Shown here piece by piece: positions 1-37,308 of a stretch of 37,308 bases of DNA. Within the stretch, counting starts at the first letter, position 1. Every line of letters starts with the position of its first letter. The stretch covers positions 1-37,308 of the IMG/VR virus record IMGVR_UViG_3300036401_000265; one strand, 5' to 3'. The translations under genes and the position numbers were made by a program. A model generated the notes under the pieces. It was not told the DNA's origin. It did not search any database and saw only the letters and a list, made by a program, of their open reading frames with translations. The DNA comes from a virus.

Positions 1-120
1 CGCGACCCGGACGTGGAAACAGGCGCACCCGCGGGCGAGCGCGGTGGAGGTCAAACCAACGCGCAACAACCCAAGGTGCGCATGCCGCGACGGCGCGGTG
101 GTTTCGTCGGCAACTGGTGA
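1..120 (+). CDS. Large terminase, C-terminal end (duplicate of the copy at the right end)
   Basis: Frame 1 is open from the first base and encodes the final 39 residues of the large terminase, ending in an Arg/Gly-rich tail (RRRGGFVGNW) and a TGA at 118-120. The same bases end the full gene at 37301. This is not a second gene; it exists only because the circular sequence was written with an overlap. Confidence 0.9.
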   Translation, partial: RDPDVETGAPAGERGGGQTNAQQPKVRMPRRRGGFVGNW

Positions 121-127
121 CGGGTCG
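1..127. repeat. Terminal direct repeat, left copy (circular-closure overlap)
   Basis: The first 127 bases are identical to the last 127 bases of the window (37182-37308). A perfect repeat of exactly this length is what a de Bruijn assembler with k=127 leaves when it closes a circle, so I read it as a circular or circularly permuted genome rather than a true terminal redundancy. It falls inside the 3' end of the large terminase gene. Confidence 0.95.
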
Positions 128-167
128 CGCTTGACGACCTGCACGTTTCGGAGGTACTCGTTTTCGC

Positions 168-437
168 ATGACGACACTAACCAAACCAACCTGCACGAAC
201 GACGGCCACCAGGCCGCCGAGATGATCTTCAACGCGCTCGATCTGAGCCGCTATATTTTTCTTTGCCGCGAGTGCGTGGCCGCCACTCATCCGCGAGGTT
301 ATACGCAGGCGAGCACCGAACTTTTCGCAAAGCTCGGCGCGAGCGAGCACCAGCGCGTGATTAGTGTCGAGGTCATGGGCCGGAGCGAGCTGCGGCGCTC
401 ACTCCTCGAGGCGGCGCAAGATCTGGCGCGCAGCTAA
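168..437 (+). CDS. Small hypothetical Cys/His protein downstream of terminase
   Basis: An 89-residue protein of unrecognised family. It starts at an ATG preceded by GGAGGT, although the 12-base spacing is longer than ideal. The N-terminal half contains C9, H14, a CREC pair near residues 33-36 and H41, which could ligate a metal. The C-terminal half is predicted helical and charged. It lies between the terminase stop and a strong intrinsic terminator, so it is probably the last gene of the packaging transcript. No function can be assigned. Confidence 0.7.
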   Translation: MTTLTKPTCTNDGHQAAEMIFNALDLSRYIFLCRECVAATHPRGYTQASTELFAKLGASEHQRVISVEVMGRSELRRSLLEAAQDLARS

Positions 438-464
438 AGCTTCAAACGAACAACACACCCGGGC

Positions 465-500
465 GGCCGTCGGCGTTTTTGCTGGCGGCCGTTTTCGTTT
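465..500 (+). terminator. Intrinsic terminator after the packaging genes
   Basis: GGCCGTCGGC (465-474) pairs with GCTGGCGGCC (481-490), with two G-U wobbles, around a GTTTTT loop. It is followed by GTTTTCGTTT. Stem, loop and U-rich tail fit a Rho-independent terminator for rightward transcription coming from the terminase genes. Confidence 0.75.
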
Positions 501-526
501 GGGCTTCTAACAGGCGCGCAGAAAAC
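501..526 (+). promoter_or_regulatory. 26-bp intergenic repeat, copy 1 (candidate phage promoter element)
   Basis: These 26 bases, starting GGGCTTCTAACAGGCGCG, are repeated exactly at 2636-2661. In both places the element is followed 12-13 bases later by TAACATGC and then by the next head gene. Copy 1 follows a terminator directly, which is where a new promoter would be needed. No sigma70 -35 box is visible, so an activator-dependent or phage-specific promoter is an inference. Confidence 0.45.
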
Positions 527-554
527 GACGCACGATCGCTAACATGCGCCCGCA

Positions 555-1073
555 ATGGCTACCGACTACGTGAAAGATCCCGCCTCGACGGCCCAGTATA
601 TTTTCGATCGCACCGACTGGCTCGCGGCCAACGCCAAGATCGTCGCCTCAACCTGGGAAGTGCCCGCCGATCTCAGCAAGGTCGCCGACGCTTTCGACGA
701 CACGAGCACGCGGATCACGCTCGCGGGCGGCGTGAAAAATACCGCTTACGCGATCTACAACTTGATCACCACCGACGACCAGCTCGTGCAGCGGCTCGCG
801 TTTTTGCTGCGCGTGGTCGACGCCGCTTTGATCAGGCCGCCGACCGATCTCGAGAAACAGCTCGACGCGCTGCGCCTGGCGATCAGCGAGGCGGCGCTCA
901 ACGGCACGGCCGAATACCGGATCGCTTATCGACTCAAGCGCCGTTACACGCTCGACGAGTTGCTCAACTACCAAAAGGATCTCGTGCAGCGCGTGAACGC
1001 CGAGCGCAGGCGCAACGGCGGCGCGGGGCTTTTTAAGAACCACTTGGTTAGACCAGTTGAACCGGGGCCATGA
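555..1073 (+). CDS. Fused neck/tail-adaptor and gpW-like head-completion protein
   Basis: A 172-residue structural protein. Residues 1-80 (ATDYVKDP...STWEVPADL...ITTDDQ...) resemble the small beta-domain phage proteins with a 'VASSTW...G..I..R..T' pattern found near head-tail joints. Residues 97-160 form a helix-turn-helix pair with IAYRLKRRYTLDELLNYQKDL, like gpW-type head-completion proteins of about 65 residues that plug the portal. Lambda places W between the terminase and portal genes, exactly as here. The stop overlaps the portal start (ATGA). The fusion is my reading of the two halves; the gpW assignment is firmer than the N-terminal one. Confidence 0.6.
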   Translation: MATDYVKDPASTAQYIFDRTDWLAANAKIVASTWEVPADLSKVADAFDDTSTRITLAGGVKNTAYAIYNLITTDDQLVQRLAFLLRVVDAALIRPPTDLEKQLDALRLAISEAALNGTAEYRIAYRLKRRYTLDELLNYQKDLVQRVNAERRRNGGAGLFKNHLVRPVEPGP

Positions 1074-2623
1074 TGCAAACACTCAACCTCGAGCTACCAA
1101 CCTTTTCCGAGATCCGCAGCACCCAGCGCCAGGAGCGCACGGCGATCGCCCGCGCCCGGCTGCGCGAGTTTCGCCGCCGTCGTTTCGAGGCCGCGGTGCA
1201 CAACCGCACGACGAACGACTGGATCGCGCCCGTGACCTCGGTCAATGCCGAGCTGCGCCAGGGCTTGCGCATCATGCGCGCCCGCGCTCGTGAGCTGGGC
1301 CACAACGATCCGTATATGAAAAAGTTTCTCTCGATGATGCGCGCCAACATCGTCGGGCCTCGCGGGATCCGTTTGCAGGTGCGCGCCGCCAAAAACGCGG
1401 GCGACGTGCTCGAGCTCGACTCGGTGCTCAACGCGCAGGTCGAGCACGCTTTCAAACGCTGGCAACACAAAGAATTTTGCACGGCCTCGCAAAAGCTCAC
1501 CTGGCTCGACGCGCAAAACCTGGCGGTGACTCAAGTGTTTCGCGACGGCGAGTGCTTAATGCGCAAGATCACCGCCGACAATCCGTTTGGGTTTGCGCTG
1601 AAGTTTATCGACGTTTCGTTTTTGGATGAGACCTACAACTCAGAGCTCCCCAACGGCAACCGCATTCTCATGTCGATCGAGGTCGACCAGGATGAGAAGA
1701 TCGCGGCCTTCTACCTGACGACGCCATACTATGATCAGCTCTACCCACAAGGCCCAGGTGCGCCGCGGCTCATGCACCGGGTGCGCGTGCCCGCGAGCGA
1801 GATGATCTACCTGCCCTTCTGCCTCGAGGATGAGGCGGCCACGCGCTCGGCACCCGCCTCGCATGCCGCGATGCGCAACTTGCGCGAGCTCGGTGCCTAC
1901 GTCGAGGCGAAAGTGATCGCCAGCCGGGTCGAAGCTTGTCAGATGGGTTTCCTGATCCCGCCGTCGAGCGAGGAGGTTGGGCCGCTCGACGAGCAACAAA
2001 TGATCCCGTCAGAGATCGAGGCCCAGCCCGCCGCCTTTCCGGAGTTGCCGCCCGGCTACGATATGAAAATGTTTGATCCCAAAAACCCGAATGGCAACGA
2101 GGGCGAGTTTCTCAAGGCCATGCTGCGCGGCATCGCCGTCGGTTTTGACGTCGACTATCCCACGTTTGCGAGTGACTTGCGCGAGGTCAACTTCTCGAGC
2201 ATCCGGGCCGGGATCCAGGAGTCGCGGGAGGTCTATAAATTCTGGCAGCAATACTTTATTGAACACCTGCACCGCGAGGTCTATCTCTCCTGGCTGCGCT
2301 CGGCGATCGGCGTCGGCGCGATCGAGGGCTTGCTCGTGCGCGACTTTGAGCGACTCACGGATCCGAAATGGTTGCCGCGGGGCTGGGGTTATGTGAACCC
2401 GCTGCAGGACGTCGAAGCCGACTCCAAGCGGGTCGACAACGCTTTCTCGACGCGCACCGCCGTCGCCGCCGACGAGGGCGAAGATTTTGAGGAGATCCTG
2501 GCGATGCTCGAGCAAGAGCAAAAGCTGGCCAAAAAATACGGGATCACGCTGGTCTCAACTGAGCGCCCGGCGCAGGCGCAAGCGGCCCAAGCGGCGGCCG
2601 ACGCTGCCTCACCGAACGGCTGA
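1070..2623 (+). CDS. Portal protein, lambda gpB family
   Basis: A 517-residue portal protein, the dodecameric ring at one capsid vertex through which DNA is packaged and the tail attaches. The N-terminal region (RARARELGHNDPYMKKFLSM, then ANIVGPRGIRL) is characteristic of the Phage_portal_2/lambda gpB family, and length and position between the gpW-like and protease genes agree. The central stem/crown region carries GIAVGFDVDYPTFASDLREV, the family's conserved block near residues 360-380. The C-terminus is Ala/Gln-rich and probably disordered. The start is the ATG in an ATGATG that overlaps the upstream stop; the second ATG is equally possible. Confidence 0.9.
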   Translation: MMQTLNLELPTFSEIRSTQRQERTAIARARLREFRRRRFEAAVHNRTTNDWIAPVTSVNAELRQGLRIMRARARELGHNDPYMKKFLSMMRANIVGPRGIRLQVRAAKNAGDVLELDSVLNAQVEHAFKRWQHKEFCTASQKLTWLDAQNLAVTQVFRDGECLMRKITADNPFGFALKFIDVSFLDETYNSELPNGNRILMSIEVDQDEKIAAFYLTTPYYDQLYPQGPGAPRLMHRVRVPASEMIYLPFCLEDEAATRSAPASHAAMRNLRELGAYVEAKVIASRVEACQMGFLIPPSSEEVGPLDEQQMIPSEIEAQPAAFPELPPGYDMKMFDPKNPNGNEGEFLKAMLRGIAVGFDVDYPTFASDLREVNFSSIRAGIQESREVYKFWQQYFIEHLHREVYLSWLRSAIGVGAIEGLLVRDFERLTDPKWLPRGWGYVNPLQDVEADSKRVDNAFSTRTAVAADEGEDFEEILAMLEQEQKLAKKYGITLVSTERPAQAQAAQAAADAASPNG

Positions 2624-2635
2624 CGCGCAGGCGGT

Positions 2636-2661
2636 GGGCTTCTAACAGGCGCGCAGAAAAC
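2636..2661 (+). promoter_or_regulatory. 26-bp intergenic repeat, copy 2, upstream of protease-capsid gene
   Basis: Exact second copy of the element at 501-526, placed 13 bases after the portal stop. It is followed by TAACATGCC and a 5' leader of about 70 bases before the protease-capsid start. Positions before the neck gene and before the capsid gene suggest a control element that boosts head-gene expression. No standard sigma70 hexamers are seen. Confidence 0.45.
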
Positions 2662-2739
2662 AAACGCGGTGCATAACATGCCACGCCGTCGACGGTCTCA
2701 GCTGATCGTCGGCGGCACTTTTCTTTTCTGGGCCAACCA

Positions 2740-4770
2740 ATGCCAGCCACGAAAACGGATCCGCAAGAACTGATCGGCAAGCGCCAGGTGCGCACCTTTG
2801 CGATCGATGGTGACCAGGCCAAACGGGCGACCTCGATCGACGAGGAGGCGCGCACCGTCGAGCTCGCTTTCGCTTCCGAGGTAAAGGTCGAGCGCTGGTT
2901 TGGTACCGAGATCCTTTTGTGCGGTGCCGAAAACGTGATGCTCGATCGGCTCAATGCAGGCGGCGCGCTTTTGTGCAACCACGAAACCGACGAACAGATC
3001 GGCGTGGTGGTGCGCGGCTCGGCACGCACGGATCCGGATCGCGTTTGCCGGGCGACGGTGAAGTTTTCCCAGCGCCAGGCGGGCCTCGACGAGTTCCAGG
3101 ACGTGAAGGACGGGATCAGATCTTTGGTTTCGACGGGCTATCTGATCCACGAGTACACCGTCGACGAAGATACCGAAACATACACGGCGACGCGGTGGGA
3201 ACCGCTCGAGGTTTCGCTGGTCTCGATCGCGGCCGACATTGAAGGCGCGGGCGTGGATCGCGGGCTCGATGCGGGCGGTATTGATCGACCACCAACAGCA
3301 AACGAGATCGCAAAATTCAAAGCACGGGCGCAGGCGCTCGGGCTCAAAGTGGTCGACAAAGAAGGAGCGCAACCAATGGCAAACGACGACAAAGAAAAAC
3401 AAGAGCGCGAACGGATCGCCGAGCTACCACCCGCACCGCCGCCGGAGCAACGGGCCAGCGCGGGCGCGGTGGTCTTAGCCAGCGAGATCATGGAGCTCGC
3501 CAAAGTGATCGACGCGCCTGGCGAAACGCTGGCGCAGGAGCTCGCCCGCGATGCGATCGCCGAGGGCAACACGCTCGCCGAGTTCCGGCAAAAGGTTTTT
3601 GAGAAACGGCGTGAGCGCGAGGCGGCGACCAAAACGCCCGTCGCCAAAACCGGAAACGTGATCGACTTGACGGAGCGCGAGAAAAAACAGTTTTCGATCC
3701 GCAACGCGATCCTCGCCGACTACAACATGCGCATGGGCCAAAAGGATCAAGAGTGCTTTGAGCTTGAGATCTCGAACGAGATCGAAAAACGCCTCGGCGC
3801 TATTCACTCCGGCTACACGCGCCACGGCGGCGTGCTGATACCCACCGGGATCGCGCTGCGCGGTGGGGCCGAGATGCAGGAGCGCCGCCTCGCGGCCCAG
3901 CAAGTGCGCGCAGGCCTGGCGGCCAAAACCACGGGCAGCGGCAAAGAGCTGGTATTCACCGAGTTCGGATCGTTCATCGAATTGCTGCGCAGCAAAGCTA
4001 TGGTGATCGCACTCGGCGCGACGGTCTTGCCGGGCTTGCAGGGCAACGTCGGTTTCCCGCGGCAGATCGGCGCGGGCACGCTCACCTGGGGAGTTGAAAA
4101 TCCCGGTGCCGACGTCGCCGAGTCCAACCTCACGCTCGACCAGGTGGTGCTCTCGCCGAAAACGGCGCAGTCGACCACCAGCTACTCGCGGCAACTACTG
4201 GCCCAGTCGGCGATCGACGTCGACGGTTTAGTCATGGATGACCTGGCGGCGATCAACGCGCTGGGCATCGACAAAGCGGCGATCGACGGCGTGGCACCCG
4301 CGCCCGTCGGGATCTACACGGCCTCCGGAGTCAACTCGGTGGCCTTTGGCGGCACGGTGACTTTCGATCACCTGGTGCAAATGGAAACCGAGGTCGCCAG
4401 CGACAACGCCGACGTGGGCACCATGGCCTATCTCTGCACGCCGCAAGTGCGCGGCAAGGCGAAGGTCACGCCCGAACTAATCGGCACGGGCTTCTCGCAA
4501 CCGATCTGGCGTGATGGTCAAGTCAATGGCTACCGGGCCGAGGTCACCAACCAGCTCGCGAAAAACCTGGGCGTCGCCACGAACGAGCACGAGATCATCT
4601 TTGGCGTTTGGGCGCAGCTCTTGATCGGCGAGTGGGGCGTGCTCGAGATCATCACCGACCCGTATGCCAAGAAAAAGCAAGGCATGATCGAAGTGACCTC
4701 GTTTTTACTCGCCGACGTGCAGCCACGCCACGGCGAAAGCTTCTGCAAAGGTACGGGCCTGATCCCGTAG
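2740..4770 (+). CDS. Prohead protease-major capsid protein fusion (HK97 type)
   Basis: A 676-residue fusion. Residues 30-170 are an HK97/U35-type prohead protease: H81 in LLCNHETDEQIG and S159 in PLEVSLVSIAAD match the catalytic His and Ser blocks. Residues 213-305 are charged and helical, like the scaffolding (delta) domain that is cut away. From about residue 307 to the end is an HK97-fold major capsid protein (ALGATVLPGLQGNVGFPRQ, NPGADVAESNLTLDQV, STTSYSRQLLAQS). Such fusions are known in other phages. A strong internal start at 3376 probably makes capsid without protease. A paralogue of the capsid part follows directly. Confidence 0.88.
   Translation: MPATKTDPQELIGKRQVRTFAIDGDQAKRATSIDEEARTVELAFASEVKVERWFGTEILLCGAENVMLDRLNAGGALLCNHETDEQIGVVVRGSARTDPDRVCRATVKFSQRQAGLDEFQDVKDGIRSLVSTGYLIHEYTVDEDTETYTATRWEPLEVSLVSIAADIEGAGVDRGLDAGGIDRPPTANEIAKFKARAQALGLKVVDKEGAQPMANDDKEKQERERIAELPPAPPPEQRASAGAVVLASEIMELAKVIDAPGETLAQELARDAIAEGNTLAEFRQKVFEKRREREAATKTPVAKTGNVIDLTEREKKQFSIRNAILADYNMRMGQKDQECFELEISNEIEKRLGAIHSGYTRHGGVLIPTGIALRGGAEMQERRLAAQQVRAGLAAKTTGSGKELVFTEFGSFIELLRSKAMVIALGATVLPGLQGNVGFPRQIGAGTLTWGVENPGADVAESNLTLDQVVLSPKTAQSTTSYSRQLLAQSAIDVDGLVMDDLAAINALGIDKAAIDGVAPAPVGIYTASGVNSVAFGGTVTFDHLVQMETEVASDNADVGTMAYLCTPQVRGKAKVTPELIGTGFSQPIWRDGQVNGYRAEVTNQLAKNLGVATNEHEIIFGVWAQLLIGEWGVLEIITDPYAKKKQGMIEVTSFLLADVQPRHGESFCKGTGLIP
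3376..4770 (+). CDS. Nested scaffold-capsid product from an internal start
   Basis: An in-frame ATG (residue 213 of the fusion) is preceded by GAAGGAG at 3361-3367 with an 8-base gap, the best ribosome-binding site in this gene. It would make a 464-residue protein comprising the charged scaffold-like segment plus the complete capsid fold, without the protease. This parallels lambda C/Nu3, where one reading frame yields a rare protease form and an abundant scaffold form. Here the short product would supply most of the shell subunits while the full-length product supplies protease. This is inferred from sequence; both products share the stop at 4770. Confidence 0.6.
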   Translation: MANDDKEKQERERIAELPPAPPPEQRASAGAVVLASEIMELAKVIDAPGETLAQELARDAIAEGNTLAEFRQKVFEKRREREAATKTPVAKTGNVIDLTEREKKQFSIRNAILADYNMRMGQKDQECFELEISNEIEKRLGAIHSGYTRHGGVLIPTGIALRGGAEMQERRLAAQQVRAGLAAKTTGSGKELVFTEFGSFIELLRSKAMVIALGATVLPGLQGNVGFPRQIGAGTLTWGVENPGADVAESNLTLDQVVLSPKTAQSTTSYSRQLLAQSAIDVDGLVMDDLAAINALGIDKAAIDGVAPAPVGIYTASGVNSVAFGGTVTFDHLVQMETEVASDNADVGTMAYLCTPQVRGKAKVTPELIGTGFSQPIWRDGQVNGYRAEVTNQLAKNLGVATNEHEIIFGVWAQLLIGEWGVLEIITDPYAKKKQGMIEVTSFLLADVQPRHGESFCKGTGLIP

Positions 4771-4851
4771 CTACCAACCGCACGGGCCGGGCGCGTCTTT
4801 TCCTGCAAGCGCTCGGCCGTCGCGGTGGACTTAGACCAGGAGGGCCACGCG

Positions 4852-5958
4852 GTGATCGATCTGACGACGCGAGAAAAAGAACGCTATTCGATCCGGCGGG
4901 CGATCGCGGTCGACGCTGCGCGCCGTTTAGGAGATCGGCGGGCGAGCTCGTTTGAGCTCGAGGTCTCGCAGGAGATCGAAAAACAACTCAATACCATTCA
5001 CGCGGGTTACGAGCGCCAGGGCGGCGTGCTCGTGCCCACTGGGATCGCGCTGGGCCAACCGCAAGAGCGCGCTGGTCTCGACACGGTCACGGCGACCAAA
5101 GGCAAGGAGCTTACTTTCGACGAGCCGGGATCTTTCATCGACTTGCTGCGGCCTCATACCTGGGTGCTCGCGCTGGGCGCGACGTTTTTGCCCGGGCTCA
5201 AGGGCGACGTGGGTTTCCCTCGCGAGGTGACAGGCGGCAAGGTGAACTGGGCCGCAGAGAATCCCGGGGCCGACACCGCCGCGCAGGATCTCACGCTCGA
5301 TCAGGTTTGGCTCACGCCGCGCACCTCCCAGTCGACGACCAGCTACTCGCGCCAACTCCTGGCGCAGTCGACGCCCTCGGTCGACGCGGTGGTGGCCAAC
5401 GACATCGCCAAAAACCACGCCGTCGCGCTCGACAAAGCGGCGCTGCAAGGCACTGGGCCAGCGCCCGTCGGCATCATGAACCAGGCGATCCAGACGGCCG
5501 ACTTTGCCACGACCTTGAGCTATCACGGCGCGGTCTTAATGGAAAACATGTTGCTGACGGCCAACGCCGGAGCCAACCGGGCCGGGATCGCGTACCTCGC
5601 GGATCCGCAATGGGCGCTCAACTACAAAACCACGGCGATCGGCACCGCGATCGGCATGCCCGCCTGGGCCGATAACCAGGTGAACGGCTACCGCGCCGAG
5701 ATCTCCCAAAACATGCCCGCGGGTTCGTTTCTCCTGGCCGACTGGCCGGAGCTCCTCGTGGGCGAGTGGGGCGTGCTCGAGATCATCACCGACCCGTATG
5801 CCAAGAAAAAGCAGGGCATGATCGAAGTGACCTCGTTTCTACTCAGCGACGTCGAACTCAAACACCTCAAGAGCTTTGTGAAGGCCTCCAATTTTGGCGT
5901 GCTACCGCTGGTCGCGCTGGCCGCCAGTGCTGAGAAAACCGAGAAGGGAAAAAGATAG
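4852..5958 (+). CDS. Second HK97-type major capsid protein paralogue
   Basis: A 368-residue capsid-fold protein closely similar to the C-terminal 370 residues of the upstream fusion (shared blocks FLPGLKGDVGFPRE, NPGADTA, TSQSTTSYSRQLLAQS, GEWGVLEIITDPYAKKKQG). I chose the GTG at 4852 because AGGAGG (4838-4843) lies 8 bases upstream, and because its first residues (IDLTTREKERYSIR) align with the IDLTEREKKQFSIR where the capsid part of the fusion begins. It therefore has neither protease nor scaffold domain. The 3' ends of the two genes are nearly identical at DNA level over about 80 bases. It may be a minor capsomer or decoration variant; role unproven. Confidence 0.85.
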   Translation: MIDLTTREKERYSIRRAIAVDAARRLGDRRASSFELEVSQEIEKQLNTIHAGYERQGGVLVPTGIALGQPQERAGLDTVTATKGKELTFDEPGSFIDLLRPHTWVLALGATFLPGLKGDVGFPREVTGGKVNWAAENPGADTAAQDLTLDQVWLTPRTSQSTTSYSRQLLAQSTPSVDAVVANDIAKNHAVALDKAALQGTGPAPVGIMNQAIQTADFATTLSYHGAVLMENMLLTANAGANRAGIAYLADPQWALNYKTTAIGTAIGMPAWADNQVNGYRAEISQNMPAGSFLLADWPELLVGEWGVLEIITDPYAKKKQGMIEVTSFLLSDVELKHLKSFVKASNFGVLPLVALAASAEKTEKGKR

Positions 5959-5961
5959 ACC

Positions 5962-6237
5962 ATGCCACCACCAGTCGAGATCGTGACTGACAAAGGCGCA
6001 CGGCGACGACTCAAGTTTTTGCGCAATACCTCTTACGACGGCACCGACTACGGGCCGGACTACAAGAGCGACGAGGCCGACGTCGACCCGCGGTGGTCGG
6101 CTGTGTTTCTGAATAACGGGCGCGCCGTCGAGGTCGAAGCCAAAACGAAAAACGGGCCAGCCAAGGGCGAGGCCCAGGTGCGGGACCCGGCACCGGAACA
6201 CCGCGATCCGCAGCTGCCAGGCCTAAAAAAAAACTGA
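5962..6237 (+). CDS. Small head/neck-region protein with a probable -1 frameshift extension
   Basis: The zero-frame product has 91 residues and starts at the ATG of a TAGACCATG junction with the capsid gene. The family is not recognised; its position between capsid and neck genes corresponds to lambda FI/FII. The frame runs into nine A residues and stops at TGA 6235-6237 right after the slippery string. A -1 shift there would add 31 residues containing 11 Lys and 1 Arg with Pro/Ala/Thr, like a histone H1 tail, and would end exactly in an ATGA overlap with the next gene. The extended product would be 122 residues. DNA contact inside the head is a possible role, by inference. Confidence 0.65.
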   Translation: MPPPVEIVTDKGARRRLKFLRNTSYDGTDYGPDYKSDEADVDPRWSAVFLNNGRAVEVEAKTKNGPAKGEAQVRDPAPEHRDPQLPGLKKN

Positions 6238-6329
6238 AGCCGCCGACTAAAAAAGCGCCGCTCAAAGTACCAACAAAGGGCACCACGAAAAAGGCGGCCA
6301 GCAAAAAAGCGCCGACGAAAAAGCGATGA
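6228..6329 (+). other. Putative -1 programmed frameshift site and Lys-rich extension
   Basis: The heptamer A AAA AAC (6228-6234) is in the exact X XXY YYZ phase for -1 slippage and is the end of a run of nine A (6225-6233). The -1 frame is open from there to TGA 6327-6329, which overlaps the next ATG (6326). Without the shift there would be an 88-base gap in a cluster where genes otherwise touch or overlap. A homopolymer length error in the assembly is the main alternative. Confidence 0.6.
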
Positions 6330-6649
6330 TCGAAACGGCCGCCGATCGGCTCGAGTTCTTTGATACCGAAAACGGGTTTGCCGTCGAGTGCGAGCTCAAC
6401 GGGCCAGCGGGTTTTCAATCGCTCACGATCCCGGTGATCCGCAATGCGATCAGCGCGCAAACGGTGATCTATGAGCTCAACGTAGAAGCGCCCGCGGAAA
6501 ACTTTATCTGCCGGATCGAGGATCTGGCCACCGTCGATCGCCGTCTGGTCAAGCAATACACGGCCACGCTCGGCGGCGTGACGTTCAAGTTCGAGCGCGT
6601 GGAGGCGGTCGAGGATGGTTTGCTCTTACAGGTCTATTTGAAAAAGTAA
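6326..6649 (+). CDS. Head-tail connector-region protein (FII-like position)
   Basis: A 107-residue beta-rich protein of no recognised family. It starts in an ATGA overlap with the frameshifted reading of the upstream gene and ends in a TAATG overlap with the tail-terminator gene. Its size and position (capsid, small protein, this, tail terminator) match lambda FII-type head-tail joining proteins, which cap the connector after packaging. That role is positional inference. Confidence 0.5.
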   Translation: MIETAADRLEFFDTENGFAVECELNGPAGFQSLTIPVIRNAISAQTVIYELNVEAPAENFICRIEDLATVDRRLVKQYTATLGGVTFKFERVEAVEDGLLLQVYLKK

Positions 6650-7122
6650 TGGCTGCCTCGATCCACCAAAAGATCGTCGACGAGATCAAGCGCCGCCTGA
6701 CGGCGATCACGATCGCCAGCGGCTACGAGACCGACCTGGGCCTCGGGCCGATCAGCTGGTGGCCGATCGCATATCAGGCCGAGGAGCTCCCGGCGCTGGG
6801 GGTTCATGATGTACTTGACACCATGGTGCAGGAGTACGCGCAGCAAAAGCGGATCATGCACGACCTCGCTTGCCAGGTGCGGATCTACTTACCACGCGAT
6901 CCCGATCCGGCGGTGGTGCTGCAAATGCTCGCCGACGTGCAGCAGGCCTTGATAACGGATCCGACGACGGGCCAGCGCGACGCGACGCTCGGCGGCCTGG
7001 CGGTGGATATGCAACCAACCGAGGCGGGTTTTGTGGTGGCTAAAGAGACTTATCAGATCGACGCCGGGGCCGTCGGCTTCAACGTGCAATTTTTGAGCGA
7101 ACCTTTCAACGCTTACGAGTGA
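6649..7122 (+). CDS. Tail terminator/tail completion-like protein
   Basis: A 157-residue protein. The N-terminus (IHQKIVDEIKRRLTAITIAS then GYETDLG) followed by an EELPALGVHD segment is the usual pattern of phage tail-terminator/minor tail proteins of the gpU-like or HK97 gp10-like group. These form a ring that ends tail-tube polymerisation and joins tail to head. Its location directly before the tail tube gene fits. The start overlaps the previous stop as TAATG. Assignment rests on pattern and gene order. Confidence 0.65.
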   Translation: MAASIHQKIVDEIKRRLTAITIASGYETDLGLGPISWWPIAYQAEELPALGVHDVLDTMVQEYAQQKRIMHDLACQVRIYLPRDPDPAVVLQMLADVQQALITDPTTGQRDATLGGLAVDMQPTEAGFVVAKETYQIDAGAVGFNVQFLSEPFNAYE

Positions 7123-7135
7123 GGAGAAAATTACA

Positions 7136-7921
7136 ATGCCAGTTCCTGAGTATTTTATAGGCGCGGGTGACATTAAGATCGCGTTTCTCGACGTGAATGG
7201 AAACCCGACGAGCTGGCGCGACGTCGGCGAGACGCCAAAATTTGAATATGCGCAAACGGCCGAGTTTGTCGACAACTACAAAACGGGCAAGACTGGGCCA
7301 AACCTTCAAGATCTGCACGTATTGATCCGGCGCGGCGGCTCGCTCACGATGGATCTCAAAGAGCGCACCGCGAAAAACCTCGAGCTCATTTTGCACGGCA
7401 CCGCGAGCGAGGAGGTGGCGGGCGACGAAACCGATCCGGTGACTTTGCCAGACGGGATCGTCGAGGGCGATATGATGCTCGTGCCTGGCCCGCACATGGG
7501 GATCACCGATCTGGTCTTGAAAGACAGCACCTTGGTGACGCCGAAAACTTTAACCGAGGGCACCGACTACACTTTCGATCCGGACTCCAAAGTGATCACG
7601 TTCGGCGACGTGTCGACCTTCCTGCAACCGATCATAATTTTCTCGTACTCCTACGGGGCGAGCTCGGGCGTGATCGTCGCCAGCAAAACGCCGCCCGACT
7701 GCGCGGTGCTATTCGATGGGATCAACCTCGCCGTCGAGGGCCAAAAGGTTTGGGCCAGGTTTGATCGCGTGGCCTTTTCGCCGTCGGCGACCATGGCGCT
7801 CAAGAGCGGCGGCGCAGGCGGCACCGACAACGCGGTGGCCATGTATGAGCTCGCGGGCACGGTGATGCTCAAGCCCGGCAACGTGCAAGAGGACGGCTAC
7901 GGCGAGCTGCGCACGTATTAG
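7136..7921 (+). CDS. Major tail tube protein
   Basis: A 261-residue protein preceded by GAGGAGA with an 8-base gap. The N-terminus (EYFIGAGDIKIAFLDVNGNP, then WRDVGETPKFEYAQTAE) is typical of siphovirus tail tube proteins, which stack as hexameric rings around the tape measure. The order terminator, tube, two chaperone frames, tape measure is the universal siphovirus arrangement. A central stretch (TLTEGTDYTFDPDSKVITF) looks like an extra beta-domain. A 196-base non-coding gap with two hairpins separates it from the chaperone gene. Confidence 0.85.
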   Translation: MPVPEYFIGAGDIKIAFLDVNGNPTSWRDVGETPKFEYAQTAEFVDNYKTGKTGPNLQDLHVLIRRGGSLTMDLKERTAKNLELILHGTASEEVAGDETDPVTLPDGIVEGDMMLVPGPHMGITDLVLKDSTLVTPKTLTEGTDYTFDPDSKVITFGDVSTFLQPIIIFSYSYGASSGVIVASKTPPDCAVLFDGINLAVEGQKVWARFDRVAFSPSATMALKSGGAGGTDNAVAMYELAGTVMLKPGNVQEDGYGELRTY

Positions 7922-7931
7922 TTTTTGAACT

Positions 7932-7976
7932 CCCACCAGGTCGAGCGCGTTTTGTCATGACGCGGGCGGCCTGGTG
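7932..7976 (+). other. Long-range hairpin after the tail tube gene
   Basis: CCACCAGG (7932-7939) is complementary to CCTGGTGG (7969-7976), with an inner GCGCG/CGCG pairing around a TTTTGTCATGA loop. It starts 11 bases after the tube stop. No U-tract follows, so it is better read as an RNA structure that stabilises the tube message or attenuates read-through than as an intrinsic terminator. Bases 7977-8081 hold no gene that I can support. Confidence 0.4.
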
Positions 7977-8081
7977 GTCTAAACACCTGCCGTTTCGACT
8001 TCCCTCCTCCGGCTGCCGCAATAGGGCGGCGCGCCGACGACAACCCAAAACCAACACCACAACCACGCTCGCGCAGCGCGG

Positions 8082-8103
8082 CACTCAGAAACACTTCTGA
8101 GTG
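8082..8103 (+). promoter_or_regulatory. Hairpin touching the ribosome-binding site of the tail chaperone
   Basis: CACTCAGA (8082-8089) and TCTGAGTG (8096-8103) form a perfect 8-bp stem with loop AACACT. The stem ends at the first base of the Shine-Dalgarno-like GGGGAG (8103-8108), upstream of the ATG at 8118. It could limit translation of the chaperone, which is needed in low amounts compared with the tube protein. The role is inferred. Confidence 0.5.
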
Positions 8104-8117
8104 GGGAGTTTTCACGT

Positions 8118-8462
8118 ATGGCAAAACTAGATCTCGCAAAGTTCAAAAGCGGCGGCAAGCACACTGTCAAAGTGCTACTCACGTTTGAGACCAACGGGCA
8201 CAACTCAACCGAACAGATCAAAGTGGTCTACCGGGGTATCTCGCTCGAGGAGGGCGAGGTGATCGAAACAAAGTTCCAGGCGATGGAAAATAAGCGCCAG
8301 GCCTTGATCGACTTGCTCGCGCAAACGGTGCTCGAGTTGCCCGACATAACAGACAACGGGCAACCAGTCGCCCCGACGGCCGAGTTTTTCGCGACGCTCG
8401 ACACGTACTACTTGAACCGGATCAACCAGGCGATCCAGGACGATCGATCGGGAAACGCTTAA
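8118..8462 (+). CDS. Tail assembly chaperone G-like protein
   Basis: A 114-residue protein in the position of lambda gpG, between the tail tube and tape measure genes. Its product coats the tape measure during tail assembly and is absent from the finished virion in the known systems. The N-terminal beta-rich part (HTVKVLLTFETNG...IKVVYRG) and acidic helical C-terminus fit. Near its 3' end the frame contains GGGAAAC in slippery phase (8450-8456), four codons before the stop, which lets a fraction of ribosomes continue in the -1 frame to make the GT form. Confidence 0.8.
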   Translation: MAKLDLAKFKSGGKHTVKVLLTFETNGHNSTEQIKVVYRGISLEEGEVIETKFQAMENKRQALIDLLAQTVLELPDITDNGQPVAPTAEFFATLDTYYLNRINQAIQDDRSGNA

Positions 8463-8662
8463 ACCTCCACGCGCTCACTTTGTGGTATGCGAGTGGAGGC
8501 ACAAGAGGATTGCCGCTCGAGGGCCAGGAGTTGATCGATCTCGCTTTCGAGCTGCACATGATGCCGGAGCAAATTATGCGAAGTGATCTAACGTGGATCC
8601 ACAAAATGCTCGCGGCTCGAGCGGCTCGAGTAATGGCCGCCAATTCACCGCTGCCTCGCTGA
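8450..8662 (+). CDS. T-like part of the tail chaperone, reached by -1 frameshift
   Basis: G GGA AAC at 8450-8456 matches the lambda G/GT type of slippery heptamer in the right phase. After the shift the frame reads KRLNLHALTLWYASGG and then GQELIDLAFELHMMPEQIM, typical of the short second chaperone segment of siphophages, and stops at 8662. The fused GT product would have about 181 residues (113 from the G frame, 68 from this frame). There is no independent start or ribosome-binding site for this segment, which supports translation only by frameshift. Confidence 0.85.
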   Translation, partial: GKRLNLHALTLWYASGGTRGLPLEGQELIDLAFELHMMPEQIMRSDLTWIHKMLAARAARVMAANSPLPR

Positions 8663-8672
8663 AGGGCCAACC

Positions 8673-11480
8673 ATGGCACGCACGATCGAAGCTTACAAAC
8701 TACGCACCGAGCTCTCCGTCGACTCGAGCAAGGGCTCGGCCGCGATCAAGAGTTTCCAGAAAGACGTCGACGCTGCAGGCGGCTCGGTAAAAAACCTCGG
8801 CAAAACGATCGACGACTCCGGCAAAAAGGCGGGCTCAAAGTTCGGCGAAAAGTTTAGTGCCGGGGCGACGGCGGTGATCACGGGCAACTTTGACAAGCTG
8901 GGCGAAACGCTCGGCTCGATCATCGGCACCGCGATGGCCCCGGGAATTGGCACGGCGATCGGCGGCACCGTCGGCGGCATGCTCGACAAAATGGCCAGTT
9001 CGATCACGCCGCTGATCAAGCAAGGCCTCGACCTCAACAAAATGCTCGAGCAAACCTCCGTCGAGTTCACCACGTTTGCAGGCAGCGCCAAAGCGGCCAC
9101 CGACTACCTCGAAAACCTCAAAAAGTTCGCGCACGAAACAGGCACCGACCTCGGGCTCGTGGTCGAGACCAGTGAAAAGCTTTACGACCTCACGGGCAAC
9201 CTCGAGCTCTCAACCAAGATCCTCAAGGCCGCCACCGACCAGGCCGCCGACTTTGGTGGCTCGGCCGAGGTGATCACCAAGGTCGCCGACGCGCTGGGCC
9301 TCGTCGCGGAAAAAGGCGAGCTCGCCGCAAGAGATCTCAAAACCCTCTACAAGCTCGGCGTCGACGCCAAAAAATATCTCGGCGAGGCGACGGGCATGAG
9401 CTCGAAACAGATCGCCAAGCTGATCGCGCAGGGCCGGATCCGCGGCGACGTCGCGACGCAGCTGATCTCGGAAGGTATCGAACGACAAAAGGGCGGGTTC
9501 GCCGCCAAGCTCGCCGACACCACCGCGGGCGGCGCTGAGCGCAAGTTCGGCGTCGGCATGCAGCTCACTGAGATCAAAGGCACCGAGGAGCTTTCGCGGG
9601 GCATGAAAGAGATGTACACCGCGGCCGACAAAGTGCTCTCGAGCGACACCGCGAAAGATCTGGTCGAGTTCATGAACCGCACGGCGGGCCAAATGGTCGA
9701 CTTTGCCAAGAGCGGGATCATGGGCGGGATCAGTTTGGCCCAGGGCGTCGCCGAGGGCGTTACAGGCAACGACTCTGTGAAGGCGGTCTCTCAGTCAGTC
9801 AACGATCTGGGTGATTATCTGACGCGCCAGTTTTATACGTTTTTCGGAATCAAATCGCCGTCGACACTGATGATCAAAGAGGTCGGGATCCCGATCGGCC
9901 AGGGTATCGCCAACGGCGTCGGCCAGGGTTTCGCGGCGTCGTTTGGCATGGCCAGGGATCAGATCGTGCAAACGCTCGAAGGGCTCTTGCAGGATCCAAA
10001 GATCCAGGCGCTCCTCGCGACAATCCAAACGGCCGAGGGCGGCAAGCTCAACGTCATGGCAGGCGGGCGCACGGTGCTCTCGGGCGCTGCGCATCCCGGC
10101 GAGATCGTCCCGAGCTCGCAATGGTTTCAAGGTAGCAAAGGGCCAAGCTCGGCGGCGGGACTCTTTCAGATCACGCGCACCAACTGGCGCAGCATCGCGC
10201 CCAAATTAGGGCTCAACAATTTCTCGGATCCCCACCAGCAACAACTCGCGGCGCTCTACCTCATGAGCCAACACACGGGCGGCCTCGAGGCGCTCACGAG
10301 TGGCGATCCGTCGCGCATGATGGGACTCGCCGCGAAAGACTGGTCGAGCACGCCGGGCCAACATATCGGCGGCGGGCGCGCCTGGTCGTCGGATCGGTGG
10401 CTGGGCCAGTTCAACAAATCACTAGGCGGCGGCGGCGCGATGCCCGTTTCGGTGGTGCAATGGGGCGGCCAGGATATACAGGGCCAGGGCGCGGCGATCT
10501 TTGGCGCAGGCGCTGGCGCTGGCGGGCAGCAAGACATAAGCGGCGCAGCAAAAACCGTTTTCGGCAGGTCGCCGGGCGTGCTCGAGGCGACGGCCGATAT
10601 CCAGACGTTTACGCAAACGATCAACGACACGATCCCGGTAGTAGTCGACGCCGAACGGGCGCAAGAGGATCTCTTACAGACCGACACCAAGCACGACGCG
10701 ATGCTGGCGCGCCGGAGCACGCTCATGCTCAAGGCGACCACGCCGCTCGCGGCACTCACCGACGCCGAGCAAAAGCACGCCGACGGCGCGATCGCGATCA
10801 CCAAGGCCTACCAGGAGGCGGCAAAAAAACAGCTGATCATCGGCCGCGACATAGTCACCGAATTATCGGGCGCGCTGGGCCAGGTGGCGGGCATGGCCCC
10901 GACGGAAACAGTCGGCAAAAAGCGCGGGCTCTTTTCCAAGATCCTCGGCATCGCTGCGCCGTTTCTCTCTTTGCTACCGGGCGGCGGGCTGATCTCGACG
11001 ATCGCCGGGATCGCCTCGGCCGGGCTCGGCGGCAACTGGTCGGGCGCGATCACCGGACTCGCCGGAGGCCTCGCCGCGGGCGGCGCTTTGCGACCCGCGC
11101 CGAAAGATGAGTCCTCACACTTGCCGGGCTTGATCAGTTCGTCGGCGACCCCAATGGCCACGTCGATCGATCTCAAACCATTGATCCCGCGCCAAAGCGG
11201 TGGCCCAGTTTATCGCGGGCATACGTACCTCGTCGGCGAGCGCCAGCCCGAGCTCTTGACGCCGGGCTTTAACGGCTACGTTTCGCCGAGCGCTGGCGCT
11301 GGTGGTGGTGATGCAGGCGGGATCGCTGCAGCGGCGGCCGAGCTGCGCGCCGCAGTCGCGCACCTCAACAGCATGCCCGCTCACCACGTCGTCATGAGTG
11401 GCGCTCGTGGTTTGGTGCGCGCTATGGATCACGATGCCGGGCTAATTCGCCTCGTGAGTCAACGACAACGCCTCGCGTAA
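8673..11480 (+). CDS. Tape measure protein with a lysozyme-like domain
   Basis: A 935-residue tail tape measure protein, which fixes tail length and is ejected with the DNA. The first 130 residues are helical/coiled and end in a Gly/Ala hydrophobic stretch (GSIIGTAMAPGIGTAIGGTV). Residues about 445-570 resemble a lambda-R-type (GH104) muralytic fold: ATIQTAEGG with E455 as likely catalytic acid, SSAAGLFQITRTNWRSIAP and GLNNFSDPHQQQLAALYLM. This would open peptidoglycan during injection. The C-terminal GGPVYRGHTYLVGERQPEL is a familiar tape-measure ending. By the usual 0.15 nm per residue the tail would be of the order of 140 nm. No separate endolysin gene is evident elsewhere. Confidence 0.88.
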   Translation: MARTIEAYKLRTELSVDSSKGSAAIKSFQKDVDAAGGSVKNLGKTIDDSGKKAGSKFGEKFSAGATAVITGNFDKLGETLGSIIGTAMAPGIGTAIGGTVGGMLDKMASSITPLIKQGLDLNKMLEQTSVEFTTFAGSAKAATDYLENLKKFAHETGTDLGLVVETSEKLYDLTGNLELSTKILKAATDQAADFGGSAEVITKVADALGLVAEKGELAARDLKTLYKLGVDAKKYLGEATGMSSKQIAKLIAQGRIRGDVATQLISEGIERQKGGFAAKLADTTAGGAERKFGVGMQLTEIKGTEELSRGMKEMYTAADKVLSSDTAKDLVEFMNRTAGQMVDFAKSGIMGGISLAQGVAEGVTGNDSVKAVSQSVNDLGDYLTRQFYTFFGIKSPSTLMIKEVGIPIGQGIANGVGQGFAASFGMARDQIVQTLEGLLQDPKIQALLATIQTAEGGKLNVMAGGRTVLSGAAHPGEIVPSSQWFQGSKGPSSAAGLFQITRTNWRSIAPKLGLNNFSDPHQQQLAALYLMSQHTGGLEALTSGDPSRMMGLAAKDWSSTPGQHIGGGRAWSSDRWLGQFNKSLGGGGAMPVSVVQWGGQDIQGQGAAIFGAGAGAGGQQDISGAAKTVFGRSPGVLEATADIQTFTQTINDTIPVVVDAERAQEDLLQTDTKHDAMLARRSTLMLKATTPLAALTDAEQKHADGAIAITKAYQEAAKKQLIIGRDIVTELSGALGQVAGMAPTETVGKKRGLFSKILGIAAPFLSLLPGGGLISTIAGIASAGLGGNWSGAITGLAGGLAAGGALRPAPKDESSHLPGLISSSATPMATSIDLKPLIPRQSGGPVYRGHTYLVGERQPELLTPGFNGYVSPSAGAGGGDAGGIAAAAAELRAAVAHLNSMPAHHVVMSGARGLVRAMDHDAGLIRLVSQRQRLA

Positions 11481-11492
11481 GCACGGCGGGCG

Positions 11493-11521
11493 CTCGCCTG
11501 GGTGACGCTGGGCGAGTTTTT
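11493..11521 (+). terminator. Intrinsic terminator after the tape measure gene
   Basis: CTCGCC (11493-11498) pairs with GGCGAG (11511-11516) across a 12-base loop and is followed directly by TTTTT. The stem is short, so termination may be partial. The 3' half is shared with the repeat element that starts at 11501. Confidence 0.5.
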
Positions 11522-11574
11522 CGACCTCGAGACGTGGAAACATGCAGCCCCGCGGGCGAGCGCGGTGGAGGTCA
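11501..11574. repeat. 74-bp dispersed repeat, copy B
   Basis: About 85% identical over 74 gap-free bases to 37161-37234 inside the terminase 3' end. Both begin GGTGACGCTGGGCGAGTTT, share GACGTGGAAACA, and end CGCGGGCGAGCGCGGTGGAG. The last part can fold (CCGCG...CGCGG) just upstream of GGAGG. The first 15-20 bases recur in weaker form at 18701. Here it is intergenic; in the other copy it is coding. Confidence 0.75.
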
Positions 11575-11587
11575 CCAGGGCGACAAA

Positions 11588-12142
11588 ATGCAGATACTTA
11601 ACACTGAAGGTTTCTTGTTCACCGAGATCGCGGCGACCTGGGATGTTTTGGCGGCCGACTTTGGCGACGGCTACGGCGCGGCGGCGCTCGTCGGTGCAGC
11701 TGAAGGCACGCGCACCTGGGCCATAAAGATCGATGCTTTGCCCGGCGAGGAAGACGTCGCGCCGCCGATCCCGGACGACCTCGACGAGCCGCACTTTCTC
11801 TTGCTCGAAAGTGGCGGGTTTCTCTTGCTCGAAAGTGGCGGCCGGATCGTGCTCGAGCCTGCCCGCACGCGGGCCGCTTATCTCTGGAAGTTTTTCCGTT
11901 TGAGCAAGGCGCTCGGCGATGAGCCATTCTGGATCGAGATCGAAGATCCAGACACAGGCACGCGCCAGCTCTACCTCGCGAGTTTTGTAGACCACCAGCT
12001 CAACTATCAAGTGCTTTGTGCCCGCATATATTCGACGGGCCTAAACTTACGACAACGACGGATCAGCGGGATCGACTCGCCAGTGCCCGCGGCCCGGAGG
12101 AGTGCAGTGTTATGGCAACCAGCGACGACAAGACGATCCTAG
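11588..12142 (+). CDS. Minor tail protein, gpM-like
   Basis: A 184-residue protein located just after the tape measure gene, as lambda M follows H. The block AADFGDGYGAA...GTRTWAIKIDAL resembles the 'FGDGY.QR...RTW.L' signature of Phage_min_tail (gpM) proteins, and the C-terminal half (YLASFVDHQLNYQVL) fits the second half of that family. I chose the ATG at 11588 (AGGG 7 bases upstream) over an earlier in-frame ATG inside the repeat element. Residues around 70-85 contain LLLESGG twice from a 24-bp tandem duplication. Its last 31 bases overlap the tailspike start. Confidence 0.6.
   Translation: MQILNTEGFLFTEIAATWDVLAADFGDGYGAAALVGAAEGTRTWAIKIDALPGEEDVAPPIPDDLDEPHFLLLESGGFLLLESGGRIVLEPARTRAAYLWKFFRLSKALGDEPFWIEIEDPDTGTRQLYLASFVDHQLNYQVLCARIYSTGLNLRQRRISGIDSPVPAARRSAVLWQPATTRRS
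11795..11841 (+). repeat. 24-bp tandem duplication inside the gpM-like gene
   Basis: TTTCTCTTGCTCGAAAGTGG plus four bases occurs twice back to back (11795-11818 and 11819-11841, last base differing). In frame it gives FLLLESGG twice. It looks like a recent slippage duplication in a surface loop. Confidence 0.85.
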
Positions 12143-14304
12143 AATTGGATCCCAAAGCAACGCTCGACCCGAGTGATCAATTTGTGATCGCCAACCCCGG
12201 CAAAAATAACCGGGTCCTCGCCTCGAGTGTGATCTCGACGGTGATCGAAAACTTGCCCAAGCCGCCGAAAATAGTCAACACCTTCAACGGGCGCGACGGC
12301 CAGGTGGTTTTGCAGTCGTCGGATCTTGCTGGTCTAACTTTGCCCTTGCCCGCGGTGGTCGATAGCTTCAACACGCGCAAGGGAAACGTCGTGCTGCAGT
12401 CGTCGGATCTCAATGGTCTAAGTGGCGCAGGCCTGAGCGGGATCGGCACGGGCACGGGCGGCGTGATCAATACCGGATCGACCACGATCGGCGCTGATAG
12501 TGACGCCGACGGCGTGGGCGCGATCGACCTGCAAACTCGGGGCTTGTCTCGAGTGCGGATCAACAACGACGGCTCGGCGCTTTTCATGGGCCGCGGCGGC
12601 GCGCTTTGGTCGCCTTTCCAGGTAGTCTATTTTGCGTCGGAGTATGCCACGCTGGCGGCGGCCGTCGCCGCGATCGGTGCGGCTCGCGCCTCGCTCGTGG
12701 TCTCGACGCTCATGCCCGTCGCCGCTAACCTCACGATCCCGGCGAACGTGCATTTGATTTTGGTCGGGCCAGGCGGGATCCAACCAGCCAACGGCGTGAC
12801 GGTGATCGTACTAGGCCCAGTGCTCGCGCCACCCTGGCAAGTGTTTTACAACGCGCTCGCGGCCCAGGGCATGATCTCTTTTACCGGAAACCAAAGCGGG
12901 ATCCGGCTCAACATAAAATGGTGGGGCGCTGCGGGCGATGATGCCACCGACAACACATCGATTCTCAACGCGGTGATCGCGGCCGCGCATTCCATGCAGG
13001 TCGCGACGATCGACGTGCCACCCGGGATCTACCGCATCGACGGCGTGGCCACGGGTGCAGCGGGCTATAAGGCGCGGGTCAACTTGCCCGCAGTCGCGCC
13101 CGCTGGCGAGTGGGATCAGATCACGATCGAGGGCGCGCACGCTGGGCCAGGAGTTTTCGGCACCGTGGTCAATCCGAATGTGCCGACGACCAAGGCCTCC
13201 GTTTTTAAGACCACCGGATCCGGCGACGCGATGATCGGCGGCACCAACGCGGGCAGCTTCACGGCCGTTAAGTTGATCATGAAAAAGATCGTGCTGCGGT
13301 GCCCGGACAATCCCAACGTGATCGCACTCGATACCTCCTACCTCCTCGGCTACGATCTCGACGAGGTGATCATCGACACCGGGCGCTATACGACGGCATG
13401 CGTGCAACCAACCAACCCCGGCGGGATCGGGTTGCGTGGGCCAGTCTATGCGGCCGGAGGCGATCAGATAATTCGCAAGCTCACGATCTCGGGCTTTTAC
13501 ACGGGCATGACCAACACCGAGCAACTCCTGGCGCAGCGCGTGATTATCTCAGGATGCTGGATCGCGATCGAAATGCAGCACGCGGATCACAACTCGCGTT
13601 TCGACTACGTGGATCTATTCAACAATAACACGCACATCAAAGTAACGGCGGCAACTGGTTTTAATATCGGCATGCTCAACCTCGAGCTGGCGACGCTCGC
13701 GTGCATGCCGAGCTTGCCACCGTGGCAACAAACGATCATGTATCTCGACGACGCGGGCAACCTCGGGCGCGGCTCGATCAGTTATCAAAACTCGACGGCG
13801 TGCGTGCCAGGCACCGACGACGTTTTTAAACGCAACGGTGGCAACTATTTCAACCTCCGGCAGATCGCCAAAAACATACCGCTCTCGTTTTTGATCGGGC
13901 GCACGGCGTCGATCGCGGTGCCGACGGCGACGCCGACGGCGATCCAGTTCACCTCGCTCGAATATGAAAGCGAGGGCGGCGTCGTGATGAATCAGTTACC
14001 GCTCACCGTTTACACGATCCAGATCTCGGGGCTTTATGAGGTCACGGCCTCGGTGGAGTTTGAAGCAACGGCGAGCGGCGCGAGCTTTCAGCTCAACCTC
14101 TTAAAAAACGGCACCAAGATCGACAATGACGTGCGACCAGGGATCGGCGCGACTTGGAATGTAGTTTTGAAACTCCGGCGCAATATGATCCTCGCGCAAG
14201 GCGATCAACTTTCGATCACCGTCTATCACGACTTTGCGGGCTCGCGTAACTTGCTCGCGGTGCCTTTGCCGCCAAAATTTTCGATCATCAAGTTACAGAA
14301 TTAG
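12112..14304 (+). CDS. Tailspike with beta-helix (pectate-lyase-like) and C1q-like tip
   Basis: A 730-residue receptor-binding protein. The start at 12112 is chosen for CGGAGGAG 10-16 bases upstream. Residues about 60-105 hold two copies of a fibre motif (NTFNGRDGQVVLQSSDL and DSFNTRKGNVVLQSSDL). From residue about 266 the block NIKWWGAAGDDATDNTS followed by a DVPPGIYRIDG segment is the classic entry of a right-handed parallel beta-helix of the pectate-lyase-3/tailspike type, which in relatives cleaves or binds surface polysaccharide. The last 130 residues (from IAVPTATPTAIQF) look like a C1q/TNF-like beta-sandwich for trimerisation or binding. The specific sugar target is unknown. Confidence 0.75.
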   Translation: MATSDDKTILELDPKATLDPSDQFVIANPGKNNRVLASSVISTVIENLPKPPKIVNTFNGRDGQVVLQSSDLAGLTLPLPAVVDSFNTRKGNVVLQSSDLNGLSGAGLSGIGTGTGGVINTGSTTIGADSDADGVGAIDLQTRGLSRVRINNDGSALFMGRGGALWSPFQVVYFASEYATLAAAVAAIGAARASLVVSTLMPVAANLTIPANVHLILVGPGGIQPANGVTVIVLGPVLAPPWQVFYNALAAQGMISFTGNQSGIRLNIKWWGAAGDDATDNTSILNAVIAAAHSMQVATIDVPPGIYRIDGVATGAAGYKARVNLPAVAPAGEWDQITIEGAHAGPGVFGTVVNPNVPTTKASVFKTTGSGDAMIGGTNAGSFTAVKLIMKKIVLRCPDNPNVIALDTSYLLGYDLDEVIIDTGRYTTACVQPTNPGGIGLRGPVYAAGGDQIIRKLTISGFYTGMTNTEQLLAQRVIISGCWIAIEMQHADHNSRFDYVDLFNNNTHIKVTAATGFNIGMLNLELATLACMPSLPPWQQTIMYLDDAGNLGRGSISYQNSTACVPGTDDVFKRNGGNYFNLRQIAKNIPLSFLIGRTASIAVPTATPTAIQFTSLEYESEGGVVMNQLPLTVYTIQISGLYEVTASVEFEATASGASFQLNLLKNGTKIDNDVRPGIGATWNVVLKLRRNMILAQGDQLSITVYHDFAGSRNLLAVPLPPKFSIIKLQN

Positions 14305-14328
14305 ACCACTTAGACCAGGCGCAAAAAC

Positions 14329-16902
14329 ATGATCGTCGAGGATCCCGAGCGCGATGCGAAGATCGCCCAGTTGCAAGCGCTGCAGCAGGCGGGCACGAGC
14401 CCGCGGGTCGCCGAGCTGGTGCTGGTGGAGTGGCTCGCCCCGGACGGGCCGATCTACTACGCAACCAAGATCTCGGCCGAGCTCCTCGACAATCCGCTCG
14501 TGCTCGATCAACTCGACGGGCCGATCGAGCTGCGCCTCGGATCCGGCGTTTTCCTCGAGGCACCGCATGATGCCGGGATCGCCGACGACACGATCGCGCT
14601 CGACTTTTGGGACGGTGATCACGAGCTCACGCGCTTGACCATGAGCCACGGCGCAGGCCAGCGCGTCGAGCTTTATTATTATTTTCCCGACGTCGATCTG
14701 TTTCTCTCGGAGTGGTACGGGCACCTCCAACCACCAACGGCGATCGCCGTCGACCGCCTGGTGGTGCAGGCCGAGTCCGGGTTTCGCTCGAGTGGTCTAC
14801 CGATGCCCGCTCGCGCTTTTTATACGGGCTGCCAGGCCGTTTTCGGCGGGCTCTTAACCACGCAAGCCGAGATCGACGAGGGCGACTGCCCGTATAACCT
14901 GCACTTGGCCGGAGCGACTGGGCTAACGGATCCAGCGACGGGCCAACCGTTCACCGACTGCCCGCGCAACAATACGGCCGCCTGCATTGCGCGCCTCGGC
15001 GACTCACTCAGCTATCTCGCTTTCGACACGGTGGCCGAGTCGCACGTGGTGAACGAAACCAAAGGGCCAAACATCACCGTCACCTCGCGAGGCAATGAGA
15101 CCAACCTCAAGCGCCCGCTGCGCGTGATCGCGGGCCAGCGACACGTCGCCGATCTCGATCTCCTTGCCTTTGTCGTCGAGCCTGATACCAAGCACCCGGA
15201 CGGCGGCTCAGTGAAGTGCTTATTCGCCGTGAGTGAAGGGCCGAACCAGTCGACCACGGGCGGCAAGATCAACGGCAACACGATCGCCCCGCAGCATAGC
15301 AACTACCGCACGGGCGAAACCCGCCAGGCGCAAACCTCATTTTCACCGAATATATTGAACTACTCAGGCACCGCGCTTTTTCTGGGCGTGGCCCAGGGCG
15401 ACTTCACCAAAACGGGCGCGAGCGACTTGCGCGGCGAGGTCGACGTCGAGGGCTTGCGCAACGTGCGCGTGTATACCGATCCGGCTACCTGGTCGGAGCA
15501 ATACAGCGCCGATCGCGCCTGGTGGCTTTTGCACTGTCTGAGAAACAGGCGCTGGGGTTATGGGCTCGACGTGGTGCGCGTGCATCTTCAAGATTTTATC
15601 GATCTCGCTTTGTGGTGCGCCGAGGTGGTGGCCCAAAAGGACAAAGACGGCAACGACACCACCGGGCAGCGCACTCAATTCCATGCCGAGCTGATCGATC
15701 GCACGGCGCAGCAACAGATCAACGACATTTGCTCGAGCGGCCGGATCGGGTTGCCGTTTTCTGATCGCGGGCGTTTGCGCGTGGTGCCGCTGCGTCGGGC
15801 CGACGAGCTTTTCTCAGCTTACGTTTTCACCGATCAGGCCTTCTGGAGTGTCTTAAACCGGGCGGCCAATACGACGGAGGCGGCCGCCTGGCTCAATGCG
15901 TTACTGGCAGCGCAGGCCGACGGCAATGATGCTTTGTGGGCGGAGTGCCAGGCGCGCCAGCTCTCGCTCTTTCACTCGGCCGAATACCTCGCCCGGGCCA
16001 GGACGGATCCGGAGTTCGTGACGGACTGCTACCACTCCTATCTCCGGCGGCCGCCCGACGACGCCGGGCTCGCGTTTTGGCTCGACCAGGTGGGCCTCAA
16101 CGGGCGCGATGCGGTGCTCGACGCTTTCAACCAGTCGCTCGAGTTTCAAACTTTATGTGCTGATCATCCGGTGGCCACGTTCACGGATCGCGGTGAGGTG
16201 CGAAACATAGTGCGCGACCAGGGCAAAACGAGTTTGAGTTTCTCCGTGCAGAGTGACGCCGAGCTGTGCAACCGAGTGGTGCTCACGTTCGACGACGAGA
16301 CCCAACAAAACACCCAGATCCCGCTCACCTTTGAAAACGTGGCCCAGCAACTCCTCGCCGGGCGCGCTTTCGGCGATACCTCGCGGCGGGCCGTCGAGCG
16401 CCAGTTCACTGCTTACGGCACCACCACGATCGGCGAGGCCGGGCGGCTGGGCAACTTGCTTCTCGATCTCGGTGAGTTCGACGAGGGCGGCGTCGCGAAC
16501 AATTTGCGGGCCGAGTTCACGACCTGGTATCTCAGCGCCGTCGACCTGCACAAGTACCAGATCATCAAGATCGAAAGTGACAAGTTAGACCAGGTAAACG
16601 CACCGCGCAGCGCGCAAGGGCTCGAGCCGTTTAACTATTTTCGCATCCGCTCACTCACCAGGCGCTCGGATCTCACGGTGCAGATCTCGGCGCAGGCGTA
16701 TCCCGAGCTCTATTATGATCGCCTCGAGCTCCTCAACCACGGGCCAGTTTTGCCGCCGACACTACCGGGCGGCGACGGTGGTTTTGATCCCGCCGATCCT
16801 AATGGGCCAGCTCGCGGGCGCGTGCCGTTTAACGTCGGCCTGGTCGAGCTCGCGCACAACAATGATCAGATCTTATTTACCGTCGGAAAGGATCCGCTCT
16901 AA
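14329..16902 (+). CDS. Tail tip (J-like) protein with DUF4214-type insertion
   Basis: An 857-residue tip/hub protein. The sequence around residues 380-500 (SADRAWWLLHCLRNRRWGYG, then DLALWCAEVV, INDICSSGRIGLPFSDRGRL) is typical of TipJ/host-specificity proteins. Within it, residues about 505-612 are foreign to that family. The part from DPEFVTDCYHSYL through PDDAGLAFWLDQ to AFNQSLEF fits the DUF4214 consensus (FV..LY...L.R.PD..GL.FW...), and the segment before it, ending FHSAEYLA, looks like a second, decayed repeat. DUF4214 is known from bacterial surface and secreted proteins. After it the tip protein resumes (FTDRGEVRNIVRDQGKTSLS). There is no clear ribosome-binding site; two TAGACCA words precede the start. 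Confidence 0.72.
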   Translation: MIVEDPERDAKIAQLQALQQAGTSPRVAELVLVEWLAPDGPIYYATKISAELLDNPLVLDQLDGPIELRLGSGVFLEAPHDAGIADDTIALDFWDGDHELTRLTMSHGAGQRVELYYYFPDVDLFLSEWYGHLQPPTAIAVDRLVVQAESGFRSSGLPMPARAFYTGCQAVFGGLLTTQAEIDEGDCPYNLHLAGATGLTDPATGQPFTDCPRNNTAACIARLGDSLSYLAFDTVAESHVVNETKGPNITVTSRGNETNLKRPLRVIAGQRHVADLDLLAFVVEPDTKHPDGGSVKCLFAVSEGPNQSTTGGKINGNTIAPQHSNYRTGETRQAQTSFSPNILNYSGTALFLGVAQGDFTKTGASDLRGEVDVEGLRNVRVYTDPATWSEQYSADRAWWLLHCLRNRRWGYGLDVVRVHLQDFIDLALWCAEVVAQKDKDGNDTTGQRTQFHAELIDRTAQQQINDICSSGRIGLPFSDRGRLRVVPLRRADELFSAYVFTDQAFWSVLNRAANTTEAAAWLNALLAAQADGNDALWAECQARQLSLFHSAEYLARARTDPEFVTDCYHSYLRRPPDDAGLAFWLDQVGLNGRDAVLDAFNQSLEFQTLCADHPVATFTDRGEVRNIVRDQGKTSLSFSVQSDAELCNRVVLTFDDETQQNTQIPLTFENVAQQLLAGRAFGDTSRRAVERQFTAYGTTTIGEAGRLGNLLLDLGEFDEGGVANNLRAEFTTWYLSAVDLHKYQIIKIESDKLDQVNAPRSAQGLEPFNYFRIRSLTRRSDLTVQISAQAYPELYYDRLELLNHGPVLPPTLPGGDGGFDPADPNGPARGRVPFNVGLVELAHNNDQILFTVGKDPL

Positions 16903-17243
16903 TGGCGATCAGTTACTACGCGGCGTTTGAAGTGAAGATCGACAATGACGACGGCACCGTGACTATGTGCCCGGCGCAAGTGGTCAAAGTTTACGACGTC
17001 GCCGCGGCCGTGGCGCTGGCCGACCTGGTGAGCGATGCCGCGGGCGTGGTGGCCGCGGGCACGTTCGCGGTGGATCCCGACACCTTGATCCGTTTCGCTT
17101 TCAATCGGCCGGATCTCATTTGCGGCTATTCCGAGATCTACACCACGGCGTCGGCGGGCGAGGCGCGCACCAAACCACCAAGGGCGGCGACCACGCCGAC
17201 GATCTTAGACCAGGCACGCGATCTCGGAGTGCTCAAGCCATGA
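16902..17243 (+). CDS. Small tail-module protein, hypothetical
   Basis: A 113-residue protein that starts in a TAATG overlap with the tip gene and ends in an ATGA overlap with the fibre gene, so it is translationally coupled to both. It has a beta-rich N-terminus (ISYYAAFEVKIDNDDG) and an Ala/Val-rich middle. No family is recognised. Its place between tip protein and fibre suggests an adaptor or fibre-assembly role, by position only. Confidence 0.6.
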   Translation: MAISYYAAFEVKIDNDDGTVTMCPAQVVKVYDVAAAVALADLVSDAAGVVAAGTFAVDPDTLIRFAFNRPDLICGYSEIYTTASAGEARTKPPRAATTPTILDQARDLGVLKP

Positions 17244-18505
17244 CGATCGGGATCGCCGCAAATGATCTAGTAGCGCGCAACTCGGGCGGGCTGCAGCTCG
17301 TGGGCCGACCACAAGCGCGCCCGGCATGGTACCCGAGCGATCGCGTGCGCCCCGTGCGCGTCGAAGTCTGGTGGCGATATGCGGGCGAAGTCGCTGCGGC
17401 CGCGCACCTGGTCGGCCTGTATGCACCGGGCCAGGCCGTCGCGATCCCACTTAATCCGATCGTCGATCGCGATCTCATATTTTCAACAGTGACGATCTCG
17501 AGTGATGGTTTGCGCTCGATCCGCGAGCTCGCCGATGCCACTGAACAAGGGCTGAGTTATGCGCGCCCGCCCGGGGCAGCGATCGCCGACGACTCGGTGA
17601 CGTTTGCCAAACTGCAGAACATGAGCGCGGCTCATTTGCTGGGTCGTGGTGGTGCGGCTGGGCCTGGGGACCCGGAGGAGATCGCCGTCGGTGCAGGCCT
17701 CGACTTAAGTGGCACCACGTTGAGCGCGATACCACCGACGGCCGCACCGATCGCCGACAACTCGGTGACGTATGCCAAGATCCAGGACGTGAGCGCGGCC
17801 GCCCGTTTGTTGGGCCGTGGTGGTGCGGCCGGGCCAGGTGACCCGCAAGAGCTCGCCGTGGGTGCAGGCCTCGACTTGAGTGCCAACGTATTGAGCGCGA
17901 TACCACCCACGCTGGCCGACAATGCAGTGACGTATGCCAAGATCCAGGACGTGAGTGCAGCCTCGCGTTTGTTGGGCCGTGGGAGTGCCGGCGGCCCAGG
18001 TGACCCGCAGGAGCTCACGCTCGGCGCAGGCCTCGCGCTCACGGGCCAGGTGCTGAGTGCCACGCCTCCTGCCGCGCCGACTGAGTACACGGCCAAGCTC
18101 ACCAACACCACGGCGATCACCGTGCCCGCGTCGGTGCTCACCGTGCTCAACTTCAACACTGAGGTGTACGACGCGGCCAACATGCGCGACCCCACGTTTC
18201 CGTCGGCGTTAATCTCTCGAGCGACTGGCAAGTACTTAGTAACAGCGAGCGTTCAATCGCCAGGCGCGGCGAGTGGTTACTTTCAACTGCGCTGCACCAA
18301 GAACCGGGCGGCGGCGGGCGAGGTCGTGGTCGCCTCGCAAACGCAAGCCAACACCGCGCTCGCTTTCGACTGCGGCTTATCAGTGATGCTCGAGTTGCTT
18401 GTCGGTGATTTTGTCGAGCTGCTTGTCGTGCATACTGGGCCAGCGTCGATCAACCTGGCGGTGCTGGCACAGACCCCGATCTTCTGCATCGCGAAAGTGT
18501 TTTGA
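17240..18505 (+). CDS. Tail fibre with three glycine-rich repeats and C1q-like head
   Basis: A 421-residue fibre protein. I start it at the ATG at 17240, which overlaps the previous stop. An N-terminal attachment domain (about 1-110) is followed by three repeats of about 55 residues with the core VTYAKIQDVSAA..LLGRG, GPGDPQELAVGAGLDLS. This 'LLGR...GDP.ELT.G.GL.L' pattern is common in trimeric phage fibres. The C-terminal 135 residues (from TEYTAKLTNTTAIT) look like a C1q/TNF-like beta-sandwich, similar in type to the end of the tailspike. It is probably a second host-recognition protein. Confidence 0.72.
   Translation: MTIGIAANDLVARNSGGLQLVGRPQARPAWYPSDRVRPVRVEVWWRYAGEVAAAAHLVGLYAPGQAVAIPLNPIVDRDLIFSTVTISSDGLRSIRELADATEQGLSYARPPGAAIADDSVTFAKLQNMSAAHLLGRGGAAGPGDPEEIAVGAGLDLSGTTLSAIPPTAAPIADNSVTYAKIQDVSAAARLLGRGGAAGPGDPQELAVGAGLDLSANVLSAIPPTLADNAVTYAKIQDVSAASRLLGRGSAGGPGDPQELTLGAGLALTGQVLSATPPAAPTEYTAKLTNTTAITVPASVLTVLNFNTEVYDAANMRDPTFPSALISRATGKYLVTASVQSPGAASGYFQLRCTKNRAAAGEVVVASQTQANTALAFDCGLSVMLELLVGDFVELLVVHTGPASINLAVLAQTPIFCIAKVF
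17581..18060 (+). repeat. Three in-frame fibre repeats
   Basis: Units begin near 17581, 17749 and 17912, each about 160-168 bp, and are strongly similar at DNA level (for example GACCCG.A.GAG and GTGACGT.TGCCAA). They encode the repeated shaft segment and would be a hot spot for repeat-number change by recombination. Confidence 0.8.
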
Positions 18506-18774
18506 CCTGTAAGGGCACCGAGCGAGGCGTGGCCATGGCGCAGGCTCGGCGCTCGACGACGGACGCGCCAGGAGGTCACCCGTGCAGCGTGGTCGACGTT
18601 TGGTAGGTTCTTCCTGGCGATTCAAAAAACGCAGGTAACGCGCAACGGCGACTTGCTCCTACCGCCAGAAGTTTTTGTAGAATCATCATCAAAGCGCACC
18701 CCGTGACGCTGGGCGCGTTTTCGGTGGCGAACTCGACCGACGGCATAGGCCAAACGATTCCAGGAGGTGCAACC
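18506..18774 (+). other. Intergenic region with palindromes and a weak promoter candidate
   Basis: No gene is supported in these 269 bases. CGAGCG near 18523 and CGCTCG near 18550 flank a GCG-TGGCCATGG-CGC palindrome. A GGAGGTCACC ending at about 18582 matches the end of the 74-bp repeat family. At 18653-18683 there is TTGCTC, a 19-base gap and TAGAAT, a possible but weak sigma70 promoter. GTGACGCTGGGCGCGTTTT at 18701 repeats the start of the 74-bp element. The region probably separates the late tail transcript from the two small genes that follow. Confidence 0.4.
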
Positions 18775-18960
18775 ATGATCATGTTAGTAGCAACTTTGAG
18801 CGGCGCACCGTGGTCGCTGATCTGTCTGATCGCCAGCTTGATCCTTTTGTTCGTGGCCGCTTTCATTGGGCCACCGATCGCCGACGGGCCTTTTTACCGT
18901 CGCTTGAACTTTGGCTGGGCCGGGGTTTTCTTTTATGTGTTGGCGGTGGCGGTTTCGTGA
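18775..18960 (+). CDS. Small two-helix membrane protein (holin candidate)
   Basis: A 61-residue protein. The ATG at 18775 has AGGAGG 7 bases upstream, one of the best ribosome-binding sites in the window. Two hydrophobic helices are visible, about residues 14-31 (LICLIASLILLFVAAFI) and 46-61 (WAGVFFYVLAVAVS), separated by a charged turn (FYRRLNF). Size and topology allow a small holin, but no lysis gene is adjacent. The stop overlaps the next start as GTGA. Confidence 0.6.
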   Translation: MIMLVATLSGAPWSLICLIASLILLFVAAFIGPPIADGPFYRRLNFGWAGVFFYVLAVAVS

Positions 18961-19157
18961 GCAAGCGCAAGCGCGACGAGCTGGTGCCCTGGGTGCGGTG
19001 CCGCGACTGTGACGACTTCTTTTGCCAGGTGCACCACGAGCACGTTTTCGACTGCACCTGCCCGGAGGTCGACGACTGGGTGGCTGAGCTCGAGTGCTTG
19101 CCGTATGAGGCGATCGCCGTGAGCGTGATCGAAAAGTTTCTGAGCGCGCACGCATAA
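18957..19157 (+). CDS. Small Cys/His-rich protein
   Basis: A 66-residue protein starting at GTG in a GTGA overlap with the membrane-protein gene. Residues CRDCDDFFCQVHHEHVFDCTC contain C-x2-C, C, H-H, H and C-x-C in a compact block, a likely metal-binding cluster. The C-terminal half is an acidic helix. The family is not recognised. Its stop lies in the A-run that forms the tail of the leftward terminator. Confidence 0.6.
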   Translation: MSKRKRDELVPWVRCRDCDDFFCQVHHEHVFDCTCPEVDDWVAELECLPYEAIAVSVIEKFLSAHA

Positions 19158-19187
19158 AAAAAACGCCGGGCCTTTTCAGACCCGGCG
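19156..19187 (-). terminator. Intrinsic terminator of the leftward operon
   Basis: CGCCGGG (19164-19170) pairs with CCCGGCG (19181-19187) around a 10-base loop. On the minus strand the stem is followed by eight T (19163-19156). It lies 28 bases beyond the last leftward gene, so it ends the transcript from the promoter at 21162-21191. On the plus strand there is no U-tract. Confidence 0.88.
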
Positions 19188-19215
19188 CGCATCATGCCGC
19201 GAGCTGGTTTGTTGT

Positions 19216-19704
19216 TTAGTCGAACAGCCGCGCCAACTCGTTTATATAGTCGATATCTTTCCGCACGTCGCGGTCGACGTCACCATGCGGCGCGAGGTCG
19301 AGCCTGGGCCGCAACTCCTCGCTCATGTAGCGGCGCAAAATCTCCTGCACCTGTTTCGCTTTGTCGTGCTCGAGCACGTACACCGGGCGCTTGTTCGTCA
19401 CGGGCTCGAGCGCGAGTGCCTCGTCATAGTCGCGGTGGTGCTTGAACAAGTACTCCGGCTCGAGCTCGTCCTCGGTGCAGACCGACCAGTCGCCATACCA
19501 AACGCCGCCGTAAAAAAGGAGGCCGTCGACCACGTACAGGTCGCCGAGATTGTCGAACGGTTCTTCAGCCTGGCCGAGCTTCACGTGCGCGCCGTAAGTG
19601 GTGTGAACATAACTGAGTGGGCCAAACACCGGGCCGTCGGTGCCCCAGTCGTTGAGCTGCTCGGCCGGGCTGGTGCGGCCGTGAAAAAGTTTTAGATAGA
19701 CCAT
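19216..19704 (-). CDS. Conserved phage hypothetical protein
   Basis: A 162-residue protein; the ATG at 19704 has GGAGGT 6 bases upstream and overlaps the previous stop (TAATG). Its N-terminus (VYLKLFHGRTSPAEQLNDWG then TDGPVFGP) and the block DLYVVDGLLFYGGVWYGDWSV are of a type I associate with many phage genomes, always uncharacterised. The C-terminus is charged and helical. It is the last gene of the five-gene leftward operon. Confidence 0.7.
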   Translation of the reverse strand: MVYLKLFHGRTSPAEQLNDWGTDGPVFGPLSYVHTTYGAHVKLGQAEEPFDNLGDLYVVDGLLFYGGVWYGDWSVCTEDELEPEYLFKHHRDYDEALALEPVTNKRPVYVLEHDKAKQVQEILRRYMSEELRPRLDLAPHGDVDRDVRKDIDYINELARLFD

Positions 19705-19976
19705 TATGCGACCTCCGTTTCTGGGTGGCAGTAGTCGCACTCGTCGTCTTCGCATGGCTCAAGCCCGGCGCGCACGCGCTCGAGCGCGTCACGCCACAAC
19801 TCGATCGTGGGTTGATCGTCCCACTGTGAATGCACCAGGCAATGCAGGCCGTCTGAAGCCCAGAGCTTACCGTCGGGCGCGTCGATGATGATCTCGAATG
19901 GCCCGTCGCCTTTCCGGATCTCGATCTCTCCTCCGAGTTCGGCGACCAGCGCGAGCACTTGCTGCTTAGTTGTCAT
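19704..19976 (-). CDS. Hypothetical acidic protein with C-terminal Cys pair
   Basis: A 90-residue protein starting MTTKQQVLALVAELGGEIEI. The ATG at 19976 overlaps the previous stop as ATGA. It ends with an acidic Cys/His segment (CEDDECDYCHPE), a possible metal site. No family is recognised. It is co-transcribed with the HTH gene before it and coupled to the gene after it. Confidence 0.6.
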   Translation of the reverse strand: MTTKQQVLALVAELGGEIEIRKGDGPFEIIIDAPDGKLWASDGLHCLVHSQWDDQPTIELWRDALERVRAGLEPCEDDECDYCHPETEVA

Positions 19977-20194
19977 TTTGATCTCGCTTTCTTTTTGGTT
20001 GGCGTCTTCAATTCGCGGGCGACGTCGTTGAGTGCGCGCTTGAGGTACACCGCCGGAGCACCGCGGCCTTGCTCCCAGTCCTGCAGCGTGCGCACGCTCA
20101 CGTCTAACAGTGCCGCGAGTTGCGACTGGCTCAAGCCATGACGCTCGCGGAACTCGCTGGTGATCCAACGATCGAGTCGTTGAGTGCTGATCAT
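19973..20194 (-). CDS. Small XRE-type HTH regulator
   Basis: A 73-residue DNA-binding protein with a clean Cro/C1-type helix-turn-helix: RERHGLSQSQLAALLDVSVR followed by TLQDWEQGRGAP (about residues 17-48), then a basic tail (TPTKKKARSK). The start at 20194 has GGGAGG 9 bases upstream. Regulators of this size in mid-operon resemble HigA-type antitoxins or Cro-like repressors. It could act on the 15-bp palindrome in its own operon promoter (21166-21180); this is inference. Confidence 0.75.
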   Translation of the reverse strand: MISTQRLDRWITSEFRERHGLSQSQLAALLDVSVRTLQDWEQGRGAPAVYLKRALNDVARELKTPTKKKARSK

Positions 20195-20517
20195 ATTTTC
20201 AAACCTCCCGCGGCATACTCGCCGACGATCATCGGGTTGCGCGTTTTGATCCGCTTCGCTGCCAGGCCCGCGAGCGAGCGGCGCAGCTGGCGTTTCATGT
20301 ATTCGATCGTGAGCGTTTCGCCCGTATAGAAAAGCGAGCCCGTCGACTTCCACTCGCCGTTTGCTTTCAGGTACTCGTATCGGTAGACCATGCCGAGCTC
20401 GTTGTTGCCGCTCGTCGGATCGTGATGCTCAAAGTACACTTGGCCCACGACGCTCTTGCCGTCGATCTTAAACTTGAACGTCGAGTGATGCCGCAGCTGG
20501 TCGATCGGTGTTTTCAT
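20191..20517 (-). CDS. Hypothetical protein upstream of the HTH gene
   Basis: A 108-residue protein of unknown family with a beta-rich N-terminal two thirds (HHSTFKFKIDGKSVVGQVYF) and a basic helical end (MKRQLRRSLAGLAAKRIKTR). It overlaps both neighbours by four bases. A toxin-like partner of the adjacent HTH gene is conceivable from order and size, but no toxin motif is visible. Confidence 0.55.
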   Translation of the reverse strand: MKTPIDQLRHHSTFKFKIDGKSVVGQVYFEHHDPTSGNNELGMVYRYEYLKANGEWKSTGSLFYTGETLTIEYMKRQLRRSLAGLAAKRIKTRNPMIVGEYAAGGLKI

Positions 20518-21155
20518 TGGGCCACCTCCTCGAACTCATCGCAGCCGCACTCGGTGCACTCGACGCGCCCGCTGAGATCGTTGTGCTCGTGATCCGTGAA
20601 TGTGTGATCACACTCGCATGGGCCGTGCGACGTGTCGACGACTTGCGGCGAGCGCAGCGCACCGATCGCGCTGATCGCTTCGCTGCCCGCCTCGCGAAAC
20701 CCGACCCACTCGCCGTCCTGGTTCAAGCCTCGGTTCGATAGCTGCAAGATCGCCAACTCCTGCAGGTTGATCCGACCTGCCACGGCATCGACTAAAAGTT
20801 TCGTCGACGTCATGGCGAAGATGCCGATCGGGTTGAGCTCGTCGGGCAGCTCCACGATCGCTGGCCCAGCCGCGGGCGCTGGTGTTGGTTCGACGTCGAC
20901 CTCGGCCCGTTTAACCCAGGTCGAGTGCTCGCCGTAGCGTGCGAAAAACTCGGCCTCGCTCATGTGACCATCGGCCACCGCATTGTCGTCGCCCGCTTTG
21001 TCCCAGCACAGGCGGCACATTTTCGACTGTGACTCGCCGCTGCCTGTTTCGCGGGTCTGTTTGCCGCACAGGATGCAGGTGTATTGGCCGGAGCCACGTT
21101 GAAAAGTTGAGTTACTTGATGTTTTGCGTTTGCGAATTGCGTTTGTTTTTGTCAT
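20514..21155 (-). CDS. Cys-rich protein, first gene of the leftward operon
   Basis: A 213-residue protein. I start it at the ATG at 21155 (MTKTNAIRKRK) because the -10 box TACAAT ends six bases before it, so the message would begin at or next to this codon (leaderless). It has an N-terminal zinc-ribbon-like CILCGKQ...CRLCWDK (near residues 26-50), a Pro/Ala linker, and a C-terminal CECDHTF...CTECGCDEF cluster. No enzymatic domain is recognised; a nucleic-acid or protein-binding role is plausible. Confidence 0.6.
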   Translation of the reverse strand: MTKTNAIRKRKTSSNSTFQRGSGQYTCILCGKQTRETGSGESQSKMCRLCWDKAGDDNAVADGHMSEAEFFARYGEHSTWVKRAEVDVEPTPAPAAGPAIVELPDELNPIGIFAMTSTKLLVDAVAGRINLQELAILQLSNRGLNQDGEWVGFREAGSEAISAIGALRSPQVVDTSHGPCECDHTFTDHEHNDLSGRVECTECGCDEFEEVAQ

Positions 21156-21161
21156 GCAGGC

Positions 21162-21191
21162 ATTGTACGGGATGCCCGTATAGCATGCCAA
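21162..21191 (-). promoter_or_regulatory. Leftward sigma70-type promoter with palindromic operator
   Basis: On the minus strand TTGGCA (21191-21186), an 18-base spacer and TACAAT (21167-21162) each match the sigma70 consensus at five of six positions. The palindrome TACGGG-ATG-CCCGTA (21166-21180) fills the spacer and touches the -10 box, an ideal repressor operator. The start codon of the first gene lies six bases beyond the -10 box. Confidence 0.75.
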
Positions 21192-21206
21192 GTCGCGGGG
21201 GCGGTC

Positions 21207-21446
21207 TCATCCGGCGATGATCGTGCGCATGCAAACGCCTGAGTCGCCGTCGTAAAAGTAGACCCAAACGGGATCACCAGCGGCGAGTGCGAGGTCGCCG
21301 TCGAGTGCGGCCGCGCTCGTGACCTGGCGCGCATCGGTGAGCGCGTATTCAGTGAGCACGCGATCGATGGTGCAGACTCGGATCCAAACGCCGCCAGGTG
21401 CGCGGCCGGGCACGATGCGCTCGAGGTGAACGATTGCTTGAACCAT
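21207..21446 (-). CDS. Small hypothetical protein downstream of the repressor
   Basis: A 79-residue beta-rich protein (VQAIVHLERIVPG...GDPVWVYFYDGDSGVC). It starts 26 bases after the repressor stop, with no Shine-Dalgarno sequence. An extended -10 (TGTGATAAT) lies six bases before its ATG, so it too may be made from a leaderless message. Family unknown. Confidence 0.55.
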   Translation of the reverse strand: MVQAIVHLERIVPGRAPGGVWIRVCTIDRVLTEYALTDARQVTSAAALDGDLALAAGDPVWVYFYDGDSGVCMRTIIAG

Positions 21447-21452
21447 CGCCGA

Positions 21453-21482
21453 ATTATCACACGGCGATCAGCTACTTGTCGG
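21453..21482 (-). promoter_or_regulatory. Candidate leftward extended -10 promoter
   Basis: On the minus strand GATAAT (21458-21453) is preceded by TGT, giving an extended -10, with a weak CCGACA -35 at an 18-base spacing. The ATG of the small gene follows after six bases, the same geometry as the operon promoter at 21162. CGCCG and CGGCG flank the -10 as a short inverted repeat. Confidence 0.5.
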
Positions 21483-21855
21483 CGGGTTTTTTTTTGGTGG
21501 TGCTGCGCCGCCGATACAAGCACTGGATGAGATCGAAAGCATCATCCTGAGTCGACGGCGGGAGCGCGTGAAACATATTCAGCAAGGCGGCGTCACGTGC
21601 CCGCGGCGTATCGACCGACTCACCACGGGCCACGGCAAAAACTTCCGTCGGCGGCACTTCCAAACCAGCGGCCAGGGCGGCGAGTTTGTCGGCGCTCGGC
21701 CGCATGATCTCACGATTCTCGAGGCGGGTTATGTAGCTCGTGCTGACGGCAAAACCTTTTTGCCGGGCGCGGGTCGAAATGTCTTTGCATGACCAGTGCG
21801 CGGCGCGGCGCAGGCGTCGAATGTAGTCGGCGAGATCTTCGCGGTCTACCTTCAT
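21472..21855 (-). CDS. CI-like XRE-family repressor
   Basis: A 127-residue regulator. The N-terminal domain contains a Cro/C1 helix-turn-helix (KDISTRARQKGFAVSTSYIT then RLENREIMRPSADKLAALA, about residues 24-62), followed by a C-terminal part (residues 80-120) probably for dimerisation, without a LexA/S24 protease motif. It is transcribed away from a good rightward promoter and an inverted-repeat region, as an immunity repressor would be. The start at 21855 has no clear ribosome-binding site; ATG is followed by MKVDRED. Lysogeny control is the likely role. Confidence 0.72.
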   Translation of the reverse strand: MKVDREDLADYIRRLRRAAHWSCKDISTRARQKGFAVSTSYITRLENREIMRPSADKLAALAAGLEVPPTEVFAVARGESVDTPRARDAALLNMFHALPPSTQDDAFDLIQCLYRRRSTTKKKPADK

Positions 21856-21861
21856 TGTTTT

Positions 21862-21926
21862 CTAAGCTGTGTCGAACCAGTTTGGGATTTATTGCAGGGA
21901 TGAAAAACCTGATGCTAACAGCTTAG
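21862..21926. promoter_or_regulatory. Inverted-repeat operator region
   Basis: CTAAGCTGT (21862-21870) and its exact reverse complement ACAGCTTAG (21918-21926) lie on either side of 47 bases, just upstream of the repressor gene. The right copy is part of a smaller palindrome CTAA-CAGC-TTAG. These are plausible operators for the CI-like protein, possibly allowing looping. Confidence 0.5.
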
Positions 21927-21973
21927 TGGGTGCGCTTGTTCCCAAAAAAAAACACTACACGCAATGGCTGCAC

Positions 21974-22003
21974 TTGACCAGCGCTGCCAAGCGGGAGTAT
22001 AAG
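21974..22003 (+). promoter_or_regulatory. Rightward sigma70-type promoter
   Basis: TTGACC (21974-21979), an 18-base spacer and TATAAG (21998-22003) each match consensus at five of six positions. It faces away from the repressor gene and toward the Xis-like gene. It lies about 50 bases beyond the inverted-repeat operators. Confidence 0.65.
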
Positions 22004-22416
22004 GCCCAAACCCGCGCTCGTGTTTGCGATGCCAAATCATCACTTGGCACGACGTGACGACGAGCGCAGCGGGCCTCGACGAACCGGGTGATCAAGATTT
22101 TGGTCGCATGAAAGCGATCGGCGCTGGCAGGCGCTCACGGGAAATTGAGATCACGGGTCTCCCAACACAGCACAGGATGGCTTGAAAAAGTTTCGCTTTC
22201 GCGTTTTTCCAACTTGACGGCCTAAAGCCTCGGGCCACCAAACCACAAAAAACGCTTTACCAGTTCCGCGGCACACGCCGCGGGCCAGCAAAAAAGTTAT
22301 GGCAAATGGAGCTTGCAGCACGCGAGCTCCGCTTTGACTTTTTTTGGCTCGCGGCGCTTGTCGTCTTTTGCCATGAGTTGTTGAAGTTAATCTGAACGAG
22401 GGAGGGCTCGAGGGCC
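22004..22416 (+). other. Long untranslated leader between the rightward promoter and the Xis-like gene
   Basis: About 410 bases with no gene I can support. Structured parts are TGCCAA/TTGGCA (22030-22049), CCGCGG-CACACG-CCGCGG (22266-22283) and a GGCC-TAAA-GCC stretch near 22220. Several A or T runs are present. It may hold a non-coding RNA, attenuator or excision-related binding sites; nothing specific is recognisable. Confidence 0.4.
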
Positions 22417-22695
22417 GTGCAACTAGCAAAACATATTTCGCCAGACGGCAATGATAACGACGGCGGTGGTACCACGCCGACCAACACACCGACACCACGC
22501 ACCAAAAAATACTACTCCGACGACGAGCTTTGTGAATTGTTCGACGTCTCCAAAAGCATGACGCGACGGTGGCGTGAGATGGGCCTGATCGAGTACTTGC
22601 GCGCCCCTGGGGCCACGACGATCCGCTACTCACGAGACCAGATCGCAGCGTTTGAAAAGCGACTGACGCAAAGAGCAAAAGGCCGCCGAAAATAA
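22417..22695 (+). CDS. Excisionase-like winged-helix protein
   Basis: A 92-residue protein starting at GTG, with AGGGAGGG upstream. After a Thr/Pro-rich N-terminus, the segment YYSDDELCELFDVSKSMTRR...LIEYLRAPGATTIRYSRDQI (about residues 31-80) is a MerR/Xis-type winged helix (HTH_17). It lies convergent to the integrase gene with a shared terminator. Small proteins of this class bend attachment-site DNA and steer integrase toward excision. The direction opposite to int would allow separate control of excision. Confidence 0.65.
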   Translation: MQLAKHISPDGNDNDGGGTTPTNTPTPRTKKYYSDDELCELFDVSKSMTRRWREMGLIEYLRAPGATTIRYSRDQIAAFEKRLTQRAKGRRK

Positions 22696-22714
22696 TCCCG
22701 GCGGCCTCTTGTGT
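22681..22714. terminator. Bidirectional terminator between Xis-like and integrase genes
   Basis: GGCCGCCG (22681-22688) pairs with CGGCGGCC (22699-22706) around a 10-base AT-rich loop. On the plus strand TCTTGTGTTTT follows, and on the minus strand TTTTGCTCTTT follows. The stop codon of the Xis-like gene is in the loop. It serves both convergent transcripts. Confidence 0.85.
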
Positions 22715-22736
22715 TTTGATTGCAGGAGCGAGCGTG

Positions 22737-24152
22737 TTAAGCGCGCTTGCGTTTTTTGAAAGGGATGATCTCAGCCTCGCTGTAGTTTTCGATCAGCGAT
22801 GCAGCGCGCACCCGGCTCGAGTCGTCGGGGTTAATGTAGCGCCACGTCGTCGAGTCGTTTACGTGCCCGGCGAGTTTGCCCGCTTCGCCGACGCTCATGC
22901 CCGAGCGCACGAGGCGCGTGATCTGAGTGTGCCGCATATCATGACCACGGAAACCGTCAAGATTGATCGCACCGTTAGACCAGCGTTTTGCCTCGGCCTT
23001 GAGGGTTTGAAACGATCGTTTCGGAGCGTTCTTGAGCGGGTGCCGCACGAGCGCGTCGGTGCCGTCGGCGTTTTTGATCGGCTTGCCGTCCGGGTCGCGC
23101 TGCTTCACGTCATAGGTGAAAACGTGCTCGTCGAGTTCCTTGCCCGCGCAGCACGTGAGCAAGGCCTCGCGGACTCGCGCCGTCATGGCGCACTTTCGAT
23201 CCTGGCGCTGCTTGCCCTTGTACGAATAGACCATAAACGAATTGTTCTCGAAGTCGACGTCGCGCACCAACATGCGGCGCGCCTCGATCGAGCGCAGCGC
23301 GTGATCGAAACAGATCATGAGGTAGGGCAACAGGTGTTTCCGCTTGTCGTGCGTGGTGCAGTGATCGAGCAGCTCGAGCTCCTCGGCTTTGGTGGCGATG
23401 GTGATGCGCTTGACCTCGAGCGACGGGTTGATCAGATCCTTTGCGCCGTGCATCGGATTGCCAGTCGGCAACCAGCGCTCCTCGACGGCGAAGTTGAGCA
23501 TGCGCCGCAGCATGGCGAGCTCGCGGTGCACCGAGGCAAAACTCAGCTTGCGCACTTTGCCTTTGGCATCTTTCAACTCGACGCGCACCAGCTCGGTCGA
23601 CCCGGCTTTTTTGTACCTGGCGATCGCGGGCTGGCTCAAGCGCTCCTCCTTGTACTTGCGGATCTGGCCGATGGTGAACGACGAGACGAGTTTGTCTTTG
23701 CCGAAATAGCCGACCAACTGGGCGACGGTGCGGTGCGCACCTTGCCAGGACAACACGCCTTTGGTTTTGCGCCCGGCGGCGTCGAACTCGGCGGGCTGCA
23801 AGTGATCCTCCTTGTGATACTGGGCCAACTGGCCAAACGTGATCGTGCGAAAGTTGACTTTGCGATCGCGGTGGCCGCGCTCCTCGCCTTCCAGCTGGCG
23901 CTCGACGTCGAGCTCCTCGAGCATATCTTTGATGTGCTGATAGGCCTCGGTCTTGGTGCCGCTGATCGACTTGCGCGCCCGCTTCTTTCTTTTTGGTTTG
24001 CCGTTGTCGATCACCGTGAAAGTGATCACGCCGTAGATCGCGCCTGTGTTTGGATCCTTCCAAACGGTGCCGTCGCCGTTCGCTCGAGTGCGCACGATGC
24101 CGCCTCGGGTCTCCTTGTTTTTGTTTCTTGCCATTGCTTTTTGACCTTTCAT
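22737..24152 (-). CDS. int: Tyrosine site-specific integrase
   Basis: A 471-residue integrase. Residues about 20-75 form the N-terminal arm-binding domain (GTVWKDPNTGAIYGVITF, then KTEAYQHIKD); the middle is the core-binding SAM-like domain. The catalytic domain shows R287 (DHALRSIEAR), H404 and R407 (GHDMRHTQ), H430 (LAGHVN) and nucleophile Y439 (TWRYINP). It recombines attP with the host tRNA-Lys gene 0.5 kb away. The start at 24152 is nine bases after the upstream stop; a second ATG at 24134 has a better site (AAAGG). The neighbouring orphan gene duplicates its first domain. Confidence 0.93.
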   Translation of the reverse strand: MKGQKAMARNKNKETRGGIVRTRANGDGTVWKDPNTGAIYGVITFTVIDNGKPKRKKRARKSISGTKTEAYQHIKDMLEELDVERQLEGEERGHRDRKVNFRTITFGQLAQYHKEDHLQPAEFDAAGRKTKGVLSWQGAHRTVAQLVGYFGKDKLVSSFTIGQIRKYKEERLSQPAIARYKKAGSTELVRVELKDAKGKVRKLSFASVHRELAMLRRMLNFAVEERWLPTGNPMHGAKDLINPSLEVKRITIATKAEELELLDHCTTHDKRKHLLPYLMICFDHALRSIEARRMLVRDVDFENNSFMVYSYKGKQRQDRKCAMTARVREALLTCCAGKELDEHVFTYDVKQRDPDGKPIKNADGTDALVRHPLKNAPKRSFQTLKAEAKRWSNGAINLDGFRGHDMRHTQITRLVRSGMSVGEAGKLAGHVNDSTTWRYINPDDSSRVRAASLIENYSEAEIIPFKKRKRA

Positions 24153-24161
24153 TTTTTGGTA

Positions 24162-24494
24162 TTAGGTGGTTTGTGCTCGCGGCTCTTGGGCCAACACGTC
24201 GAGCAAAGTTTTGAGCAGCGAGCGGAGAAGCGCGCTGGTTTGCGGATCGATCCAAAAGGAGCCGCCGTTAGCACGCTCGACGGCGAGCTCGGCGTCGACC
24301 TCAGCGCGCAGATCTTTGATGTGCTGATAGGCCTCGGTCTTGCTATGCGCGAGTCGCGCCCGCCGCTTACGTTTGCCGCTCGCCGTCGTGAAAGTGATCA
24401 CGCCGTAGATCTTGCCGCTGCGTGGCTCCGTCCAGATCGATCCGGTGCCGTTTGCGCGAGTGCGCCCGCGCTTTTTGTTTTTGCTTTCTTTCAT
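24162..24494 (-). CDS. Orphan integrase arm-binding-domain protein
   Basis: A 110-residue protein whose first 65 residues match the integrase N-terminus (RTRANGTGSIWTEPRSGKIY, GVITFT, HSKTEAYQHIKDL) and whose last 40 residues are unrelated. Stretches of DNA such as GATGTGCTGATAGGCCTCGG are identical in both genes, so this is a fairly recent partial duplication. It has no catalytic domain. It should bind the same arm-type sites as integrase; one tandem pair of such sites (24519-24543) lies just upstream of its own start. A competitor, RDF-like regulator or autorepressor is possible; decay of a duplicated integrase is the alternative. Confidence 0.65.
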   Translation of the reverse strand: MKESKNKKRGRTRANGTGSIWTEPRSGKIYGVITFTTASGKRKRRARLAHSKTEAYQHIKDLRAEVDAELAVERANGGSFWIDPQTSALLRSLLKTLLDVLAQEPRAQTT

Positions 24495-24518
24495 ATTCTC
24501 TCTTTCGTTTTTGGGGTC

Positions 24519-24543
24519 AGCTATGCCGCGCAGCTATGCCGCG
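24519..24543. promoter_or_regulatory. Arm-type integrase sites, left pair
   Basis: AGCTATGCCGCG occurs twice in tandem with a 13-bp period (24519-24530 and 24532-24543). The same word pair recurs on the other side of the attP core. Paired direct repeats flanking a core are the usual layout of arm sites bound by the integrase N-terminal domain. They also lie 25 bases upstream of the orphan gene's start. Confidence 0.65.
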
Positions 24544-24681
24544 GGCGTGCAATAGTATGCGAAAGCCTGAGAAGCGGTGGCAAGGCGCGGCGAGCGAGTT
24601 TCGTGTTTTTGTTCAATGAATGGTTGAGTTTTGATGAGGTTTGGGAAGCGGTGCTAAGCGCTGAAAAGACTACCTTGCGCC

Positions 24682-24728
24682 GACTCTTAATCAGCGGGTC
24701 GCAGGTTCGATCCCTGCACGGCCCACCA
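24682..24728 (+). other. attP core: 3' end of a tRNA-Lys(CUU) gene
   Basis: From GACTCTTAATCAGCGGGTCG to CCCACCA this is the tRNA 3' half: anticodon loop CTCTTAA, 3' anticodon stem, variable loop, T arm GCAGG-TTCGATC-CCTGC, acceptor strand ACGGCCC, discriminator A and CCA. Upstream bases do not complete the tRNA (no GGGCCGT acceptor strand, and the 5' anticodon stem has a mismatch). Integration here would restore the host tRNA gene. Confidence 0.9.
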
Positions 24729-24772
24729 AAAAACCTCAACAAAAACGCACTTTCTCAACTCGCCGACCTGCC

Positions 24773-24797
24773 AGCTATGCCACGGCACTATGCCGCG
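24773..24797. promoter_or_regulatory. Arm-type integrase sites, right pair
   Basis: AGCTATGCCACG (24773-24784) and CACTATGCCGCG (24786-24797) repeat the left-arm word in the same orientation with the same 13-bp period, each with one or two mismatches. They begin 45 bases to the right of the core. Confidence 0.6.
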
Positions 24798-25169
24798 GTC
24801 GACCTGGCCACCAAGGCACGGCCGCTCGACGTTTCTGAGCGCCAAAAAATAATTCAAAAAAAAGTACCCGATCGACGCTGCGGGCGGCCTCCTGGCCGTC
24901 GTGGCCGAACCGTTTCTGTTTTTTGACAACCGCACCGCACTCCCGCGCCGTCGAGGTCGCTCGCGTTTGAGTGATGGCAAACGCGAGTTGTTCTCCTAAA
25001 TCCTCGACGACGTGGGCCACGGGCGCGCCCGGCGACGGGGCACGCGGATCCAAGGCGGGCAAGTACTCGACGACCAGCGCGGCGTTTTCTAGCCATAGCT
25101 TTCGCCGTTCACGCCACGAGTGCAAACCAGAATTGGATCCGCGCACCGTCGTTTAGCGGGCGCGAGGTT
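24798..25169. other. Non-coding or decayed region right of attP
   Basis: No convincing gene. A leftward open frame crosses it, and its stretch over about 24940-25130 (WRERRKLWLENAALVVEYLP followed by ALDPRAPSPGAPVAHVVED) looks protein-like, but it has no ribosome-binding site and runs into att sequence, so it may be a gene remnant. An AT-rich patch (AATAATTCAAAAAAAAG, about 24847-24863) could be an IHF-like or bending site of the attP arm. A lone TTGACA at 24926 has no partner -10 box. Confidence 0.35.
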
Positions 25170-25724
25170 CCTTGAGCCAAGCAACCTGAGAGCACCAAGT
25201 CGTCTGAGCGAGCCAAGCGGTGAGAGAGCACCAACGATCCATGAGCGAGCCTTTATTGCGGGAAGGAAACAGAACAAACGAGCGAGCCACCTTTGATGAG
25301 AGCACCATTTAATAGGAGCGAGCCAGTTGGTGTGAGAGCACCAAATGTACCGAGCGAGCCAATGTGCTCGAGAGCACCATTGCCGCCGAGCGAGCCGAGG
25401 TACTCGAGCGCACCAAGCTCGACGAGCGAGCCACCCTAATTGAGATCACCGTATGGAGAGAGCGGAGCCATAATTCACGAGCGCACCAACGCCGATGAGC
25501 GAGCCAGGCGATTTGAGAATCACCATTGAATCGGAGCGAGCCACTGTTGCGGAGAGCACCAAAAAATTAGAGCGAGCCATTCATGGTGAGAGAACCAATT
25601 TCAACGAGCGAGCCAGAGTAGCCGAGGTCACCATGCGCGATGAGCGAGCCAACGAGCTAGAGAGCACCATTTGTTCAGAGCGAGCCATGTTGCGCGGAGA
25701 GCACCACGAAACCGGAGCGATCAA
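25170..25724 (+). repeat. Alternating 10-mer array on an 18-bp period (A/B array)
   Basis: About 31 copies of two 10-mers alternate strictly. Motif A is GAGCGAGCCA (starts 25170, 25206, 25243, 25280, 25316, 25352, 25388, 25424, 25460, 25497, 25534, 25570, 25606, 25642, 25678, 25715). Motif B is GAGAGCACCA (starts 25188, 25224, 25261, 25298, 25334, 25370, 25406, 25442, 25479, 25515, 25552, 25588, 25624, 25660, 25696). Each is followed by 8 unrelated bases, giving 18 bp per step, with five steps of 19. Eleven A copies are exact. All irregularities are +1 insertions, so no reading frame runs through. Too short-spaced for CRISPR. Binding array or structured RNA are possible. Confidence 0.92.
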
Positions 25725-25727
25725 AAT

Positions 25728-26528
25728 ATGCAACTTGAACCAATCCAAAAACTAGCCAAGGACATACGCGAGGCGAGCACGACTTTGTCGGCGGGCGAGG
25801 CGCGCTTTCTCGTCGACGCTTACTACTCAATGCAGGAGGAGCGCATCCGGGCGGCGGCGCAAGTGCGCGCCTTGACGACGAGCGGCGAGCCGAACTCGGT
25901 CTTGCAATGGCTCTTCACGCAAAACGAAACGCTCGAGCAACAGATCAAGCGGGCGCTGCACAGTTACGCGAGCGCCGACACCGTGGGCGCGTGGATGCTC
26001 GGGATCGTCGGCGTGGGCCCGGTGATCGCGGCGGGCCTGTTAGCGCATATCGACATCACCAAAGCGCCCACGGTGGGCCATATCTGGCGCTTTGCCGGGC
26101 TCGATCCGACGGTCAAGTGGGGCAAGGGCAAAAAACGGCCGTGGAACGCTTCACTAAAAACGCTGGCCTGGAAGATCGGCGAGTCGTTTGTGAAAAGCTG
26201 CAACCTCGAACGATCGTTCTATGGGCCAATCTACAAACAGCGCAAAGAATATGAGACGGCGCGCAACGAGCGCGGCGAGCTCGCTGATCAGGCGGCCGCC
26301 GTTTTGCAGTCGAAAAAAATCGGCAAAGAAACCGAGGCCTTCAAAGCTTACAGCGCGGGCCGTTTGCCCGCTGCGCACATTCACGCCCGCGCATGCCGTT
26401 ACACGGTGAAGCTTTTTCTCTCGCACGTTCACGAGAAAATGTATGAGACCAGGTTCGGCATGCCCGCGCCCAAACCTTATCCAATCCAGTTCTTGGGTCA
26501 CCACGATCGCGTCGCGGCTCCGGAGTAA
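25728..26528 (+). CDS. IS110-type transposase C-terminal-domain protein (phage family)
   Basis: A 266-residue protein. I use the ATG at 25728; the last array unit supplies GGAG 10 bases upstream. Residues 93-160 (IVGVGPVIAAGLLAHIDI, HIWRFAGLDPTVKWGKGKKR) match the helix-hairpin-helix and following block of the Transposase_20 (IS110/IS116/IS902 C-terminal) domain. The N-terminal DEDD/RuvC-like domain of real IS110 transposases is absent: the first 85 residues are only helical. The usual Ser-containing stretch is replaced by WGKGKK, so a transposition reaction is doubtful. Proteins like this are recurrent in phages and often mislabelled transposase. Nucleic-acid binding is likely; function unknown. 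Confidence 0.7.
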   Translation: MQLEPIQKLAKDIREASTTLSAGEARFLVDAYYSMQEERIRAAAQVRALTTSGEPNSVLQWLFTQNETLEQQIKRALHSYASADTVGAWMLGIVGVGPVIAAGLLAHIDITKAPTVGHIWRFAGLDPTVKWGKGKKRPWNASLKTLAWKIGESFVKSCNLERSFYGPIYKQRKEYETARNERGELADQAAAVLQSKKIGKETEAFKAYSAGRLPAAHIHARACRYTVKLFLSHVHEKMYETRFGMPAPKPYPIQFLGHHDRVAAPE

Positions 26529-26532
26529 AAAC

Positions 26533-27024
26533 ATGCGCCGACACCGAACCAAAACTTGCAATACCTGCCCGGGCGGGCCTCGTGATCTACCGCTCGAGGC
26601 TTTCGGCATTGATCGCTCGCGACCTGACAACCGCAACCCACGGTGCCAGGAGTGCGTGCGCCGGATCTCGCAGGAGCGCCGGGCGGCGGTGCGAGGCGGG
26701 CCAGCGCGCCCGGTGCGCAAGTGGATCTCGCGCCAACGGGCGGGCATACCGCTCGAGGCCTTTGTGCAGCGACCAGGCGCAGCGCTCACGGTGATCGCGC
26801 CGCTGGTGTTGAAAGCGATCGACACGTCGGGCGCGTGCTCCCAGCGCGAGCTCGTGCGGTTCGCGACGGCGCACTTGCCGGGCCGGGTGCATGAGGCGCT
26901 GGTGCAAGAACAGATCGGCGAGGCGCTCGGCGAGTTATTCCAACGACGGGCGATCGCCACGCGAGGCGAGGCCGAGGGCCGAGTCTATTTTCGTCGCGAC
27001 TCTTTTGTGCGGCGCTGCACGTGA
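26533..27024 (+). CDS. Zinc-finger protein with helical C-terminus
   Basis: A 163-residue protein. C9-x2-C12 (CNTC) and C38-x2-C41 (CQEC) frame an LPLEAF...D.RNPRC pattern typical of small phage zinc-ribbon proteins related to HNH-associated fingers; no HNH His-Asn-His motif follows. Residues 85-163 look like a winged-helix or helical bundle (ACSQRELVRFATAHLPGRVH). The start is an ATG 5 bases after the previous stop. Probably a DNA-binding accessory protein. Confidence 0.6.
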   Translation: MRRHRTKTCNTCPGGPRDLPLEAFGIDRSRPDNRNPRCQECVRRISQERRAAVRGGPARPVRKWISRQRAGIPLEAFVQRPGAALTVIAPLVLKAIDTSGACSQRELVRFATAHLPGRVHEALVQEQIGEALGELFQRRAIATRGEAEGRVYFRRDSFVRRCT

Positions 27025-27033
27025 GGAAAATCT

Positions 27034-27315
27034 ATGAGCTATCCAAAACTTGAAAAGACACCACCGACGGCCGAGGAGCTCGAGCGGATGTACCCCGACG
27101 AGAGCCTCAACAAGAAGCACTTGCGGCTGCGTGGCAGTCTCAAGCTCAAGTACCCACCGCGAGAAGCGCGGTGCCGGAGTACTTGCGCGGGTGTCGACTA
27201 CCTGGTGATGAGCGGCCCCAACAAAACCCAACTCGCGGGCCACCCGTGTTTCTTAGCGATCGACCATGCCGGGCCATGCGAATTTTCCAGCGAGTGCGCA
27301 CCGTCGAAGCCGTGA
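27034..27315 (+). CDS. Hypothetical Cys-containing protein
   Basis: A 93-residue protein with GAGGA 7-8 bases before the ATG. The first half is charged (EELERMYPDESLNKKHLRLR). The second half has Cys/His residues (CRSTCAGV, GHPCFLAIDHAGPCEFSSEC) spaced as for a metal site. Family not recognised. The stop overlaps the next GTG (GTGA). Confidence 0.6.
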   Translation: MSYPKLEKTPPTAEELERMYPDESLNKKHLRLRGSLKLKYPPREARCRSTCAGVDYLVMSGPNKTQLAGHPCFLAIDHAGPCEFSSECAPSKP

Positions 27316-27704
27316 ACCAGATCGATCTTTTCACCGGGCAACCCGACGGGCGCGAGCGGCGGCGGCGACAACACAAGCGCAAGCCACCACGCGCACCGAT
27401 GCCAGCGCGCACGGGTGCGCAAGAGCGCGACACCGGGATCGATGCCGTGCTCGAGCACACTCCGGAGAGCTGGAAAATGGAATGGCTGCAAACGATCGCC
27501 GCGATGCCCAGCGGCACGATCTTTAACTCTGACGACGTGCGGGCGATCGTCGGCGACCCGCCGAAAGGAGTGCACCACAACGCGATCGGCGGGCTCATGT
27601 ATGCCGCTCGCGTGCGTGGCCTGGCTGAGTCGATCCCGGCGCACAACAAAAGCGAGCGACCAAAAGCGCATGCTCGCGAGCTCGTAAAACTCAGGAGGGT
27701 TTAG
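27312..27704 (+). CDS. Hypothetical basic protein with winged-helix-like C-terminus
   Basis: A 130-residue protein starting at GTG in a GTGA overlap. A short Gln/Arg-rich N-terminus (NQIDLFTGQPDGRERRRRQH) is followed by residues 60-130 (WLQTIAAMPSGTIFNSDDVR, then VHHNAIGGLMYAARVRGL) resembling the small winged-helix proteins near phage replication genes. It ends with TAG in the TAGACCATG junction. Function unknown; DNA binding is plausible. Confidence 0.6.
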   Translation: MNQIDLFTGQPDGRERRRRQHKRKPPRAPMPARTGAQERDTGIDAVLEHTPESWKMEWLQTIAAMPSGTIFNSDDVRAIVGDPPKGVHHNAIGGLMYAARVRGLAESIPAHNKSERPKAHARELVKLRRV

Positions 27705-27707
27705 ACC

Positions 27708-27953
27708 ATGCCGGATCGGGATCGAGTTGAGGAGCGCCACGCGATCGCAGCGGCGCAGGTGACTTTGTTTTTAATCGGGCACGGGCCGGGCACCTGGCAA
27801 GTCTGGCTCGACTTCAAACAGGACTTTGACGGCGTGCGCGTCGGCGTCGGTGCCAGCCGCGAGGACGCGATCAGCAACGCGGTCGACGTGCTCCTCGAGG
27901 GCGTGCGCGCTTTGCGGGTGCTCGGCGCAGTGGCAAGCAATGGCAAGCCGTGA
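27708..27953 (+). CDS. Small hypothetical protein
   Basis: An 81-residue protein whose ATG is part of the TAGACCATG junction. It has an amphipathic N-terminal helix, then a beta segment (GTWQVWLDFKQDFDGVRVGV) and an Ala-rich helix (EDAISNAVDVLLEGVRALRV). No family recognised. It lies immediately before the origin-like sequence. Confidence 0.6.
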   Translation: MPDRDRVEERHAIAAAQVTLFLIGHGPGTWQVWLDFKQDFDGVRVGVGASREDAISNAVDVLLEGVRALRVLGAVASNGKP

Positions 27954-27981
27954 GCTGTGCAAAACGTGGCGTGCCTGTTTG

Positions 27982-28036
27982 CCAGTTATTTTATAACCAA
28001 CTTTCGGGGCAAGTTATTCACAGGTTTTTCACAGGG
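27982..28036. other. Putative replication origin with DnaA-box-like repeats
   Basis: TTATTCACA (28014-28022) and TTTTTCACA (28025-28033) both fit the DnaA-box consensus TTWTNCACA. They are direct repeats with an 11-bp period, one helical turn. Just upstream is the AT-rich palindrome GTTAT-TTT-ATAAC (27985-27997). The site precedes a replication-type gene, as in lambda where ori is tied to the initiator gene. A second AT-rich low-complexity patch (28278-28330) lies inside that gene. Confidence 0.55.
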
Positions 28037-28046
28037 CAAAAAAGCG

Positions 28047-28763
28047 ATGCAAACCAGCGACGCGCAAAAAAAATTCGCGACCTTCGCACCGCCGCTCGGC
28101 GACGCCCGGCGGCATGCGCTCACGCTCGAGCTCGACGAGCAAGTGTTTGTGTTTCTAAATAGTTGGGCCGCGGCGCAGCACGTGAGCGTCGACGTCGTGC
28201 TGGCGCAGGCGGCGGCGCAGCTGGCGCAGCAACTCACGGCCGACACGTACACCGCGGGCACCTCGGCACGGGCCTTGCGGTTTTTAGATTTAGATCTAGA
28301 TAGATTGATAGAAGGATCGATCGATCGATCTCAGGCGGCGCGTGCTTGTGGATCTTCACTTTGTCCGAGTGCCTATCCGCAAGCGATGGACTCGAGCGCG
28401 CCGCCTGCCTCGCCGCCCGCCGACCCCGAAAACGAACGTCGCCAGGAGATCCTCGGCTATTACACCGCCCTCACGGGAAACCGGATCAAGGCGAGTGATT
28501 ACAAGGCGCTGCGCGAGGTTTTCGACTTGCCTGATCTGATCATCCAAGCCGGGATTCTGCACGCGCTTTGTTACGCGACCAGGCCGATCGGTTCGTTCGC
28601 CTATTGCGTCAAAGCCATGGACAACTTTCTCGACGCCGCGATCGACCTCGAGGCGGCGTGCGCGCTCCTCATCGACAAGCTCTTACTCAAACGCAGCACG
28701 GGCCAGCTGGTGCTCCCACTCGCTGGCGAAAAACTTTTGATCGGAGACTTCAAAGCAAAATGA
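28047..28763 (+). CDS. Putative phage replication protein
   Basis: A 238-residue protein. I prefer the ATG at 28047 (AGGG 10 bases upstream) to an in-frame GTG at 27957, because the extra codons fall in the origin-like AT-rich sequence. Residues about 130-200 (RRQEILGYYTALTGNRIKAS, then FDLPDLIIQAGI...PIGSFAYCVKAM) match the small helical domain found in DnaD-like/replication-associated proteins of phages and ICEs ('YY..LTGNR....D...L......I..GI......R..SF.YC'). The middle is low complexity (LDLDLDRLIEGSIDRS). Likely an initiator or helicase-loader analogue at the adjacent origin; moderate certainty. Confidence 0.5.
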   Translation: MQTSDAQKKFATFAPPLGDARRHALTLELDEQVFVFLNSWAAAQHVSVDVVLAQAAAQLAQQLTADTYTAGTSARALRFLDLDLDRLIEGSIDRSQAARACGSSLCPSAYPQAMDSSAPPASPPADPENERRQEILGYYTALTGNRIKASDYKALREVFDLPDLIIQAGILHALCYATRPIGSFAYCVKAMDNFLDAAIDLEAACALLIDKLLLKRSTGQLVLPLAGEKLLIGDFKAK

Positions 28764-30508
28764 CTGAACCGCAAACCTACTGGAAAAAGATCAAGGTGCC
28801 GCCGCCGCTCCTCGAGGCGGGCTGGAAGTTGATCAAGCGCGACACGTCGGCACCGTTTGCGCTGGTCAACGAAAAGCTCGACCAGGATACAGGCGGCTTT
28901 CCGGATCCGCAGGAGGCGATCGCGGCCGCGCAGGCGCTCACCGTCGAACTCGAGGAGGCCGCAGCGATCGCCAGCGAGGGCCAACTCACGAACGGCGAGC
29001 GGCCGACGGTTTTACCCGTGCAGCTGGTCGACGAGGGCTGGCGCTTGCAATACCGCAAAGGCGGCAAACCACCACGGCCGATCTTTGCCGAGCGTGGCGA
29101 GCTGCGCACCGAGTCGCATGCCGACGTCGCCGACACCGTGGCCGAGGCGATCAAGCTCGAGCGCGAACGGCAAGAGGAGATCGAACGGCGCGAGCTGGGC
29201 CACGCCGCGATCGCTGCGCAAAGTGACGTCGACGCCGGGCTCGAGTCCTTTGTCGCTCGCGGCCAGGCGGCGCAAAAGGCCGTCGACGAACTCCTGCCCG
29301 GCAATGGCGACCACGCCACGCCCGCACGCCTGGCGCTCGAGCGCATCCGCACGGACGGCGGCACGCAGCAGCGATCGCTATTCGACCAGGCAGTGCTCGA
29401 CGACTATGCCGAGATCATGCAGGCGGGCGACGAGTTCCCCGCCGTCGACGTTTTTTTCGATGGGGCCGAGTACTGGCTCGCCGATGGTTTCTACCGTCTC
29501 GAGGCGCGGCGCAAGCTGGGCCAGAACGCGATCGGCGCGCACGTGCGCCAGGGCTCGCAGCGTGACGCTATTCTTTTTTCTTTAGGCGCCAACGCCCGGC
29601 ATGGGCTGCCGCGCACGCCGGAAGATAAGCGGCGCGCCGTCCTGGTGATGCTGCGGGACCCGGAGTGGGCCAGCTGGTCGGATGCCGTGATTGCCGAGCG
29701 CGTGCGCGTGTCGGTGCCGCTCGTGCGCAAGTTGCGCCACCAGGTCGACGAGGAAACAACGGATCACGGTGAGGCGGTGAGCGGCGAAACGAAACCGACC
29801 AAACGCCGCGGCCGTGATGGTCGCGTCGTCGACACCAGCAAGATCGGCAAGCGCGCCCAGGGCGGGCGCAGCGCGGATCCACAACTCGCGCTCGAGCCAG
29901 CGCGGCCGACACTTTGCGAAGGATGCAACGTCGAGATCGGGGCCAACGACTACCGCAACGAGGCGGGCCTGTGTTGGGACTGCGCAGGCAAGGGCAAGAA
30001 AAAGTCGAGCCGCGCCGCCTCAACTGAGAGCGAAAAATCGGCAACGGCGGCACCTTTGGAAACACCGCGGCCGACGCTCGCCGAGTTGAGCCAAGGACGA
30101 TCGCTCAAAATCAGTTTGTATATGCTGGCGAACCACCCGGGCCGCGCTTTCGTTTCGGTGACGGCCACGCCGTCGACCTTGCGAGCGCGTGGATTTTCGG
30201 GCGACCTGGAACTCGCCGCCGACGATCTCAGCTTGCCGCCGTCGCTGCTCGAGTTGGTGCGCATCGCACTCGAGGCCTCGACGCGCAAACCTGCACGCAA
30301 GGCGACGAAAAAAGCGGCGGCGCAGGTGCTGAAAAAGGCGGTGCGCAAAGCGATCACAAAAAAGGAGGCTGCCGCGATCGTGCGTCGCCTGCAACGGAAA
30401 CCCGCGAGCAAGTCGAGCAAAGCGACGCGCAAGCCTGGCAAAACCGTCCCAGCGTCACCCAGGCGCAAACCCGCCGCACGTAAAGGCAAGCCACGAACGA
30501 AAAAGTGA
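28760..30508 (+). CDS. ParB-like domain protein with Zn finger and histone-like tail
   Basis: A 582-residue protein starting in an ATGA overlap. Residues about 208-300 carry a ParB/Srx-like core (EFPAVDVFFDGAEYWLADGF, YRLEARRKLG) followed by a helical HTH-like part (WSDAVIAERVRVSVPLVRKL), as in phage ParB-type DNA-binding proteins. A treble-clef-like CEGC...CWDC occurs at about 385-408. The last 75 residues are very rich in Lys, Arg and Ala (KATKKAAAQVLKKAVRKA), like a histone H1 tail. No ParA partner is present, so partition is unlikely; regulation or DNA modification/condensation are options. Confidence 0.65.
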   Translation: MTEPQTYWKKIKVPPPLLEAGWKLIKRDTSAPFALVNEKLDQDTGGFPDPQEAIAAAQALTVELEEAAAIASEGQLTNGERPTVLPVQLVDEGWRLQYRKGGKPPRPIFAERGELRTESHADVADTVAEAIKLERERQEEIERRELGHAAIAAQSDVDAGLESFVARGQAAQKAVDELLPGNGDHATPARLALERIRTDGGTQQRSLFDQAVLDDYAEIMQAGDEFPAVDVFFDGAEYWLADGFYRLEARRKLGQNAIGAHVRQGSQRDAILFSLGANARHGLPRTPEDKRRAVLVMLRDPEWASWSDAVIAERVRVSVPLVRKLRHQVDEETTDHGEAVSGETKPTKRRGRDGRVVDTSKIGKRAQGGRSADPQLALEPARPTLCEGCNVEIGANDYRNEAGLCWDCAGKGKKKSSRAASTESEKSATAAPLETPRPTLAELSQGRSLKISLYMLANHPGRAFVSVTATPSTLRARGFSGDLELAADDLSLPPSLLELVRIALEASTRKPARKATKKAAAQVLKKAVRKAITKKEAAAIVRRLQRKPASKSSKATRKPGKTVPASPRRKPAARKGKPRTKK

Positions 30509-30972
30509 TGGTCAAGGATCTGTTTCCACGTCGACGCAACCGGGTCGAGCATGATCACCAGTGCTCGTTTTTCTCGTGGCTGCGGCTCAACGCACAAAAG
30601 CACCACGAGCTAAAATTGTTTCATGCGATCCCGAACGGCGGCGCACGCGACCACGGCACCGCGATCGGGTTGTACCTCGAGGGCGTCACGCCCGGCATAC
30701 TCGACACGCACCTACCACTAGCGCGCAACGGCCGGGCGGGTTTGTGGATCGAGTTCAAAGCCGGGCGCAACGATCTCTCGACGGTGCAACGCGAGATCAA
30801 AGCGATGCTCGAGGCCGAGGGCCATGAGGTCTACGTCGTGCGCGAGTGGACGGAGGCGGCGCGCATCACCGTCGCCTATCTTGGCTTGCGCGGCGTGCAG
30901 GTGCCACCACCACCACCGCCACCGCCGCACCATGACGATCGGCCGAGTGGGCCGTCGAGGTCGCGCACGTGA
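30508..30972 (+). CDS. VRR-NUC family nuclease
   Basis: A 154-residue PD-(D/E)xK enzyme of the VRR-NUC family, structure-selective or Holliday-junction-type nucleases common in phages. Visible are E14 and Q18 (EHDHQCSFFSWL), HAIPNGGARDHG with the family's PNGG, D66 in EGVTPGILDTHLP, E82-x-K84 in WIEFKAG, and Q94. Start: the ATG at 30508 overlaps the TGA of the previous gene; a GTG three bases earlier is possible. A Pro/His-rich tail follows. Probably processes replication or recombination intermediates. Confidence 0.88.
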   Translation: MVKDLFPRRRNRVEHDHQCSFFSWLRLNAQKHHELKLFHAIPNGGARDHGTAIGLYLEGVTPGILDTHLPLARNGRAGLWIEFKAGRNDLSTVQREIKAMLEAEGHEVYVVREWTEAARITVAYLGLRGVQVPPPPPPPPHHDDRPSGPSRSRT

Positions 30973-31172
30973 CCAAGTTTTTACGGGCGCGCACCTGGCG
31001 GCTCGTTGAGGTCGCCGTGCTCCTCCTGGCCACGGCCGGAGCTTTTGAGATGGGTTTGAGACCACGGCAGATCTTGTTTGCGTTTGTGCTGACGGCGTTC
31101 GGGATCGTGATCGCACTCTTGATCATCACCGTGATCGAGCGCTGGGCCAAACACCGGGCGAAGGCAAAATGA
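30969..31172 (+). CDS. Small two-helix membrane protein (holin-like)
   Basis: A 67-residue protein starting at GTG (GTGA overlap). It has a basic N-terminus (KFLRARTWR), two hydrophobic helices (about 12-30 VEVAVLLLATAGAFEMGL; 36-57 LFAFVLTAFGIVIALLIITV) and a basic C-terminal tail (KHRAKAK). Size and topology match class II holins of about 70 residues. It is followed by another tiny membrane protein, a pairing that would fit lysis or superinfection functions, but no endolysin is next to it. Confidence 0.6.
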   Translation: MTKFLRARTWRLVEVAVLLLATAGAFEMGLRPRQILFAFVLTAFGIVIALLIITVIERWAKHRAKAK

Positions 31173-31324
31173 GAGTTGCGCTGATCAGTTCCGCGATCGC
31201 GGTGCTCGCCTTTGCGGGCGGCTGGTGCTGCGGCCGTTATCCGCTCGGCAAAACGCGGCTCGTGAGTTTCTGGGCCAGGAGGCGCGAGGCGCTGCGGCGC
31301 GACTACGTGAACCCCACAAAATGA
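31169..31324 (+). CDS. Tiny single-helix membrane protein
   Basis: A 51-residue protein between ATGA overlaps at both ends, which supports it despite its size. The N-terminus is a signal-anchor-like helix (RVALISSAIAVLAFAGGWCC) with Cys at 20-21, where a lipid-modified Cys is conceivable, followed by a strongly basic region (WARRREALRRDY). Together with the preceding gene it could be part of a lysis or spanin-like set; this is speculative. Confidence 0.5.
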   Translation: MRVALISSAIAVLAFAGGWCCGRYPLGKTRLVSFWARRREALRRDYVNPTK

Positions 31325-31557
31325 AACTGAGACAATGCAAATGCGGCGCGCAGCTGATGATGGTCGAGCACGTGAAAACCGGGCGCACCGCCCCGATCGA
31401 AGTGGAACCCGCGCTCGAGGGCAATGTGCTCGTCACTGGTGATCTTTATGAGATCGTGCCGAAAGAGGAGCGGGCCATGGTGCAGCGGCGCGGGCTGGTG
31501 CTGCGCTACAACCACTATGCCCGCTGCCAGTTCGCGGGCGAGTTCAAACGAGCATGA
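31321..31557 (+). CDS. Conserved phage Cys-motif protein
   Basis: A 78-residue protein starting at the ATG that overlaps the previous stop. It has an N-terminal CKCGAQLMMVEHVKTGRTAP pattern (C6, C8), followed by IEVEP..GNV, and HYARCQF near the end. This 'C.CGA.I....T..G...P.D..P...GN' arrangement is familiar from small phage zinc-ribbon proteins near replication genes. Function unknown. Confidence 0.65.
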   Translation: MKLRQCKCGAQLMMVEHVKTGRTAPIEVEPALEGNVLVTGDLYEIVPKEERAMVQRRGLVLRYNHYARCQFAGEFKRA

Positions 31558-32030
31558 GTGATGATCTCTATCCGTCGCCGACTGAAGCCCGCCGCAAACG
31601 TCGGCGAGCGGCCGGGAGTGGTGGCTCAAGCTTCTACATTGAACGCGGGCGGCCGTTCGTCGGCATGAGTGAATATCGCGAACGTCGCCGCGCTCCCGAG
31701 GCGCGGGTCGCCGTTAAGTTATCTCGTGAGCTGGGCAAGCTGGCCGCTGACTTTCCCCGCTTTCGCCTGGCGCTCAACCAGCTCAAGCACCACGTTTTGA
31801 TCCAGGTGCGCTCGCCGACGTGGAAGGCGCGCACGGTGCTCAAGCACTTAGACCAGCGCGAGGCCTCGTCGGTGCGCGAGATCAGCAAGCTGAGCGGCCT
31901 CGACTTTGTGAGCACCAGGTCGACACTCGAGCAACTCCTCGACGCTGATCGCGTGATCGCCTGCAACCGGGCCGGGCGGCCGTGGCCACCGTTCGCCGAC
32001 CTGACGAAAAGTTACTGGCTGAGGAAATAG
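31554..32030 (+). CDS. Winged-helix DNA-binding protein
   Basis: A 158-residue protein starting in an ATGA overlap. The N-terminus is basic (EARRKRRRAAG). Residues about 95-150 (VLKHLDQREASSVREISKLS, GLDFVSTRSTLEQLLDADRV) look like a winged helix of the MarR/IclR type with a recognition helix at VSTRSTLEQL. It may be a late-gene regulator, placed before the late genes. It ends TAG in the TAGACCATG junction. Confidence 0.6.
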   Translation: MSDDLYPSPTEARRKRRRAAGSGGSSFYIERGRPFVGMSEYRERRRAPEARVAVKLSRELGKLAADFPRFRLALNQLKHHVLIQVRSPTWKARTVLKHLDQREASSVREISKLSGLDFVSTRSTLEQLLDADRVIACNRAGRPWPPFADLTKSYWLRK

Positions 32031-32033
32031 ACC

Positions 32034-32645
32034 ATGCTGAGATCACAGATCAAAGTGTCGACCACCGGGCTCGATATGGATAAGCAGACCACGTTTGCGC
32101 TCGCCGCGGCGCTCACCAAAACGGCCGGGCTGGGCCAGGCCGCCTCGATCAAAGCGATCGCGGGCGCGTTTCAGTTGCGCACTACCTGGTCGGAGCGCGG
32201 GCCGTTTGCCGTGAAGGTTAGACCAGCAACTAAGACCAACCTCGAGGCCTGGGTCGGCACCGCCGCCGAGTGGCTCGAGAAGTTCGTGCGCGAGCCTGCA
32301 GGCTCAACGGTGATCAGATTGCCGGAGGGCGAGTTCCTGGCGATCCCGACGACGAACGTGCGGCGCACTAAACGCGATCTGATCCGGGCCGCGCAACGGC
32401 CGCGGGCGCTCGAGGGCAAACGCGATTTTAAGGTGCCACTGCGCAACGGCCGCGGGTTTCTCTTGATGCAGCGGCAAGGGCGCGGCCGCACCAAGCGGGC
32501 GATCGTGCTCTACGTGCTCGTGCCCCGCGCCCGGATCCAGGAGCGCGACGTTTTGTATGGGCCCACGCGGATCGCTTTCGAGAAAAACTTTTCCAAGATT
32601 TTTACAGCGCAACTCGAGCAAGCTTTCGCCACGGCCAAAAGATAG
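32034..32645 (+). CDS. Minor tail protein Z-like / tail completion protein
   Basis: A 203-residue protein. LDMDKQTTFALAAALTKTAG, then FQLRTTWSERGPFAVKVRPA, NLEAWVGTAAEWL, AIPTTNVRRTKRD and KVPLRNGRGFLLMQRQGRGR follow the order of conserved blocks in the prophage minor tail protein Z family. In lambda gpZ helps join or complete the tail. Here it lies away from the tail cluster, ahead of the methyltransferase and terminase genes. It ends TAG in the TAGACCATG junction. Confidence 0.6.
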   Translation: MLRSQIKVSTTGLDMDKQTTFALAAALTKTAGLGQAASIKAIAGAFQLRTTWSERGPFAVKVRPATKTNLEAWVGTAAEWLEKFVREPAGSTVIRLPEGEFLAIPTTNVRRTKRDLIRAAQRPRALEGKRDFKVPLRNGRGFLLMQRQGRGRTKRAIVLYVLVPRARIQERDVLYGPTRIAFEKNFSKIFTAQLEQAFATAKR

Positions 32646-32648
32646 ACC

Positions 32649-33923
32649 ATGAACAACGGCATCCAGAAAAAGTTTCGCAACCGGATCAAGGGCTACGCGA
32701 CCAAAGCGGCGGGCGAGTTCAACTTCAACCCGCTGAACTATCGCCGCCACGGTGACGCGCAGCGCAGCGCTTTGCGCACCATGCTCGGCGACGTGGGCTG
32801 GGTGCAGGGAGTGATCGAAAACAAACGCACCGGAAACTTGATCGACGGGCATGCGCGGATCGAGGAGGCCTTGCGCGATGATCCGAAACAGAAGGTGCCT
32901 TACCTGGTCGTCGACTTGTCGCCCGCCGAGGAGCGCGCCGTGCTGGCGACGCTCGACCCGATCGGGGCCATGGCTGAAGTTGATCAAGCGCTACTCGAGC
33001 AACTCTACAACCAAACGATCGTCGAGATGCCGGGCCTCGAGGAGCTGCTCACTTCCCTGCACTACGACGGCGAGGAGGTCGGCGCGGCACCTGACAAAAC
33101 CGTGGCGCTCGAGCGCGCTGCAGCGCTGCAGCGAAAGTGGAAAGTTAAGCGCGGCCAGGTCTGGCAGATCGGCGCGCACCGTTTAATGTGCGGCGACGCG
33201 CTCGACAAAAACGACGTTGCGCAGCTGATGATGGGCCGCCGCGCCGAGATCTGTTTCAGTTCGCCGCCGTACAACATCGGCGGCAACACGGTGCGCACTC
33301 CTTACGCCCAGGGGGACGTCGGCTCGCCGTACCTCGAGGAGGCCGACGATCTTGGCGAGGTCGCGTACTTTGAGCTGCTCAAAGGCTTCACCGAAAACGC
33401 GCTCAAGCACGTCGACTACTGCCTGGTGAATATCCAGTCGCTCGCGGCGAACAAGCGGGCGATCATCGACTACCAGGCCCACTTTCGCGATCGCTTTGCC
33501 GACGTGGCGATCTGGCACAAAACCAACTTCCCGCCTGCCATGGCCGAGCGCGTCATGAGTGCGGCCTTTGAGTTCGTGCTGATCTTTGCCAGCAAAACGA
33601 AACCGAGTCGGGCCATAACCACGGGCGACGTATTCCGCGGCACGGTGAGCAACGTGGTGATGCTGGCGAACAACGCGGGCAACGAGTTCGCCGAGCTGCA
33701 TGGCGCGGCCTTCAGCGTCGAGTTTTGCCAGCACTTTGTCGAGACGTTTTCGGCGGCGTCGGTGCTCGATCTGTTCGTCGGCACAGGCACGACGCTCGTG
33801 GTGGCCGAACACCTGGGCCGGGTCGGCTTTGGCATGGATAAAGAGCCCACCTATTGCGCGCTCACGCTCGAGCGCATGCGCGCCACGTTTCCCAAACTGA
33901 AGATCGGAAAAGTTAGACCATGA
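32649..33923 (+). CDS. ParB-like domain fused to a DNA methyltransferase
   Basis: A 424-residue fusion. Residues about 10-130 are a ParB/Srx-like domain (FNPLNYRRHGDAQRSALRTM, NLIDGHARIEEAL, VVDLSPAEERAVLATLDP). Residues 165-424 are a beta-class amino-methyltransferase: motif IV S205-PPY208 (CFSSPPYNIGG) comes before motif I D374-LFVGTGTT. The SPPY form is commonest in N4-cytosine enzymes, so m4C is favoured over m6A. Such fusions are frequent in phages and may methylate phage DNA against host restriction. A ParB-only paralogue follows immediately. Confidence 0.85.
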   Translation: MNNGIQKKFRNRIKGYATKAAGEFNFNPLNYRRHGDAQRSALRTMLGDVGWVQGVIENKRTGNLIDGHARIEEALRDDPKQKVPYLVVDLSPAEERAVLATLDPIGAMAEVDQALLEQLYNQTIVEMPGLEELLTSLHYDGEEVGAAPDKTVALERAAALQRKWKVKRGQVWQIGAHRLMCGDALDKNDVAQLMMGRRAEICFSSPPYNIGGNTVRTPYAQGDVGSPYLEEADDLGEVAYFELLKGFTENALKHVDYCLVNIQSLAANKRAIIDYQAHFRDRFADVAIWHKTNFPPAMAERVMSAAFEFVLIFASKTKPSRAITTGDVFRGTVSNVVMLANNAGNEFAELHGAAFSVEFCQHFVETFSAASVLDLFVGTGTTLVVAEHLGRVGFGMDKEPTYCALTLERMRATFPKLKIGKVRP

Positions 33924-34489
33924 AAAACGGCAACCAGGCAAAGCAAAAAAAGTTCCGCATCCGGATCACGGGTTTCGAGACCAAGGCGGCCGACGCTTTC
34001 AAGTTCAACCCGCTGAATTATCGGCGACACGGCGAGGCCCAGCGCGACGCCTTGCGCACCATGCTCGGCGACGTGGGCTGGGTGCAGGGCGTGATCGAAA
34101 ACAAACGCACCGGGAACTTGATCGACGGGCATGCGCGCATCGAGGAGGCCTTGCGCGATGATCCGCAACAGCCCGTGCCGTTTCTGGTGGTCGACTTGTC
34201 ACCCGCCGAGGAGCGCGCCGTGCTGGCGACGCTCGACCCGATCGGCGCAATGGCCGAAACGGATCCCGCGGTGGTGGCTCAACTCTTTCAAGAGACGATC
34301 GCCGAGATGCCGGGCCTCGAGGAGCTGCTCACGGCGCTGCACGGCGAGGAGGATGATGAGAAGCCCAAAAGCAAAACCGTCGAGTTCAAACCCAGCTTCA
34401 AGATCGTGATCGAGTGCACCAGCCAACGGCATCAGAAAAAGGTCTCACGTTTGCTCGAGGCCCAGGGCATCGAACACGTGGCAAAATAA
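33920..34489 (+). CDS. Stand-alone ParB-like paralogue
   Basis: A 189-residue protein that starts in the TAGACCATGA junction. Residues 25-135 are nearly the same as the ParB-like domain of the methyltransferase upstream (RTMLGDVGWVQGVIENKRTG; long stretches identical in DNA), so the pair is a tandem duplication. In place of the methyltransferase it has a short C-terminal domain (FKIVIECTSQRHQKKVSRLL) seen in other phage ParB-type proteins. It may bind the same DNA or heterodimerise with the fusion; role unknown. Confidence 0.75.
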   Translation: MKNGNQAKQKKFRIRITGFETKAADAFKFNPLNYRRHGEAQRDALRTMLGDVGWVQGVIENKRTGNLIDGHARIEEALRDDPQQPVPFLVVDLSPAEERAVLATLDPIGAMAETDPAVVAQLFQETIAEMPGLEELLTALHGEEDDEKPKSKTVEFKPSFKIVIECTSQRHQKKVSRLLEAQGIEHVAK

Positions 34490-34573
34490 AAGTTATGAAA
34501 AATCGAGCCGGCTCAAATTTCCTGTTATACGCGAGGCAGTTAGACCATCAAGCCAGGGGGCTGTTAGACCATC
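34490..34573. other. Intergenic gap with palindrome and 12-bp direct repeats
   Basis: This gap holds the perfect palindrome GAGCCGGCTC (34505-34514), an AT-rich AAATTTCCTGTTATAC, and two copies of GTTAGACCATCA (34539-34550 and 34563-34574) around a small AGCC-AGGG-GGCT hairpin. It is the largest gap near the terminase genes. It could hold the promoter of the packaging genes or the cos region, by analogy with lambda where cos lies beside Nu1; neither is proven. Confidence 0.4.
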
Positions 34574-34852
34574 ATGAACACCGACACCGACAAGACCAAC
34601 GAACGAGAAAGGATCAGCGCGCCGCGGCAAGCGCTGCGCATGATCGTGATCTATCACCACGCTCGCGACTATCCCGAGCACAACTTTGTCGCCCGGCAAT
34701 GGTGGATCATTGCGAGCAAGGCCTGGTGCGCGCCGGGTCTTTTCGCCGTGGGCCATACGCTGCGCGAGGTACGCGCCGCGGTGCCGCCGGGCTTCTCCTG
34801 CATCCCGCACCAACCGGGCGAGGATCCGGTGATCATCGAAACCTGGGTGTAA
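34574..34852 (+). CDS. Conserved phage hypothetical protein
   Basis: A 92-residue protein; the ATG at 34574 follows TAGACC by three bases. After a charged N-terminus, RMIVIYHHARDYPEHNFVAR, LREVRAAVPPGFSCIP and DDP-like PGEDPVIIETWV make a pattern ('IYY...DYP..FV.R.W....TL.EAR..IP.G...I.R...D.P.I.E.W') that I recognise from many phage genomes next to terminase genes, always uncharacterised. Confidence 0.65.
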   Translation: MNTDTDKTNERERISAPRQALRMIVIYHHARDYPEHNFVARQWWIIASKAWCAPGLFAVGHTLREVRAAVPPGFSCIPHQPGEDPVIIETWV

Positions 34853-34853
34853 T

Positions 34854-35357
34854 TTGAACCGCCGCACACCAACGCAACAGCCGCTCGCCGACTGGGCCAC
34901 CGAGCAAGCGCGGGTCGCCAATATCTCGGAGCTCGCTCGCGCCTCCGGGAAAGATCGGGCCACGGTGCGCAAACAACTCGAGGCGGCGGGCGTCGCACCC
35001 GTGCGCACCAAGTCAAAAGAAAAACAATTTGACGTGCAGGCGGCCACGACGGCGCTCGGTGCTCCTCGTGACGCCGACGGCTACCACAAAGCGCGCACGC
35101 AAAAGACCACGGCCGAGGCGGCGCGCATTCTCCTCAAGCTGCAACGTGAGCGCGGCGAGCTTGCACCCGTGGCCGAGTTGCGGGAAGGCGCTTATCAGCT
35201 GATCAAAGCTTTGCACTTGCGTTTCTCGCGATATGCCCGCGACGCCCGCGGGCGGCTCTACCGGGCCAAGTCGGTGTCGGATCTCGAGCGCATGATCTCG
35301 AGCGACGTCGCCGCGATCTTCAGTGACCTAAAAAACGACTACCCGAACATCCTCTAA
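34854..35357 (+). CDS. Small terminase subunit, Nu1/DUF1441-like
   Basis: A 167-residue protein directly before the large terminase. The N-terminal part (ANISELARASGKDRATVRKQ) is a helix-turn-helix for recognising packaging DNA; the rest is long helices (AEAARILLKLQRERGELAPV, DLERMISSDVAAIFSDL) for oligomerisation and binding the large subunit. The most upstream start is TTG at 34854, two bases after the previous stop, without a clear ribosome-binding site; the true start may be downstream. Confidence 0.72.
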   Translation: MNRRTPTQQPLADWATEQARVANISELARASGKDRATVRKQLEAAGVAPVRTKSKEKQFDVQAATTALGAPRDADGYHKARTQKTTAEAARILLKLQRERGELAPVAELREGAYQLIKALHLRFSRYARDARGRLYRAKSVSDLERMISSDVAAIFSDLKNDYPNIL

Positions 35358-35366
35358 AAGCTCGGC

Positions 35367-37301
35367 ATGGTTTCACCAGTTATCGAACGGATCTTTGCCG
35401 AGGCACTGCAGGCGGCGATTCCGGATGCCGATCTCACCGTCTACCAGTGGGCCGAGCGTTACCGATATGTTTCGCAAGGGCCAGACCTGGGCTCGAAGTG
35501 GCGCACCGAGCGCGTGCCGTACTTGCGCGAGATCCTCGAGTGCGCCACCGACCCGGCGGTGCAGGAGATCGTTTTCTGGGCCAGCTCTCGCGTCGGCAAA
35601 ACTGAAGGAGTACTCGGCAACCTGATCGGCTATTTCATGCAGATCGACCCCGCGCCGATCATGCTCGTGCAACCAACGCTCGAGGCCGCTGAAAAGTACT
35701 CCCGCGATCGCTTGTCGGCGATGATTAGAGAAACGCCGACGCTGCGCGAGCTCGTCGAGGATCCGCGGACTCGCGACTCCGGCAACACGCTTTTGCACAA
35801 GCAGTTTCTGGGCGGCCACATCACCATGGTCGGCGCTAACTCTCCGGTGGGCCTCGCCGCTGAAGATATCCGGGTCCTTTTGCTCGACGAGGTTGATCGC
35901 TTTCCGGAGTCGGCCGGATCCGAGGGCGACCCCGTGGCGCTGGCTCGCGTGCGCACGCGCAACTACCGGGCGGCCGGGTCGGCGCTGGTGGTCATGACCT
36001 CCTCACCGACGATCAAGGGCCAGTCGCGCATCGAGAAAGCTTTTGCGGACTCTGATCAGCGCGAACTCTACGTGCCCTGCCTCGCGTGCGGCGAGTTGCA
36101 GAAGCTCGAGTGGTACACCATCAAGTGGACGGAGTTGGGCCGACCACCAGCTGAAGCGGTCTTTCAGTGCCCGGCGTGCCAGGCGATCGCCACCGACGAC
36201 GAAAAAGACGAGATGCTCGCGGCCTATGAGTGGCGGGCGCATGCCGAGTTTCGCGGCCGGGCGGGTTTCAAAGCGCTCGGCACTTATTCGCCCTTCATGA
36301 GTTGGGGCGCAATGGCGCTCGAGCTCACCGAGGCCAAACGGGCGCGCTCGTTTCCAATGTTTCAAGTCTGGGCCAACACCACGCTCGGCGAGTTGTGGGA
36401 GGAGGGCGAAGGCCTCGACGAGGAACAAACGGGTTTCCACCGCGAGGAGTACTCGGCCGCGGTGCCTGCAGGCGTCGACCTGCTCACGTTCGGTGCCGAC
36501 ACGCACCCCGATCGGCTCGAGGTCGAAGTGCTCGGCTGGGGTGCAGGCGACGAAACGTGGTCGATCGACTATCGAGTTTTTTTCGGCGACCCGAACCAGT
36601 ACCCGAGCGTCGTCTGGTCTGAGTTCGAGGATTATCTTTTGACCTCCTGGCAACACGAGCTCGGCGTCACCATGCAGATCTCCGGCGGCGCGATCGACGC
36701 GCACGGTGGCTGTAGTGATGGGGTCTACAAGTTTTGCAAAGCGAACCAGCGGCGGCGGTGGATGGCGATCCAGGGCGCGAGCAAACCAGGGCGGCCGATC
36801 GTGCCGAAAAAATACGCGCTGGTGGGCCCACGCACAAAACTGTTCACCGTCGGCACCGAGCAAGCCAAAGACAAAGCGGCGGCGGCGCTGCGCATCGAGG
36901 AACCTGGCCCAGGCTTTTGTCACTTCCCGATCGCGTACAGCGACGACTACTTCAAGCAGCTGACGAGCGAGCAACGGATCCGCTCGGTGCGCCTCGGCTT
37001 TTCGGTCTGGCGCTGGGTCAAGAAAAAAGCGGGTGCCAGAAACGAGGCCTGGGATTGCCGGGTTTACAACATCTTTGCGAAGGAGTTTTTGCGGCCGAAC
37101 TTTGTGAAGCTGCGCGAGCGTCTCCTGGCCGCCGTCGCCACGCTCAAACCAGGCGCACCGGGTGACGCTGGGCGAGTTTCTCGCGACCCGGACGTGGAAA
37201 CAGGCGCACCCGCGGGCGAGCGCGGTGGAGGTCAAACCAACGCGCAACAACCCAAGGTGCGCATGCCGCGACGGCGCGGTGGTTTCGTCGGCAACTGGTG
37301 A
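35367..37301 (+). CDS. Large terminase subunit, lambda GpA family
   Basis: A 644-residue packaging motor. The ATPase shows a Walker A-type SSRVGKTE (residues 73-80, K78) and Walker B LLLDEVD (D174, E175); upstream YQWAERYRYVSQGPDLGSKW is the GpA-family signature. A Cys cluster (CLACGEL...CPACQAI, about residues 237-275) is usual for this family. The nuclease part starts near D378 (TFGADTHPDRLEVEV). GpA-type enzymes generally cut cos sites. The 3' end overlaps the window's terminal repeat, and part of it (37161-37234) matches the intergenic element at 11501-11574. Confidence 0.95.
   Translation: MVSPVIERIFAEALQAAIPDADLTVYQWAERYRYVSQGPDLGSKWRTERVPYLREILECATDPAVQEIVFWASSRVGKTEGVLGNLIGYFMQIDPAPIMLVQPTLEAAEKYSRDRLSAMIRETPTLRELVEDPRTRDSGNTLLHKQFLGGHITMVGANSPVGLAAEDIRVLLLDEVDRFPESAGSEGDPVALARVRTRNYRAAGSALVVMTSSPTIKGQSRIEKAFADSDQRELYVPCLACGELQKLEWYTIKWTELGRPPAEAVFQCPACQAIATDDEKDEMLAAYEWRAHAEFRGRAGFKALGTYSPFMSWGAMALELTEAKRARSFPMFQVWANTTLGELWEEGEGLDEEQTGFHREEYSAAVPAGVDLLTFGADTHPDRLEVEVLGWGAGDETWSIDYRVFFGDPNQYPSVVWSEFEDYLLTSWQHELGVTMQISGGAIDAHGGCSDGVYKFCKANQRRRWMAIQGASKPGRPIVPKKYALVGPRTKLFTVGTEQAKDKAAAALRIEEPGPGFCHFPIAYSDDYFKQLTSEQRIRSVRLGFSVWRWVKKKAGARNEAWDCRVYNIFAKEFLRPNFVKLRERLLAAVATLKPGAPGDAGRVSRDPDVETGAPAGERGGGQTNAQQPKVRMPRRRGGFVGNW
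37161..37234. repeat. 74-bp dispersed repeat, copy A, inside the terminase 3' end
   Basis: Gap-free match of about 85% to 11501-11574. It encodes the poorly conserved linker before the terminase's final RRRGGFVGNW. The same DNA read one frame over gives VTLGEF..TWK.A.PRASAVEV in both copies, with mostly conservative changes. Confidence 0.75.
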
Positions 37302-37308
37302 CGGGTCG
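37182..37308. repeat. Terminal direct repeat, right copy
   Basis: Identical to bases 1-127. See the left copy: it marks closure of a circular assembly with unique length 37,181 bp. Confidence 0.95.

What the first reader, a model, noticed from the sequence alone, without database searches (positions are those of the whole stretch)
25170..25724. Strictly alternating A/B 10-mer array with random 8-nt spacers on an 18-bp period
About 31 short motifs alternate without exception between GAGCGAGCCA and GAGAGCACCA. They share GAG....CCA and differ in the inner four bases (CGAG or AGCA). Each step is 10 + 8 bases; only five steps are 19. The 8-base spacers show no similarity to each other. Three stop codons among about 56 spacer codons is what random sequence gives, and +1 insertions at 25234-25242, 25271-25279, 25460, 25515 and 25696 break the frame, so it is not a working hexapeptide-repeat gene. 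CRISPR, iterons of about 20 bp and simple tandem repeats do not fit. Conserved motifs with free spacers at fixed distance suggest selection on motif and spacing: a cooperative protein-binding array (two subunits alternating), an RNA scaffold, a sponge for a host regulator, or a segregation or replication site.
Basis: seen in the sequence. Interest (0 to 1): 0.92.

Follow-up and report, generated by a model that had tools for sequence, protein, structure and literature searches.

The report
Phage TIGR-TasA dual-spacer guide RNA array
The alternating repeats are a TIGR array, a string of tiny two-part RNA guides stored by a bacterial virus next to the gene for its RNA-guided DNA-binding protein (TasA); the kind of system was published in 2025, but relatives found here give a rare clue to what such systems aim at: a competing mobile element in the host.

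Summary
The array (25174-25720) is a dual-repeat TIGR array: edge repeat GAGCGAGCCA, loop repeat GAGAGCACCA, 8-nt spacers, 15 tigRNA units. [quoted passage not shown] Seven bases later starts a 266-aa solo-Nop protein (25728-26528). Its only strong matches in solved structures, by sequence and by fold, are TasH and TasR, then IS110 transposases. It is therefore TIGR-TasA (Faure 2025, PMC12045711): a new member of a known kind, in a temperate-phage record. A period of exactly 36 was the best lag in 83 of 100 loci. Edge and loop repeats share their end motifs, and edge repeats show compensated pairs. Related phages gain and lose whole A-loop-B units, not half-units. Neither this phage genome nor 1.9 Mb of kin phages contain targets. 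In one cultured host (Acidobacteriaceae KBS 96), two of six guides of a prophage TIGR-TasA hit early genes of one 12.8-kb integrated, satellite-like element (16/16 and 14/16 bases, 0.9 kb apart). I propose nuclease-free, RNA-guided silencing of competing mobile elements; that function is inferred from one case.

The parts
25174..25720 (+). TIGR array, 15 tigRNA units (edge - spacer A - loop - spacer B), 36-nt period
25174..25179 (+). 5'-truncated edge repeat GAGCCA that opens the array
   Evidence: [quoted passage not shown]
25206..25215 (+). first full edge repeat GAGCGAGCCA (14 full copies: 25206, 25243, 25280, 25316, 25352, 25388, 25424, 25460 with one extra base, 25497, 25534, 25570, 25606, 25642, 25678; 11 are exact)
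25188..25197 (+). first loop repeat GAGAGCACCA (15 copies: 25188, 25224, 25261 degenerate, 25298, 25334, 25370, 25406, 25442, 25479, 25515 with one extra base, 25552, 25588, 25624, 25660, 25697)
25715..25720 (+). 3'-truncated edge repeat GAGCGA that closes the array, 7 bases before the TasA start codon
25728..26528 (+). tasA: 266-aa solo-Nop (Transposase_20-like) protein with no nuclease domain
   Evidence: PF02371 21.9 bits; PHROG 4285 E=4e-50; TasH E=2e-11 and TasR E=1e-10, profile 8e-22; fold matches TasH Z 18.7, TasR Z 17.3
22740..24152 (-). tyrosine integrase of the phage (context, not part of the system)
   Evidence: PF00589 E=3e-19, PHROG 1 E=3e-36
24683..24728 (+). 46-bp tRNA-Lys(CTT) 3'-end fragment, putative attP (context)
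   Evidence: sequence; 95% match to tRNA-Lys of mycobacteriophages
28568..30508 (+). ParB-like protein, about 2 kb downstream of tasA (context; possible but untested relative of TasParB)
   Evidence: PHROG 1033 E=5e-15

Best explanation
The locus is a TIGR-TasA system. The array is transcribed as one precursor with tasA and cut in the middle of each edge repeat into 36-nt tigRNAs: half edge, spacer A, loop, spacer B, half edge. A dimer of the solo-Nop protein TasA holds one tigRNA through the GA (box D-like) and CCA (box C-like) ends of the two repeats. Spacer A then pairs with one strand and spacer B with the other strand of a 16-bp DNA site of the form A + reverse complement of B. TasA has no nuclease, so the most likely effect is binding, bending and blocking of the target. 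Its likely role in phages is silencing early genes of competing or parasitic mobile elements in the same host. Shown here: array anatomy, Nop/Tas homology and fold, family-wide repeat constraint, unit-wise array turnover, no targets in this phage or its kin, and one host genome in which two guides hit one mobile element. Established for TasR/TasH/TasA by others: 36-nt processing (all three) and two-strand pairing (TasR, TasH). Inferred: transcription here, blocking, and the anti-element role. The confidence given is for the identity (TIGR-TasA); for the anti-element role alone it is about 0.45.
For: Truncated edge repeats at both ends and alternating 10-nt repeats with 8-nt spacers match the published TIGR definition. 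The adjacent protein matches TasH/TasR in sequence and fold, well above IS110 (Z about 13) and everything else (Z below 7). 83 of 100 loci have 36 as best lag, and 2809 of 2939 spacers are 8 nt. Edge and loop ends covary (GA/GA, GT/GT, GC/GC; CCA/CCA, CCG/CCG) and edge pairs 3-8 and 4-7 change in compensated ways. Ten related phages keep A-B links across the loop in 168 of 187 cases but B-A links across the edge in 85 of 220, so the loop-centred unit is the functional one. KBS 96: guide 2 matches 16/16 and guide 5 matches 14/16 within 0.9 kb of one integrated element. None of 41 decoy pairings matches exactly in that genome. The same six guides give one exact match in 150 other genomes.
Against: No RNA or binding data for this phage. 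No target was found for the window's own 15 guides; its host is unknown. Three other host genomes or MAGs gave no credible self-genome target. The anti-element role rests on one host genome, and guide 5 has two mismatches at the outer edge of spacer A. The edge/loop label used in the pair counts was itself chosen by pairing.
Confidence: 0.95

Rival explanations
1. TIGR-TasA acts as an RNA-guided DNA-bending helper of the phage integrase (suggested by Faure et al. for TasA). Here the integrase, a tRNA-Lys attP-like fragment and the array lie within 3 kb.
For: Close neighbourhood in the window.
Against: Only about 11 of 61 viral records with this TasA encode a recognisable tyrosine integrase anywhere, though many are fragments and serine integrases were not searched. 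No guide matches the attP region or the phage genome with 2 or fewer mismatches. The array stores 15 different guides.
Confidence: 0.06
2. TasA guides regulate genes of the host chromosome or of the phage itself.
For: TasA lacks a nuclease, so binding could regulate transcription; Halomonas guide 3 matches 15/16 bases inside host ccmF.
Against: The Halomonas hit is about what chance gives (roughly 0.1 expected by simple estimate). 945 guides give no gap-free exact match in 1.9 Mb of their own and kin phage contigs, and 1-mismatch counts are no higher than for decoys. Four host genomes or MAGs gave no other host-gene match.
Confidence: 0.15
3. DNA-level array: cooperative protein-binding, sponge, partition or replication site.
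For: Fixed 18-bp spacing; a ParB-like gene lies about 2 kb downstream.
Against: Ends are truncated exactly at edge repeats; two repeat kinds with covarying ends and compensated pairs; a Nop-domain RNA-binding protein adjoins; unit-wise turnover cut at the edge repeat. None of this follows from a DNA-binding array.
Confidence: 0.02
4. Decayed protein repeat, assembly artefact or other ordinary repeat.
For: 36 is a multiple of 3.
Against: Stops in all six frames of the window array; over 92 arrays stop counts are close to those of spacer-shuffled arrays (2680 against 2891). The same architecture recurs in dozens of independent contigs and in isolate genomes.
Confidence: 0.01

Closest known systems
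TIGR-TasA (e.g. Flavonifractor plautii FpTIGR; Faure et al. 2025, PMC12045711)
   Same: Solo-Nop effector beside an array of alternating edge and loop repeats; arrays open and close with truncated edge repeats; about 36-nt units
   Different: Spacers are 8 nt here (9 in FpTIGR); box motifs are GA and CCA rather than the UG and CCA of TasR arrays; 15 units, array upstream of the gene and running to within 7 bases of its start
TasA-TasParB operons with 10-nt repeats (same paper, fig. S14 as described in the text)
   Same: TasA with 10-nt edge and loop repeats; a ParB-like gene lies nearby
   Different: The ParB-like gene is about 2 kb downstream behind other genes, not directly operonic; membership as TasParB not established
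TasH of Salicola phage CGphi29 (SpTIGR) and TaTasR
   Same: Nop domain with significant sequence and fold match; SpTIGR guides also carry 16 nt of spacer
   Different: No HNH or RuvC domain in the window protein
IS110/IS621 bridge-RNA transposases and box C/D snoRNPs
   Same: Nop-type RNA-binding domain; IS110 fold match Z about 13; two-strand target recognition by split guides in IS110
   Different: No DEDD transposase domain, no insertion-sequence ends, many guides in an array instead of one bridge RNA
CRISPR arrays
   Same: Repeats separated by variable guide spacers
   Different: Two alternating 10-nt repeats, 8-nt spacers, no Cas genes recognised in the annotated ORFs, new units appear inside the array rather than at one end

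Membership tests
TIGR-Tas | Two distinct alternating 8-12-nt repeats separated by short (about 9, up to 12 nt) spacers | tested here: met
   10-nt edge and loop repeats, 8-nt spacers
[quoted passage not shown]
   GAGCCA at 25174, GAGCGA at 25715; same in the KBS 96 prophage
TIGR-Tas | Adjacent gene for a Nop-domain Tas protein | tested here: met
   tasA 25728-26528; sequence and fold match to TasH/TasR
TIGR-Tas | Box C/D-like ends shared by, and covarying between, edge and loop repeats | tested here: met
   across distinct loci
TIGR-Tas | Extra base pair in the edge repeat supported by covariation | tested here: met
   pairs 3-8 (GC/AT/TA) and 4-7 (CG/TA/AT) in edge repeats; caveat: edges were labelled by pairing in that count
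TIGR-Tas | Predicted rho-independent terminator after the array (typical, not obligatory) | tested here: not met
   array runs into tasA; no terminator-like site between array and gene. Described as typical in the paper; arrays upstream of the gene are also described there
TIGR-Tas | Processing into 36-nt tigRNAs bound by Tas | not testable with these tools
   needs RNA sequencing; unit length fits
TasA subtype | No RuvC or HNH nuclease domain | tested here: met
   266 aa; aligned part is TasH 65-306 and TasR 110-320; upstream frame runs into the array
IS110 transposase | N-terminal DEDD transposase domain | tested here: not met
   only the C-terminal Transposase_20 motif is matched; aligned IS621 range is 125-319
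CRISPR-Cas | One repeat type with Cas genes | tested here: not met
   two alternating repeats; no Cas family among annotated ORFs
cf-PICI satellite (the KBS 96 target element) | Integrase, AlpA/Xis-like regulator, replication gene and capsid genes without tail genes on a 10-15-kb island with att repeats | tested here: inconclusive
   integrase, HTH_3, HTH_17, replication-O-like (E 0.004), TerS, HK97 capsid, protease, 12.77 kb between 27-bp tRNA-Glu repeats; no TerL or portal found, so a decayed prophage is not excluded; the defining list is from general knowledge

The most novel reading that the evidence does not exclude
Phage TIGR-TasA arrays are nuclease-free, RNA-guided silencers aimed at early genes of satellites or competing integrated elements, a phage-borne counterpart of type IV CRISPR. 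KBS 96 would be the first lysogen in which guide and resident target are both known, and arrays would evolve by gain and loss of whole dual-spacer units inside the array.
Probability: 0.45. Interest if true: 0.8.

Novelty: new member of a known kind. Interest (0 to 1): 0.55.

Why it matters
TIGR-Tas is a recently described RNA-guided system whose natural targets and array dynamics were called open questions by its discoverers. This window is one more phage example. Following it gave a cultured host where guide and candidate target coexist (KBS 96), and a set of phages in which array turnover can be read. Both make the function of nuclease-free TasA directly testable.

Tried and rejected
Protein repeat: rejected by stops in all frames. 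Rfam: no family over its gathering score in 24400-26600. Promoter and terminator scans: nothing above shuffles. Phage GenBank collection by protein: no match. Self-targeting by the window's guides: best matches no better than decoys or shuffled genome. Kin-phage targeting: no exact gap-free match, counts like decoys. Halomonas NO4 guides against own genome: one 15/16 match in ccmF, judged chance. Pelomonas and Hydrogenophaga MAGs: none; the positive-control 16-mer was drawn from the Hydrogenophaga locus and was found in that MAG. Window guides against 151 Acidobacteriota: scattered chance matches, no two close together. Host of the window by its tRNA-Lys fragment: no exact match in 61 Acidobacteriota or 398 Pseudomonadota, best 96%. 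Integrase-helper idea: integrase found in only about 11 of 61 records. The gene after tasA has a weak endonuclease VII-like match, which I read as only its zinc-ribbon part; Pfam found nothing, so it is not put forward as a separate effector nuclease.

Full report
OBSERVATION. The array is real and as regular as described. Parsing by hand gives 31 repeats in strict alternation: a truncated GAGCCA (25174), then loop and edge copies in turn, and a final truncated GAGCGA (25715-25720). Spacers are 8 nt, with five single-base insertions. GAGCGAGCCA occurs 11 times in the window, all in the array (shuffle mean 0.25). The paired motif occurs 17 times against none in shuffles. All six frames contain stops.

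IDENTITY. An ORF starts 7 bases after the array (25728-26528, 266 aa). Pfam sees only the C-terminal IS110 motif (21.9 bits). PHROGs sees a phage family labelled 'transposase' (E=4e-50). In the PDB its only sequence matches are TasH (E=2e-11) and TasR (E=1e-10). A ten-sequence profile raises TasR to 8e-22, with IS621 and ISCro4 far behind. The AlphaFold model (pLDDT 83.8) matches TasH and TasR chains in all top eleven Foldseek places. By VIA-align it scores Z 18.7 and 17.3, then IS110 at about 13, then unrelated helical rows below 7. The published definition of a TIGR array is two alternating 8-12-nt repeats, short spacers, a 5'-truncated first and 3'-truncated last edge repeat, and a Nop-domain gene beside it (PMC12045711). 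All of these are met. The protein lacks the nuclease part, so it is TasA. The truncated ends identify GAGCGAGCCA as the edge and GAGAGCACCA as the loop.

FAMILY. The viral collection held at least 204 relatives of this TasA; isolates include Halomonas sp. NO4 and Acidobacteriaceae KBS 96. In 83 of 100 held loci the best repeat lag is exactly 36. 2809 of 2939 parsed spacers are 8 nt. Repeat ends covary between edge and loop within a locus, and the edge's inner pairs 3-8 and 4-7 change in compensated ways, while the loop has an A.A at 4-7 in most loci. The edge label in that count was chosen by pairing, so it leans towards the result; the truncated ends of the window and KBS 96 arrays and the turnover data below support the label independently. 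Searched against the held kin-phage contigs, most other window proteins found no or only distant matches while TasA found relatives in 57 entries, so tasA and its array appear to move between phage backbones.

ARRAY TURNOVER. Ten related phage contigs share collinear series of units with gains and losses in between, not at one end. When spacer A is shared, the following B across the loop is shared in 168 of 187 cases. When B is shared, the next A across the edge is shared in only 85 of 220 (odds ratio 14; pairs of phages are not independent). The A-loop-B unit is therefore the unit of gain and loss. Where homologous, spacers are 95.6% identical, against 92.6% for the tas gene, so they do not drift freely.

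TARGETS. From the published cut geometry (8-nt 3' overhangs) I derived the target as spacer A followed by the reverse complement of spacer B. The window's own guides have no match with 2 or fewer mismatches in the window's genome, like decoys. 945 guides give no exact gap-free match in 1.9 Mb of these phages. In KBS 96, whose prophage carries six guides, guide 2 matches 16/16 at 6,329,962 and guide 5 matches 14/16 at 6,329,052. Guide 6 matches 13/16 at 6,329,237, which is weak. Guide 2 lies near the start of an HTH_17/excisionase-like gene and guide 5 in a replication-O-like gene. The element has an integrase, an HTH_3 regulator, TerS, HK97 capsid and protease, and lies between 27-bp tRNA-Glu repeats 12.77 kb apart. 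None of 41 decoy pairings gave an exact match there. The six guides gave one exact match in 150 other genomes. A rough estimate of the joint chance of an exact hit plus a second 14-base hit within 1 kb is about one in a million, computed after the fact. The TIGR prophage itself carries a homologue of the C-terminal half of the targeted rep-like gene (59% identity). At guide 5's site that homologue differs at many positions (sequences), so the guide tells the element from the phage. Halomonas NO4 and two MAGs gave no credible target.

MECHANISM AND LIMITS. Shown: anatomy, homology, fold, repeat constraint, turnover, one candidate target element. From the literature: 36-nt processing, dimer binding, two-strand pairing, near-180-degree bend. 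Inferred: transcription of this array, repression without cleavage, and the anti-element role. The host of the window's phage is unknown, and its guides have no known target.

VERDICT. The added value lies in the relatives: unit-wise turnover and a testable target.

Noticed in passing
window 24683-24728 and 22740-24152: A 46-bp tRNA-Lys(CTT) 3' end beside a tyrosine integrase looks like the phage attP; host not identified (best 96% match in one Pseudomonadota genome).
   Followed up: partly
L101 (KBS 96 6,319,361-6,332,131): 12.8-kb integrated element with capsid, protease and TerS but no recognised TerL, portal or typical tail genes, between tRNA-Glu repeats: a cf-PICI-like satellite or a decayed prophage.
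   Followed up: partly
L031, L032, L033, L045, L049, L050, L054, L058, L059, L061: Related phage arrays share collinear tigRNA units with internal gain and loss of whole units; a system for studying TIGR array evolution.
   Followed up: yes
L017 1790-2430: In a Pelomonas MAG the loop repeat is only 8 nt (GACGTGCA-like), giving a 34-nt period; the array runs to the TasA start codon.
   Followed up: partly
L006, L011, L012 (TasA proteins): Some TasA proteins carry an insert of roughly 60-80 residues after the conserved GLDPT motif, and others an acidic insert before the EPH motif.
   Followed up: no
window 26530-27024: Gene directly after tasA encodes a small protein with a CxxC...CxxC zinc ribbon and a weak endonuclease VII match; no catalytic domain found.
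   Followed up: partly
window 32649-34489: A ParB/methyltransferase-type gene is followed by a second copy of its ParB-like N-terminal part (PHROG 498/620).
   Followed up: no
window 2740-5958: Two neighbouring ORFs both match the same major head protein family (PHROG 617), a full-length and a shorter copy.
   Followed up: no
all parsed arrays: Spacers are less G+C-rich than their flanks in 56 of 64 loci, and spacer position 1 is A or T in 65% of cases.
   Followed up: partly
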